From NCBI RefSeq assembly GCF_002937115.1, contig NZ_NHRY01000234.1, positions 1 through 55,278 on the forward strand: a stretch of DNA of 55,278 bases, written 5' to 3'. The translations under genes were made by a program, and so were the position numbers. This document shows positions 1-55,278 of this stretch, in pieces. The notes under the pieces are model-generated. The model searched no databases and was not told where the DNA came from. It saw nothing but the letters and a program-made list of their open reading frames with translations. Origin of the DNA: Rhodopila globiformis (lineage in GTDB: Bacteria; Pseudomonadota; Alphaproteobacteria; Acetobacterales; Acetobacteraceae). How positions within the stretch are numbered: the first letter of the stretch is position 1; the number at the start of each line of letters is the position of its first letter.

Positions 1-248
1 CTGGCAGTCGGGCATAGATGTCGTATTCATCGGTGTTGATCAGCGTGCCCGGTGCAACCGCCTCGGTGATGATCGGCTTGATGGTTGCCTGCTGCATGCT
101 GGGCAGCATGTGCAGGATCACCTGTCCACCGCGCTGGATCAGGCTGAGCACGGGCGGTTTCTCCTTTTCCAACGTGCCGCGTCCCGGCGCGCCTGCAAGC
201 TTGCGACGCCGTCCCGGCCGCCCCTTTTTTCGACCTCGCGTGGCTGGC
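1..248 (-). pseudogene. IS1595-family (ISXO2-like) transposase, partial
   Basis: On the minus strand an open frame reads GRRRKLAGAPGRGTLEKEK, then PPVLSLIQRGGQ, then APGTLINTDEYDIYARLP at the window edge. This matches the central part of IS1595/ISXO2-like DDE transposases, in which the TDEY segment carries a catalytic aspartate. The gene runs off the left end of the window, so its C-terminus is not visible. The N-terminal third expected for the family is absent: upstream of about position 248 the frame continues into a sequence related to a repeat seen again near 24.6 and 24.8 kb. It is therefore probably 5'-truncated and inactive. The family assignment rests on remembered motifs; intactness beyond the window is unknown. 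Confidence 0.6.
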
Positions 249-289
249 CCGGGCTCATCACCGCGGAGCCCAATAAGCGCCTCCTGAAC

Positions 290-870
290 AACCATGACGC
301 CGAGGATGCTGCCACGGTGCAGCGCCGTTTTGACGGATTGGTGGGTGCCATGATCCGCGACAGCGCCGGTGCCTTGAGCGAGGCGGTCGAGCGCTTCGGC
401 AAAGTCAGCCGCAGCTATCGCCCGGGTCTGTTCCACTGCTACAACGTCCCGGACCTGCCGCGCACCAACAAAGCCCTCAGGCAGGCGTTCGGATCACAAC
501 GCCACCACGAGTGTCGCGCGAGCGGGCGAAAGACGGCCTCGCCTGCGCTCGTACTGCGCGGTGAGGCGCGCTTGATCGCCGCCGTGGCCACCCGCCAGCA
601 TCCACCCGGCGGCGCCGATCTGGGCCGCGTCGATCGGCAACGATGGAACGACCTTCGCCAACGCTCGACTAAAAAAGCCAGGCCCGCATCCTGCGCACCC
701 GCTTCCGCCGCAATCCAGATGCCTATCTGGCAGAACTGGAACAAAAGGCCAGCCAGCTAACTTTGCCGACCTGGGAAAGAACGCCGATTCAGACCGTATT
801 TCCGCCCGACATCTACAATGATTGCAACGCCGGCATAGAAAATAACAAACTGGATTTGTTCAGCTTTTGA
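290..870 (+). pseudogene. Decayed transposase-like gene (C-terminal part)
   Basis: A plus-strand frame contains NVPDLPRTNKALRQAFGSQR followed by HHECRASGRKTASPALVLRG. This is typical of the C-terminal half of a widespread transposase-like family with a conserved RYHERR.TGRK segment. Near 690 the frame shifts: the next frame gives RTRFRRNPDAYLAELEQK, the expected continuation, and ends at a stop near 870. No intact start or N-terminal catalytic domain is visible. I cannot assign the IS family. A further short frame ending near 993 (HFLGAPAGEKVKAMRAYV) looks like the C-terminal end of another protein but I do not recognise it. Confidence 0.45.
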
Positions 871-1017
871 CCGGACGCCAGTGGACTGGTGCATTTTCTT
901 GGCGCGCCTGCCGGCGAAAAGGTCAAGGCCATGCGGGCGTACGTTTCCGCTCTTCGCGCACAGGCCGCGGTTCCACAGGACACCGCCAGATGATCGCCTC
1001 GATTCCTGAGGAACCGG

Positions 1018-1266
1018 TTACCCGCCTTCGATCCGCGGAATGAAGAACACCTCTGCCCCCGGCGGCACCGGCTGAAAATACCCGGTCTCGTGGTACTCCC
1101 CGTTGATCGCGACCGTCGTTTCCTCCTCCAGGTGTGCGCCCAGCCCCGGAAACAGCGCGTCCATCGCCTTCAGCACGCCGCGCAGGTTCTTCGCCTCCAC
1201 CTCGAATTCCCGCACGCCGCCGGTGTAGCGGCGGGCGAAGCCCGAGGTGAAGACCACCTTGGCCAT
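1018..1266 (-). CDS. MoaD/ThiS-family small sulfur-carrier-like protein
   Basis: An 82-residue protein with the beta-grasp pattern of MoaD/ThiS proteins. It has an early FTSGFARRYTGG segment, a central LRGVLKAMDALFPGLGAHL helix, and a C-terminal PRIEGG ending in the Gly-Gly that is adenylated and thiocarboxylated in true sulfur carriers. MoaD supplies sulfur for the molybdopterin dithiolene; other family members serve thiamine or dedicated enzymes. It starts 5 bp after the stop of the upstream molybdenum hydroxylase gene, so the two are almost certainly co-transcribed. The pairing suggests a role in cofactor supply or sulfuration for that enzyme, which is inference. No MoaE or MoeB partner is visible nearby. 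Confidence 0.75.
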   Translation of the reverse strand: MAKVVFTSGFARRYTGGVREFEVEAKNLRGVLKAMDALFPGLGAHLEEETTVAINGEYHETGYFQPVPPGAEVFFIPRIEGG

Positions 1267-1271
1267 GCCGG

Positions 1272-3554
1272 TCAGCTCTCCGACAGCGCCGCCAGCACGC
1301 GCGGCGGCGACATCGGCAATTCGGTCAGCCGCTTGCCGGTCGCCGCGGCAATGGCATTGGCGATCGCCGCCATCGGCGGGCAGATGTTCACCTCGCCCAC
1401 GCCCTTCGCGCCGTACGGATGCGCCGGGTTCGGCACCTCCACCAGGACCGCCTCGATCATCGGCAGGTCGGAGGCAACCGGGCAGCGGTAATCCAGGAAG
1501 CCCGGGTTATCCAGCAGCCCCTGCGGCGTGTAGATGTATTCCTCGTTCAGCGCCCAGCCGATGCCCTGGGTCACGCCGCCCTGGATCTGGCCTTCCACGT
1601 AGCTGGGATGGATCGCCCGCCCGACGTCCTGGGCGGCGACGAAGCGCAGGATGGTGACCTTGCCGGTTTCCGGATCGACCTCCACGTCGCAGAACTGCGT
1701 CGAGAACCCCGGCGCCTGCCCGCCCGCCGTGACGCCATGCGACGCGGTGATCGGCCCGCCCGTCGCCGCCGCCTTGGCCGCGATCGCCTTCAGCGACAGC
1801 GGCGGGAAATCGCCGACGTTGGATCCCGCCGGCCTGGCGTGGCCGTCTTCCCAGACCACGCCATCCTCATCCACGCCCCAGATCAGCGCCGCGCGCTTGA
1901 TCAGGTCCTTCACCACCGTCTTCGACGCGTTCACCACCGCCATGCCGGTGGCGAACGTCACGCGCGACCCGCCGGTGACATGCGTATAGCCAACCGACGC
2001 CGTGTCGGCGACGATCGCCCGCACATCCTTGTAGTCAACGCCCAGCGTCTCCGCCGCCATGATCGCCATGGACGCGCGCGAGCCGCCGATATCCGGGCTG
2101 CCCGTCGCCACCAGCACCGTGCCGTCGGCATTCACCTGGATCGTCGCGCTGGATTCTCCCCCGGCGTTGAACCAGTAGCCCGAGGCGACGCCCCGGCCCT
2201 GGTTCGGCCCCAGCTTTGCCGTGTAGCCGGGATGCCGCATCAGCGCCTCGACCGTCTCCAGGTAGCCGGCGTGCGCGTGCTTCGGCCCGGCGATCGTCGG
2301 CGAACCGATGCGGCAGCCGTTCCTGTGGCGGATCTCCAGCGGGTCCATGCCGATGGCCCGGGCGCACATGTCCAGCACGCTCTCCACCGCGAAGGCGGAA
2401 ATCGGCGAGCCGGGCGCGCGATACGCCGCCGCCTTCGGCCGGTTCGACACCACGTCGTAGCCGACCGACCGCTGGTTCGGCACGTCATACGGCGCGAACG
2501 CGCACAGGCAGCCGTTCATCACCGGCGAGCCCGGCCACGCCCCGGCCTGGAACTTGAACACCCCGTCCATCGCGGTGATCGTGCCGTCCTTCCTGACGCC
2601 GATCTTCACCCACATGGAGGCGCCGGAGGTTGGGCCGGAGGCGCGGAACACCTCCTCGCGCGTCATCTGCACCCGCACCGGCAGGCCGGATTTGCGCGAC
2701 AGCACGGCCGCGACCGGCTCCAGGTAGGTGACGGTCTTGCCGCCGAAGCCGCCGCCGATTTCCGCCGGCGTGACGCGGATATCGCTCAGCCGCGCGCCGA
2801 TCACCTGCGCCGTCAGCGCCCGGATAGTGAAGTGGCCCTGGCTGGAGGACCAGATCTCGCACTGTCCGTCAGGCTCATATTTCGCCACCGTCGCGTGCGG
2901 CTCGATGTAGCCCTGGTGGACGGCGGCGGTCTTGAACTGCTTCTCGATCACCACGTCGGCCTGCTTGAAGCCGGCCTCGACGTCGCCAATGGCGAACTCC
3001 AGCCGCTTGGAGATGTTGGACGGCCTGGTGGGCCGCGGCTCGACGCCGCGGGTGATCATGTCCTCGATCAGCACCGGCGCGTCGGGCGCCATCGCCTCGT
3101 CGACGTCGATGACGTGCGGCAGCACCTCGTAATCCACCTTGATCAGCGAGATGGCCTGCTCGGCGATGCTGGCGCTGGCGGCGGCCACGGCGGCGACGGC
3201 ATGGCCTTCGTACAGCACCTTCTCCCGTGCCATGATATTACGGGTGACGTGCCAGAAATTCACCGCCACGCGCTCCGGCCCGATGTAGTCGAACTTCTGC
3301 TCCGGCAAATCGGCCGAGGTCATCACCGCCTTCACCCCCGGCAGCGCCTCGGCGGCGGAGGTGTCGATTGAGCGGATGCGGGCATGCGCATGCGGCGAGC
3401 GCAGGATCTTGCCGTAGATCATTCCCGGCAGCTTCAGATCGGCGCCGTACATCGCCCGGCCGGTCACCTTGGGCACGCCGTCGGGACGGATCGGGCGGGT
3501 GCCAACCCATTTGAAGCGCCTGGCGGATTCGGCAACGATCGCGGTGTCGTTCAC
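1272..3554 (-). CDS. Xanthine dehydrogenase-family molybdopterin-binding (large) subunit
   Basis: A member of the xanthine oxidase/aldehyde oxidase superfamily, which hydroxylates heterocycles or aldehydes with water at a Mo centre. The N-terminal a/b hammerhead domain begins with PDGVPKVTGRAMYGADLKLP. The Mo-cofactor region carries the EIGGGFGGKT loop, AYRAPGSP, and near the C-terminus YGAKGVGEVN with the catalytic Glu. I chose a GTG start at 3554 (VNDTAIVAE), preceded by GAGAGG; an in-frame GTG at 3623 would add 23 residues. About 760 residues is normal for a separate large subunit. The usual 2Fe-2S and FAD subunit genes are absent on both sides; only a MoaD-like gene follows. Substrate unknown. 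Confidence 0.85.
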   Translation of the reverse strand: MNDTAIVAESARRFKWVGTRPIRPDGVPKVTGRAMYGADLKLPGMIYGKILRSPHAHARIRSIDTSAAEALPGVKAVMTSADLPEQKFDYIGPERVAVNFWHVTRNIMAREKVLYEGHAVAAVAAASASIAEQAISLIKVDYEVLPHVIDVDEAMAPDAPVLIEDMITRGVEPRPTRPSNISKRLEFAIGDVEAGFKQADVVIEKQFKTAAVHQGYIEPHATVAKYEPDGQCEIWSSSQGHFTIRALTAQVIGARLSDIRVTPAEIGGGFGGKTVTYLEPVAAVLSRKSGLPVRVQMTREEVFRASGPTSGASMWVKIGVRKDGTITAMDGVFKFQAGAWPGSPVMNGCLCAFAPYDVPNQRSVGYDVVSNRPKAAAYRAPGSPISAFAVESVLDMCARAIGMDPLEIRHRNGCRIGSPTIAGPKHAHAGYLETVEALMRHPGYTAKLGPNQGRGVASGYWFNAGGESSATIQVNADGTVLVATGSPDIGGSRASMAIMAAETLGVDYKDVRAIVADTASVGYTHVTGGSRVTFATGMAVVNASKTVVKDLIKRAALIWGVDEDGVVWEDGHARPAGSNVGDFPPLSLKAIAAKAAATGGPITASHGVTAGGQAPGFSTQFCDVEVDPETGKVTILRFVAAQDVGRAIHPSYVEGQIQGGVTQGIGWALNEEYIYTPQGLLDNPGFLDYRCPVASDLPMIEAVLVEVPNPAHPYGAKGVGEVNICPPMAAIANAIAAATGKRLTELPMSPPRVLAALSES

Positions 3555-4048
3555 GGCAGCCTCTCGCTTTGCTTGCTGGACGTCATTGTTGAGGGAACGC
3601 TCGCGCAGCTTGGCCGGAAACACAAGAGGGCCGGCCTGTCGTGGAGCCGGCTACCGGCACCAGGACACTGCGGAACGCATGGACGGCCGCGCCGCCGGCG
3701 AACCGATGCACGGACGTTCCGCACTTGGCCCGTCTTTCCGGGTTCACGATTTTTGCGAGGCCCCGCTCATGACTTATCAATGAGTTGGCGGAAAGAGTTT
3801 TCACGACATCAGGTCGCGCGGGTGTCGGCGCAGCCCACCTGATTTCTTCTCTGCGGGCTCTGCGCTCCGCTCAGCGAACTCTGCGTTGAATCGCGGTGGT
3901 CGGGGCGCCACCGGCGTTGGAGGTTGCGCGACTCACCGGCAACGCCGCTCTTTGTTGCGGCACCACATTTTTGCAACGCAGAGATCGCCGAGCGGGTGGG
4001 ATGCGGCGCGGCGCGCCTGGACGACGACGCCGGAGAAGGCCGCGGCAT
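3555..4048. other. Gene-poor stretch upstream of the molybdenum hydroxylase
   Basis: I see no convincing coding frame. A CTCTGCGTT-rich segment near 3848-3888 is partly mirrored by AACGCAGAG at 3975-3983, the look of a decayed dispersed repeat. The promoter of the minus-strand hydroxylase operon should lie in the first part, but no clear -35/-10 pair stands out. Confidence 0.4.
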
Positions 4049-4426
4049 TCATTCAGGCGTCCCGCACACGCCTTGCGCCCGAGGCTTGTCAGCAACAAGA
4101 CCTTTGTCGGCGGCATACGCTGGATTGTCGCCGAAGCGCCGGGCCAGATTGTCACGCGACAGATCATGCGGCCTCGCCCTGGCATGTCCGGATCCGTCGT
4201 CACGGCAATGAGCAGCCCGGCTGTCCTTGCAAGGACGCAACCGTATCACGGCGTCAGGCTCGGGCGGCTGCGCCCATCCGACGATGCTCCGGAGGCAGGC
4301 CCGCGCCTTCGCATTGTCGGTGATCCCCCGGAACCGCTCGCGCAACTCAATCGCAGCCGACAACGCGCCCTTCCGCTCGAAGGCAGTGCGGATCGCGGCG
4401 GCATCAGCTTCGATCACGATAAACAT
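4049..4426 (-). CDS. Hypothetical protein, 125 aa
   Basis: The N-terminal half starts MFIVIEADAAAIRTAFERKG and continues through RFRGITDNAKARACLRSIVG. I recall this pattern from small proteins found in many alphaproteobacteria, in which acidic and ITDNA.AR segments precede IVGW. No function is known to me. After residue 60 the sequence becomes Arg/His/Asp-rich and low in hydrophobics, so the C-terminus may be a frameshifted tail. The start at 4426 has only a weak upstream GGG. The gene is isolated, between the hydroxylase region and the gentisate operon. It may be a remnant. Confidence 0.4.
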   Translation of the reverse strand: MFIVIEADAAAIRTAFERKGALSAAIELRERFRGITDNAKARACLRSIVGWAQPPEPDAVIRLRPCKDSRAAHCRDDGSGHARARPHDLSRDNLARRFGDNPAYAADKGLVADKPRAQGVCGTPE

Positions 4427-4645
4427 CCCAACAGCATGGGGATCATGCAGGCAGGCAGGCGTCGTGGGCTGGCCCGGCCACCGGGGAGAAGCCGGATGAC
4501 GACTTACTGAGTGAGCGGGCCGAACATCTGGCCGCCGCGATCGTGACGCTGCGCGGGTCTTGAACGTCAGAGCGTTGTGCTCCCTGGAGCATTCACAGGC
4601 CAGCTCATCTCTGGCTCGAAGCCCTCTCACCTGGCTGTGATCGTC

Positions 4646-4690
4646 TCTATACGGATTATCCCTATACAGACAATCCCTATACTGATTATA
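4646..4690 (+). repeat. Three tandem 15-bp repeats in the gentisate operon leader
   Basis: Three head-to-tail units lie at 4646-4660 (TCTATACGGATTATC), 4661-4675 (CCTATACAGACAATC) and 4676-4690 (CCTATACTGATTATA). Shared core is CTATAC-x-GA-ywAT. They are AT-rich in a GC-rich background and end 55 bp before the first gene of the operon. They may be regulator-binding iterons, for example for the MarR protein encoded in the operon, or they may contribute the -10 region. The binding role is inference. Confidence 0.65.
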
Positions 4691-4745
4691 TCCCGAGCAA
4701 CCAAGGTGGCCGGATCGGCCCCCTGAACACAGGAGGAAACGTGCA

Positions 4746-5957
4746 ATGACCACCATGAAACCCGTTCTGATCGCCGGCGGCGGCATCGGCGGCCTGGCAA
4801 CGGCCGTTGGCCTGGCGCGCAAGGGCATCGCCAGCATTGTACTGGAAAAGGCACCGGCCCTGGGCGAAATCGGCGCGGGCATCCAGCTCGGCCCGAACGC
4901 CTTCCACGCCTTCGATTATCTCGGTGTCGGCGATACCGCCCGAGCCATGGCCGTCTATATCGACCAGCTCCGGCTGATGGACGCGATGGCCGGGGACGAA
5001 ATCACGCACATCGACCTCGGCGAGAAATTCCGCCGCCGGTTCGGCAACCCCTATGCCGTGATCCACCGCGGCGACCTGCACGGCGTCTTCCTCAAAGCCT
5101 GCCGCGCCAGTCCCCTGATCGAACTGCGCACCGCCAGCGAAGTTTCGGGCTACGAGCAGGACGGCGCCGGCGTCACCGCGCTGCTGGCCAATGGCGAGCG
5201 CGTCGCCGGCATGGCCCTGATTGGCGCCGACGGGCTGTGGTCCCGGGTCCGCAGGCAGGTGGTCGGCGACGGCATGCCGCGGGTCTCCGGCCACACCACC
5301 TACCGCTCCGTCATCCCCACGGACCGGATGCCCGAGGACCTGCGCTGGAACGCCGCCACGCTGTGGGCCGGGCCGAAGTGCCACATCGTTCACTACCCGC
5401 TGCAGGGCTGGAAGCTGTTCAACCTGGTGGTCACCTACCACAACAACGCGCCCGAGCCGGTCGCCGGCAAGCCCGTCGCGTTCGAGGAGGTGATGCGCGG
5501 CTTCGAGCATGTCCATCCGCGCGCCCAGGCCATCATCCGCCACGGCACCGACTGGAAGCTCTGGGTGCTGTGCGACCGCGAGCCGACGGAGCACTGGGTC
5601 GATGGCCGGGTCGCGCTGCTCGGCGATGCCGCGCACCCGATGTTGCAGTATTTCGCCCAGGGCGCCTGCATGGCGATGGAGGATGCCGTCTGCCTGTCGC
5701 ACATGCTGGAGGCGTATCCCGGCCGGATCGAGGCGGCGCTGGAGGCCTACCGGGCGCGGCGCCTGCTGCGCACCGCACGGGTGCAGCTGCAATCCCGCGC
5801 CATCGGCGAGCATGTCTATCACCCGTCGGGCGCGCACGCGCTGCTGCGCAACGCCATCATGTCCGCCAAGAGTTCGGAGGACTGGTACGAGATCATCGCC
5901 TGGCTCTACGGTGGCACCGGGCTGGAGGCAGAAGACTCCAAGAACATGGCCGCATGA
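4746..5957 (+). CDS. 3-hydroxybenzoate 6-monooxygenase (FAD-dependent)
   Basis: A flavoprotein hydroxylase of the salicylate/3-hydroxybenzoate hydroxylase family, predicted to convert 3-hydroxybenzoate to gentisate with NAD(P)H and O2. Residues 6-25 hold the FAD dinucleotide motif (GGGIGGLATAVGLARKG). ALIGADGLWSRVR is the DG motif, and VALLGDAAHPMLQYFAQGA is the second FAD-binding GD motif. Length (403 aa) is normal. AGGAGG lies 9 bp before the ATG. It is the first gene of an operon whose next gene is gentisate 1,2-dioxygenase, which supports 3-hydroxybenzoate over salicylate as substrate. A salicylate 5-hydroxylase role is less likely because those enzymes are multicomponent Rieske oxygenases. 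Confidence 0.85.
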   Translation: MTTMKPVLIAGGGIGGLATAVGLARKGIASIVLEKAPALGEIGAGIQLGPNAFHAFDYLGVGDTARAMAVYIDQLRLMDAMAGDEITHIDLGEKFRRRFGNPYAVIHRGDLHGVFLKACRASPLIELRTASEVSGYEQDGAGVTALLANGERVAGMALIGADGLWSRVRRQVVGDGMPRVSGHTTYRSVIPTDRMPEDLRWNAATLWAGPKCHIVHYPLQGWKLFNLVVTYHNNAPEPVAGKPVAFEEVMRGFEHVHPRAQAIIRHGTDWKLWVLCDREPTEHWVDGRVALLGDAAHPMLQYFAQGACMAMEDAVCLSHMLEAYPGRIEAALEAYRARRLLRTARVQLQSRAIGEHVYHPSGAHALLRNAIMSAKSSEDWYEIIAWLYGGTGLEAEDSKNMAA

Positions 5958-5989
5958 TGCCCAGCAACAGGAAACAGGAGAACGTCCCC

Positions 5990-7060
5990 ATGACCGATAC
6001 CCAGACCCAGGCTGCCCCGGCGCTCGGCACCCTGGAGGACCTGCCGGCGGGGTACCGCGCGGCGATGACGGCGCGGAACCTGGTGCCGCTGTGGCCCAGC
6101 ATGCGGGCCTTCCTGCCGCACGGCGCGCCGCGGCCGCAGACCCGGCCGACGCTGTGGCGCTATGCCGACGTCCGGCCGCTGCTGCTGCAGGCCGGCGAGC
6201 TGACGCCGATCGAGAAGGCCGAGCGCCGTGTGCTGGTGTTCGCCAACCCGGGCCATGGCCTCGACGGGCTGCACTGCACGGGCACGATCTATGTCGGCAT
6301 GCAGCTGATCCTGCCCGGCGAAACGGCGCCAAGCCACCGTCACACGCCCTCGGCCGTGCGGCTGGTGGTGGAAGGCGAGGGTGGCTTCACGGTGGTGAAC
6401 GGCGAGCGGCTGCCGATGCAGCGCGGCGACCTGATCCTGACGCCGGCGCTGCAATGGCACGAGCACAGCCACACCGGCACAGGTCCGGTCGTATGGCTCG
6501 ACGCGCTGGACGTCCCGGTGGTGCTCGCCATGGAGGCCTCCTACGCGCTGGAGGGCAAGCCGCAAACGGTGCGCAACGCGCCCGATGCGTCCGCCACCCG
6601 CTATCGCCGCGCCGGCCTGGTGCCCTATGCCAGCCTGGATGCGCGGCCCGGCCCCTATCCACTGCTACGCTGGCCCTGGAGCGAGGTGCGCCCGGCGCTG
6701 GAGGCACTCGCCGGCGACACCCCTGCCGGCCAGCCGGTGCACCTGGGCTACGTCAATCCGGAGACCGGCGCGGAATGCCTGCCCACGCTTGGTTTCTCGG
6801 CGCTGATGCTGCGCCCGGGCGAAGACATGGCGCTGCCGCGCGACAGCGCCTCGGCAGTGTTCCACGTGGTGACCGGCACGCTGCAGGCCGAGGTCGCGGG
6901 CACCCCGCTGGCGGCCGAGGACGCCGACGTGATCGCCGCGCCCGCACACGCCCCGGTGCGACTGGCCAATCGCTCGGTCTCGAAGCCCGCATTCCTGTTC
7001 CGGATCGACGACGCTCCATTGCAGCGCCGGATCGGCATTTACGAAAGGTTTTCCGCATGA
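5990..7060 (+). CDS. gtdA: Gentisate 1,2-dioxygenase
   Basis: A 356-residue two-cupin protein predicted to cleave gentisate to maleylpyruvate with a ferrous centre. The N-terminal cupin contains ETAPSHRHTPSAVRLVVEGE (residues about 108-127), whose His residues fit Fe(II) ligation, then LTPALQWHEHSHTG with the second motif's His. A second, degenerate cupin follows (ALPRDSASAVFHVVTGTLQ). This arrangement is characteristic of GDO. The start at 5990 has GGAG 8 bp upstream; 32 bp separate it from the monooxygenase stop. Its stop codon overlaps the next start (ATGA at 7057-7060), indicating translational coupling with fumarylpyruvate hydrolase. Confidence 0.9.
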   Translation: MTDTQTQAAPALGTLEDLPAGYRAAMTARNLVPLWPSMRAFLPHGAPRPQTRPTLWRYADVRPLLLQAGELTPIEKAERRVLVFANPGHGLDGLHCTGTIYVGMQLILPGETAPSHRHTPSAVRLVVEGEGGFTVVNGERLPMQRGDLILTPALQWHEHSHTGTGPVVWLDALDVPVVLAMEASYALEGKPQTVRNAPDASATRYRRAGLVPYASLDARPGPYPLLRWPWSEVRPALEALAGDTPAGQPVHLGYVNPETGAECLPTLGFSALMLRPGEDMALPRDSASAVFHVVTGTLQAEVAGTPLAAEDADVIAAPAHAPVRLANRSVSKPAFLFRIDDAPLQRRIGIYERFSA

Positions 7061-7758
7061 GCGCCGCCCTGTTGTTTCCCGCCCCCGCGTGGCCGACCTT
7101 GCCCGTGGCGGGCGGCCGCCGGGTGCCGGTGGCCCGCATCTTCTGCGTCGGCCGCAACTACGCGGCGCATGCAGCCGAGATGGGCACCGAGGTGGACCGC
7201 GAAACTCCGTTCTGGTTCACCAAGAGCCCGCATGCCGTGATCGAAAGCGGCGCCACCGTGCCCTATCCGCCGGGCACGACGGACTACCATCACGAGATCG
7301 AGCTGGTAGCTGTGCTCGAACGGGGCGGCTTTCAGGTTCCCGTAGAACAGGCCAATGACCTGATCTTCGGCTACGCGGCGGGATTGGACATGACACGGCG
7401 CGACCTGCAGCTTGCCGCGCGCGCCAAGGGGCGGCCCTGGGACATTGGCAAGGATTTCGAGGACAGCGCGGTGATCGGGCCGATCGTGCCGGCTTCGCGC
7501 ATCGGCCATCCGGTGCGGGGTGCCATCGTGCTGCGGGTGAACCGCGCGGTGCGGCAACAGGCCGATATGGCCGACTTGGCCTGGAAGGTGCCGGAGTTGA
7601 TCGCGCACCTCTCGACGCTGTACCGCCTGCAGCCCGGCGACGTGATCATGACCGGCACGCCCGCCGGCGTCGGTCCGGTCCAGCCGGGCGATTCGCTGGA
7701 GGGAGAGGTCGAGGGGGTCGGCAGGGTGTCCCTGGTGGTGGGGCCGCGTCATGAATAA
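7057..7758 (+). CDS. nagK: Fumarylpyruvate hydrolase (FAH family)
   Basis: A 233-residue fumarylacetoacetate hydrolase-family protein. It has RIFCVGRNYAAHAAEMG near the N-terminus, DYHHEIELVAVLERGG with metal-ligand acidic residues, GYAAGLDMTRRDLQ, and the C-terminal DVIMTGTPAGVGPVQPGD signature. In the gentisate route this enzyme splits fumarylpyruvate into fumarate and pyruvate. The length suits the bacterial NagK-type rather than the longer tyrosine-pathway FAH. It overlaps the dioxygenase stop by 4 bp and its own end overlaps the start of the MarR gene by 8 bp. Confidence 0.88.
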   Translation: MSAALLFPAPAWPTLPVAGGRRVPVARIFCVGRNYAAHAAEMGTEVDRETPFWFTKSPHAVIESGATVPYPPGTTDYHHEIELVAVLERGGFQVPVEQANDLIFGYAAGLDMTRRDLQLAARAKGRPWDIGKDFEDSAVIGPIVPASRIGHPVRGAIVLRVNRAVRQQADMADLAWKVPELIAHLSTLYRLQPGDVIMTGTPAGVGPVQPGDSLEGEVEGVGRVSLVVGPRHE

Positions 7759-8236
7759 GCCGGTGCCGCCGGACCTGCACGACAAGCCGGCCTACCTGAT
7801 CCGGCGCTGCCACCAGATCGCCCTGGCGCTGTTCCTGGAACGCTGTGCCGAGTTCGACCTGACCCCGGTGCAGTATGCGCTGCTGAAGGCGGCGGAGGCA
7901 GAGCCCGGGGCCGACCAGATCACGCTGGCCGGCATGGCGGCGCTCGACCGCTCCAACGCGGCGCGGCTCGCCCTGGCGCTGGAGACGCGCGGCCTCTTGC
8001 GTCGCGCCCCCGACCCGAACGACCGCCGGGTGCGCCGCCTGTCGCTGACGGCGGAGGGACAGGCGCTGCTCCGGCGCGCCCAGCCGGCTGTCGAGCGCGT
8101 GCAGGAGGATCTGCTGGCGCCGCTGAAGCCGGCGGAACGCCGGACCTTCGTCGCGGCACTGGAGAAGATCGCTGACGCGCACAACGAGAGTTCGCGAGCG
8201 CCGCTGCGCCTCCCGGATGCGGACGAAGCGGCCTGA
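7751..8236 (+). CDS. MarR-family transcriptional regulator
   Basis: A 161-residue winged-helix protein. The N-terminal dimerisation helix (YLIRRCHQIALALFLERC) is followed by FDLTPVQYALLKAAEAEPGA, a recognition-helix region (LAGMAALDRSNAARLALALE) and the wing RAPDPNDRRVRRLSLTAEGQ, the DxRxxxxxLT signature of MarR. It is embedded in the gentisate operon, overlapping the hydrolase gene by 8 bp, so it is probably an autoregulating repressor that responds to a pathway aromatic. The tandem repeats at 4646-4690 are a candidate target (inference). Confidence 0.9.
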   Translation: MNKPVPPDLHDKPAYLIRRCHQIALALFLERCAEFDLTPVQYALLKAAEAEPGADQITLAGMAALDRSNAARLALALETRGLLRRAPDPNDRRVRRLSLTAEGQALLRRAQPAVERVQEDLLAPLKPAERRTFVAALEKIADAHNESSRAPLRLPDADEAA

Positions 8237-8321
8237 GCGGTTTCCCCGAGAAGAGAGCCAGGCCGGTCCGGCAGCAACGGTGCTGCCCAGGCGCCCATGC
8301 CACACAGGAGAACAGAAAGAG

Positions 8322-8981
8322 ATGGCAGATTCACCCATGCCGATGCGGCTGCACGGCTATTTCCGCTCCACCGCCGCATGGCGGGTGCGCATCGCGCTCG
8401 CCCTGAAGGGCCTCTCCGTTGAGCATGTGTCCCACCATCTGCGCCGCGGCGAGCAGCGGGCTGCGGAATACCTGGCGCTCAATCCGCAAGGCCTGGTGCC
8501 GGTGCTGGAACTCGATGACCGCGCCACAGTGCTCACCCAGTCGCTCGCCATCTGCGAATGGCTGGACGAGACGCACCCAACGCCGCCGCTGCTGCCCGGG
8601 GACGCGCTGAACCGGGCGCGAGTGCGTGCCGTTGCCCTTGCCATTGCCTGTGACATACACCCGGTCCAGAACCTGAAGGTGCTGGCGCGGCTTCGTACGC
8701 TTGATGTCGCCGAGAAGGCAGTCACTGGCTGGGCGCGCGAGATCATCGCCGAGGGGCTTGCCGCCTGCCAGGCGCTGCTGCCGCAAGACGAGCCGGGACC
8801 TTTCCTGTTTGGTCCGGCCCCGACACTTGCCGAACTCTGCCTGGTGCCGCAGCTTGCCAACGCACGACGCTTCGGTGTGGACCTTGTGCTGTTGCCTCGC
8901 CTGCTTGCCGCTGAGGCCGCTTGTCAAACGTTGCCCGCGTTCCAGGCCGCAGCGCCCGACCGGCAGCCGGATGCGGAATAA
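8322..8981 (+). CDS. nagL: Maleylpyruvate isomerase, GST zeta type
   Basis: A 219-residue glutathione S-transferase of the zeta class. The N-terminal thioredoxin-like domain has YFRSTAAWRVRIALALKG, where RSxAxxRVRIAL is the glutathione-binding catalytic region, and NPQGLVPVLELDD followed by LTQSLAICEWLDE. The helical C-terminal domain has ACDIHPVQNLKVL. Zeta GSTs are maleylacetoacetate or maleylpyruvate isomerases; the gentisate context indicates the cis-trans isomerisation of maleylpyruvate to fumarylpyruvate with glutathione. AGGAG lies 12 bp upstream and AAAGAG directly before the ATG. It lies 85 bp after the marR gene as the last gene of the operon. The Ser is retained where tyrosine-pathway enzymes often have Ser-Cys. 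Confidence 0.85.
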   Translation: MADSPMPMRLHGYFRSTAAWRVRIALALKGLSVEHVSHHLRRGEQRAAEYLALNPQGLVPVLELDDRATVLTQSLAICEWLDETHPTPPLLPGDALNRARVRAVALAIACDIHPVQNLKVLARLRTLDVAEKAVTGWAREIIAEGLAACQALLPQDEPGPFLFGPAPTLAELCLVPQLANARRFGVDLVLLPRLLAAEAACQTLPAFQAAAPDRQPDAE

Positions 8982-9239
8982 TGGCTCTGTGCCCGCTGAC
9001 ACCGCGCAGCGTGGCATTGCCGGCTTGGTGGCCCGTGGTGTGCCTTTGCCGAATCAGAAAGGCGGGAGAAGCACAGGCTATCAAATGGCTGGGCACTTGC
9101 CCCTGCCTCCACGGTGTCCTGAGAGACGGCCGGGTTCGAGAGGGAAGCGGCCGGATCGCGTCCTGATCAGAACCAACCAAACGGCGTTCCAAACGATCTC
9201 CGCCCGGGGACATGAGCCGATTGTTCGTTCTGGCCATGG
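8982..9239. other. Intergenic stretch after the gentisate operon
   Basis: No coding frame with family resemblance and no clear terminator hairpin were found here. The decayed segment to the right contains only fragments up to putA. Confidence 0.4.
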
Positions 9240-9445
9240 AGCGCCGGCCGGTCAGCGACGCCCCGGCGATCGTCCGGCGCCGTGCGCGCGGGCCGCCCAG
9301 CCACGTCGTTCCGCGGCAGCCGCCGTCTCGACCACGGCCTGATCCAGGAACTGGTTGATGGATACGGCACGTGGCTGGCTTGTGCCTTGACATCCGGCAT
9401 CAGAGAAACCGGGATGCGGCGTGCGAAGGTGCCGACGATCGCCAT
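9240..9445 (-). pseudogene. Ribbon-helix-helix antitoxin-like gene, frameshifted
   Basis: From an ATG at 9445 the minus strand reads MAIVGTFARRIPVSLMPDVK, which resembles the start of small Arc/HicB-type ribbon-helix-helix proteins (LRLPxSLKxxxE). At about 9368 the reading moves to another frame, giving AVSINQFLDQAVVETAAAAE, the expected VSLNQFxxxAVAEK helix. A few residues of the linker are missing. The two half-domains are in the right order and spacing, so this looks like a single gene broken by an indel. No toxin gene is recognisable beside it. A promoter-like TTGTATTGACATACGA lies upstream on the other strand near 9538-9553. Confidence 0.35.
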
Positions 9446-9820
9446 GACAGGCTTCAGACGATGTCGCCCGGCTGCAATACGGCGTTCCGTCGGATCTCCG
9501 TGGCGGTCGCCGCAAGGCCGGGACGAAAGCATATTCGTTTGTATTGACATACGATCCGGCAGGGCGCAGCCTTTGCCCGTCATGATCAAGGAGGGTGCGA
9601 ACATCAGCATGACTCCACCGAGCTTCGTCACGTTGCCGGCTCTCGTAATACGATTCCCGGAAAAGATTGGCGCTTTGCATACCGCGTAGGTCGTTGGAAA
9701 AGCTTGGATTCGACAATCAAGTGAGCGCCAGGTTTTCCGCGGATTCGTATAACACCGGCAACTAATTCAACCGTCTTGATAAGCCTCGAACATTGCTGTC
9801 GAGTACACATCACCGCAAAC

Positions 9821-9849
9821 GGCCCCCGTCATTGGGAACGTCGGGGGCC
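9821..9849. terminator. GC hairpin, terminator-like
   Basis: GGCCCCCG (9821-9828) pairs with CGGGGGCC (9842-9849) across a 13-nt loop. It is not followed by a T-tract on either strand, so termination is only a possibility. No intact gene ends near it. Confidence 0.25.
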
Positions 9850-10082
9850 ATTGCGTCGGATGGGCATCACCCTTGACCGCGTTCCCGATGGGCTGAACTC
9901 GTTTCCGATTCTTCGAAGCGGCAAGCCGTCATCTGCTTGCACAAATCACAAACGTCGCGATCTTCTCTGGTGGATTGTCGCAAGATCGCCGCCTGGGTGC
10001 TGAGCGGACGACAATGCGCGCTCATTGCCGAGGCGCCGACCTGACAGAATTGGCCCCCTATGCGGCATCGTGCGCCACGGCT

Positions 10083-10227
10083 TAACAGGCTGCGGAAAAA
10101 GCGGGTTAGCGCGCAATATTCGTCCATGAGGCAGCGTTGCCCGGGAACATTATGTCTTGCCGGGCTGCCACGGGGTCTTGGAATTGCGTCGCGGGAGTTC
10201 GTTTCAGGCTTTTTCCGCAGCCTGTTA
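10083..10227. mobile_element. MITE-like element A, 145 bp
   Basis: A perfect 20-bp inverted repeat bounds this segment: TAACAGGCTGCGGAAAAAGC at 10083-10102 and its reverse complement at 10208-10227. The outer flank GGCT(T) is also mirrored with one extra base. The interior has no coding capacity. The ends resemble terminal repeats of full-length insertion sequences (I am reminded of IS1182-type ends, unverified). I see no target duplication. Confidence 0.6.
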
Positions 10228-10482
10228 GCCATCCTCACGGTGGCCTGGACACCGAAACCTGTACCATGGACGAATACACGGCCGCGAACGAGGTGGCCGA
10301 ATGCTCATCGAGGATGCCCCGAGGTCCTCTTTGCGCCAGTGGTTGCCGCCGTAAAGGCCATTTGTTACCCGAAATTGAGTTGATCGTTTCCCTCGGCGAT
10401 TCGCAGTGGCCCGGGTCGGGGTTGAGCGGCTGGTCTCCTTGACTGCCCCTCGAAACTGGCCCACAAATTCGACCGCGTATCG

Positions 10483-10643
10483 CCTCTGTCGTAATAGGGG
10501 CAAAACCCCGGGCACGCACGTGCAGCATGCGCTCGAAACTGGGACGACAGGCACGGAATTCCGCCATTTTTTGGCATCCAATTACGAAACGATATGGGCG
10601 ATCACCAAATTCGCCCGGGGTTTTGCCCGCATTACCCTCTGTC
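10483..10643. mobile_element. MITE-like element B, 145 bp with 8-bp target duplication
   Basis: The element spans 10491-10635. Its ends are 23-bp inverted repeats, GTAAT-AG-GGGCAAAACCCCGGGC-type, with two mismatches (positions 6 and 7). It is flanked on both sides by the exact 8-bp direct repeat CCTCTGTC (10483-10490 and 10636-10643), which is direct evidence of transposition. Ends beginning GTAA and an 8-bp duplication are features of the IS66 family, so it may be a non-autonomous IS66 derivative. The interior shows no transposase fragment. Confidence 0.75.
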
Positions 10644-10738
10644 AACGGAAGCCATTGATCTGGCTACAAGAAATCATTTAGTATTCGAAACCAGATTCCC
10701 CGGCCAACTCGCTCCCCAGCCCGCCATCCGCGGCCACT

Positions 10739-13700
10739 TCACGCCATCGCCATCAGGCTGGCATTGCCACCGGCAGCGGCCGTATTCGTGGCAATCGAAA
10801 CCTCCTGCACCAAACGCGCCAGGTCGTAGGCATCCCCCGGCACCGTGCTGTCCGGACGCGCTGCCTGCGCCTGTACGATCGTCCCGTCCCGCGCCGCCAG
10901 CCGGCGGGTCAGTCCGCGCAAGGCATCCACCTCCCCTTCGAACAGCACCGCCTCCAGTCCGGCGGCATCACCAATCGCACCGACGATCGCCACCTCTCGT
11001 GCGATCTCTGGCGGCAGCCCCGCCAGCGCCGTCCGTGCGGCATTCCCTTCCTCGACCAGGGCCTGATTGCCGGTCGCGAGGATCGCGCCGAGCTGCACCA
11101 GCAACCCGGAGTCCGTCCCGGCAACCGCCGCGACGCCACCGCGCGGGCGCAGCGTATAGACGTTCCGCTCACCGACCGGCCCCGGCAGCGCCTCCGAGGC
11201 GCCAACCATCGAGTATGCCAGGAACCCGGCACACTGCTCCGCCTCCCGCACCCACCCCTGCGTGCGAAGCCACGCCACGTAGGCCTGTGCGGCCGCCGGG
11301 ACATCGGCCGCAACGCCCGGCAGTGCCGTCCGCGGCGGAACTGCCAGCAGACGCCCGAGATACAACGGACCGCCAGCCTTGGGCCCCGTGCCCGACAGGC
11401 CGCGGCCACCGAACGGCTGCACGCCGACGACGGCGCCGATAATGTTGCGGTTCACGTAGATATTGCCCGCCCGGATGCCGCCGGTCACCCGCGCAATCGT
11501 CTCGTCGATGCGGCTGTGCAGGCCGAATGTCAGGCCATAGCCCGAGCGGTTGATGTCGGTGACCAGGCGATCGAGATCCTCCCGGGCATAGCGCAGCACA
11601 TGCAGCACCGGGCCGAACACCTCCCGTTCCACATCGGCGATGCAGTCGATCTCGATGATCGTGGGCGCGACGAAGGTGCCATGCGCCAGCCCCGGCGGCA
11701 GGGCCGCTTCTGCCACGGCGTGACCGCGGGCGCGCATGGCCGCGATGTGCCCGCGGATGCTGTCTTGCGCCTCGGCGGTGATCACCGGGCCGACGTCCAC
11801 GGACAGCCGATCGGGACACCCGACCGCGATTTCCCGCAGCGCGCCCTTCAGCATCGCCAGCGTCCGATCGGCGATGTCCTGCTGCAGGCACAGGATGCGC
11901 AGGGCCGAGCATCGCTGTCCGGCGGAATCGAAGGCCGAGACGATGACATCGCCGACCACCTGTTCCGCCAGCGCCGAACTGTCCACGATCATCGCGTTCA
12001 GCCCCCCGGTCTCGGCGACCAGCGGCACCGGCTGGCCGGACGGGGTCAGGCGGCCCGCCAACTGTCTCTGGATCAGCCGCGCGACGGCGGTCGAGCCGGT
12101 GAACATCACGCCGTTCACCCGCGCGTCCGCGACCACCGCGGCGCCGACGGATCCGTCGCCCGGCAGAAGATGCAGCACATCGTGCGGCACGCCGGCCGCG
12201 TGCAGCAGGCGCACCGCCTCGGCGGCGATCAGCGGCGTTTCCTCCGCCGGCTTGGCCAGCACCGGATTGCCAGCGGCGAGCGCCGCGGCCACTTGGCCGG
12301 TAAAGATCGCCAGCGGAAAATTCCACGGCGAGATGCAGCCGATCGGCCCGAGCGGCGCCGGCCGATCGGCCGCGATGCGCAGGATCTCGGCGGCGTAGTA
12401 GCGCAGGAAATCCACCGCCTCGCGCACCTCGGCGACCGCGCCGGGCAGGGACTTGCCGGCCTCGCGGACGATCAGGCCGATCAGCACCGGCATGCGGGCT
12501 TCCATCGTGTCGGCGGCCTGGCGCAGGACGGCGGCCCGCTGCCCGGCGGGGGTTGCGGCCCAGGCCGGGGCGGCGCCGGCGGCAGCGCCCAGCGCCGCCT
12601 CGATGTCAGCCGGCCCGGCCTCCCGCACCGTGCCGACCACATCCCGGTTGTCGGCCGGATTGCGGACCGGACGTGGCGGGTTGCCGCCGCCGGCGGGCTG
12701 CGCGGTCCAGCGGATGCGGACGCTCTCGGTAACGCCGGCAGCGAGCGCGGCGAGGCTGTTCTCGTCCGCCAGGTCCAGGCCCGCCGCGTTCGGACGCCCG
12801 GCGCCATACAGGTGGCGCGGCAGGGTGATCCGCTCGTTTGGCGTGAAGCCGGGATTGACGGCATGCGCAGCGGGGGCTGCGGGGGCAGCGGATCGGTGGA
12901 GCACAGCCCCCGCCCCCTCGTCATGGCCGGGCCCCTCGTCATGGCCGGGCGTGTCCCGGCCATCTACCCCCCGCCGCCGAAGCGCGGATGGCCGGGACAC
13001 GCCCGGCCACGACGAGGGATTGGGGGCGTCCGCCCAATCCCCCTCCAAGCCCGCCTTATCCTCACTCCCCCTATCCTCGTAAGCACAGGGATCGGCGGCG
13101 CGGAGACGGGCAACCGGATCGGCCACCAGGTCGTCGATGGAGACATCCGGATTGGCAATGCGGTTGACGAACGAGGCGTTGGCCCCGTTCTCCAGCAGCC
13201 GCCGCACGAGATAAGCCAGCAGCGTCTCATGCGTACCGACCGGCGCATAGATACGGCACGGGCGGTTCAGCGTGCCCGGGCCGACAACCGCGTCGTACAG
13301 CGGCTCGCCCATGCCGTGCAGGCACTGGAACTCGTACTGGCCACGATGAAACGCCGGACCGGCCATCTGCATGACCGCCGCCAGCGTTTGCGCGTTGTGC
13401 GTGGCGAACTGCGGGAACACCGCATCCGGCACGGCCAGCAGCTTGCGGGCGCAGGCGAGGTAGCAGACGTCCGTATGCAGCTTGCGGGTGAACACCGGGA
13501 AGTCTGCCATCCCGTCCACCTGGGCGCGCTTGATCTCGGCGTCCCAGTAGGCGCCCTTGACCAGCCGGACCATGATGCGCCGCCCGGCCCGGCGCGCCAG
13601 GTCAACCAGCCAGTCGATCACGAACGGGCACCGCTTGCCGTAGGCCTGGACCACGAACCCCATGCCGTCCCACCCCGCCAGCGCCGGGTCCAGCGCCAGC

Positions 13701-14698
13701 GCCTCCAGCAGATCCAGCGACAGCTCCAGCCGATCGGCTTCCTCGGCGTCGATGTTGAGGCCGATGTCGTGGTCCCGGGCGAGAGTGGCCAGGTGCCGCA
13801 GCCGCGGCAGCAACTCGGCCATCACCCGCTCGCGCTGGCTGCGGCTGTAGCGCGGGTGCAGGGCGGAGAGCTTGATGGAGATGCCCGGTCCTTCGTAGAT
13901 GCCGCGTCCGGCGCCGGCGCGGCCGATGGCGTGGATCGCCTCCTCGTAGCTGGCGAAGTAGCGCGCCGCATCCCCGGCGGTGGCCGCGGCCTCGCCGAGC
14001 ATGTCGTAGGAATGGGTGTATCCCTGGGTTTCCCGCCTACGGGCATTGGCCAGCGCCTCGGTGATCGTCTGGCCGGCGACGAACTGCTCGCCCAGCAGAC
14101 GCATCGCGATGTCCATGCCCTTGCGGATCAGCGGCTCGCCGCCGCGCGCGACCAGGCTGGTCAGGGAGGCGGACAGGCTGGTCTCGTTCGTCGTGGCGGT
14201 CAGCTTGCCGGTGACCACCAGGCCCCAGGTCGCGGCGTTGACGAACAGCGAGGGGCTGTGGCCGGCATGGGCGCGCCAGTTGCCGGTGGCGGTCTTGTCC
14301 CGGATCAGCGCGTCGCGGGTCGGGTCGTCCGGGATGCGCAGCAGCGCCTCGGCCAGGCACATCAGTGCGACGCCCTCCTGCGACGACAGCGCATATTCGT
14401 GCATCAGCGCTTCCACGCCGCCGCGGCGCTGCTGGGCGCGCAGGCGGGTGACAAGGGCGCGGGCCCGGTCCTGGGCCTGCGCGGCGTCCGGCGCGGACAG
14501 GCTTGCCAGGTCGAGCAGCGGCGGCAGGCAATCCGCTTCAGGGCGGCGGCAGGCGGCCATGATGGCGGCCCGCAGCGGCGTCTGCGGCCGCAGGCCGGCC
14601 ATGAAGGCCGCGAACGGCGCTTCCGGTTCCGGCGGAGAATGGGTGGCGGCTGGTGGTGCAAGGGTCATGTCGGCGTTCCGGTTCCCGCTGGCAGCCAT
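10739..14698 (-). CDS. putA: Bifunctional proline dehydrogenase / L-glutamate-gamma-semialdehyde dehydrogenase PutA
   Basis: PutA oxidises proline to P5C (FAD) and then glutamate semialdehyde to glutamate (NAD+). With the start at 14698 (GAGGAA 4 bp upstream) the protein has 1319 residues; 14668 is an alternative. There is no N-terminal ribbon-helix-helix segment, so it should not be a repressor. The PRODH barrel spans about residues 170-500 (GPGISIKLSALHPRYSRSQR, NIDAEEADRLELSLDLLEAL). The P5CDH half has GCISPWNFPLAIFTGQVAAA, MFTGSTAVARLIQRQL, ETGGLNAMIVDSSA and FDSAGQRCSALRILCLQQ with the catalytic Cys. A C-terminal domain (RGGVAAVAGTDSGLLVQLGA) is present. Residues about 561-588, in the linker between the halves, are encoded by an inserted palindromic repeat, apparently without breaking the frame. 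Monocistronic. Confidence 0.93.
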   Translation of the reverse strand: MAASGNRNADMTLAPPAATHSPPEPEAPFAAFMAGLRPQTPLRAAIMAACRRPEADCLPPLLDLASLSAPDAAQAQDRARALVTRLRAQQRRGGVEALMHEYALSSQEGVALMCLAEALLRIPDDPTRDALIRDKTATGNWRAHAGHSPSLFVNAATWGLVVTGKLTATTNETSLSASLTSLVARGGEPLIRKGMDIAMRLLGEQFVAGQTITEALANARRRETQGYTHSYDMLGEAAATAGDAARYFASYEEAIHAIGRAGAGRGIYEGPGISIKLSALHPRYSRSQRERVMAELLPRLRHLATLARDHDIGLNIDAEEADRLELSLDLLEALALDPALAGWDGMGFVVQAYGKRCPFVIDWLVDLARRAGRRIMVRLVKGAYWDAEIKRAQVDGMADFPVFTRKLHTDVCYLACARKLLAVPDAVFPQFATHNAQTLAAVMQMAGPAFHRGQYEFQCLHGMGEPLYDAVVGPGTLNRPCRIYAPVGTHETLLAYLVRRLLENGANASFVNRIANPDVSIDDLVADPVARLRAADPCAYEDRGSEDKAGLEGDWADAPNPSSWPGVSRPSALRRRGVDGRDTPGHDEGPGHDEGAGAVLHRSAAPAAPAAHAVNPGFTPNERITLPRHLYGAGRPNAAGLDLADENSLAALAAGVTESVRIRWTAQPAGGGNPPRPVRNPADNRDVVGTVREAGPADIEAALGAAAGAAPAWAATPAGQRAAVLRQAADTMEARMPVLIGLIVREAGKSLPGAVAEVREAVDFLRYYAAEILRIAADRPAPLGPIGCISPWNFPLAIFTGQVAAALAAGNPVLAKPAEETPLIAAEAVRLLHAAGVPHDVLHLLPGDGSVGAAVVADARVNGVMFTGSTAVARLIQRQLAGRLTPSGQPVPLVAETGGLNAMIVDSSALAEQVVGDVIVSAFDSAGQRCSALRILCLQQDIADRTLAMLKGALREIAVGCPDRLSVDVGPVITAEAQDSIRGHIAAMRARGHAVAEAALPPGLAHGTFVAPTIIEIDCIADVEREVFGPVLHVLRYAREDLDRLVTDINRSGYGLTFGLHSRIDETIARVTGGIRAGNIYVNRNIIGAVVGVQPFGGRGLSGTGPKAGGPLYLGRLLAVPPRTALPGVAADVPAAAQAYVAWLRTQGWVREAEQCAGFLAYSMVGASEALPGPVGERNVYTLRPRGGVAAVAGTDSGLLVQLGAILATGNQALVEEGNAARTALAGLPPEIAREVAIVGAIGDAAGLEAVLFEGEVDALRGLTRRLAARDGTIVQAQAARPDSTVPGDAYDLARLVQEVSIATNTAAAGGNASLMAMA
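12937..13014. repeat. Type 1 palindromic repeat inside putA
   Basis: The left arm CGTCATGGCCGGGCGTGTCC (12937 on) and right arm GGACACGCCCGGCCACGACG (ending 13014) are nearly exact inverted repeats. They flank a short spacer containing CCGCCGCCGAAGCGCGGATGG. An extra copy of the left-arm start (CTCGTCATGGCCGGGC) sits at 12917-12932. The same arms occur in intergenic DNA at 16027 and 37167. Read in the putA frame the element encodes PSSWPGVSRPSALRRRGVDG and then RDTPGHDEG, without stop. Confidence 0.85.
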
Positions 14699-14954
14699 GC
14701 GTTCCTCGAAGCGGAAATGGTGACGAAGGCCGGCCGGGGCCAGATACCAGGCCCGCGGAGCACGGGCCGGGCTCCTTTGGCCTGGCCGGACGACAGTCGC
14801 CATGGGAGGCACGGACGTCGGAAACGGCGCGCCGCGGCCGTGCCTCTTACCGTCATGGCCCGGCACGTTCCCCCAGCGTCATGGTCCGGCTTGTCCGCAT
14901 ACGCGCTACAGCAGACCGCAGGTCGGTTGGGACGCGCAGGTGGCCTGTCCTCAT

Positions 14955-15034
14955 CGTCATGGCCCGGCTTGTCCGGGCCACCTGTCGCGGCACAAGTGCT
15001 GGAATAGGTGGCCCGGACAAGCTGGGCCATGACG
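14955..15034. repeat. Type 1 palindromic repeat, variant
   Basis: CGTCATGGCCCGGCTTGTCC on the left is mirrored by GGACAAGCTGGGCCATGACG on the right around a spacer that itself contains CACCTGTCGCGG and AATAGGTG. A degenerate half copy lies near 14878-14898. Upstream, the stretch at 14905-14942 has an inverted relative at 15958-15992 (core GGTCGGTTGGGACG), so the repeat unit extends beyond the palindrome. Confidence 0.75.
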
Positions 15035-15074
15035 AAAAGGCAACGGCCCTGGCTGCCGCGAACGCCGCCGGCGC

Positions 15075-15116
15075 TTGAGAAGTATCAATGAAGACCGGGC
15101 CGCGGCGGGCTAGAAG
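15075..15116 (+). promoter_or_regulatory. FNR/FixK-like box and -10 upstream of the BON gene
   Basis: TTGAGAAGTATCAA at 15075-15088 fits the TTGA-N6-TCAA consensus of FNR/FixK-type regulators. A -10-like TAGAAG lies at 15111-15116, about the spacing expected of a class II activated promoter. The BON gene starts at 15245, leaving a leader of about 120 nt. Similar boxes precede cytochrome c, hsp20 and ftsH in this window. Box identity is seen; regulator binding is inferred. Confidence 0.5.
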
Positions 15117-15244
15117 AACGCCACAATGACCGCAGCACCGGCATGGCCGTGGCATCGTCCGTCACCGGTTCTTGCCCGGCTGCCGCAACGAAGCAGCGCC
15201 GTTCACAGCCGGTTGTCATGCGGCCAGAACAAAGGAGGTGTCCC

Positions 15245-15910
15245 ATGATTGACGACATGACATTGCAGGCCCGGGTCATGGATGAACTGGTGTGGGTGCC
15301 GAACGTCGACACCGCCCACATCGGCGTCACCGCCCGCAACGGCGTGGTGACCCTCAGTGGCATCGTCTCGACCCTGGCGGAAAAGCTCGCCGCCGAGCGG
15401 GCCGTCCGGCGGGTCAAAGGCGTGCGCGGTATTGCCGAGGAAATCATCGTCCGCCCGGCCAACGCCCATAAGCAAGCGGATGAGGAAATCGCCGAACGCG
15501 CCGTCAAGATCCTCGCCTGGGACGTCGAGGTTCCCGGGCCGCAGATCCAGGTGAAGGTCGAGAAGGGCGTGGTGACGCTGACCGGCTTCGTCACCTACCA
15601 GTTCCAGAAGCAGGCGGCCGAGAACGACATCCGGCGGCTCGGCGGTGTCACCGGCATCGTCAACCTGATCGAACTCCGCGCAGCCGGCGTGTCTCCCGCC
15701 CAGTCCGAAGGGGTGCACGAGATGATCGAGGAAGCCTTGCGCCGCAGCGCCGAGCTGGAAGCCCTGCAGATCAGGGTGGAGGTCGCCGGTCCGAAAGTGA
15801 CCTTGGAGGGCAAGGTGAAAAGCTGGTGGGAGCGCAGCGTCGCCGAGAACGCCGCCTGGTCGGCGCCCGGCGTCACCCAGGTGGACAACCGGCTGGCCAT
15901 CGGCACCTGA
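15245..15910 (+). CDS. BON-domain protein (three BON domains)
   Basis: A 221-residue protein built of three consecutive BON domains at about residues 3-70, 78-148 and 152-221. Each has the VxVxxGxVTLxGxV pattern: IGVTARNGVVTLSGIVSTLA, VKVEKGVVTLTGFVTYQFQK and VEVAGPKVTLEGKVKSWWER. There is no signal peptide, so unlike OsmY it is probably cytoplasmic. BON domains are thought to bind phospholipids or protein partners, and such cytoplasmic proteins accompany stress genes in many proteobacteria. AAGGAGGTG lies 5 bp before the ATG, a very strong ribosome-binding site. An FNR-like box lies about 157 bp upstream of the start. Precise function unknown. Confidence 0.8.
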   Translation: MIDDMTLQARVMDELVWVPNVDTAHIGVTARNGVVTLSGIVSTLAEKLAAERAVRRVKGVRGIAEEIIVRPANAHKQADEEIAERAVKILAWDVEVPGPQIQVKVEKGVVTLTGFVTYQFQKQAAENDIRRLGGVTGIVNLIELRAAGVSPAQSEGVHEMIEEALRRSAELEALQIRVEVAGPKVTLEGKVKSWWERSVAENAAWSAPGVTQVDNRLAIGT

Positions 15911-16026
15911 TACCGGGCAAAAATGGACGAGAGGCCGTTATCTCTCCGTCATGGCCGTCCGTGCGTCCCAACCGACCCGCGGTTTGCTGTAACTTCAGGG
16001 GGAACAGGGCACGGTCGTCGCCCTAT

Positions 16027-16093
16027 CGTCATGGCCGGGCGTGTCCCGGCCATCTGCCCCCGCCGTCGAAGCGCGGATGGCCGGGATACGCCC
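16027..16093. repeat. Type 1 palindromic repeat, right end decayed
   Basis: The left arm CGTCATGGCCGGGCGTGTCC is identical to the copy inside putA; the spacer has CCGCCGTCGAAGCGCGGATGG, also as in putA. The right arm degenerates after GGCCGGGATACGCCC. Confidence 0.75.
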
Positions 16094-16195
16094 TACCGCA
16101 TGCACAGATCTCGGAAACGATGCCCCACCTGCGCCGAGCGAGGCCATGACAATGCACTCATCCGCCCGCCCGGACGGCACTTTGTACCCCGGTAT

Positions 16196-16307
16196 CTTGG
16201 CGTCTTGGCGTTGAACAGGAACCGTGCCGTCGCACCAGGCGGTGACGGGTGCGCCCGGTCGGTGGTTCGCGGGGTGGATAGCACCGATAAAACGCCAAGA
16301 CGCCAAG
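16196..16307. repeat. 112-bp element with perfect 17-bp inverted ends
   Basis: CTTGGCGTCTTGGCGTT at 16196-16212 is exactly mirrored at 16291-16307, with 78 bp between. The interior is non-coding. It lies in the 560-bp gap between the BON gene and the convergent MFS gene, where I find no other gene. Likely a small dispersed repeat or MITE; no target duplication was identified. Confidence 0.55.
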
Positions 16308-16471
16308 TTCATGGCCGCCAATCCGCTGCCTGCCGCAACCAAGGGCATGACTGGCGGCCGCGCGATGTCCCCCTGGTCCTCCGCCGCCCCCGGGTCATCT
16401 CCGTGCGAACAGACATGCGCCATCGCCCACGCTGTCCGTGCCGGGGAGGCACCATCTCGGACCACCGCCGC

Positions 16472-17686
16472 TCAGTCGTCGCTCAACGCCTCCCGCGCCG
16501 TCTCGGGCATGAAGAGCCACAGCATGCCAATGCCGATCAGGGCAACGACCCCCAAAGCCCCGAATGCAATGGCAAAACTATACGATTGTGCCACGAAGCC
16601 GATCGACGTCGTGCTGACGGTGGCGCCGATGCGGGAAACCGTTCCGACGCCGCCGAGCGCGAAATTGTAGCGCCCCGTGCCCTTGGTGCAGTCGGCGACG
16701 ACCAGGGGCGTCAGGATCCCGACCACCGCGGCCGTCAGTCCCCCCAGTGCCTGGACACCGACGAGAAACCAGGGATCCGCAATCAGGCCAAACAGCCCCG
16801 TCCGCAGCAGCAGCGCGCCGAACGCCAGGATCAGCAGGGTCTTGCGTCCCCACTCATCCGCCTTGCGCGCCATCCATGTCGCGATCAGGGCGGCCACGAA
16901 CTGCGGCACGACGACGAGCGCCGACGTTACCAGTTCCGACTCGAACTTGAAATGCGTAGCCAAACGCTCGCTGGCGAGCGGCAGCACCGAGGCGTTGGCG
17001 AACTGGAAAAGAAACAGGCAGCCGGCAAGGACCAGCAGCCCGCGGTTCTTGAACAGCATGCGCCAGCGGACACTGTCATCGGTCCGTGAACTGCGTGCCT
17101 GGCGGGCACGGGCGTAGTCGATCTCGTTCCCCCGGATCAGGCCTAGCGTGAACACTGCCGGCAGGCAAAGTCCGGCAGCGGCGAAAAACGGCGCACGCGC
17201 GGAAAAGAAATGGCCAAGCAGGCCCATGCCCGCCGCGGTCACGCCATTGCCCAGTGAGTCATAGCGATGATTGCGCCCGACCCGGCGGCTGTAGGCGCGA
17301 TGTCCGACCAGGCCCAGTCCGATGGATGCGATTGCCGTTGGAAACAGCCCGCCGGTCAGGCCATGCAGGGTTTCAGCGGCCATCACCACCACGTAGCGCG
17401 GAAAAAAGGCAAGCAGCAGTGAGCCGGCGACGATGCACGCCAGGCAGACGGCGGCCAGCAAACGCTTCCGATGCAGGCGGTCGGCGATCCAGCCCGAAGG
17501 CACCTGGCTGGCCATGGCGACGGCGCTGTTCACGCTCAGGACGGTCCCGATCATGCCCGGAGACCAGCCCTGCCCGGAGAGGTAGACCGACACGAACGGT
17601 CCGAACGCCGTCTCGACGTCGGCCATGAAGAAGTTCAGCAAGTCGAGCCCGATCTGGCTCCGTCTGGAGGGCTTGGGCGTTTCCAT
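16472..17686 (-). CDS. MFS transporter
   Basis: A 404-residue polytopic membrane protein of the major facilitator superfamily with about 12 hydrophobic segments. The loop after TM2 has GWIADRLHRKR, the GxxxDRxxRR signature between TM2 and TM3. A second copy in the C-terminal half (ARKADEWGRKTLLILAFG) reflects the internal duplication. The N-terminus starts METPKPSRRSQIGLDLLNFF, the start chosen at 17686. It resembles drug or metabolite efflux MFS proteins that begin LLNFFMADVETAFGPFVSVY; I recall such proteins described only as MFS transporters, so the substrate is unknown. Monocistronic, convergent with the BON gene. Confidence 0.85.
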   Translation of the reverse strand: METPKPSRRSQIGLDLLNFFMADVETAFGPFVSVYLSGQGWSPGMIGTVLSVNSAVAMASQVPSGWIADRLHRKRLLAAVCLACIVAGSLLLAFFPRYVVVMAAETLHGLTGGLFPTAIASIGLGLVGHRAYSRRVGRNHRYDSLGNGVTAAGMGLLGHFFSARAPFFAAAGLCLPAVFTLGLIRGNEIDYARARQARSSRTDDSVRWRMLFKNRGLLVLAGCLFLFQFANASVLPLASERLATHFKFESELVTSALVVVPQFVAALIATWMARKADEWGRKTLLILAFGALLLRTGLFGLIADPWFLVGVQALGGLTAAVVGILTPLVVADCTKGTGRYNFALGGVGTVSRIGATVSTTSIGFVAQSYSFAIAFGALGVVALIGIGMLWLFMPETAREALSDD

Positions 17687-17813
17687 CGCCCGGTAACCAC
17701 CGCCGGCCGCATCGGTTCGGCACCTGATGCAGGTTTGCTGTGCCGGCACCTTGCTCTGCCGTCATGGCCTGGCTTGTCCGCATCGGCGCCAACTCAGGCG
17801 GCCGTTGCTGTCT

Positions 17814-17902
17814 CGTCATGCTGGGCGGAGGCCCACCATCCACGCCTTTTGCCGCGATCAGCACCGTAAGGCGTGGACGGTGGCCCTGCCGCCGCCATGA
17901 CG
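17814..17902. repeat. Type 2 palindromic repeat
   Basis: CGTCATGCTGGGCGGAGGCC and CACCATCCACGCCTT on the left are mirrored by AAGGCGTGGACGGTGG and CCGCCATGACG on the right, around TTGCCGCGATCAGCACCGT. The inner ATCCACGCCTT/AAGGCGTGGAT arms distinguish type 2 from type 1. A half copy of the outer arm lies at 17759-17780. Confidence 0.75.
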
Positions 17903-17927
17903 GTGAAAACACCCCGGCGACCCGCCT

Positions 17928-18989
17928 TCACGCAAAAAAGAAGGCAATCCCCAGCACCACATAGACCCCGATCAGCAGCACGCCTTCGAACCACGTCGTC
18001 TCGCCGTCACCGGCGATGGCATTGACGATGAGGGCGGTTCCGGCGATGGCGAACAGGTCCAGCGGGTTCTCGAACACCAGTGTCATCGGCTGGCCGATGA
18101 GCCACGACAGAAGCACCAGCAGCGGCGCCACCACCAGGGCGACCTGGATCGACGAGCCGATGCAGATGCTCATCACCAGCCCGAGCCGGTCCTGCCGCGC
18201 GAACCACACGGCCGAGAACAGATCAGCGATAGTACCGACCAGCGCCAGGATGATCACGCCCATGAACAGGGTGGACAAATGAAGCGCCTTGGCCGTGGCG
18301 GTCAGCGCACCGGAAACCAGGTCGCTTTCCACCGCCGCGCCGGCGGTTGCGGCGGCCAGGACGGCCAGGCACTGCCACAGCGGCCAGGCCCGCTCCGCCT
18401 CATGAGCCTCGCCGGTGGCGAACACGTCGCGGTGCGTCACCAGCGTGTAGACCAGGTTGCCGACATAGAGCAGCAGCAGCGCGGCCGACACCAGCAGGCT
18501 GAGATCCTCGTCATTGAGGCTGACATTGCCGGGATGGGTGACGCGGCGTGCGGTGAAGTCGGCCACCGCGGGCAGCAGCAGCGCGATCAGCACCAGGATC
18601 AGCAGGCTGGACAGCAGCCCCGCCCGCTCCCGCTTGAAAGTCTGCCGTTCCTGGGTGACGCCGCCGACGACAATCGCCAGGCCCAGGCCCAGCAGGCCGG
18701 TGCCGATGATCGAGCCGGTGATCTGCGCATGCACCACCGACGGCTGGCCCTGCGCCAGCACGAACATTGCCAGCATCAGTTCCGCCACGCTGCCCAGGCT
18801 GACCGACAGCAGGCCACCGACGGCCGGGCCGGTGTGCCGGGCCAGTTGGTCGGTTGCCGCCCTGATCCAGTCGGCCAGAACCCCAATGCCCAGAATGCCC
18901 GCCAGGAACACCCATATCGGCGGTATGCTGAACAGGTAGTGCAGCGCCGGGGCCACGGGCACCAGCGCCAGCAGCGACAGGCGGATCAT
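17928..18989 (-). CDS. Ca2+/H+ antiporter-like protein (CaCA superfamily, CAX/ChaA type)
   Basis: A 353-residue membrane protein with about 11 hydrophobic segments and the two alpha-repeats of cation/proton exchangers. Repeat 1 has LSVSLGSVAELMLAMFVLAQ, which fits the GNxxE motif with the acidic residue kept. Repeat 2 has LVGTIADLFSAVWFA followed by SICIGSSIQVALVVAPLLVL; the GSSIQ(I/V)AL stretch is characteristic of CAX. In repeat 2 the usual Glu is Asp and the preceding Asn is Thr, an unusual combination for this family. The start at 18989 overlaps the stop of the upstream Na+/H+ antiporter gene by 4 bp. The pair forms an ion-homeostasis operon. Confidence 0.82.
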   Translation of the reverse strand: MIRLSLLALVPVAPALHYLFSIPPIWVFLAGILGIGVLADWIRAATDQLARHTGPAVGGLLSVSLGSVAELMLAMFVLAQGQPSVVHAQITGSIIGTGLLGLGLAIVVGGVTQERQTFKRERAGLLSSLLILVLIALLLPAVADFTARRVTHPGNVSLNDEDLSLLVSAALLLLYVGNLVYTLVTHRDVFATGEAHEAERAWPLWQCLAVLAAATAGAAVESDLVSGALTATAKALHLSTLFMGVIILALVGTIADLFSAVWFARQDRLGLVMSICIGSSIQVALVVAPLLVLLSWLIGQPMTLVFENPLDLFAIAGTALIVNAIAGDGETTWFEGVLLIGVYVVLGIAFFFA

Positions 18990-20251
18990 CGCGAACGCTG
19001 CCGCCGGGCGAACCGGCGGCCGAGCAGCGCGGAAAGATGCGTGCCGGTCATGCCATGGGCCACGACCGAGGCCGCGACCGCCAGGCTGACGATCGGCCAC
19101 AGCATATCCAGCCGGGTCATGCCCTGCGTCTCCAGGGCATAGAACATGGCTGCCGCGCCCACCGGCCCGAACCAGCCGAGGAACAGCGCCTCGGGCAGCC
19201 GCCTGGTCCAGGACAGGCCGCGGTACAGCAGCAGCCATGCCGGGATCCGGCGCAGGAACAGGACGCCGGCGGCAAACGCCAGCGCGCGCCATCCCATGGC
19301 CTGCCAGGCCGCCCAGGGGATGGCCGCCCCGAACAGGATCATGACGGGCAGGTCGAAGAAGCGGGTGACCGCCTCGTTGAAACGCTCCTGGCGCTCCTGG
19401 TACTCGTCCTCGTACCCGGCATTGAGCCACGCCCCGGCGACGAACGCGCCCAGCACGCCGTTCGCGCCGATGGCTTGCAAACCGGTCAGCGTGGCCAGCG
19501 CCAGGGCCAGGGCGATCGTCAGCAGCGAAGACCGCTCGGCGCCGGCCTGCCGGTGCGCCCATCGAGTGATGCGGCAGGCGATAAAGCCGGCAACGCCGCC
19601 GAGCAGCACCGAGGCTCCCACCTCCCACAGCACGGCGTGCAGTGCCCAGATACTGGCGTCGTGCCAGGAGATCGCCGTGCCGGCACTGGTCAGCGCAACC
19701 ACCGGCAGCATCACGAACGGTTCCGCCAGGCCGTCGTTGATGCCGCTTTCCGCGGTGATCGCATGCCGCAGGTCAGCCGGCACGGCCCGGCGCGCCAGGT
19801 CGCCGCTGACCACGGACGCCGACAGCACCGGATCGGTCGGGGCGATGATCGCGCCGATCAGCGCGCAGACCAGCCACGGCAGGGCGAAACTGAAGGCCGT
19901 CACCAGCATGCCGGCGGCCCACATCAGCAGCATGCCCGGCCCAAGGCTCAGGGCGAGGCCGCCCCAGTGCTGGCGCAGCCAGCCCCGAGGCAGGCGGATG
20001 GCGGCGGCAAGCACGGCAATGGCAAGCGTGAGCCGTGCGGCTTCGCGCAGGAAGGCCGCGGCCACCGGATCATGCGCCGGGTGCAGCTCCAGAAGGCCCA
20101 GGCCGAGCGGCCCGATCGCGACACCGAAGGCCGCGCAGACCAATGGCTCGGAGATCATCAGCCTGGCGTTCACCAATCCCGACGTTGCGCCCAGGACAAG
20201 CAGCAGAGCCGCGACGCTGAAGACAAGCAACCAGGGATGAGGCACGATCAT
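18986..20251 (-). CDS. Na+/H+ antiporter, CPA1 (NhaP-like) family
   Basis: A 421-residue protein with about 12 transmembrane segments. It contains LIGAIIAPTDPVLSASVVSG (the TDP region of CPA1) and HAITAESGINDGLAEPFVML, the ND-containing ion-binding motif typical of electroneutral NhaP-type exchangers. I chose MIVPHPWLLV at 20251 as start; longer frames upstream lack hydrophobic character. There is no C-terminal cytoplasmic regulatory domain. The stop overlaps the start of the CAX-like gene (ATGA), so they are translationally coupled. Divergent from the DUF2254 gene across 263 bp. Confidence 0.85.
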   Translation of the reverse strand: MIVPHPWLLVFSVAALLLVLGATSGLVNARLMISEPLVCAAFGVAIGPLGLGLLELHPAHDPVAAAFLREAARLTLAIAVLAAAIRLPRGWLRQHWGGLALSLGPGMLLMWAAGMLVTAFSFALPWLVCALIGAIIAPTDPVLSASVVSGDLARRAVPADLRHAITAESGINDGLAEPFVMLPVVALTSAGTAISWHDASIWALHAVLWEVGASVLLGGVAGFIACRITRWAHRQAGAERSSLLTIALALALATLTGLQAIGANGVLGAFVAGAWLNAGYEDEYQERQERFNEAVTRFFDLPVMILFGAAIPWAAWQAMGWRALAFAAGVLFLRRIPAWLLLYRGLSWTRRLPEALFLGWFGPVGAAAMFYALETQGMTRLDMLWPIVSLAVAASVVAHGMTGTHLSALLGRRFARRQRSR

Positions 20252-20514
20252 GAGGCAGGGACCGATCAGGCGGGGAAACCCAGGCGAAACACCGTCCTGG
20301 CCGCTCCATGGGGCACGGACAGGGATAACCGCGTTCCACCAGCCGCCGTTCGGGCACCCGGCCGCCCCTCGGATCACGTCGGTGCGAGCGTGCGGCTTTC
20401 CGGTTCCGGCAAACGTTGAACTTTGCCGGCCGCCAGTTGGGGCATCCCGGCAGCCGCCGGCCCGGCCGCGGTTGCGGCGCCGGCGCCGGCCCGCCTGCAA
20501 CCGACGGAGTCCCG

Positions 20515-21834
20515 TTGAAAGCCCGCCTGCGCAAACTGCTTCAGGACCTGGGTGAATCCTTCTGGCTGCTGCCGGCCGTGATGGTCCTTGCCGGCACCCT
20601 GCTGGCTGTCGGCCTGCTCCGGCTCGACCGGAGCGGCATGGTGCCGGACGCGCTGATCAACAGCGCCTGGCTCTACAACGGCGGCGCGAAGGGGGCGCGG
20701 ACGTTGCTCGGCGCCGTCGCTTCATCGGCCATCGGCGTCGCCGGCACGGTGTTCTCGATCACCGTCGCCGCCCTGTCGCTGGCCGCCGGCCAGATGGGCC
20801 CGCGCCTGCTGCGCAACTTCACCCGCGATCGCGGCAACCAGTTCACCCTGGGCACCTTTCTTGCCACCTTCTCCTATGCCCTGATGGTGCTGCGCAGCGT
20901 GCGGACCCGGAGCGAAGGTGAGTTCGTTCCGCATCTTTCGCTCAGCGTCGGCATCTTCCTGGCCTTCGTATCGGTCGCCATGCTGGTGTTCTTCGTCGGC
21001 CACATGTCCGGCCGCATCAATGTCGATACGGTGATCGAACTGGTCAGCGACGATGTCCGCTCGGCCATCCGGCGCCTGACCAGCACCGAGCCGCAGCCGG
21101 AGGCGCCGCCGGCCGGCCTCTGGCGCGACGCCGTGCCGGTGGTCGATCACCGGCACGGCTATCTTCAGCAGTTGCAGGCGGACGACCTGGCGGACTGGGC
21201 GGCGGAGCGGGGCACCGCGCTGCGGTTGCTGGTGCGGCCGGGCGACTACGTGTTCCCGGGCGCGCCGATTGCGCTGATGACCCCGGCGGTGGACGGCGCC
21301 GGGGACGCTATCCGGGAGGCAACCGCGCTCGGGCCGACGCGGGTCAGCACCGAGGATCTCGAATTCGCGGTGCGCCAGCTTGTCGAGGTGGCGGTCCGGG
21401 CCTTGTCGCCGGGGATCAACGACCCGCACACCGCCGTTGCGGTGCTGGATCGGCTGGGCGCGGCGCTGTGCCTGTGCGCGCCGGTCTTCCTGTCCTCCGG
21501 CGTGCTGATCCGGAACAACCGCGTCGCGCTGGTGGTGCCGGCCGTGGATTACGATGGCCTGGCCGACGCGATGTTCCACATGATCCGGCAGTACGCCGCT
21601 GGCTCGCCGGCGGTGCTGATGCGGCTGCTGGAGGTGCTGGCGGCGGTGGCAGGCTGCGAGCAGGATCCGTGCCGCATCGCGACGCTGCGCCGCCATGCCG
21701 GACTGGCACTGGCTGACGCCGAGCGCTCGATTCAGAATCCGGCCGACCTGGCGGACGTGCGGCGGCGTCATGCCGCCTTCGAGACGATGCGGCTGCGCGG
21801 CCCCGTCGCGCTGGCCGGCGGGGCCGAAGGCTGA
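20515..21834 (+). CDS. DUF2254 membrane protein
   Basis: A 439-residue protein with N-terminal membrane segments (SFWLLPAVMVLAGTLLAVGL; AVASSAIGVAGTVFSITVAA; a third and fourth to about residue 170) and a soluble C-terminal part. The motifs FSITVAALSLAAGQMGPRLL, RNFTRDRGNQFTLGTFLATF and VRALSPGINDPHTAV are those of the DUF2254 family of predicted membrane proteins. The function is unknown, though an ion-channel-like role has been guessed from its topology. A TTG start with GGAG 5 bp upstream (20507-20510) fits the usual family N-terminus better than the upstream ATG at 20416. The gene is divergent from the Na+/H+ antiporter. Confidence 0.8.
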   Translation: MKARLRKLLQDLGESFWLLPAVMVLAGTLLAVGLLRLDRSGMVPDALINSAWLYNGGAKGARTLLGAVASSAIGVAGTVFSITVAALSLAAGQMGPRLLRNFTRDRGNQFTLGTFLATFSYALMVLRSVRTRSEGEFVPHLSLSVGIFLAFVSVAMLVFFVGHMSGRINVDTVIELVSDDVRSAIRRLTSTEPQPEAPPAGLWRDAVPVVDHRHGYLQQLQADDLADWAAERGTALRLLVRPGDYVFPGAPIALMTPAVDGAGDAIREATALGPTRVSTEDLEFAVRQLVEVAVRALSPGINDPHTAVAVLDRLGAALCLCAPVFLSSGVLIRNNRVALVVPAVDYDGLADAMFHMIRQYAAGSPAVLMRLLEVLAAVAGCEQDPCRIATLRRHAGLALADAERSIQNPADLADVRRRHAAFETMRLRGPVALAGGAEG

Positions 21835-22002
21835 TCCCATGCCGGCAGACCTGGTTGGCGTGACGCCAGTGGCCCCGCAACTGGCGAGGAGTCGCCTGCA
21901 CAATCAACAGGGTAGCGGCGGACCTGCCGAACGAAAGCAGTCATCGCGCCGGGCTGCCGCCATGACGGCGGTCAGGCGGCACGGGCGCCGCGGCGCCTGC
22001 GG

Positions 22003-22335
22003 TCAACGCTTCAGGCTGAGGATATAGGCCGAGACGTCGTCGATCTCGTTGCGGGTCAGGTGCAGGTCGGGCATCCGGTCGTGCGGCGTCTGGAGGAAGA
22101 CGTGCAGGCCCATTTCGGTGGTCGTCTTCATCTGCGCGATCGCGTCGAAGGTCGGGGCGCCGGTGCTGGTGCCCCGCTTCTGCCCGGAATCAACGATGTG
22201 GCAGTTCGTGCACCATTTTTGCGCCATCGCATGGCCGGCCTGGGGGTCTCCGGCCAGGGCCGCGGCCCGGGACGTCGGGCTTGCAGCCAGAAGCGCCGTC
22301 AGAACAAGGCCGGCGCGCAATGCATATGCGTACAA
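22003..22335 (-). CDS. Small c-type cytochrome, exported
   Basis: A 110-residue protein with a signal peptide (YALRAGLVLTALLAASPTSRA) and one haem c site WCTNCHI. The likely distal ligand Met is in DRMPDLHLTRNEIDDVSAYI, the usual C-terminal MPxxxLTxxEIxDVxAYIxSL pattern of class I cytochromes. I chose TTG at 22335, preceded by GGGAG; a longer frame to 22410 starts inside an FNR-like box and adds a non-signal-like extension. It acts in the periplasm as an electron carrier; its partner is unknown. An FNR/FixK box at 22397-22410 suggests low-oxygen expression. Confidence 0.8.
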   Translation of the reverse strand: MYAYALRAGLVLTALLAASPTSRAAALAGDPQAGHAMAQKWCTNCHIVDSGQKRGTSTGAPTFDAIAQMKTTTEMGLHVFLQTPHDRMPDLHLTRNEIDDVSAYILSLKR

Positions 22336-22396
22336 GCTACGTCTCCCTGGAGGTTCACCGCGAGGCTGTTGCTGCCTGCACGCTGCCGCGAAAGCG

Positions 22397-22410
22397 TTGA
22401 TCTGCGTCAA
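22397..22410 (-). promoter_or_regulatory. FNR/FixK-like box upstream of cytochrome c
   Basis: TTGATCTGCGTCAA fits TTGAT-N4-GTCAA, with its centre 68 bp before the chosen start of the cytochrome gene. No good -10 hexamer is visible at the expected place on the minus strand, so this is weaker than the hsp20 and ftsH cases. Confidence 0.5.
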
Positions 22411-22523
22411 ATCTGTTTCACCTGTGCGTGCTTCCGCGACTGCTGATACCGGGAGCGATGCCAGGGGCCGTACCAGGGGCTATGCCGGGGCCGGCATCCA
22501 CTGTTGCGGGCAGCGTCACCGCG

Positions 22524-23126
22524 TCAGGCGGCCGCATGCCCATCCATTGCCCCCGGGGGCGCGCCGGCTGGCATGCCGGAGTCGTACGCCTGCTGACCGG
22601 CCATGCCGCCGGCATAGGGCGCCGCATCGGCCGCCGGCCGCGGGGCCAGGTCGCGGGCGGCGACGATTTCCTGCCACAGGGCGAGGATGCTGCGCGCGGT
22701 GGTGTCGGCCACCAGGCAGTGGCCGGCACCATCCAGCGCCGTCAGCAGCGCGTCGGGCGCGCCGCTGACGCGCTGCAGCGCCTCATCGACGGCACGCAGG
22801 CAGGCCATCACCTGCTCCGGCCCTTGCAGCCGGGCGTGGCGTGCCATGTCGTCCAGGCGCAGCGCGCGCAGGCCCTGCGCTGTCGCCACCGCGGGTTCCC
22901 GCGCAAGCTCGAAGAACACGTTCATGACCGGCAGGATGTCGTTGATCAGCGACAGGATGCCGCGGGCGGTGGCGAGATCGCAGCCAATCAGGTGCCGCTC
23001 GGGCGGCTGCATGGCGGGCCGCCCGCGCGAGGCGTTCAGCACGCCGACGATCTGCTGCTCCAGCCAGCGCCGGACTTCCGGCGGCGCCTGGCCAATTTGT
23101 TCCGGCGACAGTGTAATGCCGATCAT
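22524..23126 (-). CDS. Hypothetical protein downstream of hsp20, 200 aa
   Basis: Starts MIGITLSPEQIGQAPPEVRR, a pattern I associate with short alphaproteobacterial proteins encoded with small heat-shock genes, but with no known role. Residues 1-160 look helical (LATARGILSLINDILPVMNV; DDMARHARLQGPEQVMACLR). The last 40 residues are Ala/Gly/Pro/Met-rich and probably disordered. No signal peptide or membrane segment. It follows hsp20 by 65 bp on the same strand and is probably in the same transcript, so a role in the same stress response is likely (inference). Confidence 0.65.
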   Translation of the reverse strand: MIGITLSPEQIGQAPPEVRRWLEQQIVGVLNASRGRPAMQPPERHLIGCDLATARGILSLINDILPVMNVFFELAREPAVATAQGLRALRLDDMARHARLQGPEQVMACLRAVDEALQRVSGAPDALLTALDGAGHCLVADTTARSILALWQEIVAARDLAPRPAADAAPYAGGMAGQQAYDSGMPAGAPPGAMDGHAAA

Positions 23127-23191
23127 TTCGATACTCCGTCTGCGGGACGGGGAGGCAGTGCCGTCCCCGTCCCATGGACCGGCCGGGCTGT

Positions 23192-23689
23192 TCAGGCCGC
23201 GGCCTTGACTTCGATCTTCTTCGGCGCGGCCTGGGCCGACTTCTGCACAGTCACGCTCAGCACGCCGTTGGCGAACGAGGCGTCGACCTTGTCGCAGTCG
23301 GCGGCGTCAGGCAGCAGGAAGGAACGCTGGAACGCGCCGTAGCTCCGCTCGGACAGGTGATAGCCCTTGTCCTGCTCCTCGCGTTCCTGGCGTTTCTCGC
23401 CCTTGATGGTCAGGGTGTTGCCGGACAGCGAAACCTGGATGTCCTTTTCCGTCATGCCGGGCAGTTCGGCGGTCAGCTTGATGGCGCTGTCGTCCTCGGT
23501 GATGTCGACCGCGGGCGTTGGCATGCTGAAGCCGGGTTCGGAACGAAACGCCTGGAACGGGGCAACGCCGAAGGTGCTGGTGAACCGGTCGAACAGCCGG
23601 TCCATCTCGGTCTTGAACGAGCGCCAGTAATCGGGTGCGCCCGAGGCAAGTGCGGTCGTCTGCTTGACGGGTACGGGCGTGTCAGCCAT
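23192..23689 (-). CDS. hsp20: Small heat-shock protein, Hsp20/alpha-crystallin family
   Basis: A 165-residue holdase chaperone. The N-terminal part has DYWRSFKTEMDRLFDRFTST; the alpha-crystallin domain runs from about residue 52 (PAVDITEDDSAIKLTAELPG) through MTEKDIQVSLSGNTLTIKGE and SERSYGAFQRSFLLPDAAD to FANGVLSVTVQK, the conserved A-x-x-x-n-GVLxVxxPK-like region. The C-terminus ends KKIEVKAAA, the IxV anchoring motif. AGGAG lies about 9 bp upstream of the ATG. Upstream at 23758-23771 is an FNR/FixK-like box with a -10 element at 23732-23737. First gene of a probable two-gene operon. Confidence 0.93.
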   Translation of the reverse strand: MADTPVPVKQTTALASGAPDYWRSFKTEMDRLFDRFTSTFGVAPFQAFRSEPGFSMPTPAVDITEDDSAIKLTAELPGMTEKDIQVSLSGNTLTIKGEKRQEREEQDKGYHLSERSYGAFQRSFLLPDAADCDKVDASFANGVLSVTVQKSAQAAPKKIEVKAAA

Positions 23690-23731
23690 CGGTTGGGTCT
23701 CCTCTTGGTTCGTTCCTGGAGGTGCGGCGAA

Positions 23732-23771
23732 TTTATCCAGTGCCGCCTTTGCGTACGTTGACGGAAATCAA
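23732..23771 (-). promoter_or_regulatory. FNR/FixK-like promoter of hsp20
   Basis: TTGACGGAAATCAA at 23758-23771 matches TTGAC-N4-ATCAA. On the minus strand a GATAAA element (23732-23737) begins 21 nt past the box, placing the box near -41.5, class II geometry. The box overlaps the stop codon of the upstream host-attachment-type gene. The hsp20 start is 43 nt further on. Confidence 0.6.
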
Positions 23772-24253
23772 CGGGCGGCTGCCGGCGTGTTCACGAACCG
23801 ATGAACGCGCGGGACCCACGTCTTCACGTGCGGCCACAGTTCGTGGTCGGGCACCTTGGTCAGGTCCTTCGCCAGGGTATTGAGCGTGAACGCTTTCGAT
23901 CTGGTATCGAGCTCCGCATACACCGCGGCCAGGATGTGCGGCGGCGCGACGAGAATCAACCTGCCGAAGCCCTCGTCCGCGGCGGCCGCATTGATCCGCT
24001 GCGCCACGAAGCCGGCGAATTTCAGCTTCTCCAGGTCCTTCGGGTCGTGCTGCGGATTCAGCGCATGGTGCGCCGTCGAGCCGGTGTGCATGGATGCGCC
24101 GGGATGATCCGTTCCGAGGTCGGATGACTGCTTGTGCGCCGCGGTCGAATCGAAGGCGCATTCACAATGCAGGGCGTTGTTGGCGGCAAGGCGGAGGAAA
24201 CGGGCGTGTTCGCCGTCGGCGACGACGATCAGCAGGTTGGGCAGGTTCGACAT
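23768..24253 (-). CDS. Host attachment protein family (baeRF-like)
   Basis: A 161-residue protein starting MSNLPNLLIVVADGEHARFL, then NPQHDPKDLEKLKFAGFVAQ and FGRLILVAPPHILAAVYAEL, ending in a KDLTK-containing segment (LAKDLTKVPDHELW). These are hallmarks of the family annotated as 'protein required for attachment to host cells', related to archaeal release-factor-like domains. The original name comes from Agrobacterium; the biochemical role is unclear. No signal peptide is present, so a direct surface role is doubtful. AGGAGGAG lies 6-8 bp upstream. It lies directly upstream of hsp20 on the same strand. Confidence 0.75.
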   Translation of the reverse strand: MSNLPNLLIVVADGEHARFLRLAANNALHCECAFDSTAAHKQSSDLGTDHPGASMHTGSTAHHALNPQHDPKDLEKLKFAGFVAQRINAAAADEGFGRLILVAPPHILAAVYAELDTRSKAFTLNTLAKDLTKVPDHELWPHVKTWVPRVHRFVNTPAAAR

Positions 24254-24553
24254 GAATGACTCCTCCTGCAAGGCGGCAGTGGCCGGTGAAGCTTTGCCGG
24301 TATTCTACCGCGTGGCGCGCAGGGAGAATTGACGCAACGCATTCCGCGCGGCCTTTCCGGGTCGTCATCGGCGCGGGCCCGAGGCCGCTGGCGTTGCCGA
24401 ACGAAAGCGGCCAATGGGCCCGGGGCGCGATAACCAATCCGCCAAAGCCGGCGCACCGGCCCCTCCGCGTCGTGGTGGCCGCGGGGCCTCCATGACGGCG
24501 GTACACTTGCGCCGGCCATGGCGGTTGGACTGTCCGTGCGGCAATGGCAGCGA

Positions 24554-24822
24554 GGCTCTTATTGGGTTCCGGGGTGGTCAGGCCAGGCAGCCCCGGAAGC
24601 GTTGAATGAGCGGCAGTCGTTGCTACCTCGTCATGCCGGGCGAGGGCCCGGCATCCACGCCTTCTGCCGAAATCAGCACCGCAAGGCGTGGATCGCGGCC
24701 CGGAGCCTGTGCCCGGGCTTGTCCCGGGTAGCCGCCATGACGGGAAGCGGCAACCTGCCGCGGTCCGCACTATTCTGCGCCTACCGTGAGACATCCCACC
24801 ACCCCGGAACCCAACAAGAGCC
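24554..24822. repeat. Composite repeat: 25-bp inverted ends enclosing a type 2 palindrome
   Basis: The left end at 24554-24578 (GGCTCTTATTGGGTTCCGGG, continuing GTGGT) is mirrored at 24798-24822 with one mismatch. Between them lies a type 2 palindromic repeat (24629-24741). A related version of the end (CACCGCGGAGCCCAATAAGC) lies at 263-282, where it borders the truncated IS1595 gene. No coding frame in this 600-bp gap (24254-24868) looks real. Confidence 0.6.
24629..24741. repeat. Type 2 palindromic repeat, extended
   Basis: CGTCATGCCGGGCGAGGGCC, then CGGCATCCACGCCTT, is mirrored by AAGGCGTGGAT and later GCCGCCATGACG. The right half carries an insert (CCCGGAGCCTGTGCCCGGGC) also present in the copy at 40917-41030, so these two belong to one subfamily. 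Confidence 0.75.
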
Positions 24823-24868
24823 GACAGCGATTGTTCTGCGCCAGGCCCGATGGGTACCGTCGCTGGTA

Positions 24869-26773
24869 TCACAGTGACTCAAGCGGCGCCGTCACGCTCG
24901 TAGCCGCCGCCAGGCTGGTCGCAGCCTGCGGCACCGGCGTCTGCGGCGTGGGCAGCACCAGACCGGCGCCCAGCTCCTTCAGGTCGGTGGCGGAGAACGT
25001 CTCCTTCGCCATCAGCGTCCGGGCCGCCCGGGCCAGCAGCGCCCGGTTGTCCGTCAGGATGTTCAGCGCGCGGTGATAGGCGTCGTTGATCAGCGCCCGC
25101 ACCGCGGCGTCGATGGCGCAGGCGGTTGCCTCGCCATAGCGCCGCGGCTGCCAGTCGTGGTGCATCGGCACGTCCAGCAACTGCTGCGCCTCGGGCTCGT
25201 ATGCCACCTGGCCGAGGTCCGGGTCCATGCCGAAACGAACCACCATGCTGCGGGCGATGTCCGTCGCCTTCGCCAGGTCGTCGCCGGCGCCGGTGGAGAT
25301 CTCGTCGAACATCAGCGTCTCCGCCGCCCGGCCGCCCAGCAGCACCGTCATGCGGTTCTGCAGCTCGGTCCGGTCCATCAGGAACCGGTCCTCCAGCGGC
25401 CGCTGCATCGTGTAGCCCAGGGCGGCGATGCCGCGCGGGATGATCGAGACCTTCTGCACCGGATCGACACCCGGCAGCGCCATCGCCACCAGCGCGTGCC
25501 CCATCTCGTGATGCGCCACCACCTCGCGTTCGTGCGCGTTCAGGATGCGGTTGCGCTTTTCCAGCCCGGCGACAATGCGCTCGATCGCCTGGGTGAAATC
25601 GTCCAGCGTCACGCCCTCGCCGCCGCGGCGGGTGGCGAGCAGCGCCGCCTCGTTCACCAGGTTGGCCAGATCGGCGCCGGAGAAACCCGGCGTCAGCGCC
25701 GCGATCGTGTCCGCCGAGACCGCCGGCGCCAGCTGGATCTTCCTCAGGTGCACCAGCAGGATGTCCACCCGGCCCTTGCGGTCGGGGCGATCGACCAGCA
25801 CCTGCCGGTCGAACCGGCCGGCGCGCAGCAGGGCCGGGTCGAGGATCTCCGGCCGGTTGGTCGCCGCCAGCAGCACCACGCCGCTGGTCGGGTCGAACCC
25901 GTCCAGCTCACTCAGCAACTGGTTCAGCGTCTGCTCCTTCTCGTCATGGCCGCCGCCGCCGGGCAGGATCGAGCCGCGGGCGCGGCCCAGCGCGTCCAGT
26001 TCGTCGATGAACACGATCGCCGGCGCCGTCTCCCGCGCCTGCTCGAACAGGTCGCGCACCCGGGCGGCGCCGACGCCGACGAACATCTCGACGAATTCCG
26101 AGCCGGAGATGGAGAAGAACGGCACGCCCGCCTCGCCGGCGACGGCGCGGGCCAGCAGCGTCTTGCCGGTGCCGGGCGGGCCGACCAGCAGCACGCCCTT
26201 GGGCATGCGGGCGCCGAGGCGGCTGTGGCGGGCGGGGTCCTTGAGGAAATCCACCACCTCCATCAGTTCCGCCTTGGCCTCATCGACGCCGGCCACGTCG
26301 GCGAAGGTGGTCTTGGTATCCTTCTCGACGTAGATGCGCGCCTTGCTCTTGCCCACGGCCATCATGCCGCCAAGGCCCTGGCCGCCCATCGAGCGGCCGA
26401 TGAACACCCAGATCAGCAGGAAGCCCAGCATCGGCAGCAGCCAGCCCAGGAGCGAGGCCGCGGTGCCGGACGACGGCTCGCCGGAGAAGGTCTGCTTCGC
26501 CTGGGTCAGCCGTTTGGCGATGTCCTCGGGGACACGGTAGGTCAGGAAGCGCTGCGGCTCGTTCGGTGGCGCGTCGCGCAGCGCGCCGGTGATCTGGTTC
26601 GGCCCGACGACCAGGTCGCTGACTTTCCCGGCGTCCAGCAACGTCTCGAACTGGCTGTACGGGATGGTCTTGGTCACCTTCGAGGTCACCGCCAGATCCT
26701 GCAGCAGCAGGACGCCGACGAGCGTGATCACGAAAAACCAGAAAATGATGAAGAAGTTGCGGTTCAGCTTCAT
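24869..26773 (-). CDS. ftsH: ATP-dependent zinc metalloprotease FtsH
   Basis: A 634-residue membrane-bound AAA+ protease. An N-terminal TM ([18 protein letters not shown]) is followed by a periplasmic domain, a second TM ([20 protein letters not shown]) and the AAA module. The module has Walker A GPPGTGKT, Walker [12 protein letters not shown], the second region of homology ([20 protein letters not shown]) and the pore motif [17 protein letters not shown]. The zinc site is HHEMGHA, with the third ligand region [19 protein letters not shown]. The start at 26773 has GGAG 6 bp upstream. The [18 protein letters not shown] linker resembles the stress-island FtsH paralogues more than the housekeeping enzyme, so it is probably an additional copy (inference). 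An FNR-like promoter lies upstream. Confidence 0.93.
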
Positions 26774-26806
26774 TGTCGGCTCCGGCACGCAGCTGGCTGC
26801 CGCCAC

Positions 26807-26846
26807 AGTATAGGGTGTTGCCGCGGCTGCCGTTGACTGGAATCAA
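26807..26846 (-). promoter_or_regulatory. FNR/FixK-like promoter of ftsH
   Basis: TTGACTGGAATCAA at 26833-26846 matches TTGAC-N4-ATCAA. On the minus strand TATACT (26807-26812) begins 21 nt past the box, the same spacing as at hsp20. The ftsH start is 33 nt beyond the -10 element. Confidence 0.6.
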
Positions 26847-26924
26847 CGCGCCAAATCCCTTTACGGCCCTGATGGCTATGGGAACACGCCTGGCCATGAC
26901 GGTGGGGCGGCAACTCGCCTCCCT

Positions 26925-28157
26925 CTACCGCTCGTCAGGCCGCCTATCCAGCATCGCCAGCGCCGCGTCCGAACCCGCCAGGATCTCCACCAGGCGGACC
27001 TGGTCCGTCCGGTCCAGCCCGTTCTCGGCCTTGATGGCCTCGGCCGCCTGCGACAGCATCCGGTCATAGGCGGAGCGGCCACCCATGACCCGTGCTTCGG
27101 TCTCCAGCGCCCGCAGCCCGCGCGCCGCCGCCTCCAGCGCCGGCACATCCTGGTCCGTGGCCATGTGCAGCCGTGCCAGGACCTGGTCCTGCAGGCCGGT
27201 GGCGAAGCGGGCGCGGCAACCGGCATCGACCTGCTGGCGGATCACCGCGACCTGGGCGCGCCGGGCCGACCGGACAGTGCCGTCCTCGATCTGCCGCAGC
27301 AGGGTTGCGATGCGGCGCACCGCGACGCTGGCCTCGGCCAGGCCGGCGCCGGCGATCTGCGCTTGTACGCCGTCCTCCGCCGTCAACTGGTCCAGCAGGC
27401 TGTCGATCGCCTGGTCCAGCGCGACCTTCACTTGCGGACCGGCGGCGCCGGGATGCGTGGCCAGCAGCGACGCCAGTTGCGGCAGGCGGTTCAGCATCAG
27501 CCTGACCAGCATCGGCAGGGCGGTCTCGTCAGCGGCCGAGACGCCCTGCAGGATCGCCTGCAGCGCTTCCGGGCTCGGCGGCAGCAGCCCGTGGACAGTT
27601 TCTACGCACAGCCGGTGCAGCGCCGGCATCTGTGCCAGCAGCGCGCCGGCGCGGCGGGCGAGCGGCGCGAACATCGCCTCCGCCACCTCGGTCTCGCGCC
27701 ACAGCGGCGGCGCGGTGGCGTTGGCCAGGATGGCGCCGGCGGCCGACCAAAGTATCTGCCCCTGCGTCGCAACCAGGGCGGTTTCGGATGTGGTATGGCC
27801 GCGGATCGCGGCGTCGATCGCCCGCGCCTGCACGCCCATGGCGTGACGGAGGCAGTCGGCCATCGGCATCAACGCGGTGCGTGGGATTTCATCCTGCCCC
27901 GGGCGCCACTGCGCGGCCGGCACGATGACAGGATCGAGCGGGTGGAACAGCAGCCGGACGAAACGCAGCGGCCGCGGCGGGCGCAGCACGGCCAGGCGCT
28001 GGCGCAACGGCACGATCAGGTCGTCCGCCGCGCCGCGGCTCGCCATGGCGTCGACCGTGGCGACAATCCGCATCACCTGCGCATCCGGCGCCCCGGCGAC
28101 ATCACGCGTGACCCCACCCAGATCACGGTCGCGCAACGGAGGTGGGCAGAAGGCCAT
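26925..28157 (-). CDS. Unrecognised protein, 410 aa (second gene of a pair)
   Basis: I do not recognise this family. From MAFCPPPLRDRDLGGVTRDV the protein is almost entirely alpha-helical by composition, rich in Ala, Leu, Arg and Gln, with no signal peptide, membrane segment or nucleotide-binding motif. A stretch near residues 60-110 is more conserved-looking (RFVRLLFHPLDPVIVPAAQW RP-type). The C-terminal half has long charged helices (AIDSLLDQLTAEDGVQAQIA; EAIKAENGLDRTDQVRLVEI). The start at 28157 is 5 bp after the stop of the preceding unknown gene, so the two are an operon. ftsH follows on the same strand after 151 bp with its own promoter-like elements. A structural or scaffold role is possible but unsupported. 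Confidence 0.7.
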   Translation of the reverse strand: MAFCPPPLRDRDLGGVTRDVAGAPDAQVMRIVATVDAMASRGAADDLIVPLRQRLAVLRPPRPLRFVRLLFHPLDPVIVPAAQWRPGQDEIPRTALMPMADCLRHAMGVQARAIDAAIRGHTTSETALVATQGQILWSAAGAILANATAPPLWRETEVAEAMFAPLARRAGALLAQMPALHRLCVETVHGLLPPSPEALQAILQGVSAADETALPMLVRLMLNRLPQLASLLATHPGAAGPQVKVALDQAIDSLLDQLTAEDGVQAQIAGAGLAEASVAVRRIATLLRQIEDGTVRSARRAQVAVIRQQVDAGCRARFATGLQDQVLARLHMATDQDVPALEAAARGLRALETEARVMGGRSAYDRMLSQAAEAIKAENGLDRTDQVRLVEILAGSDAALAMLDRRPDER

Positions 28158-28162
28158 GGCGG

Positions 28163-29278
28163 TCACCGGCTCATGGCGCGCAGGCTCTCGTTGCGCCCGA
28201 TCAGGGCGAACGCCGCGCCGCCGCTGCGCCAGGCATTCTCGCGGCTGGTCACCCGGCAAGGCTGCTGCATCGCCTCGGCCGGCACCGCCACATCGGTCCA
28301 GGCGCCGGCTTCCGTCGGTTGCACGGGAATGAGTTGGGCGATCTCCAGCAGCGCCATGCGGCGGGCCTCATCGCTCATAGCCGCCAGCCAGAGCAGGCAG
28401 ACCCACTCCCACCCATCCAGCAGCCAGTCGGCGCGGGTGGCGATCGCGGTGACGCTGTCCGGCTCGGCGCACCATCGCCGCAGCAGGCCGACGGGATCCG
28501 CCAACGCGGCGCGGGTCAGCGCCAGGACGGCGTGGCCGATATCGGCCGCCATGCGCATGGCGCGGGCGATGGCCCGGCCCAGGCCACCGAGATCGTGGCC
28601 CATGTCGGCGCGCAGCCAGTCCTCCAGGGAGTCCTGCGTCTCCTGCATGCGCGCCAGCAGGCGGGGTATGCGGGCATCCCCATCCTGATCGGCCAGGCCG
28701 ATCGGCGCGGAGAGATCGCCGATGGCCCTGAGGCCGTCGTTGAGCTCGGCCGGCGCGCGGCCCATCATCGGCGCCAGGCGGTGCAGGACCGCGCTGCTGC
28801 GGCGATCGATATCGCCGATGCGCGCGGCGGTCAACGTGGCCGCCGGGCCGATGGGCTGCACCTGTTCGACCAGCCGGACGATCAGCAGGAAGTGCGCCTG
28901 CAGGCTCTGCGCGCCGGTATCGGCGATGGCCTGCGTCGCCGCGACAACGGCGTCCCGGCCGGCATAGCCGTCCTGCGCCACCGCCAGCGCGGCGCTGCGC
29001 ATGGCGGCGGGATCGAGCCGGCCAGACCCGGACAGGCGCCGGATCAGCACGGTGTCGTGCACCGTCGGCGTGCCCAGGGAACGGACGCCGGCCCAGTCCA
29101 GGATATAGACGCCGCGGCCGCCGGACGGATTTGGCACCACGAGTTCGATGCCGGTCTTCTCGGACTCCCGCACCCGGGTGCCGGCCAGCAGCGGCGTGGT
29201 GAACGGCGTGGCCACCCCGCGGGCGCGAAACGTCGCGGGGTGATGGGTTTCGATCAGAAAGGGGGCTGACTGCCGCAC
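28163..29278 (-). CDS. Unrecognised protein, 371 aa (first gene of a pair)
   Basis: I do not recognise a characterised family. The N-terminal 75 residues form a beta-rich region (ATPFTTPLLAGTRVRESEKT, then GIELVVPNPSGGRGVYILDW) that looks like a compact conserved domain. The rest is helical, with LQAHFLLIVRLVEQVQPIGP, GDIDRRSSAVLHRLAPMMGR and DWLRADMGHDLGGLGRAIAR. The C-terminal TSRENAWRSGGAAFALIGRN may be a short motif. No transmembrane segment is convincing. It is the upstream partner of the 410-aa gene, 5 bp apart. The similar size, helical character and coupling suggest the products form a complex (inference). Confidence 0.7.
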   Translation of the reverse strand: MRQSAPFLIETHHPATFRARGVATPFTTPLLAGTRVRESEKTGIELVVPNPSGGRGVYILDWAGVRSLGTPTVHDTVLIRRLSGSGRLDPAAMRSAALAVAQDGYAGRDAVVAATQAIADTGAQSLQAHFLLIVRLVEQVQPIGPAATLTAARIGDIDRRSSAVLHRLAPMMGRAPAELNDGLRAIGDLSAPIGLADQDGDARIPRLLARMQETQDSLEDWLRADMGHDLGGLGRAIARAMRMAADIGHAVLALTRAALADPVGLLRRWCAEPDSVTAIATRADWLLDGWEWVCLLWLAAMSDEARRMALLEIAQLIPVQPTEAGAWTDVAVPAEAMQQPCRVTSRENAWRSGGAAFALIGRNESLRAMSR

Positions 29279-29480
29279 GGCGCCAGCATGACCGGCAATC
29301 GTGAATCAAAGGTTACTGGCGAGCGGTGTTTTTGCGGGTGAGCGGTCGCTGCCATGTGGTTGGTCTGGCGCACAACGACCCCGCCGATCCCACGCGCGGA
29401 CCGGTCGGCTCTGCGAGCCGCCGGTATACCCGGAAGCCGCAGGTTTGTTCACGTCTGCCGGCACCGGCGGAATGTCGCGG

Positions 29481-30203
29481 TCAATCGCAGCAGCAATCTT
29501 CACCACGCCATGCCTCGCGCCCTTCCTTGACCAGAAACCAGACGATGCCGAGTGAGGTCACGGAATCAACCCACCAGGCACCGGTGAGACCTTGGGCAAC
29601 GAGGCCCACCACAACCATGAGAGACAGCCAGCCGCACGTCACACTTTCCATTGCGTCGGCGCGCATGGCGCGACTGCCGAGCGCGTCGGCAACTGTGATC
29701 TTCTGTCGCGCGAGGACATACATCACCGGCATCGCCAGCAGAGTGACGACAAGACCCGGCCAGGAGAACGTTGCGCCCGTTTGGGTCCGGAGCTTCCAGC
29801 CTGCCGCGATCACCACATAGGCGGCGAGTGCAAACAGCAAGCCTCCCGCGATACGGCTCGCCACGCGCTCCGCACTTTCAGCAAATGCCTGCCCGCGACG
29901 AAGCTCAACGGTCAATCGCCAGATCAGGATGCCAGCCGAGGCAAGCTCAATAACGCTGTCGATTCCGAACGCGAGCAGGGACACGCTTGCCGCATGCACG
30001 CCGGCCCAGATGGCAACAGCGGCCTCGACCAGCATCCAGCCCACGGTCGTGTATTCCAGCATGAAAGCACGCCGGATCAGTGCTGCACGATCGGGATTGT
30101 TCGCCGCGCCGTGCGCCGGCACACCCGTGCAGCAAGCGTCGTGGCAGCTCGACTCTGGCTGGGTGGTGCCTGAACTGGACTGACCGGAAAGGTTGGTATC
30201 CAT
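29481..30203 (-). CDS. Cation transporter, CDF-like
   Basis: A 240-residue membrane protein with about six hydrophobic segments, including MLEYTTVGWMLVEAAVAIWA and SVSLLAFGIDSVIELASAGI. LxxxGxDSxxE is the metal-binding TM2 pattern of cation diffusion facilitators, and the equivalent TM5 segment is SRAMRADAMESVTCGWLSLM with DxxxS. Cysteines cluster at both ends (CHDACC near the N-terminus; EDCCCD at the C-terminus), as expected for a soft-metal handling protein. The long C-terminal cytoplasmic CDF domain is missing. A broken merR-type regulator lies divergently upstream, a common partner for such transporters. Confidence 0.8.
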   Translation of the reverse strand: MDTNLSGQSSSGTTQPESSCHDACCTGVPAHGAANNPDRAALIRRAFMLEYTTVGWMLVEAAVAIWAGVHAASVSLLAFGIDSVIELASAGILIWRLTVELRRGQAFAESAERVASRIAGGLLFALAAYVVIAAGWKLRTQTGATFSWPGLVVTLLAMPVMYVLARQKITVADALGSRAMRADAMESVTCGWLSLMVVVGLVAQGLTGAWWVDSVTSLGIVWFLVKEGREAWRGEDCCCD

Positions 30204-30269
30204 GTGTCACCTCGACGGAAGCGGGCTCGCGCACCACATGAACCTTGTAGCCGCTACAGGGCCAGGAAT

Positions 30270-30422
30270 GACACTCGAAACATAGAGCATCGGCGAACTC
30301 GCCCACCAACCGATATGAAGGTCGAAACCATCCGCTATTACGAGCGGATCGGACTGTTGCCGTTGCCCGCCCGCACTGCCGGCATGGCACGGTTGCGGCG
30401 TGCCGCATCATTGCGGCATTGA
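30270..30422 (+). pseudogene. MerR-family regulator, frameshifted and truncated
   Basis: One frame reads SIGELAHQ (30283 on), the first helix of a MerR winged helix. One base later another frame continues TDMKVETIRYYERIGLLPLP, the diagnostic MerR wing region. After PARTAG the sequence stops at 30422 where an inverted repeat begins. The dimerisation helix and metal-binding loop are absent. It is divergent from the CDF transporter, where an intact metal-sensing MerR would be expected. Confidence 0.65.
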
Positions 30423-30510
30423 CTTCGCGTGCATAGAGCAAAATTTCTGCACCGTGCCTCGGCCATTGATCATGCTGGGCTTTTTCGGTGCAGAAATCCG
30501 GTGCGAAGTC
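30421..30510. repeat. Inverted-repeat insertion at the end of the broken merR
   Basis: GACTTCGC at 30421-30428 and ATTTCTGCACCG at 30443-30454 are mirrored by CGGTGCAGAAAT at 30486-30497 and GCGAAGTC at 30503-30510. The left end coincides with the point where merR coding ends. It may be an IS end or MITE remnant. Confidence 0.5.
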
Positions 30511-30623
30511 GGCTTCGAGTCGAGAACGGTCGTTGAACAGGGCGTTGGTATTACACGCGCTGGATTGAGGTGGGAGCGCGCGAGGCCAAAGCGAGATTGG
30601 GATTCCGCAGGAAGACGGGTATA

Positions 30624-31406
30624 TCAACGCCCCTGGAACACCGGCTTCTGCTTCGCCAGGAAGGCGCGGCAGGCGTTGCGGAAATCCTCGGTGCGGGTGA
30701 AGTCGCTGGTCGCCTCTTCCTCGGCCCGGGTGATCGGCAGCGGGCCGCGCAGCTTGCGCAGGGCGGCCTTGTGGTAGCGGGCCGAGAGCGGGCTGCCCTC
30801 ACTGATCCGCTGCGCCAGCGCCATCGCCTCCGCCTCGACCTTGTCGTCCGGCACGACGCGGGACAGCAGGCCTTTTTCGTAGGCCTCGCGGCCGTTGAAG
30901 ATGCGGCCCTCGATCAGCATTTCCGAGGCGACGCCGGTGCCGGCCAGGGTGATGATCGGGTCGATCTCGGCATACGGGTACCAGACGCCCAGGTTGCGGG
31001 CGGTGATGCCCAGGCGGATGCCCTCGCCGCCGACGCGGAAGTCGCACATCGTGGCGATGCCGGCGCCGCCGCCCAGGCAATGGCCCATGATCATAGCCAC
31101 CACCGGATGCTGGCACAGGCGGATCGACTGCATGCTGGTATCCAGCACATGCGCGTATTCCGCCTCGCGTTCCTGGGTGCCGCGCTCCTCGGCGAAGGCG
31201 CCGATGTCGGCGCCGGCGCAGAACGCTTTCTCCCCGGCGCCGCGCAGCACGACGCAGCGCAGCGAGTCGTCCGAGGACAGGTTGTGCATGATGGTGCGCA
31301 GGCCGCGCCACATGGCCAGGTCGAAGGCGTTGCGCTGCTCCGGCCGGTCGAAGGTGACGATGGCGATGGTGTCCTGGCGGGTGACGGTCAGTCTGGGGTC
31401 TGGCAT
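30624..31406 (-). CDS. Enoyl-CoA hydratase/isomerase family protein
   Basis: A 260-residue crotonase-fold protein. It has IVTFDRPEQRNAFDLAMWRG at the start, the oxyanion-hole segment AFCAGADIGAFAEE, and the second conserved region IMGHCLGGGAGIATMCDFRV. The catalytic Glu pair of classical hydratases is only partly recognisable, so reaction (hydration, isomerisation or hydrolysis) cannot be fixed. Likely a CoA-thioester enzyme. It stands alone; the pirin gene follows after 185 bp in the upstream direction on the same strand. The start at 31406 follows an AGGAGA. Confidence 0.85.
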   Translation of the reverse strand: MPDPRLTVTRQDTIAIVTFDRPEQRNAFDLAMWRGLRTIMHNLSSDDSLRCVVLRGAGEKAFCAGADIGAFAEERGTQEREAEYAHVLDTSMQSIRLCQHPVVAMIMGHCLGGGAGIATMCDFRVGGEGIRLGITARNLGVWYPYAEIDPIITLAGTGVASEMLIEGRIFNGREAYEKGLLSRVVPDDKVEAEAMALAQRISEGSPLSARYHKAALRKLRGPLPITRAEEEATSDFTRTEDFRNACRAFLAKQKPVFQGR

Positions 31407-31591
31407 CGGGACAAGGTCTCCTGTGCGCGGCGCTGCATATGGGCGTGCATTATACGATGACACCGGCCGATGCGATTGTCCCGGCGGGAGACGGCAGGCA
31501 GGGTTGCGCATGGCAGGCCGATCGGCCTGGCCCGGGGCCCGGGATGCGTGCCGCGCCGGACCGGTCTTCCGGCGCGGCGCCGGCCGCACGT

Positions 31592-32341
31592 TCAGATGAT
31601 GGTTTCGACCAACAGGACGTCGGTGTCCCCGGCGTGCGTCTCGTAGATGATCTCGTCGGCGCCCCAGACCGCCTTGCTGTCCCGCCGCTTGAGCGTCGTG
31701 CCGTCGCAGCGCACCATGCCGTCGATGACGAAGGCATAGACGCCGTGTCCCGCCGAGCGCGGCCGGTAGCGGAACGTGCCAGGCGTGTTGCTCACCAGCC
31801 GCGACACCCCGGCGTCCTGCGGTATCGTCAGCGTGCCGGCCTGGTCGCCAACCAGGGCGCTGATCCGGTTCAACCCGGCGGTGGCATCGAAATGGCCACG
31901 TTCGTAGGACGGCGGCAGCAGCAGCCGGTCCGGCAGCAGCCAGAGGTAAATGGCCCGCATCGGCTCCTGGTGGCGGTTGAGCTCCTCGTGCAGACCGCCG
32001 GAACCGGCCGAGAAGGCATAGTAGTCGCCGGGGCCCAGTTCATCGATCTGGCCCAGCGTATTGATGTGCGTGAGCTTTCCCTCCAGTACGAAGGCACAGA
32101 TGATGAAGTTGTGGTGGGGATGCATGTTGTAGCTGCATCCCGGATGGTAAAACGCTTCGTCGCCGAACACCCGGATGCGGCCGAACCCGGGCCGCCCGTC
32201 CTGGTAGTCACCGAAGTTGAAACTCGAGCAGCGGGTAATGAACGCATCGGGATGCCCGCCGGCATAGGCGGCGGTGGCACCGGTGGAGAGGATTTTGTCG
32301 TAGCCGCGCTCATCGGCATGCAGGACGAATGCGTTGCTCAT
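31592..32341 (-). CDS. Pirin-family protein (YhaK-like cupin)
   Basis: A 249-residue bicupin. The segment GFGRIRVFGDEAFYHPGCSY then NMHPHHNFIICAFVLEGKLTH matches the pirin N-terminal cupin (HPHxxFxxxxYVLEGxLxHxDSxG), followed by INTLGQIDELGPGDYYAFSA. His residues in HPHHN fit the metal site. Pirins are reported as quercetinase-like dioxygenases or redox-sensing regulators; the specific role here is unknown. It lies 27 bp after the rubredoxin gene, so the two form an operon divergent from a GntR-type regulator. Confidence 0.8.
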   Translation of the reverse strand: MSNAFVLHADERGYDKILSTGATAAYAGGHPDAFITRCSSFNFGDYQDGRPGFGRIRVFGDEAFYHPGCSYNMHPHHNFIICAFVLEGKLTHINTLGQIDELGPGDYYAFSAGSGGLHEELNRHQEPMRAIYLWLLPDRLLLPPSYERGHFDATAGLNRISALVGDQAGTLTIPQDAGVSRLVSNTPGTFRYRPRSAGHGVYAFVIDGMVRCDGTTLKRRDSKAVWGADEIIYETHAGDTDVLLVETII

Positions 32342-32368
32342 GATGGTTTCCTCGGCTTTTGGCTGGGA

Positions 32369-32587
32369 TCAGGCGGCGACCTGTGCCGCGGGCTGCCCGG
32401 CGGCGTAGGGAATCTCGACCATTTCGAAGCGGGATTTCGGCGTGCCGCAATCGGGGCAGACCCAATCCTCCGGAATGTCCCGCCAGCGTGTGCCGGGTGT
32501 CAGGCCATGTGCCGACAGGCCCATGGCTTCGTCGTAGGAGAAGCCACAGCCAAGGCAGATCCAGCGTTTCAGGGCATCGTCGGTCAT
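32369..32587 (-). CDS. Rubredoxin
   Basis: A 72-residue electron carrier with the two iron-binding CxxC pairs of rubredoxin: [16 protein letters not shown] and [32 protein letters not shown] is the diagnostic segment. I chose the MTDDALKRW start at 32587; a longer frame to 32635 lacks family resemblance. Rubredoxins pass single electrons to alkane hydroxylases, flavodiiron proteins or oxygenases. Co-transcription with a pirin suggests electron delivery to an oxidative enzyme (inference). Confidence 0.88.
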
Positions 32588-32629
32588 TGCAGCCGCCTCT
32601 GGGTCGTGACGGGGTGGAGGGGTATAAAA

Positions 32630-32669
32630 TGTCACGTTCTACAGTAGTGCGCTACTATTATGCGTGACA
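32630..32669. promoter_or_regulatory. 40-bp dyad operator between rubredoxin and gntR
   Basis: TGTCACG (32630-32636) is mirrored by CGTGACA (32663-32669), and AGTAG (32643-32647) by CTACT (32652-32656). Both pairs share the same centre at 32649.5. The dyad sits in the divergent promoter region, with a TATAAAAT element at 32623-32630 and a CATAAT element on the minus strand inside it. It is the best candidate operator for the adjacent GntR protein (inference). Confidence 0.6.
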
Positions 32670-32730
32670 TTGGGTGCAAGCAACCTATGTTCCCAACAGC
32701 GAAACGTGATCCACCGGAAGGAGGCTCGCC

Positions 32731-33426
32731 CTGGACGCATCACAACGGACTCCGGAGTCGGTCACCAGCCTGCGCGACATGGTGCTGCGGCGGGTCCGGG
32801 CCGACATCGTGTCGGGCCACGCCGGCCCCGGGACCATGTATTCCGTCCCCACTCTGGCCGAGGAGATCGGCGTGTCGACCACGCCGGTTCGCGAGGCACT
32901 CCTGGAACTGAGCCACAGCGGGTTGATCACGCCCGTGCGCAACCGTGGCTTCCGGGTCGAGGCGACGACGCTGGAAGACCTGAGAAACGGGTTCGCCCTG
33001 CGCGAACTGCTGGAGCGGTTTGCGATGGTGGGCCTGGCCGGGCAGCGGCTGGCCGATACGGAGCCGCTGCGCGGGCTGGCCGACGCGATTGCCGCCGCCG
33101 TCGAACGGGAGGACAGCCGCGGCTATATCGAAGCCGATCGCGCTTTTCACCTGGCGCTTGTGTCGCGCCTCGGCAATGCGATGCTGACCAAGATGATCAT
33201 GGATCTGCGCGACGGCATGCGCCTCTACGGCCTGGACTCGGCAGCCGGACGACAGCGCCAGGTCGCGTCCGTCATGGAGCACTACCAACTGATCGACATG
33301 GCATCGGGGGGCGAGACTGATGCGATCGCACGACTGATCAGCCGGCACATCCGAAGCTGGGAGCCTGTCTTCACCGCGGCTCTGTCGGACCGGCTGGATC
33401 GGGCGCTGCAAAGCCGGGGACGCTGA
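32731..33426 (+). CDS. GntR-family regulator with FCD domain
   Basis: A FadR-subfamily regulator. The winged helix (SLRDMVLRRVRADIVSG, then TLAEEIGVSTTPVREALLEL and SHSGLITPVRNRGFRVEA) is followed by an all-helical FCD effector domain with DRAFHLALVSRLGNAMLTKM, whose conserved residues fit the usual carboxylate/metal site. A perfect GGAAGGAGG (32716-32724) lies 6 bp before CTG at 32731 but 54 bp before the first ATG (32779), and helix 1 begins between them. I therefore favour a CTG start (231 aa). It is divergent from rubredoxin-pirin and likely controls them through the dyad at 32630-32669. Confidence 0.85.
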   Translation: MDASQRTPESVTSLRDMVLRRVRADIVSGHAGPGTMYSVPTLAEEIGVSTTPVREALLELSHSGLITPVRNRGFRVEATTLEDLRNGFALRELLERFAMVGLAGQRLADTEPLRGLADAIAAAVEREDSRGYIEADRAFHLALVSRLGNAMLTKMIMDLRDGMRLYGLDSAAGRQRQVASVMEHYQLIDMASGGETDAIARLISRHIRSWEPVFTAALSDRLDRALQSRGR

Positions 33427-33645
33427 ACGCGGCGGGCCCCGGCATGCGTGGAACGGAATGACCGCGCCTATCGGGCGACATGGACGGGCGGAACGGCGCC
33501 ACAGGGAGGCTTGCGGCTGATCACTGGTTTGTCCGGTCACTGGTCTATCCGGCGCGCAAGGGCGGCACGCCTGGAACGTTTCGGCCCTGACCGGGAACGC
33601 CCGTTCGGCAGGCCGCGCCAGGTGGTTCTTGTGGTGTCCGAACCG

Positions 33646-34311
33646 CTACAGCCGCTTCAGGTCATCCATCGCCGGGCGGCCGGTGACGTGCCGCCAGTGG
33701 TGCCACAGCAGCCGCGCCGCCAGCGACCGCACCGGCTGCCAGGCGGTGGCAAGCTGCCGCAGCGCCTGCGGGCCGGGGCGCGCCGGCAGTCGTTTCAGGT
33801 CCGCCACCGCCGCCGCCAGGGCGATATCCCCGGCGGGGAACACGTCCAGCCGGTGCAGCGCGAACAGCAGGTAGATCTCGGCGGTCCAGCGGCCCAGCCC
33901 CTTGATCGCGCCGATGGTGACGATCGCCGCCTCGTCGTCCAGCAGCGCGATCCTGCCGGCGTCCAGCGTGCCGTCCAGGAAGGCGGCGGCCAGGGCGCGG
34001 GCATGGGCCACCTTGGGGCGGGAGAAGCCGGCGGCGCGCAGCGTCTCCTCCGGCAGGGCGATCAGGGTGGCCGGGTCGAGCGCGCCGGGGATGGCGCAGA
34101 CGCGGCCCCAGATCGCCGCGGCCGCCTGGTTGCTGATCATCTGCGCCACGATCGCCTGCAGCAAGCCGGGAAAGCCGGGGGTGCGCGTCCGCCAGGGCAG
34201 CGGGCCGGCACGCTGCAGGATGCCGGCGAAATCACGGTCGAGGCCGATCAGGGTCTCGATCGCCGCCAGTGCCTGTGGCGGCGGATGCGGAAAGGCAGTG
34301 CCCGGGTCCAT
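33646..34311 (-). CDS. DNA-3-methyladenine glycosylase II-type (AlkA/HhH-GPD)
   Basis: A 221-residue HhH-GPD glycosylase. FPGLLQAIVAQMISNQAAAA is the conserved first helix pair (I..QQ(I/V)S..AA), and IGAIKGLGRWTAEIYLLFAL is the helix-hairpin-helix, followed by RLDVFPAGDIAL with the catalytic Asp. It removes alkylated purines in base excision repair. It lacks the N-terminal Ada-like domain and the 4Fe-4S cluster of MutY/Nth. The start at 34311 (MDPGTAF) was preferred over an upstream ATG. Monocistronic, 45 bp downstream of the exported Met-rich protein gene on the same strand. Confidence 0.88.
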   Translation of the reverse strand: MDPGTAFPHPPPQALAAIETLIGLDRDFAGILQRAGPLPWRTRTPGFPGLLQAIVAQMISNQAAAAIWGRVCAIPGALDPATLIALPEETLRAAGFSRPKVAHARALAAAFLDGTLDAGRIALLDDEAAIVTIGAIKGLGRWTAEIYLLFALHRLDVFPAGDIALAAAVADLKRLPARPGPQALRQLATAWQPVRSLAARLLWHHWRHVTGRPAMDDLKRL

Positions 34312-34356
34312 GGCGGCAGAGTGGCGCCGCGGACCCGGGGCGGGCAAGGGCGGGGA

Positions 34357-34821
34357 TCAGCCGACGCGGGCGAGGTGACCGGTATGCGGGTCCATGGTGA
34401 ACTTCGCCACCACTGAGCCTTCCGGCGTGGCGATGCTGAAGGCGATGGGGCCGTTAGCCGTGGCGGCGACGTCGGTGACCTTCCAGGTGTGGTTGCCGTT
34501 CCACAGCAGGAACGCCTCGGCGATCTTCTGCACGTCGGCGGCCGACAACTGCCGGTCCGGATGGCGGTAGACCAGCGCGAAGTCGCGCATATGGTGGAGC
34601 CAGCCCTCATGCTCCGGGTGGTGCATGCAGCCCATCATGCCCTGCGGGCCGTGGCCTTGCATCATGCCCATCATGCCCTGCGGGCCGTGGCCTTGCATCA
34701 TGCCCATCGGCATGCCCGGCGGCGGCGCGGGCGGGGCAGGCTGGGCCTGCGACAGCACCGCGCCCGTGGCAGCGCCACCGATGACAAAGGCCAAAGCGGC
34801 GGCGAGGATCGTCTGACGCAT
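34357..34821 (-). CDS. Exported Met/His/Gly-rich protein, 154 aa
   Basis: Begins MRQTILAAALAFVIGGAATG, a signal peptide, with GGAGG 6 bp before the ATG. Residues about 38-65 are a Met/Gly/His repeat (GMMQGHGPQGMM twice), encoded by a perfect 36-bp tandem duplication. HHPEHEGWLHHM follows, giving many potential metal ligands. The C-terminal half (LSAADVQKIAEAFLLWNGN; VVAKFTMDPHTGHLARVG) resembles a small PepSY-like alpha/beta fold. Function unknown; a periplasmic copper or other metal-binding role is plausible. It is divergent from a two-component system across 137 bp, so it may be its target or accessory sensor. Confidence 0.72.
   Translation of the reverse strand: MRQTILAAALAFVIGGAATGAVLSQAQPAPPAPPPGMPMGMMQGHGPQGMMGMMQGHGPQGMMGCMHHPEHEGWLHHMRDFALVYRHPDRQLSAADVQKIAEAFLLWNGNHTWKVTDVAATANGPIAFSIATPEGSVVAKFTMDPHTGHLARVG
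34631..34702. repeat. 36-bp tandem duplication within the exported protein gene
   Basis: Two identical 36-bp units (34631-34666 and 34667-34702), each beginning CCCATCATGCCCTGCGGGCC. They encode the repeated MMQGHGPQG block on the minus strand. Identity at the base level indicates a recent slippage event. Confidence 0.9.
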
Positions 34822-34958
34822 GGAAACCTCCTTGTTTTGCGACATTCGTATGCGACAGGTTTATAAATGACGCGGCGGCCTGCCGGGGAGGGGCAACGAA
34901 TTGCAAGGAAATGCAACAACCGTTCCAGTTTCGCGCGCTCGGGCTTATGTAACAGACT

Positions 34959-35678
34959 ATGGAGCCGACACCGCACATCCTGGTTATCGACGATGATCGC
35001 GAGATCCGCGATCTGCTGGCCCGCTTCCTGGAAAAGCAGCGCATCCGGGTCACCGCGGTACGCGACGGCAAGGAAGCCCGGCGGGCCTGGCTTAACGGCC
35101 ACTACCAGCTCGTGGTGCTGGACCTGATGCTGCCGGGCGAGTCCGGCCTCGACCTGGCGCGCTGGTTGCGCGGCCAGTCGGATATCCCGATCGTGATGCT
35201 GACTGCGATGGGCGAGGACACCGACCGGATCATCGGCCTGGAACTCGGCGCCGACGACTACGTGCCGAAGCCGTTCAACCCGCGCGAGCTGCTGGCGCGC
35301 ATCCGCGCCGTGCTGCGCCGTGCCGGCGACCAGGCCGATGTCCGGCACGACCCGGCGGTGCGCGGCTACCGCTTCGCCGACTGGACGTTGGAGCCGGCGC
35401 GGCGGCGGCTGCTGAACCCGGACGGGGTGGAGGTGGCGCTGACCGGCGGCGAGTACGACCTGCTGCTGGCGCTGGTGGAGCGGGCGAACCGGGTGCTGAC
35501 GCGCGACATGCTGCTGGATCTGCTGCGCGGCCGCCAGGCCGGCCCGTTCGACCGGGCGATCGACGTCGCCGTCTCCCGCCTGCGCCGCAAGCTGGAGGAC
35601 GACGGGCGCAACGCCCAGCTGATCAAGACTGTGCGCGGCGGCGGCTATGTGCTCGCCGCGACTGTTGATCGTTTATGA
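34959..35678 (+). CDS. Response regulator, OmpR/PhoB family
   Basis: A 239-residue two-domain regulator. The receiver has ILVIDDDREIRDLLARFLEK (acidic pair), LVVLDLMLPGESGLDLARWL with the phospho-accepting Asp, VMLTAMGED (switch Thr) and GADDYVPKPFNPRELLARIR (Lys). The C-terminal winged helix ends with DVAVSRLRRKLEDDGRNAQL and IKTVRGGGYVL. Its stop overlaps the start of the kinase gene (ATGA at 35675-35678), so the pair is co-translated. The divergent exported Met/His-rich protein is a likely target. Confidence 0.93.
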   Translation: MEPTPHILVIDDDREIRDLLARFLEKQRIRVTAVRDGKEARRAWLNGHYQLVVLDLMLPGESGLDLARWLRGQSDIPIVMLTAMGEDTDRIIGLELGADDYVPKPFNPRELLARIRAVLRRAGDQADVRHDPAVRGYRFADWTLEPARRRLLNPDGVEVALTGGEYDLLLALVERANRVLTRDMLLDLLRGRQAGPFDRAIDVAVSRLRRKLEDDGRNAQLIKTVRGGGYVLAATVDRL

Positions 35679-37015
35679 AGCTTTACCTGTGGCCGCGCAG
35701 CCTGGCCACCCGTACGGCCCTGGTGCTGCTGCTCGGCCTGGCGATCGTGCAGGTCGCCGGCCTGACGATCCATGCGCTGGACCGCATGGACGTGCAGCGC
35801 CTGGCCCAGGCCCGCGACTTGGCGGTGCGGGTGGCCAGCTTCTACCGGACCATAGCGCTGACCGACCCGGGCCGGCGCCCAACGGTGCTGGCGGACCTGC
35901 ACCGTGGCCCCGACCTGACCGCGGCCCTGGCCGGCTCGCCGCCGGACGTCGACATGCCGGAGATGCCGACGCCCGAACAGCGGCTGCTGCGCGTCAACAT
36001 GAGCATGGTGTGGATGGGCGCGCCCAACCTGCGCTGGCGGGAGATGGTGATCTACGGCGGCCATCCCTGGGGCAAAGTGGTGGTGGCGATGCGGCTGCCG
36101 GATGGCGAGTGGCTGAACGTCAGGGCCAAGCTGGAGCCGCTGCGGCCGTGGCACTCGCCGACATTCCTGGTGGCGTTCTCGCTGATGACGGCGGTGGCGG
36201 CGGTGCTGACGCTGTGGGCGGTGCGCCGGCTGACCGCGCCGGTGCGGCTGCTGGCCGAGGCGGCCGAGGCGCTGGGCCGCGACGTCAACGCCCCGCCGCT
36301 GCCGGAGAACGGGCCGACCGAGGTGGCGGTGGCGGCGGTGGCGTTCAACACCATGGCCTCGCGCATCCGCCGCTTCGTGCAGGACCGGACCGAGCTGCTG
36401 ACCGCCATCGGCCACGACCTGCGCACGCCGATCACCCGGCTGAAGCTGCGCGCCGAGTTCATCGAGGATGACGAGCAGCGCGGCAAGATCCTGGCGGACC
36501 TGGAGGAGCTGGAGGCGATGGTCTCGGCCACGCTGGCGTTCGGGCGGGATTCGCGGGCGATGGAGACGGTGACCTCGATCGACCTGGCGGAACTGCTGCG
36601 CACCATCCTGGACGATGCCGGCGACGCCCGCCCCGACGTGGCGGATCGGTTGACATACGAGGGGCCGTCGCACCTGACGGTGCAGGCGCGGACGCTGTCG
36701 CTGAAGCGGGCGCTGGTGAACCTGGTGACCAACGCGGTGACTTACGGCGGCGCCGCGCGGGTGCGGCTGGCGCTGCAGGATGACCGGATGGTGGTGATCG
36801 AGATCGAGGACGATGGGCCGGGGATCAGCCCGGCCGAGATGGACCGGGTGTTCGAGCCGTTCCATCGCGGCGAGCCGAGCCGGAACCGGGAGACCGGGGG
36901 CGTCGGATTGGGCCTGCCGATCGCGCGGAACATCCTGCGGGCGCATGGCGGGGACGTGACGCTGGCCAACCGGCCGGCGGGGGGACTGCGGGCGCGGGTG
37001 ACCCTGCCGGTTTAG
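35675..37015 (+). CDS. Sensor histidine kinase
   Basis: A 446-residue membrane kinase. TM1 is RTALVLLLGLAIVQVAGLTI; a periplasmic sensor of about 130 residues follows, including a Met/Pro stretch (DVDMPEMPTPEQ) that could bind metal. TM2 is PTFLVAFSLMTAVAAVLTLW, then HAMP (RRLTAPVRLLAEAAEALGRD). The H-box is AIGHDLRTPITRLKLRAEF; the ATPase domain has NLVTNAVTYGG (N), EDDGPGISPAEMDRVFEPFH (G1/F) and GGVGLGLPIARNILRAHGG (G2). Partner of the preceding response regulator. Signal unknown; metal or envelope stress would suit the divergent gene. Confidence 0.93.
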   Translation: MKLYLWPRSLATRTALVLLLGLAIVQVAGLTIHALDRMDVQRLAQARDLAVRVASFYRTIALTDPGRRPTVLADLHRGPDLTAALAGSPPDVDMPEMPTPEQRLLRVNMSMVWMGAPNLRWREMVIYGGHPWGKVVVAMRLPDGEWLNVRAKLEPLRPWHSPTFLVAFSLMTAVAAVLTLWAVRRLTAPVRLLAEAAEALGRDVNAPPLPENGPTEVAVAAVAFNTMASRIRRFVQDRTELLTAIGHDLRTPITRLKLRAEFIEDDEQRGKILADLEELEAMVSATLAFGRDSRAMETVTSIDLAELLRTILDDAGDARPDVADRLTYEGPSHLTVQARTLSLKRALVNLVTNAVTYGGAARVRLALQDDRMVVIEIEDDGPGISPAEMDRVFEPFHRGEPSRNRETGGVGLGLPIARNILRAHGGDVTLANRPAGGLRARVTLPV

Positions 37016-37166
37016 GTTGTGGGTGGTTCAGACCGGGGACTGGTCAACGGGGGGGCGGGTCATTGGGGCGCGGGTCATTCGCTCCGGCCGCAAGGCGCTT
37101 CGCGCGACGCGCCGTTTTGCTTTTCCTATGAAAATACGGCCTCGCCGGCGTCAGTCGTTTCTCTGT

Positions 37167-37244
37167 CGTCATGGCCGGGCGTGTCCCGGCCAGCTGCGCA
37201 CAGGCGGCGGGGGGTGGATGGCCGGGACACGCCCGGCCATGACG
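37167..37244. repeat. Type 1 palindromic repeat
   Basis: CGTCATGGCCGGGCGTGTCC at the left and GGACACGCCCGGCCATGACG at the right are perfect inverted repeats, the best-preserved type 1 copy in the window. It lies 150 bp after the histidine kinase stop and could act as a bidirectional terminator. Confidence 0.88.
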
Positions 37245-37464
37245 GATAGGCGACGGACCCCTCGCCCATTTTCCGCCATCGCGGTGCCGGTGCGCCGGCT
37301 GGCCAACTCCGTCGCCCTTCGTAGTCCTCCGCTTCCTCCGTGTTAAAAATGACAGGCCGCGGAACACACGCCACGGTGCCAGCATGCGCACGATCTCCCG
37401 CAAAGGCAACGAACCGCCTCGCCGGCCGGATACCAGCATCTCAAACCACGAACGGAGCCAGCGC

Positions 37465-38292
37465 TTGACCTTCTCCCACCCCGAGATCGACCGCCTCGCC
37501 GGCATCCTCGCCGAAGCCGCGCAGGCGGAAATCATGCCGCGCTTCAAGACGCTGGCGGACGGCGACGTGCGCCACAAGACGTCGGTGTTCGACCCGGTGA
37601 CCGAGGCCGACGAGGCCGCCGAGCGGTCCATTGCCGCCGGGCTGCGCGCGCATTTCCCGGGCGCCCTGGTCGTCGGCGAGGAAGCCACCGCGGCGGACCC
37701 GTCGCTGCTCGATCGCCTGGCGGACGCGCCGCTGGCCTTCGTCGTCGATCCGATCGACGGCACCCGCAACTTCGTTGCCGGGCTGCCGCTGTTCGGCACG
37801 ATGGCCGCGGCGATCGTGCGCGGCGCGGTCGTGGCCGGCGTGATCCACGACCCGGTCTGCCGGGACAGCGCCTGGGCGCTGAAAGGGCAGGGGGCGTGGC
37901 TGTCACGCGAGGGGCGCCCGCCGCTGCGCCTGCATGTCGCCGCGCCGGCGCCGCTGGCGCGGATGGAGGCGATCGCCGGCACACACTACCTGCCGGAGCC
38001 GCTGCGCACGACGGTGCTGACCAACCTGCCGAAGCTCGGCTCGGCGACGTGGCTGCGCTGCGCGGCGCACGAATACCGCATGGCGGCGGCAGGGTTCTGC
38101 CACGTGCTGTTCTTCAACCGCCTGATGCCGTGGGATCACGCCGCGGGCTGGCTGCTGCACCAGGAGGCAGGCGGCTACAGCGCGCGCTTCGATGGCTCCC
38201 CCTACGCGCCGCGGCATACCAGCGGCGGTCTGATCTGCGCGCCGGATCGGGCAAGCTGGCAGGCGGTGCGGGACGGGCTGATGGGGGAATAG
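37465..38292 (+). CDS. Inositol monophosphatase-family phosphatase
   Basis: A 275-residue Mg2+-dependent phosphatase. Metal-site motifs are present: VVGEEATA (Glu), FVVDPIDGTRNFVAGLPLFG (the DPIDGT signature) and LMPWDHAAGWLLHQEAGGY (WDxAAG). Family members act on inositol phosphates, histidinol phosphate or 3'-phosphoadenosine phosphate; the substrate is not determinable here. I prefer a TTG start at 37465 (GGAG 8 bp upstream) because the extra 27 residues from the ATG at 37384 (RTISRKGNEPPRRPDTS) are unlike the family. No operon partner. Confidence 0.85.
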   Translation: MTFSHPEIDRLAGILAEAAQAEIMPRFKTLADGDVRHKTSVFDPVTEADEAAERSIAAGLRAHFPGALVVGEEATAADPSLLDRLADAPLAFVVDPIDGTRNFVAGLPLFGTMAAAIVRGAVVAGVIHDPVCRDSAWALKGQGAWLSREGRPPLRLHVAAPAPLARMEAIAGTHYLPEPLRTTVLTNLPKLGSATWLRCAAHEYRMAAAGFCHVLFFNRLMPWDHAAGWLLHQEAGGYSARFDGSPYAPRHTSGGLICAPDRASWQAVRDGLMGE

Positions 38293-38472
38293 CGGGCGCG
38301 GAAAGTTTCCTTGCAACCTGTCAGGACGCTCGCGCGGCCGGCATGGCAGTGTTGCCAGACAAGAATGTCATTGACCCGGAATAGTTTGACTTGCAGGCGC
38401 GGCTGCGCCATGTGTCCGTACGGGCCGGGGCTGCACGCCTGCGGTCAGGATATTTGTGACAGGAAGCAAGCC

Positions 38473-38652
38473 ATGCTGATCTGCGAAGACTTCGGATCCA
38501 TCGCCGAACGCCTGCGGCAGATTGAACGGGAGAAGGGTGGTGGCGCTGGCTTGCAGAACCCCGCTCCTGCGGATCCCACGGCGCCGTCGCAGGCCGCCCC
38601 GCGAGACTTCGATGAGTGGTTCGACAGCCTGATCTGGTCAACCTGCTGCTGA
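38473..38652 (+). CDS. Small hypothetical protein, 59 aa
   Basis: ATG at 38473 with AGGAAG 6 bp upstream opens a 59-codon frame: MLICEDFGSIAERLRQIERE, a Gly/Pro/Ala-rich middle, and DFDEWFDSLIWSTCC at the end. The helical N-terminus and acidic, aromatic C-terminus look protein-like, and codon use is like neighbouring genes. I know no family. It lies between the phosphatase and a gene-free 540-bp stretch. Confidence 0.4.
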   Translation: MLICEDFGSIAERLRQIEREKGGGAGLQNPAPADPTAPSQAAPRDFDEWFDSLIWSTCC

Positions 38653-39190
38653 CACGGCGAAAGCAGCCTCCGCGCAGGCGATAATAACGTCTGTAACGAT
38701 TACCTCCCTGAGGCGGCCAATCGGCCAGACGTGGCGAGGCGTCCTGCCGGTCATCCCCTGATCGGCCGAAGCGGGTGCACCGTGGCGCCGGCAGCCGATT
38801 TCCGGCCGTGGTCGCCGGCATGACGCCGCGCCGTCGAGCGAACGGATGCGGCGAAGATGCCGACCATATCAGCTTCGGTGCTGGTTGCCGATGAAACCGG
38901 CTTCCTCGGATACGGCAAGGCGGCCTGCTGCGTGGCTCGTCAACCCACCGGGCCGGTGGGCAGGATCACCGGCCACTGCTATTGCCGGCTCGCCTTGAAA
39001 CCGGCAAGGCACGGAAGCACCGGCCCAGCCTGCGTTCCGGCGCTCGGTGAAAGGTTCCGCTGACCGGCGTGCACCTGCGGCGCGGCATCCCGGTACCGGT
39101 TGGTTGACGCCACCCGAGCACGACAGGTTGATCATTCCCGCCTTGCTACCCTGTCACGCCCGCCCGACCTGGACTCTGGGAGGAAGTACC
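38653..39190. other. Gene-free stretch
   Basis: No reading frame here has family resemblance and a ribosome-binding site together. I see no palindromic repeat copy. The lipoprotein promoter should be near its right end. Confidence 0.4.
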
Positions 39191-39589
39191 ATGCGTAAGC
39201 TGATTCTGGCGCTTGGTGCCGCCTGTTTGCTCAGCGGCTGCGCCAATTACGGTGGCTACGACTATGCATACCCGTATGGCTACAGCTATGGGCCGACATA
39301 CGCCGCCTATGGCTATGGATACCCCTATGGCTACGGCTATGCGGGATTCCCTATCGTTCTCGGCGGTGGCGTGTACGGCTTCCGGCGCTTCGACCACGAT
39401 TTTCACGACAGATTCGATCATGGCTGGAGCCATGGAGGATGGGGTCACGCCGGCTGGCACGGCGGTTTTGCGCGAGCCGAAGCATTTCACGGCGGCTTCG
39501 CGCGAGCGGGAGGATTTCATGGTGGCTTCGGCCACGGCGGCTTTGGCCACGGCGGAATGGGCCATGGTGGTGGCGGCCACGGCCGCTGA
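39191..39589 (+). CDS. Gly/Tyr/His-rich lipoprotein, 132 aa
   Basis: MRKLILALGAACLLSGCANY carries a type II signal peptide with lipobox LSGC; the mature protein would start at Cys17. It then has a Tyr/Gly/Pro-rich block (YPYGYSYGPTYAAYGYGYPY), a hydrophobic patch (FPIVLGGGVYGF), and a His/Gly/Phe-rich tail with repeated FHGGFARAGGF and GHGGFGHGG units. GGGAGGAA precedes the ATG by 5 bp. Such proteins are usually annotated hypothetical; a metal-binding or surface structural role is possible. Low-complexity repeats limit family assignment. Confidence 0.7.
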   Translation: MRKLILALGAACLLSGCANYGGYDYAYPYGYSYGPTYAAYGYGYPYGYGYAGFPIVLGGGVYGFRRFDHDFHDRFDHGWSHGGWGHAGWHGGFARAEAFHGGFARAGGFHGGFGHGGFGHGGMGHGGGGHGR

Positions 39590-39943
39590 ACAGTCGTGGC
39601 GCGGCATCGCCGATCTGACCGCGGCGGCACGGCAGGCGGCGTGCGTGACGATCTCGCTTCCTGACGGGGCGCCGGGATTTTGGGCATGATCCGGCAGCCG
39701 GAAAGGAGTGACGGCGTGTGCATGTTCCGGGGCAGGAAGCGCCGGTTCCGCCAGGGCCCGGACCGGCTCCAGCAGGAATCCTGCAGGCGCAGGAGAACCG
39801 TCGAACCGGATATCCTGCAACGACTTTCCACCCTTTTGTGTCGCTGCAGCCGTCTTGTTTTACTTGTCGCCAATGAATCCCGATCGTATCGTGCCGAGGG
39901 CGATATGCCTGCCCGTATCGTTGCCTCTGCACGTGAGGATTGG

Positions 39944-40795
39944 ATGCCGCTCAAGAGCCTGCTTGTTCACCTCGACCCGACCGGGCACAGCTTGCAGCGG
40001 CTCCAGGCCGCGGTCGCCATGGCTGCGCGGCACCACGCCCGGCTGACAGGGCTCTACGTCAAGGATCTCAGCGTCGCGCAGCTTACCCAGCAGCGAGCCG
40101 CCGAACTTGGCCTGTATCCAGCCGACGAACTGAACAGGGTCATTGGCTCGTTCGACACGGCGATCGAAACAGCCGCCGCGACGGCGCGGGAGCAGTTCGA
40201 GCGCGCAACCCAGGCCGCCGGCGTGCAGGCCGAGTGGCTGTGCGAGGCGGGAAAGGCGGACGAGATCGTGCCGCTGCGGGCCCGCAGCGTCGATCTCTGC
40301 ATTCTCGGGCACTGGAAGCCCGAAATGGAGAATTTGCCATATCTTCCGCGCCTGGTCGAGCAGGTGCTGTTCCTGTCCGGGCGGCCGACCCTGATCATCC
40401 CGGGCACGGACGGGACAACGGACCCGGGTCGGCACGTGCTGGTCGGCTGGGACGGAAGCCGGGCTGCGGCGCGTGCGGTCCATGATGCCCTGCCGATCAT
40501 CGCTGCGGCCGAGCACACCACAGTGCTGACGGTGAACGCGACGGAAGGCGATGGCGCCAGCGGCGAGGATATCGTGCGCCACTTCAACGCTCACGGCGCC
40601 ACGGCGACAACGGTATGTATCCAGGCCGAAACATCCGACATCGGTGAGGCAATTCTGCGGCATGCAGAAAGTATCAAGGCCGATATGATCGTGGCAGGCT
40701 GTTACGGGCATTCCCGGCTGCGCGAACTTATTCTGGGCGGCGTGACGCGCACGCTGCTGCGTCAGATCACGCTGCCGGTCCTGATGTCCTCTTAG
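39944..40795 (+). CDS. Universal stress protein, tandem UspA
   Basis: A 283-residue protein with two UspA domains. The first starts PLKSLLVHLDPTGHSLQRLQ; the second starts HVLVGWDGSRAAARAVHDAL and ends with the ATP-binding pattern VAGCYGHSRLRELILGGVTR followed by TLL. Its first domain lacks a clear GxxGxxxxxxxxGS ATP loop, so nucleotide binding is probably in domain 2 only. ATG at 39944 has GAGGAT upstream; longer starts (39905, or GTG 39716 with AAAGGAG) cannot be excluded. Tandem Usp proteins are commonly induced at low oxygen, but I find only a poor FNR-like match upstream. Confidence 0.85.
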   Translation: MPLKSLLVHLDPTGHSLQRLQAAVAMAARHHARLTGLYVKDLSVAQLTQQRAAELGLYPADELNRVIGSFDTAIETAAATAREQFERATQAAGVQAEWLCEAGKADEIVPLRARSVDLCILGHWKPEMENLPYLPRLVEQVLFLSGRPTLIIPGTDGTTDPGRHVLVGWDGSRAAARAVHDALPIIAAAEHTTVLTVNATEGDGASGEDIVRHFNAHGATATTVCIQAETSDIGEAILRHAESIKADMIVAGCYGHSRLRELILGGVTRTLLRQITLPVLMSS

Positions 40796-40916
40796 GGCCT
40801 GAGGCAGAACAACCGCTCCACGTGTCGCGCGAACGCTTCAACCGGCATGGCCGGTAGCCGGGACAAGCCCGGGCACGGCAAACCGCAGTTTGCTTGGGAC
40901 GAAGTTATTGGCCTGT

Positions 40917-41030
40917 TGTCATGGCGGGCGCAGGCCCGCCATCCACACCTGGCGGTGCTGAATGCGGCAAAAGGCGTGGATGGCGGCCCGGAGCCTGTGC
41001 CCAGGCTTGTCCCGGGTGGCCACCATGACG
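40917..41030. repeat. Type 2 palindromic repeat, extended
   Basis: TGTCATGGCGGGCGCAGGCC and CGCCATCCACACCT on the left are mirrored by AAGGCGTGGATGGCGG and GGCCACCATGACG on the right. The right half contains the insert CCCGGAGCCTGTGCCCAGGC shared with the copy at 24629. It fills the 305-bp gap between the convergent usp and acyl-CoA dehydrogenase genes. Confidence 0.75.
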
Positions 41031-41100
41031 AGGAACGCGCGTCGCCACTGCGACCAGACGATGGCAAGAGCCGGCTCGCTACACCGCAAGCCGATCGGCT

Positions 41101-42237
41101 TTACCTCACCTCGGCCGCCAGCTTCGCCAGATAATACGCCGGATCGCCGAACAGCCGCTCGATCACCATGCAGCGGCGGAAGTAGTGGCCGACGGCGTAT
41201 TCCTCGGTCATGCCGATGCCGCCGTGCATCTGTACCGCGCTCTGCGACACGTATCGTCCGGCCTGGCCGATGCCCACCTTCGCCAGCGCGATATCGTGCG
41301 TCCGCGCCGCGTCGTCGGGATTGTCCACCGACATGGTCGCCAGCATCGCCATGCTGCGGCCCTGCTCCTGCGTCATGAACATGTCCGCCAAGCGGTGCTG
41401 CACCACCTGGTACGAGCCGATCGGCTGGCCGAACTGGACGCGGGTCTTGCTGTATTCCAGCGTCATCTCGTTCATGGCTTCCATCGCGCCGACAGTCTCT
41501 CCCGCCGTCGCCGCGATCCCCGCCTCCACCACCCGCCGGACAATCGGCAGGCCGTGCCCGACCTCGCCCAGCACGTCGGCATCCGGCACCGAGACGTTCG
41601 ACAGGGCGATGTCGGCGGCGCGGGTATCGTCGCGGCTGAGGTAGCCGCGTCGCGCCACGCCCGGCGCCTGGGCATCGACCAGGAACAGCGTGATGCCGTC
41701 CTCGTCATGCCGATCGCCGCCGGTGCGGGCGCTGACGATCAGTTTGTCGGCGGCCTCGCCGTGCGAAACGACCGTCTTCGATCCGTCCAGCACCCAGCCC
41801 GAACCGTCGCGCTTCGCCGTTGTCACCACGTCGTTCAGGTCGTAGCGCGCCTGCCGCTCGCCGTGGGCGAAGGCCATCTTCAGGCGGCCCTCGGCGATGG
41901 CCGGCAGGATCGCCTGCTTCTGCTGCGCGGACCCGGCACGGTTCACCGCGGTGCCGGCCAGCACAACGGTGGACAGGAACGGCTCCAGCACCAGCGCGCG
42001 GCCGAACGCCTGCATCACCAGCATGACTTCCTGCGCGCCGCCGCCGAAGCCGCCGTATTCCTCGGCGAACGGCAGCCCGAGCAGGCCAAGCTCGGCGAAC
42101 TGCGACCAGATGGCGGGCGCGTAGCCCTCGGCCTGCCCCATGTAACTCTTGCGCTGGGCGAAGCCGTAGGTGTCGCCCAGCATCCGCGTGACGCTTTCGA
42201 CCAGCAGCCGCTGGTCTTCGGATGGTTCAAAATCCAT
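41101..42237 (-). CDS. Acyl-CoA dehydrogenase (smaller of a pair), 378 aa
   Basis: A flavoprotein of the acyl-CoA dehydrogenase family. N-terminal helical domain MDFEPSEDQRLLVESVTRML and LGLLGLPFAEEYGGFGGGAQ; middle beta domain KTVVSHGEAADKLIVSARTG; C-terminal helical domain with YSKTRVQFGQPIGSYQVVQH and QMHGGIGMTEEYAVGHYFRR, where the GG(I/Y)G(M/Y)T motif precedes the FAD-contacting segment. Its start overlaps the stop of the partner gene by one base (TAATG-type). Such adjacent, divergent-sequence pairs often form heteromeric enzymes for branched or steroid-like acyl-CoAs; substrate unknown. Confidence 0.88.
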   Translation of the reverse strand: MDFEPSEDQRLLVESVTRMLGDTYGFAQRKSYMGQAEGYAPAIWSQFAELGLLGLPFAEEYGGFGGGAQEVMLVMQAFGRALVLEPFLSTVVLAGTAVNRAGSAQQKQAILPAIAEGRLKMAFAHGERQARYDLNDVVTTAKRDGSGWVLDGSKTVVSHGEAADKLIVSARTGGDRHDEDGITLFLVDAQAPGVARRGYLSRDDTRAADIALSNVSVPDADVLGEVGHGLPIVRRVVEAGIAATAGETVGAMEAMNEMTLEYSKTRVQFGQPIGSYQVVQHRLADMFMTQEQGRSMAMLATMSVDNPDDAARTHDIALAKVGIGQAGRYVSQSAVQMHGGIGMTEEYAVGHYFRRCMVIERLFGDPAYYLAKLAAEVR

Positions 42238-43442
42238 TACAGCCCCAGCACCGCTTTGGTCAGGATGTTCTTTTGGATCTCGTTGGTGCCGCCGTAGATC
42301 GAGGCGGCGCGCAGCATCAGGTAGCTGGCGGTGCCGGCGCTGGAGGCCTCCAGCATCTCATCCGGCTCGTTCATCGCCGCCAGTTCCTGCGCCCATATCG
42401 GCGTCGCCATCGGCCCGGCGACATCCACCGCCAGCTCGGTGGTCGCCTGCAGCAGTTCGGTGCCCTTGACCTTCAGCACCGACGACAGTGGATCCGGCTT
42501 GCCTGCGCCCTTCGCCTTGTCGTAGGCCGAAACGACTCGGTACTGCGTGATCTCCAGCGCCTTCATGTCCACCTGCAACTGTGCGACACGCTGGCGGAAC
42601 GTCTGGTCCTGGATCAGCGGCGCGCCGTTGAAGTTGACCTCCCGCGCCATGTCCACCGCGGCGCGCACCCGCTCCTGCGATTTGCCAAGGCGGGCGATGC
42701 CGGTGCGTTCGTTACCCAGCAGGAACTTCGCCACGTCCCAGCCCTTGTTCTCGGCGTGCACGCGCATCGACACCGGCACGCGCACGTCGTCGAAGAACAC
42801 CTCGTTCAAATGATGACTCGCATCAATTGAAATGATCGGCCGCACGGTGATGCCGGGCGTCTTCATGTCCACCAGCAGGAATGAAATCCCCTCCTGCCGC
42901 TTGCGCGCGTTCGGATCGGTGCGGACAAGCAGGAAGCACCAGTCGGCGTTGTGCGCGGTCGAGGTCCAGATCTTCGAACCGTTGACAACGTAATGATCGC
43001 CATCCAGCTTTGCCGCCGTCTTCAGCGACGCCAGGTCCGATCCGGCGCCCGGCTCGGAGAAGCCCTGGCACCACCAGTCGTCCAGGTTGGCGGCGCGCGG
43101 CAGGAAGCGCTGCTTCTGCTCATCGGTGCCGAACTGCAGCAGCACCGGGCCGAGCATGGTGATGTTGAACGACAGCAGTTCCGGCGCCGGCGCCATCAGG
43201 TTCTCTTCCAGGAAGATCATCCGCTGGATCGCCGTCCATCCCGGCCCGCCCCATTCTTTCGGCCAGGACAGCGCCGCCCAGCCCTTGGCGTTCAGGATTC
43301 GCTGCCAGCGCACGGTATCCTCCTTGCGCGGCGGGTGGCCGAGCTTCATGCGCTCGCGCGTGTCGGCCGGCAGGTTGTCGCGGATGAAGGCGCGGACTTC
43401 CTCGCGGAAGGCGAGCTCTTCCGGGGTGAAGCGAAGATCCAT
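42237..43442 (-). CDS. Acyl-CoA dehydrogenase (larger of a pair), 401 aa
   Basis: Starts MDLRFTPEELAFREEVRAFI. The mid-domain has WCQGFSEPGAGSDLASLKTA (the cEPxAGSD signature) and VNGSKIWTSTAHNADWCFLL. The C-terminus is ASIYGGTNEIQKNILTKAVL. In this subfamily the usual Glu of YEGT is Gly (YGGT), so the catalytic base must lie elsewhere or come from the partner. Downstream it is coupled to the 378-aa dehydrogenase by a one-base overlap. The upstream 230 bp contain only a half-copy of the type 1 repeat near 43569-43587. Confidence 0.88.
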   Translation of the reverse strand: MDLRFTPEELAFREEVRAFIRDNLPADTRERMKLGHPPRKEDTVRWQRILNAKGWAALSWPKEWGGPGWTAIQRMIFLEENLMAPAPELLSFNITMLGPVLLQFGTDEQKQRFLPRAANLDDWWCQGFSEPGAGSDLASLKTAAKLDGDHYVVNGSKIWTSTAHNADWCFLLVRTDPNARKRQEGISFLLVDMKTPGITVRPIISIDASHHLNEVFFDDVRVPVSMRVHAENKGWDVAKFLLGNERTGIARLGKSQERVRAAVDMAREVNFNGAPLIQDQTFRQRVAQLQVDMKALEITQYRVVSAYDKAKGAGKPDPLSSVLKVKGTELLQATTELAVDVAGPMATPIWAQELAAMNEPDEMLEASSAGTASYLMLRAASIYGGTNEIQKNILTKAVLGL

Positions 43443-43673
43443 TGGATATGTCCCCTCCTACTGGCGGGTAAGCTTAGGCCCGCGGGGGGGAGGTGCGCAA
43501 TCCGGGCGGCAAGTGCCGCCGGCTTATGGCCTGGCGTGCGCCGGAGCCCGGTGCGGTGAGGCTGGACGGTCACGCCCGGCCATGACGGGGAGAGAACGGC
43601 CGCTGCGACAATCCGTATTGCCTGTATCAACCTGCCTGTGATTGTCTGGCGGCAAGAATCAGGGAGACTCGCC

Positions 43674-45428
43674 GTGACACACGCGGAACATCCACACAGG
43701 CGGTTCCGCCTCGTCCTGATCAAGCCGTCGCACTACGACGACGATGGCTACGTCATCCAGTGGTTCCGTTCCTCGATGCCCTCCAACAGCCTGGCCGCGC
43801 TGTACGGGCTGGCGACGGATTGCGCGGCCCGGCAGGTGCTGGGCACGGATACCCAGATCGTCGTGGATGCCTACGACGAAACCAACACCCGCATCCGGCC
43901 GGAGCGGATCGCACGCGACATCCGCCAGGCCGGGGCAGGGCTGGTGGGATTCGTCGGCGTACAGTCCAACCAGTATCCACGGGCCATGGACCTGGCGCGC
44001 CGGTTCCGCGCCCTGGGCATCGACGTCGTCATCGGCGGGTTCCACGTTTCGGGTACGCTCGCCATGCTGCCGGCCATCACGCCGGAGCTGCAGGAGGCGA
44101 TCGACCTCGGCATCGTGCTGTATGCCGGCGAGGCGGAAGACGGGCTGGAGGCGCTGCTGCGCGACGCCGCGGCCGGCCGGCTGCAGCCGATATACAATCA
44201 CATGGCCACGTTGCCGAACCTGGCCGGCGTGCCGATCCCCTGGCTGCCACCCGACCGCGTCGCGCGAACGGCCGGACGAATGACGACGTTCGACGCGGGG
44301 CGCGGCTGCCCGTTTCAATGCAGCTTCTGCACCATCATCAACGTCCAGGGCCGCGTCTCGCGCCGCCGCACCGCCGACGACGTGGAAGCGATCGTCCGGC
44401 GGAATGCCGCGCAAGGGGTGCAGAGCTTCTTCATCACCGACGACAATTTCGCCCGCAACAAGGACTGGGAACCGATTTTCGATCGGCTGATCGCCCTGCG
44501 CGAACAGGAGGGTTTCACCATCAAGCTGACCATCCAGGTGGACACGCTGTGCCACCGGATTCCCGGCTTCATCGAGAAAGCCGGGCGCGCCGGCGTGGCG
44601 CGGGTGTTCATCGGCTTGGAGTCGATCAACCCGGACAGCCTGCTCGCGGCGAAGAAGAAGCAGAACCGCATCACCGAATATCGCAATATGCTGCTGGCCT
44701 GGAAGCGGATACGCGCGGTGATCTGGGCCGGCTACATCATCGGCTTCCCCGCCGACACCCCGGCCACCGTGGCGCGGGACATCCGCATCATCCAGCACGA
44801 ACTGCCGATCGATTTCCTGGAGTTCTTCATCCTGACCCCGCTGCCGGGGTCGGAGGACCATCAGAAGCTGGCCCTGGCCGGTACCGAAATGGACGCCGAC
44901 CTCAACCGCTATGACACGTTCCACGTCGTGACGGCTCATGGCGGCATGAGCCGCGGTGCGTGGGAGCAGGCCTACTGGACCGCCTGGCGCAGCTATTACT
45001 CGCCCGCGCACATGGTGACGCTGATGCGCCGTGCCGCGGCCACCGGGATCTCGCTTGGCAAGATGCTGACCATGCTGCTGAGTTTCTGGAGCCTGAGCCT
45101 GGTCGAGCACACTCATCCGCTGGAAGGCGGCTACCTCCGCCGCAAGGTGCGCACCGAGCGCCGGCCGGGATTGCCCATCGTGCCGGCATGGCGCTTCTGG
45201 CCGGGGTATGCAGCCGATATGGCGATGAAGCATGCCCGCATCGGATCGATGGCGGCGCGGCTGCTGCTGGTGCGCCGCGAACTGAAGCGGGATGAGGCGG
45301 CGCGGGACTATCGCGACCTTGCGCTGACACCCGTCAGCGACGACGACGCGTTAGAATTGTTGACGGTGACGGAAACGGCCCGGCGCGCGGCCGGCACGAA
45401 GTTGCGGCCCCTGGCGAACGCGCGGTGA
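43674..45428 (+). CDS. Radical SAM protein with B12-binding-like N-terminal domain
   Basis: A 584-residue enzyme. Residues about 10-165 form a Rossmann-like domain (GLVGFVGVQSNQYPRAMDLA, IDVVIGGFHVSG) of the B12-binding type, but no DxHxxG cobalamin motif is visible. The radical SAM core starts at TTFDAGRGCPFQCSFCTIIN with CxxxCxxC for the 4Fe-4S cluster, and VFIGLESINPDSL is a conserved strand. The C-terminal 150 residues (YWTAWRSYYSPAHMVTLMRR) are typical of HpnJ/BchE-like family members. GTG at 43674 has GGGAGA 7 bp before it. The substrate is unknown. Stands alone. Confidence 0.85.
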   Translation: MTHAEHPHRRFRLVLIKPSHYDDDGYVIQWFRSSMPSNSLAALYGLATDCAARQVLGTDTQIVVDAYDETNTRIRPERIARDIRQAGAGLVGFVGVQSNQYPRAMDLARRFRALGIDVVIGGFHVSGTLAMLPAITPELQEAIDLGIVLYAGEAEDGLEALLRDAAAGRLQPIYNHMATLPNLAGVPIPWLPPDRVARTAGRMTTFDAGRGCPFQCSFCTIINVQGRVSRRRTADDVEAIVRRNAAQGVQSFFITDDNFARNKDWEPIFDRLIALREQEGFTIKLTIQVDTLCHRIPGFIEKAGRAGVARVFIGLESINPDSLLAAKKKQNRITEYRNMLLAWKRIRAVIWAGYIIGFPADTPATVARDIRIIQHELPIDFLEFFILTPLPGSEDHQKLALAGTEMDADLNRYDTFHVVTAHGGMSRGAWEQAYWTAWRSYYSPAHMVTLMRRAAATGISLGKMLTMLLSFWSLSLVEHTHPLEGGYLRRKVRTERRPGLPIVPAWRFWPGYAADMAMKHARIGSMAARLLLVRRELKRDEAARDYRDLALTPVSDDDALELLTVTETARRAAGTKLRPLANAR

Positions 45429-45482
45429 GCGCCAAAGGCGCGCCAGGATAAGCGGAGTGGCGAACCGGGGTCGTCTCCCTGT

Positions 45483-45512
45483 CGTCATGGCTGGGACCGC
45501 CCGCCCATGACG
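45483..45512. repeat. Remnant of a type 1 palindromic repeat
   Basis: CGTCATGGCTGGGACCGCCC and GCCCATGACG keep only the outer arms with the centre deleted. It lies in the 150-bp gap between convergent genes. Confidence 0.5.
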
Positions 45513-45577
45513 AGGGAGCAGGGACCTTGCTCCGCCGCCCCATGCATCCTGGCAGGCGTGACGAAGCGCTCGGCCGC

Positions 45578-46528
45578 TCAAAGTTTCGTCAGAACGCCGT
45601 CGCGGAATCGGCGCATGGTATCGAGCGTCCGCTCCAGCGTCCGCGCCGTCAGGCGGACATCGACCGCGCTGACGCCAAGCTCGCCCAGGGCCTTGATGTC
45701 GCCGACCCAGTCGGCATCGCTGCCGGTGAACAGCTCGGCCGCGCCGTCGATCTGGCCGCGCGGCTTCAGTCCCGGGCCGGACAGCACCCGCAGCGCGACG
45801 GCGATCTCGGCCGGATCGCGATTGCCTTTCTCGGCGAAGCCGCGGAAGCGCGCCAACCCGGCCTTGAAGCGTTCGAGCGTGTTCATCGGGAACTGCGGAT
45901 TGGTGCCGACGGGATACCAGCCCTGGGCGTAGCGCACCGTGCGGCGCAGCGCCGGCGCGCTCTCGCCGCCGACCCAGATCGGGATCGGCTGCTGCACCGG
46001 CTTCGGAGTGAACACGACGTCGTCGAAGCTGACGTACTTGCCGGAGAATTTCGGATACTCGGCGGACCACAGTTCCTTGCAGACGTCTATCCATTCATCG
46101 GTGACGGCGCCGCGGTCGTCGAACGGGGCGGCGTTGACGGCCTCGAACTCCTCGCGGCACCAGCCGACGCCGATTCCCAGCGTCAGGCGGCCCTTCGAGA
46201 GGGTGTCGATGGTCGAGAGCAGCTTCGCCGTCAGCACCGCCGGCCGGTAGGGCACCACCATCACCGACAGCACGAAGCGCAGCTTCTGCGTCAGCGCGGC
46301 GAGCCAGGCGGTGGTGGCAAGCTGCTCCAGCCAGGCCGCCTCCGGTCCCGCAGGAAACTCGCCGGTGTCGGTGTAGGGATATTTCGAGGCCAGGTTGCGC
46401 GGCACCATGATGTGGTCGCTGACCGTGGCATAGTCGAAACCCAGCGCCTCGCCCTCGGTGATGATCCGGCCCAGGCTGTCGGGCTCGATCAGAGGCCCGG
46501 AGGTGGGCGCGTTGAAGCCGATGTGCAT
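45578..46528 (-). CDS. LLM-class flavin-dependent oxidoreductase
   Basis: A 316-residue TIM-barrel protein of the luciferase-like monooxygenase superfamily. Landmarks are MHIGFNAPTSGPLIEPDSLG, AEGEALGFDYATVSDHI-like start, LRFVLSVMVVPYRPAVLTAK, LSKGRLTLGIGVGWCREEFE and PIPIWVGGESAPALRRTVRY. These are the features of the TIGR03619-like F420-dependent group; whether this organism uses F420 or FMN cannot be told. The start at 46528 has AGGACACC upstream. Monocistronic; upstream is a GC-rich tandem repeat and tRNA-Asn. Confidence 0.85.
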   Translation of the reverse strand: MHIGFNAPTSGPLIEPDSLGRIITEGEALGFDYATVSDHIMVPRNLASKYPYTDTGEFPAGPEAAWLEQLATTAWLAALTQKLRFVLSVMVVPYRPAVLTAKLLSTIDTLSKGRLTLGIGVGWCREEFEAVNAAPFDDRGAVTDEWIDVCKELWSAEYPKFSGKYVSFDDVVFTPKPVQQPIPIWVGGESAPALRRTVRYAQGWYPVGTNPQFPMNTLERFKAGLARFRGFAEKGNRDPAEIAVALRVLSGPGLKPRGQIDGAAELFTGSDADWVGDIKALGELGVSAVDVRLTARTLERTLDTMRRFRDGVLTKL

Positions 46529-46553
46529 GGTGTCCTCCCGGTTGTTGTTGCCG

Positions 46554-46592
46554 CCCCTTAGGCGGGCCCCTTGGGCGGGCCCCTTGGGCGGG
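46554..46592. repeat. Three tandem 13-bp repeats
   Basis: CCCCTTAGGCGGG (46554-46566) is followed by two exact CCCCTTGGGCGGG units (46567-46592). They lie 25 bp upstream of the LLM oxidoreductase start on its promoter side. Probably slippage-prone; no binding role is known. Confidence 0.75.
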
Positions 46593-46901
46593 GCCATTCC
46601 AGACGGCCGGCCAAATCGGCCACGGCGCGACACGGAGCAAGGCAGATCGGTCGCGCCGGCCGCCAGCCTAGCCGCCCGGCGCCAGGGTCCGCCGGCGCGA
46701 GCGGTCCGTCCGTCGCTTCCTGCTGTCCTTGATCAGATCTTGATGCCTGTGCCCGGCCGCCGGCCAAGCGTGCCGTTCGGCCCAGCGTCTTGTCAAACCG
46801 GCGTCCAGGGCGTGCGGGGGAAAGCCGCGGAGGCTACCGGGCACGGCTCGAGCTGGAGCGTTCCTGCGAAGTCGGAGCCAGCAGTGCGACGGTGGGGAAA
46901 A

Positions 46902-46976
46902 TGGCTCGGGCGGTAGGATTCGAACCTACGACCAATCGGTTAACAGCCGATTGCTCTACCGCTGAGCTACGCCCGA
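46902..46976 (-). tRNA. tRNA-Asn (GTT)
   Basis: The minus strand folds as a cloverleaf: acceptor TCGGGCG/CGCCCGA, D-arm with GCTCAGC-GGTA-GAGC, anticodon loop CTGTTAA (anticodon GTT at 46942-46944), T-arm with GGTTCGAATCC. The discriminator is G and CCA is encoded (46902-46904). No integrase or attachment-site duplication is visible on either side. Confidence 0.95.
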
Positions 46977-47544
46977 ACACTCATTCCCGGCAGCGGCGGC
47001 CGGGGAGGCGCCTATCTAGAGTTCTCGGCCAGTCGGGTCAACAGGGTAAAACGCGTTCCGGTAAATTCTTCGGCAGGCCTGGGCGCCTCAGGAGGCGCAC
47101 GTCGCGCCGGTATGTCCCGTGGCCGATGCCGGGACGCCCGCCGCGCGATCGGGCGGCCTGATCGGCGCCGAGGCAATGGCACGGTCATGGTTGCCGCCGA
47201 GGACCGCGAACGGCCGGCGTGGTGCCGTATCGGCATCCTGTCGCAAGCTGCGATCCTGGTCTCCGGCAGCGTTCTCCTGGCGCGGATATGATCGACGCCT
47301 GCACGATCGGCGCGACCGCCGTGTCCAGCCGGTGCTGCATGGCCCGATGCCGCGCAGCGAGGCTGTCGGATGATCCTTTGTCGAGCCTGGTCTGGAAAGG
47401 TCAGGACGATGAACGGTCCGTTCGCGCCACGCAGCGCCAAGGTGACCGTTACGGGCCGGCGTGGCACGCCACTCGGCCTGGATCGCTGCAACAACGATCG
47501 CGCCACGGTTCGTGGGGCTCAGGACGATGGAGGGCTTTGCAACG
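46977..47544. other. Stretch between tRNA-Asn and the puc terminator
   Basis: About 570 bp with overlapping open frames on both strands but none with a family resemblance or good ribosome-binding site. I see no repeat copy here. Confidence 0.35.
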
Positions 47545-47577
47545 AGAAAGGGGACCAGGCATCTCTGCCTGATCCCC
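47545..47577 (-). terminator. Rho-independent terminator of the puc operon
   Basis: On the minus strand GGGGATCAGGCA (47566-47577) pairs with TGCCTGGTCCCC (47550-47561), with one G-T wobble and loop GAGA, followed by TTTCT. It begins 31 bp past the last pucA stop. Confidence 0.8.
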
Positions 47578-47607
47578 CGCACCACGCGAAAGTGACGATC
47601 CCGTGGA

Positions 47608-47781
47608 TTACTTCACCGCAACCTTAGCCGGACCGGAGATCCAGTTGTACTTCGCGCTGTTGAGCACTTCGATGTGCACCACAACAGCCACGGCCAGCAG
47701 GGCCAGGAAGATCGGAACCAGCCACTTGGCCGGGTTGACGACGAGCCAGAACTTATAGTCGTTAGCAGGATCGTAAGCCAT
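47608..47781 (-). CDS. pucA: Light-harvesting LH2 alpha chain, copy 2
   Basis: A 57-residue single-TM antenna polypeptide: MAYDPANDYKFWLVVNPAKW, then LVPIFLALLAVAVVVHIEVL with the bacteriochlorophyll-ligand His36, and NSAKYNWISGPAKVAVK. DYKxWLVxNPxxWLxP and the Trp 11 residues after the His match LH2 alpha of the Rhodospirillum (Phaeospirillum) molischianum type rather than LH1 alpha. It sits in the photosynthetic membrane, pairing with the beta chain to bind B800/B850 pigments. It follows pucB by 17 bp. It differs from copy 1 at residues 3, 7 and 19 only (Y/H, N/D, K/Q). Confidence 0.92.
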   Translation of the reverse strand: MAYDPANDYKFWLVVNPAKWLVPIFLALLAVAVVVHIEVLNSAKYNWISGPAKVAVK

Positions 47782-47798
47782 TGTCTAGGTCTCCTTAA

Positions 47799-47936
47799 TC
47801 AGAACCAGGGGCGCCAGGCGAATACCAGCACGTGCGCCACGATGGCGATCGCGAGCCAGGTCTGGAAGCCGACCTTGAACTGATCCTGGAATTCCTTGGC
47901 CTGCTCTTCAGTCAGGCCGGAAAGGCTAGCTGCCAT
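47799..47936 (-). CDS. pucB: Light-harvesting LH2 beta chain, copy 2
   Basis: A 45-residue antenna polypeptide MAASLSGLTEEQAKEFQDQF, then KVGFQTWLAIAIVAHVLVFA and WRPWF. The His in IVAHVLV is the B850 ligand and the WRPWF end is standard. The LSGLTEEEA..HDQF pattern matches LH2 beta chains. An ATG 6 bp upstream (47942) is too close to the AAAGGG ribosome-binding site, so 47936 was chosen. First gene of the second pucBA pair; 137 bp of leader containing no promoter of the quality of copy 1 separate it from the hairpin at 48092. Confidence 0.92.
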   Translation of the reverse strand: MAASLSGLTEEQAKEFQDQFKVGFQTWLAIAIVAHVLVFAWRPWF

Positions 47937-48091
47937 CTTCATATCCCTTTGGGTTGGGGTCTTCGTCTTTGCCACGCAACACCCTCGCCGCCTGGAATGT
48001 CACAGCCCAATCGAACCAACAGTATGTGTTGACCGATGTTGGCGAAGATCATGTCCAGTCGAGTGAAGGCCCTTATCCTGTATCAGCGCAA

Positions 48092-48115
48092 GGGATCAAG
48101 CGTTGACCTGATCCC
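48092..48115 (-). terminator. Hairpin between the two pucBA pairs
   Basis: On the minus strand GGGATCA (48109-48115) pairs with TGATCCC (48092-48098) around a 10-nt loop, 31 bp after the copy-1 pucA stop. It corresponds in position to the strong terminator after copy 2 but has a shorter stem and no T-tract (TTGCG follows). It probably allows partial read-through or stabilises the copy-1 mRNA 3' end. Confidence 0.5.
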
Positions 48116-48145
48116 CGCGCCATACGGGAGTGACGATCCCGTTGC

Positions 48146-48319
48146 TTACTTCACCGCAACCTTGGCCGGACCGGAGATCCAGTTGTACTTCGCGCTGTTG
48201 AGCACTTCGATGTGCACCACGACAGCCACGGCCAGCAGGGCCAGGAAGATCGGAACCAGCCACTGGGCCGGGTTGACGACGAGCCAGAACTTGTAGTCGT
48301 CAGCAGGATTGTGAGCCAT
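48146..48319 (-). CDS. pucA: Light-harvesting LH2 alpha chain, copy 1
   Basis: A 57-residue LH2 alpha chain, MAHNPADDYKFWLVVNPAQW followed by the same TM segment as copy 2 with His36 as ligand, and NSAKYNWISGPAKVAVK. It differs from copy 2 at a handful of residues near the N-terminus (YD/HN, N/D, K/Q). It lies 17 bp after pucB copy 1, in the same AGGAGACCTAGACA-ATG setting as copy 2. Together with pucB it is expressed from the PpsR-type promoter at 48.67 kb. Confidence 0.92.
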   Translation of the reverse strand: MAHNPADDYKFWLVVNPAQWLVPIFLALLAVAVVVHIEVLNSAKYNWISGPAKVAVK

Positions 48320-48336
48320 TGTCTAGGTCTCCTCGA

Positions 48337-48471
48337 TCAGAACCAGGGGCGCCAGGCGAACACCAGCACATGCGCCACGACGGCGATCGCGAGCCAGGTC
48401 TGGAAGCCAACCTTGAACTGCTCCTGGAATTCCTTGGCCTGCTCTTCAGTCAGGCCGGAAAGGCTTGCCAT
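48337..48471 (-). CDS. pucB: Light-harvesting LH2 beta chain, copy 1
   Basis: A 44-residue LH2 beta chain, MASLSGLTEEQAKEFQEQFK, then VGFQTWLAIAVVAHVLVFAW and RPWF. Differences from copy 2 are one missing Ala, D/E and I/V. GGAGGG lies 8 bp before the ATG. This is the promoter-proximal gene of the tandem puc operon, with a leader of about 190 nt from the predicted transcription start. Confidence 0.92.
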   Translation of the reverse strand: MASLSGLTEEQAKEFQEQFKVGFQTWLAIAVVAHVLVFAWRPWF

Positions 48472-48667
48472 ATTGATACCCTCCAAGTACAAGTACGTCT
48501 GCGCCGCGTTGCCCTCGCGGCCGGGATCACCGTAACGAAGCCGTCACGGCAAAGTCTTCGCCAGAAACGTCGATGCGGATAGCCGGTCACGTGGCAAAGA
48601 AGTCTCCACGGGAAACACCCTCAATGATCCGCCGGACCGCTCCAGGATATGCCCCGTATGAACTGGT

Positions 48668-48699
48668 TGTCATCTTAGGCTGACAATCTTCGTTGTCAA
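48668..48699 (-). promoter_or_regulatory. puc promoter with PpsR/CrtJ palindrome
   Basis: On the minus strand TTGACA (48694-48699) and TAAGAT (48672-48677) form a -35/-10 pair with 16-bp spacing. A perfect TGTCA-N8-TGACA palindrome (48668-48685) covers the -10, exactly the TGT-N12-ACA operator of PpsR/CrtJ, the aerobic repressor of photosynthesis genes. A further TTGACAAC at 48705-48712 and the -35 itself give extra half-sites. Confidence 0.78.
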
Positions 48700-48875
48700 C
48701 GTAGGTTGTCAATAATTTCTGCCCGGAACTTTCCGGCGGCATGTCAGGAGTTTTAGCGGGAAGCAGCCGTGGCCGTGTCGGTGAAATGCACGACACCATA
48801 GGGAGTTACCGGACGAATAAGCAGGGTTTACCCCGACTCCACGCCGCAGCCAACGTAATTCCGCCGACAAAACCG

Positions 48876-48908
48876 AACCCCGTGTCAGGATTAACCTGAC
48901 ATGGGGTT
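48876..48908. repeat. 14-bp stem inverted repeat upstream of puc
   Basis: AACCCCGTGTCAGG (48876-48889) is mirrored by CCTGACATGGGGTT (48895-48908) with a single G-T mismatch and a 5-nt ATTAA loop. It could be a terminator for an unseen gene, a transposon relic or a protein-binding site. The rest of 48700-49155 shows no gene. Confidence 0.6.
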
Positions 48909-49155
48909 GCGGGCGGCGGATGGAGTCCAAACGCCTCGGTTGTGGCGGCCCGTGAACGGCCTGGTCTGGCCGCGCCGGACGCCTGCCATGACGGCCGTAT
49001 CGCCGACTCGCCTGCCGCAACGGCAAGCCCGTGCGGCATGGTCCGCAGGCCAGACGAGTCCCGGCCGGTCATCCGCAATAGTGCAATATCACAACGAACA
49101 GCAGACTGTCGTTTGCGCTGCTACGAAAATGCGATTCCGGACGCCTGGTTTAGCC

Positions 49156-49240
49156 CGTCATGGCGGCCGCAGGGCCGCCATCCACGCCTTGCGGTGCCGG
49201 GTATCAGCAGAAGGCGTGGATGGTGGGCCTGCGGCCCATC
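49156..49240. repeat. Type 2 palindromic repeat
   Basis: CGTCATGGCGGCCGCAGGGC and CGCCATCCACGCCTT are mirrored by AAGGCGTGGATGGTGGGCC. The outer right arm is decayed (GCGGCCCATCGG). Confidence 0.7.
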
Positions 49241-49399
49241 GGCGTTAAAATAGCGGCGGTTGTTGCTACCACGTCATGCCGGGCGCAGGCCCGGCATCCA
49301 CGCCTTGCGGGGTTGATGCCGCAGAAAGGCGTGGATGGCGGCCCTTCGGCTGCCATGACGACGGAGCAGTTGTACCGCCTATGCGCTTATTTTAACGCC
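49241..49399. repeat. Type 2 palindrome nested in a 12-bp inverted repeat
   Basis: A type 2 copy at 49273-49361 (CGTCATGCCGGGCGCAGGCC ... GGCTGCCATGACG) is flanked by GGCGTTAAAATA (49241-49252) and TATTTTAACGCC (49388-49399), an exact inverted repeat. Nesting suggests one element inserted in another. Confidence 0.65.
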
Positions 49400-49576
49400 A
49401 ATGGGGCCTGCGCTCACCATGACGAGGTGGCATTGCCCTCGCCCATTTTCATCCATCGTGGTGGCCGCGCGCGGCCAGGGGGACTGCGTTGCGTTGCATG
49501 AAGCCGTTCGGTCAGCTTGCCGGCGAGCATCATCGAGCCGCTGCCCGGCAGGCTCTTCTTTGCCCGCCGGTGCCGG

Positions 49577-50965
49577 CTACGGCGTGCCGGGCTCGCCCAG
49601 GTCCCACCACAGGCCGGCAAACGCCGCCAGCCCCTCGCGCGCCGGGCCAATCAGCAGATGTTCGTCGGGGCCATGCTGGCCGCAGCCGTTGTAGCTGTGC
49701 GGAATCCACACCAGCGGCACGCCCAGGAAATCGATGAACACGTCGCCCGGCAGCCCGCCGGAGGCGTTCGGGATCACCTGCACCCGCTTGCCGAGCGTGC
49801 GCTGCAGGCTGGCGGCGGCCCAGCCGACCCAGGGATGGCCGGGATCGGTGCGGCTGGCGGGCATGCGGACGCCGGCGTTGTCGATACGCACCGCCGCAAA
49901 GCCGCTGTCGTCCAGATGCCGGCGCAGCGCCGCCTCGAACCCGGCGGGATCCGAATCGGCGGTGTAGCGAACCTGGCAGTGCGCCCGCGCGCTGGGCGCG
50001 ACGGCGTTCACCGGGTTGTCGGGACGGCCGGAGACCATGGCCAGCACGATGAAACTGGCCCAGCCGTAAATTTTCTCCGCCGGGGTCAGGTCCGGCTCGC
50101 CCCAGTCCGGATCGGTGCGCGCCGCCTCGCCACCGCCCACCGGGCAGCCGTACAGCGCCTCGCGCACCGCCTCGGGCACGCCCTGCGGCGGCAGCCAGTC
50201 GCGCACCTGGATCCGGCCCTGTACGTCGGCGATACAGGCGATCGCGTGGCTGAGGATGATCGCCGGGTCCGCCGTCAATCCGCCCCAGTGGCCGGAATGC
50301 ACGCCGCCGGGGCGCAGCGCGACAACAAGGTCGCAGTGCCACGTCCCACGAGAGCCGGTGGCAATCGTCGGCACCTCCGGCGCCACCCGCGGCCCATCGC
50401 TGGCAATCAATACATCCGCCACCAGCCGATCGGCGTGCAGCGCGACGAAGGCACGCAGGCCGGGGGAGCCGCGTTCCTCGCTGGTTTCCAGCACGAGCTT
50501 CAGGTTGAAGCCGAGCCGGCCGTCGCGTTCCGCCAGCACCGCCTCCAGCGCCGCCAGGTTCAGCGCGTGCTGGCCCTTGCTGTCGGCGGCGCCGCGGCCG
50601 TACCAGCGGTCACCCCGCTCGGCCAGGGTCCAGGGCGACAGGCCGGGCTGCCATTGCTCATCCAGGCCGCGCACCGTGTCGCCGTGGCCATAGCTCAGCA
50701 CCGTTGGCCCGTGCCCGCCCTCCAGCCGCTCGGCCAGCAGGATCGGCCCGTGGCCGTGCTGCGGGTTGGGGTGGATTTCGACGCTGAAGCCCATGCGCTG
50801 CAGCCAGGGTCGGATGGCATCGTCCAGGTAGCGCCGGAGATCCGCTGCGTGCTCCGCGTCCTGCGAGGTGCTGGGGATTGCAATCAGCGCCGCGAGGTGG
50901 TCGCGGAAGGCGTTGCCGTCGAATGCCGTCAGGGCGCGCTCCACGGCGCCGTCGCGCGATGCCAT
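49577..50965 (-). CDS. M20-family metallopeptidase
   Basis: A 462-residue zinc hydrolase of the M20/ArgE/DapE/carboxypeptidase group. Metal-site motifs are VLSYGHGDTVRG (His and Asp), WYGRGAADSKGQHALNLAAL (the GRGxxDxKG signature) and VLETSEERGSPGL (catalytic and ligand Glu pair). PHSYNGCGQHGPDEHLL holds the C-terminal ligand His. The lid (dimerisation) domain runs through about residues 200-320. Members hydrolyse dipeptides, N-acyl amino acids or carbamoyl compounds; substrate undetermined. No operon partner; the start at 50965 has GGGAGGTTACG upstream. Confidence 0.88.
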   Translation of the reverse strand: MASRDGAVERALTAFDGNAFRDHLAALIAIPSTSQDAEHAADLRRYLDDAIRPWLQRMGFSVEIHPNPQHGHGPILLAERLEGGHGPTVLSYGHGDTVRGLDEQWQPGLSPWTLAERGDRWYGRGAADSKGQHALNLAALEAVLAERDGRLGFNLKLVLETSEERGSPGLRAFVALHADRLVADVLIASDGPRVAPEVPTIATGSRGTWHCDLVVALRPGGVHSGHWGGLTADPAIILSHAIACIADVQGRIQVRDWLPPQGVPEAVREALYGCPVGGGEAARTDPDWGEPDLTPAEKIYGWASFIVLAMVSGRPDNPVNAVAPSARAHCQVRYTADSDPAGFEAALRRHLDDSGFAAVRIDNAGVRMPASRTDPGHPWVGWAAASLQRTLGKRVQVIPNASGGLPGDVFIDFLGVPLVWIPHSYNGCGQHGPDEHLLIGPAREGLAAFAGLWWDLGEPGTP

Positions 50966-51140
50966 CGTAACCTCCCACTGTCGGGGAAGTTTAGACTAGC
51001 CGGGCTGTGCCGCAGCGCAAAATCGTCTGGCCGGCGGACCCGGTCCGGCAGCCTGGCGGCGTTGGACATCCAGCCACGCGGCAACCGGCACGCCGGTTGG
51101 GCAATCGGTCATTCGATGACCGGCCGGCGCGTCCCGCCTG

Positions 51141-51542
51141 CTATGGTCCCAGCACCATCTGCGTCTGCGTCACCAGCGCCACCGCGCGTCCTGCCTCGTT
51201 GCTGATCCGCGTCTGCCACACCATCGTACGCCGCCCGCGATGCACCGGCGTCGTCTCGCCGATGACCTTGCTGCCCACCGGCGCCGGCGCCAGGAAGTTG
51301 GTCTTCGATTCGATCGTCGTCGTGCCGGCGCCCTGGGGCAGATTGAGGATGGTCGCCGCGGCGCCGAGCGTGTCGGCAAACGCCATGATCGCGCCGCCGT
51401 GCAGCACGGCCGGGCGGGTGCACAGGTCCTCCCGCACGTCCATCTCCGCCGTCACCCGCTCCGGCGCGGCGCCGGTGAACCGGATGCCGATCAGCGTGGC
51501 GAACGGCAGCGGCGATTGTTGCAGGCGTTCCAGAGCGTCCAT
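51141..51542 (-). CDS. PaaI-type hotdog thioesterase
   Basis: A 133-residue single hotdog domain. The signature is TRPAVLHGGAIMAFADTLGA (HGGxxxxxxDxxG), with IGIRFTGAAPERVTAEMDVR before it and TIESKTNFLAPAPVGSKVIG after, as in PaaI/YbgC-like acyl-CoA thioesterases. It hydrolyses an acyl- or aryl-CoA; substrate unknown. The gene is divergent from the glycosyltransferase across about 200 bp. GGGGAAA lies just upstream of the ATG. Confidence 0.85.
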   Translation of the reverse strand: MDALERLQQSPLPFATLIGIRFTGAAPERVTAEMDVREDLCTRPAVLHGGAIMAFADTLGAAATILNLPQGAGTTTIESKTNFLAPAPVGSKVIGETTPVHRGRRTMVWQTRISNEAGRAVALVTQTQMVLGP

Positions 51543-51741
51543 GTCGTTTCCCCCTGTTGACCGTGGCCATCCCAGTATCTGCGCCGGCCGGAGCGCAATG
51601 ACAGGGGGGGTGCCGATGCGGTGATCGCCAGTCAGCGGGTCGCTGGCGCCGACATCCGGGGTGCCGGTGGCGGCGGCAACGGGCTATAGCCCCGCCCGCC
51701 ACCGCGACCATCCCGCCGCGCGCCGACAGGAGAGCAAGACC

Positions 51742-53028
51742 ATGCGGATAGCCGTCCTGGCCTATGGATCGCAGGGCGATGTGCGGCCGTTCGTGGCGCT
51801 CGGCGTTGCGCTGCGCGCCGCCGGGCACGACGTGTGGATCGTCACCGACACCGGCTTCCGGCCGATGGTGGAGGCGGCGGGGCTTGGCTACCAGTCGGTC
51901 CAGGGCGACGTGCAGGCGCTGCTGAAGCAGCGCGACGGCCTGTCGGCGGTGACCGGCAATCCGCTGCGGGCGCTGCGGCTGATGCGCCGCCTGACGAGGG
52001 AACTGGCGCCGGTCTGGGCGCGCGACACGCTGGCCGCCTGCGACGGCGCCGAGGCGCTGGTCGCCGGCAACGCCGCCGCCTTCATGGCCGCCGCGATCGC
52101 CGGGCAGCGGTGCCTGCCGCTGGTCCAGGGCTGGCTGCAGCCAATCGCGCCGACGGGCGACTTCACCTCGCCGCTGGTGCCGCCGCTGCGGCTGTCCGGC
52201 GGCGCGGCGCGGCTGACCCACCACCTGTTCCGCCGCCTGGTCTGGCTGGCCGCCCGCACCGCCGCGCACGAACTGCGCGACCGCATCGGCCTGCCGCGCT
52301 GGCCCGGCGCGACAGCCGCCTGGGCGGCGCTGGAGACGGTGCCGGCGTTCTGCGCCGTCAGTCCCACCCTGGTGCCGCGCCCCGCGGACTGGCGGCCGAC
52401 GGCGGCGATGACCGGCTTCCTGTTCCTCGACGCCGCGCAGGAGCCGGACCCGGCGCTGCGCGCCTTCGTCGAGGCGGCCGAGCCGCCGGTCTATCTCGGC
52501 TTCGGCAGCATGGTGGCGCGCCATCCGGTGCAGGCGGCCGAGGCCTGCGTGGCGGCGCTCCGGCGGCTGGAGCGGCGGGCGGTGGTCGCCACCGGCTGGG
52601 GCGGGCTGGATCCCGCGCCGCTGCTGGCCGCGCGCGACCGCGGCATGCAACTGCACGTCACCGAGGCCGTGCCGCACACCTGGCTGCTGCCGCGCGTCGC
52701 CGCTTGCGTGCACCATGGCGGCGCCGGCACCACCGCGGCGGCGGCGCGGGCCGGGGTGCCGTCGGTGGTGGTGCCGTTCCTGGGCGACCAGTTCTTCTGG
52801 GCCGCGCGCCTGCTGGCCGCCGGCGCCGCGCCGCCGCCCGTACCCATCCGCCGGCTGACCGCCGGGCGGCTGGAGACGGCGCTGGCGCAGGCACTGGGCA
52901 ACGCGGCGATGCGCGACCGCGCCGCCGTGCTCGGGCAGGCGATCCGCAGCGAGGGCGGCATGGCAGGAGCTGTCGCGGTGGTGGAGCAGGCAATCACCCG
53001 GCCGGACGGCGCGCTGCGTCGCGACTGA
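51742..53028 (+). CDS. Glycosyltransferase, GT1/MGT (UDP-glycosyltransferase-like)
   Basis: A 428-residue GT-B fold enzyme starting MRIAVLAYGSQGDVRPFVAL, the GSxGDVxP motif of GT28/GT1-like sterol and macrolide glycosyltransferases. The C-terminal nucleotide-sugar domain has VYLGFGSMVARHPVQAAEAC, AVPHTWLLPRVAACVHHGGA, then GTTAAAARAGVPSVVVPFLG DQ-type, where HGGAGTT and DQ contact the sugar nucleotide. Acceptor is unknown (sterol, carotenoid, hopanoid or polyketide). CAGGAGAG lies about 8 bp before the ATG. Confidence 0.87.
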   Translation: MRIAVLAYGSQGDVRPFVALGVALRAAGHDVWIVTDTGFRPMVEAAGLGYQSVQGDVQALLKQRDGLSAVTGNPLRALRLMRRLTRELAPVWARDTLAACDGAEALVAGNAAAFMAAAIAGQRCLPLVQGWLQPIAPTGDFTSPLVPPLRLSGGAARLTHHLFRRLVWLAARTAAHELRDRIGLPRWPGATAAWAALETVPAFCAVSPTLVPRPADWRPTAAMTGFLFLDAAQEPDPALRAFVEAAEPPVYLGFGSMVARHPVQAAEACVAALRRLERRAVVATGWGGLDPAPLLAARDRGMQLHVTEAVPHTWLLPRVAACVHHGGAGTTAAAARAGVPSVVVPFLGDQFFWAARLLAAGAAPPPVPIRRLTAGRLETALAQALGNAAMRDRAAVLGQAIRSEGGMAGAVAVVEQAITRPDGALRRD

Positions 53029-53153
53029 CCGGGTGCGGGCGGCGCCGGCCCGGAAAGCCGCTGGACGATACGCAGCGGAGCCCGGCGGTTCTCACGGTCA
53101 GGACGCAGCCACCTGGAGGGCCGAAGAACGGGCCGGGGCTCGGCGCGAGCCTG

Positions 53154-53921
53154 TCACGGGGGCGCAGGCGTCTCCGTGTCGGGCCGGGCACGCAGCACGC
53201 CGGTGGGGATGGCGGCGCTGTCCACCTGGTCGAGGCTGGTGACCACCAGGTCAGCGCCGGCCGCCTGCAGCAGCGCCTCGTCCCCCAGCCGGGCGATGCC
53301 GAGCGCGGCCATGCCGCCGGCGCGTGCCGCCAGAATGCCCGCCGGGGCGTCCTCGACCACCAGGCAGCGGTCCGGCGCAACGCCCAGCGCCTCCGCCGCC
53401 AGCAGGAAGATCGCCGGGTCCGGCTTGCCGCGCGGCACCTCGCGCCCGCTGAGATCGGCATCGAAGATCGACAGCAGCGTGCGTCCGTCGGGCAGCATCA
53501 GGCGGCGCAGCATCGCCGCGGCGTTGCGCGAGGAGGACGCAAGCGCCAGCCGCATGCCGGCCGCCTTCAGCGCGACGGCCAGGCGCTCGGCGTCCGGGAA
53601 GGCGTCGAAGCTGCCCGCCTCGATCAGGCGCTCGATCAGCGCCTGCTTCGCCGCGGCGTATTCGGTGGCGCGGGAATCGGCGTCGGCAACGCCAAGCTGT
53701 TCCAGCGCGGCGCGGGCGCCGTCCATCCGGCGCTTGCCGGCGACGTTCGCCTGGTAGAACGCGGTGGTGAAACCGGCCGCATCGGCGAAGCCCGCCAGCG
53801 CCTCCCGCCAGGCCCGTTCGTGCGGCGAGGCGACGAGCACGCCATCCACGTCGAAGATCGCCGCCTGCAGCGAGCGGCGGTGGCCGGCCGATGCCGGCGG
53901 CTGCGGTGTGCTGGTGCTCAT
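53154..53921 (-). CDS. HAD-superfamily hydrolase (beta-phosphoglucomutase-like)
   Basis: A 255-residue HAD subfamily IA protein. Motif I is AAIFDVDGVLVASPHERAWR (nucleophile Asp in DVDGV), motif II LALASSSRNAA, motif III GREVPRGKPDPAIFLLAAEA and motif IV VVEDAPAGILAARAGG. The cap domain has FYQANVAGKRRMDGARAALE, resembling beta-phosphoglucomutases. The substrate is a phosphosugar or similar; mutase versus phosphatase activity cannot be told. Monocistronic. Confidence 0.85.
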   Translation of the reverse strand: MSTSTPQPPASAGHRRSLQAAIFDVDGVLVASPHERAWREALAGFADAAGFTTAFYQANVAGKRRMDGARAALEQLGVADADSRATEYAAAKQALIERLIEAGSFDAFPDAERLAVALKAAGMRLALASSSRNAAAMLRRLMLPDGRTLLSIFDADLSGREVPRGKPDPAIFLLAAEALGVAPDRCLVVEDAPAGILAARAGGMAALGIARLGDEALLQAAGADLVVTSLDQVDSAAIPTGVLRARPDTETPAPP

Positions 53922-54078
53922 GCCCCCTCCTGTGGGAATGCGGATTCGCGGGCGTCGACGGTTGCCCGGAGCGAGGTCGTCGCCCCATCGTCACGCCCGG
54001 CCAGGACGAGGGGGCAGTGCCGGCGCGGTTGACCCACCCGATAGCACGGAACGGCAGCGCCACGCACCCGCGTCGTGC

Positions 54079-55257
54079 CTACACCCGGCCGATGCGCGGC
54101 AGCACGGTCCAGAACAGCGTGCCGGCGCGGCGCAGCGCCTGCAGCCGCGCGGTGATCTCGGACGCGCCGGGCCAGGGCAGGATGATCACGTCGTCCGGCG
54201 GGTCGCGCATCAGGGCCTCCACCGGAGCGACCGGGATATGGCTGCCGGGCAGCCGGCGGCCGTGCCAGAGCGGCTCATTGTCGGCGACATAGGCGATGTC
54301 CTGCGCCGTGACGCCGCAGCCGTTCAGCAGGGCAATGCCGCGCGCGGTGGCGCCGTACGCGGCGACCCGCCGCCCGGCCTCCTGCCGGATGCGCAGGAAT
54401 CCGCGGATGTCGTCGCACGCCAGCGCCACCCGGTCGCGGAAGCTGTCCGGCTGGCCCTCCTGCGCCGCGGCCTCGGCCGTCCGCACCGCCCGGACGCCGG
54501 GGCGCGCCGGACGTGGCGCGTGCGCGTGGCAGGCATACAAACGCAGCGAGCCGCCATCGTCCGGCACCCGCTCGGCGTCGAACACGCGCAGGCCGACCGA
54601 GCGCAACAGCCGCTCGGCTGCCGGCAGCGAGAGATAGGCGAAGGTGTCGTGCCGGAACGCGTCGAACTGCACCCGCTGCAGCAGCGACAGCAGGTGCGGG
54701 AACTGCAGGCAGAGCACGCCGTTCGGCCGCAGGATGCAGGCCAGCCCGGCGGCGCAGTCGAACAGATCGGCCGCATGCGGCAACAGGTCGTGCGCCACAA
54801 TGACGTCGGCGCAGCCGTAGCGCACGGCGATGTCCATCGCGGTCTCGGTATTGAAGGCGGTGTCGGCGGGCAGGCCGAACACCGGGATGCCGGCGGCCTC
54901 GAACGCCTGCAGCAGCGTGGCGTCGTGCGCGGCGGTGTCGATCACCAGCGACCGGGCGTCGAGGTGGAACCGCTGTTGCAGCGTCGCGACATGGCGGGTG
55001 GCGCGGGCGGCGGCGGCCTCCGGGCATGCCGGCGCCGCGGGGCGCGGCGCGGCGGCGTGCGGCGGCAGCGCGTCGGCGACCTGCACCAGGTCGCAGGCGT
55101 CGCACTGCCAGACCCGCAGCGGATACAGGCGCTCGGCCTGGCCGGTGGCGACCAGGGCGGTGGCCAGCGGCTGCTCACCCAGGTCGAGCAGCAAGCGGCG
55201 CAAGCCGGCGCCGCACAGGCGGCAGGACGCCGCGGGCGGCCGCCATGGCGGCGCCAT
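54079..55257 (-). CDS. C-methyltransferase-like protein (zinc-binding, SAM type)
   Basis: A 392-residue protein with the layout of class I C-methyltransferases such as those acting on sugars. An N-terminal zinc site is formed by CRLCGAGL and CDACDLVQ; a central Rossmann domain follows (RSLVIDTAAHDATLLQAFEA), then LSLPAAERLLRSVGLRVFDA and RVPDDGGSLRLYA, and a C-terminal part with AYGATARGIALLNGCG and YVADNEPLWHGRRLPGSHIP. The SAM loop lacks the usual ExGxNxG (TAAHDA instead), and the catalytic YHEH segment reads FRHDTF. It may bind SAM weakly or be a divergent enzyme. The start lies 21 bp from the window end; upstream context is not visible. Confidence 0.75.
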   Translation of the reverse strand: MAPPWRPPAASCRLCGAGLRRLLLDLGEQPLATALVATGQAERLYPLRVWQCDACDLVQVADALPPHAAAPRPAAPACPEAAAARATRHVATLQQRFHLDARSLVIDTAAHDATLLQAFEAAGIPVFGLPADTAFNTETAMDIAVRYGCADVIVAHDLLPHAADLFDCAAGLACILRPNGVLCLQFPHLLSLLQRVQFDAFRHDTFAYLSLPAAERLLRSVGLRVFDAERVPDDGGSLRLYACHAHAPRPARPGVRAVRTAEAAAQEGQPDSFRDRVALACDDIRGFLRIRQEAGRRVAAYGATARGIALLNGCGVTAQDIAYVADNEPLWHGRRLPGSHIPVAPVEALMRDPPDDVIILPWPGASEITARLQALRRAGTLFWTVLPRIGRV

Positions 55258-55278
55258 GGGGCCAGGTATGGGGGCGGG

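Follow-up and report, generated by a model that had tools for sequence, protein, structure and literature searches.

How does a mobile palindrome come to lie inside the reading frame of a conserved gene, and what does it contribute to the protein? The putA gene of Rhodopila globiformis raises this question. It is located in the window analysed here, by which we mean the whole stretch of 55,278 nucleotides, where its open reading frame spans 10739..14866 on the reverse strand. The listed start is the GTG at 14866, and the true start probably lies further inside. The gene encodes a PRODH N-terminal domain, a DNA-binding-type domain, the PRODH domain (residues 272-569 in a domain search) and the P5CDH (aldehyde dehydrogenase) domain (residues 733-1167). 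According to the original prediction, a repeat occupies 12937..13014 within putA without a stop or frameshift. Both the position and the intact frame hold: the element is a 78-bp dimer, and the open reading frame of 1375 codons runs uninterrupted through the palindrome, with no stop, no frameshift and both catalytic domains present.

The element is a type 1 inverted dimer of a CGTC-tagged REP, equivalent to 26 codons. Its two 28-bp arms, the left at 12937..12964 on the forward strand and the right at 12987..13014 on the reverse strand, carry the CGTC tag outermost, are separated by a 22-bp spacer and together deviate from the arm pattern at a single position. Both arms thus begin with CGTC, as CGTC-tagged REPs do, and the arm, read from the sequence as ATGGCCGGG - CGTGT - CCCGGCCAT, forms a 9-bp stem with a 5-nt loop, in line with the AT-first stem of 8-9 bp and loop of 4-5 nt of such repeats. 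The coding-strand RNA of the dimer is predicted to fold at -76.8 kcal/mol (z -11.8). The arms are shared with two intergenic copies in the window, as had been claimed: 37167..37244 is a complete 78-bp type 1 dimer, and 16027..16054 (forward strand) is a perfect type 1 arm whose partner is chimeric. In this chimera, at 16027-16100, a GCCCTAC...GCATGCACAG end replaces the partner arm, and the same end recurs at other copies. A type 2 dimer of 80 bp lies at 14955..15034, upstream of putA.

How much of PutA is foreign only becomes clear from its homologues. We compared the linker equivalent to residues 565-695 in 88 homologues, comprising eight relatives and the best 80 of 589 loci from named species. 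In all 88, it measures 45-57 residues, most commonly 52 (41 of the 88), versus 131 here, so the insert amounts to 79 extra residues, or 74-86 depending on which of these homologues is used. The best solved relative, the bifunctional PutA 5kf6, has 6 residues facing 85 of this PutA. The prediction was therefore right about the linker between PRODH and P5CDH, and right that an alignment would show an insertion there in this genome only, as none of the 88 homologues carries it; its estimate of about 28 added residues was too low, since the dimer alone encodes 26 and the whole insert, at about 79, is nearly three times larger. The comparison confirms, at the level of sequence, that the putA linker holds a repeat-derived, in-frame insertion.

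The whole insert extends over 12842..13087 on the reverse strand (residues about 594-675), with edges good to a few codons. In coding order, it begins with about 16 residues (13015..13062, reverse strand) that resemble M1, a module preceding many intergenic copies, followed by the 26 residues of the dimer, 6 residues of a duplication and the rest, mostly 20-25 alanine- and proline-rich residues at the far end without an assigned origin. The partial left-arm duplicate described earlier is present: 18 bp at the tag end are repeated in tandem without loss of the frame, with the first copy at 12929-12946 and its second at 12911..12928 (reverse strand). The flank probably derives from part of M1: its score of 46 against the module was matched by only 2 of 10,000 random genomic 90-mers away from repeats, with the qualification that 35 of 330 other arm flanks also attain it and that the profile E-values are weak (0.05-0.33). 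The 87 bp beside the palindrome matched their own place alone in the genome, which excludes an exact dispersed repeat as their source. No close empty putA site was available for recognizing a target-site duplication, the nearest orthologues being 76% identical or less. In an AlphaFold2 model of residues 84-1180 (36 aligned sequences, mean pLDDT 77, pTM 0.80), pLDDT falls below 50 at residues 594-668, corresponding to the insert. Because other stretches of the model also fall below 50, for example model positions 109-182 and 1059-1082, the prediction is at most suggestive of a disordered stretch between PRODH and P5CDH.

The putA copy belongs to a large family. Allowing up to two mismatches, the arm pattern occurs at 523 sites of the 7.25-Mb genome (266 forward, 257 reverse) and at none for the reversed control, so that the matches are not due to chance. 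Among 59 genomes, 31 carry it, our own included, yet these represent only 3 of the 27 genera; same-genus genomes (G001-G032) have between 0 and about 150 such sites each. For a closer view, we took 1.58 Mb as a sample, made up of the window and 80 further stretches of this genome: a first set of 40 chosen around known copies and a second set of 40 that fills those contigs irrespective of copies. The sample contains 160 dimers (117 in the first set and 43 in the second): 104 of type 1, with 63 at 78 bp, and 56 of type 2, with 45 at 80 bp. Set against 186 single-arm matches, many of which carry 4-6 errors, the family exists mostly as inverted dimers, and 132 of the 160 dimers, the set used for the flank tests, have CGTC at both ends.

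The conserved unit extends past the palindrome, about 20 bp beyond the tags. Outside the tags of type 1 dimers, information is 0.66-0.68 bits per position over the first ten bases, 0.47-0.48 over the next ten and 0.16-0.18 thereafter, and the two ends differ from each other. We also considered complementary flanks as a sign of palindrome correction and rejected the idea: left and right flanks are no more alike than shuffled pairs, and less alike at several positions because the two ends differ, while one type 2 position goes the opposite way (more alike than shuffled, z 3.1). The flanks at L080, L081, L085, L090, L094 and other loci show that dimers sit inside larger modules that recur; one of these modules, M1, itself starts with half a REP arm.

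How often do such dimers enter genes? Excluding five that lie too near a stretch end, 155 of the 160 dimers could be assessed, and 6 of them lie in frame within conserved genes: putA, cobN, alr, addB, hypF and an mbhD-mnhB fusion. All six come from stretches chosen around known copies, with none among the 43 dimers of the other stretches. Since an estimated 71% of the first set and 67% of the second is coding, six in-gene cases among 160 dimers, against about 70% coding sequence, means that dimers are strongly depleted in genes. In putA, addB, hypF and mbhD-mnhB, the dimer falls between domain matches, and in alr and cobN within one domain model. The hypF dimer was found by a scan of open reading frames, the coding-model pass having flagged just its neighbouring single arm. 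We left out of this count single-arm matches in coding frames, mostly with 4-6 errors, and two dimers: L108:6967-7044, in a long open reading frame with no family match and a low coding score, and L100:3210-3287, which sits where two genes meet. At the latter, a type 1 dimer, the upstream frame continues through the repeat, extending its product at the C-terminus, and the following frame starts just past it, encoding what is presumably a protein resembling adenosylcobinamide kinase.

Each of the six in-gene dimers measures 78 bp, whereas the length is a multiple of three in only 60 of the 154 others (Fisher p 0.004), a difference that partly mirrors the recognition of in-gene cases by their shared open frame. 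The dimers of putA, cobN, addB and mbhD-mnhB encode one peptide type, SWPG...PGHD, and those of hypF and alr another, RHGRACPGH...GTRPAMT. A plasmid survey with the encoded peptide as the query, possibly too short for this purpose, gave no match. The original prediction had further proposed that elements staying open in a given frame could be a way for repeats to spread into proteins. This part found no support: of the 624 frames of type 1 dimers, 386 (62%) are open, whereas the share is 69% in 78-mers drawn at random from the genome and 78% in Markov shuffles. With the depletion in genes, this speaks against a design for open frames. None of the six in-gene copies uses the poorly open third frame, an outcome that the frame counts would produce in about 28% of cases.

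The other occupied genes allow the same sites to be compared in ten relatives. For alr, nine relatives were matched; the eight with both parts listed are all 30-40 residues shorter at the site, and an alignment of all nine contains no insert. For cobN, five were matched, of which four orthologues with both parts are about 60-66 residues shorter and the fifth is a distant match. The linker between the helicase and nuclease parts of addB, matched in all ten (relatives' loci include L265, L266, L273-L275), shows a more varied picture. It carries a dimer in our genome (L103:9772-9849), and G008 and G010 have one of type 2 there, likewise in this frame; in G025, the contigs end inside a dimer, and G026 has a diverged version. 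The linker is empty in G006, G032, G001 and G019 and, by match coordinates, in G034 and G033. The addB dimers of our genome, G008 and G010 all measure 78 bp, ours being the sole one of that length among the 56 type 2 dimers of the sample. Because other type 2 dimers near the fetched G025 genes are also 78 bp long, this size fits an older inherited size class or selection for frame.

The linker of hypF, which was matched in five of the ten relatives (relatives' loci L269, L276-L279), also varies. In our genome (L080:3379-3527), it holds a type 1 dimer plus one more arm. Those of G006 and G025 hold another arm class, in or beside which the contig ends, and that of G008 yet another, GGCGGGC...GCCCGCC, placed after two extra tag copies, which brings the CGTCATGGC tags of this gene to three, spaced 27 bp apart. 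In G019, no repeat was seen in the linker, and the G010 matches are about 40% identical. Finding different repeats in one linker suggests repeated insertion or replacement at the addB and hypF sites. As a tentative idea for the genus as a whole, which we hold possible rather than probable, the linkers of AddB, HypF and perhaps PutA could be recurrent landing places, where CGTC-REP dimers insert, get lost and are replaced, providing a bacterium of large genome size with a continuing source of new disordered linker peptides; whatever moves these dimers would then not be a known RAYT.

For putA itself, we consider it highly probable that, in this lineage, the linker between PRODH and P5CDH received a CGTC-REP dimer, probably together with a portion of a larger module from its flank. 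Later, 18 bp of the tag end would have been duplicated in tandem, keeping the frame, and the extra residues, about 79, are most likely a tolerated disordered loop. The gene would have stayed readable because the 78-bp dimer has no stop in the frame into which it fell, and the insert would have been kept because both catalytic modules are untouched. Dimers landing in genes would mostly be purged, leaving as survivors frame-keeping 78-bp copies, four of six of them between domains. That the insert is translated and neutral, and that the events took this order, we infer from the sequence. Could putA instead be on its way out, the insertion being tolerated since the enzyme is no longer needed? Fused PutA is indeed patchy within the genus, with a match at E 1e-100 or better in only 4 of 32 relatives (G001-G032), and the strong mRNA hairpin could reduce expression. 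Against decay, the 1375 codons are free of stops and frameshifts, the GQRCSA motif, which we take to be the active-site motif, is intact, and the identity to five outgroups (0.55-0.69) is similar to the values for four relatives. As PutA looks intact by these measures, we regard loss of the gene as very unlikely.

We give an equally low chance to the opposite reading, a strict domestication in which the insert was taken into service for a new function or regulation. Repeat-derived addB and hypF linkers do persist in several species, as domestication would allow, yet the putA insert occurs in our genome alone when compared with the eight relatives and the best 80 of 589 loci, its dimer is nearly unchanged from the repeat consensus, the stretch is very low in predicted order, and the same peptide type appears in different unrelated proteins. 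Least probable of all is an assembly error at the repeat. The contigs of relatives do end in or beside such repeats (addB in G025, hypF in G006 and G025), but both sides of the insert are orthologous putA parts in order and in frame, and the DNA next to the dimer has no second copy in the genome, a combination that a false join would rarely yield.

The insertion makes putA a clean case, outside Rickettsia, of a mobile palindrome turned into part of a protein, set against 88 insert-free homologues (eight relatives and the best 80 of 589 loci). Since the addB and hypF linkers are found empty, occupied, diverged or with another repeat class, they make it testable how repeats become protein segments, and they also let one ask whether such linkers are preferred targets or merely tolerant sites.

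Finally, we would like to place these repeats among known systems. REPINs and BIMEs are inverted dimers moved by RAYT. The repeats described here share with them the inverted dimers and the mosaics with larger modules; they differ in their CGTC tag and in the lack of a RAYT (Y1) gene, as the Y1 transposase profile PF01797 has no match in the genome (98.55% complete), whereas 5 of 14 control genomes match. Judged on the same profile, no dedicated transposase accompanies the family.

This agrees with the CGTC REPs of Di Nocera et al. (2013, PMC3733652), which form a CGTC-tagged superfamily with intragenic members and without a dedicated transposase. The tag is given there as CGTC, TGTC or CCTC at one end of each arm. 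The likeness covers the outermost CGTC tags, the 9-bp stem, the 5-nt loop, the inverted dimers, the alphaproteobacterial host, the in-frame copies within genes and the missing transposase, and, of the four published families, the stem and loop lengths point to CGTC-3 or CGTC-4. The superfamily also includes the Rickettsia elements RPE-4 and RPE-6 (PMC3733652), in keeping with the earlier suggestion that the putA copy resembles Rickettsia palindromic elements. Like RPE-4, RPE-6 and RPE-1, our repeats are palindromes in frame in many proteins, a likeness drawn from descriptions of the elements. As with RPEs, the in-frame palindrome is absent from orthologues (all 88, from eight relatives and the best 80 of 589 loci). 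The host here differs in having a 7.25-Mb genome of about 68% GC.

According to PMC3733652, intragenic CGTC dimers add 20-30 residues each and clusters add 43-82 residues in Thauera and R. conorii; many intragenic targets are DNA repair genes, and the insertions are argued to be tolerated in linkers. Literature searches on intragenic REPs with linkers, on REPs with putA and on palindromes in Rhodopila brought up no paper on this case. The putA event is of a known kind, and what is new is the well-resolved comparison with insert-free homologues. Three differences from the published picture stand out. Conservation continues about 20 bp past the tags, whereas in the published description the repeat stops at the tag. 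The insert in putA is about three times as long as its dimer. Finally, related species have different dimers in one and the same interdomain linker, for which PMC3733652 reports one like case, recB of two Xanthomonas species, with insertions at roughly one position. This hint that linkers are occupied recurrently is the newest element here.
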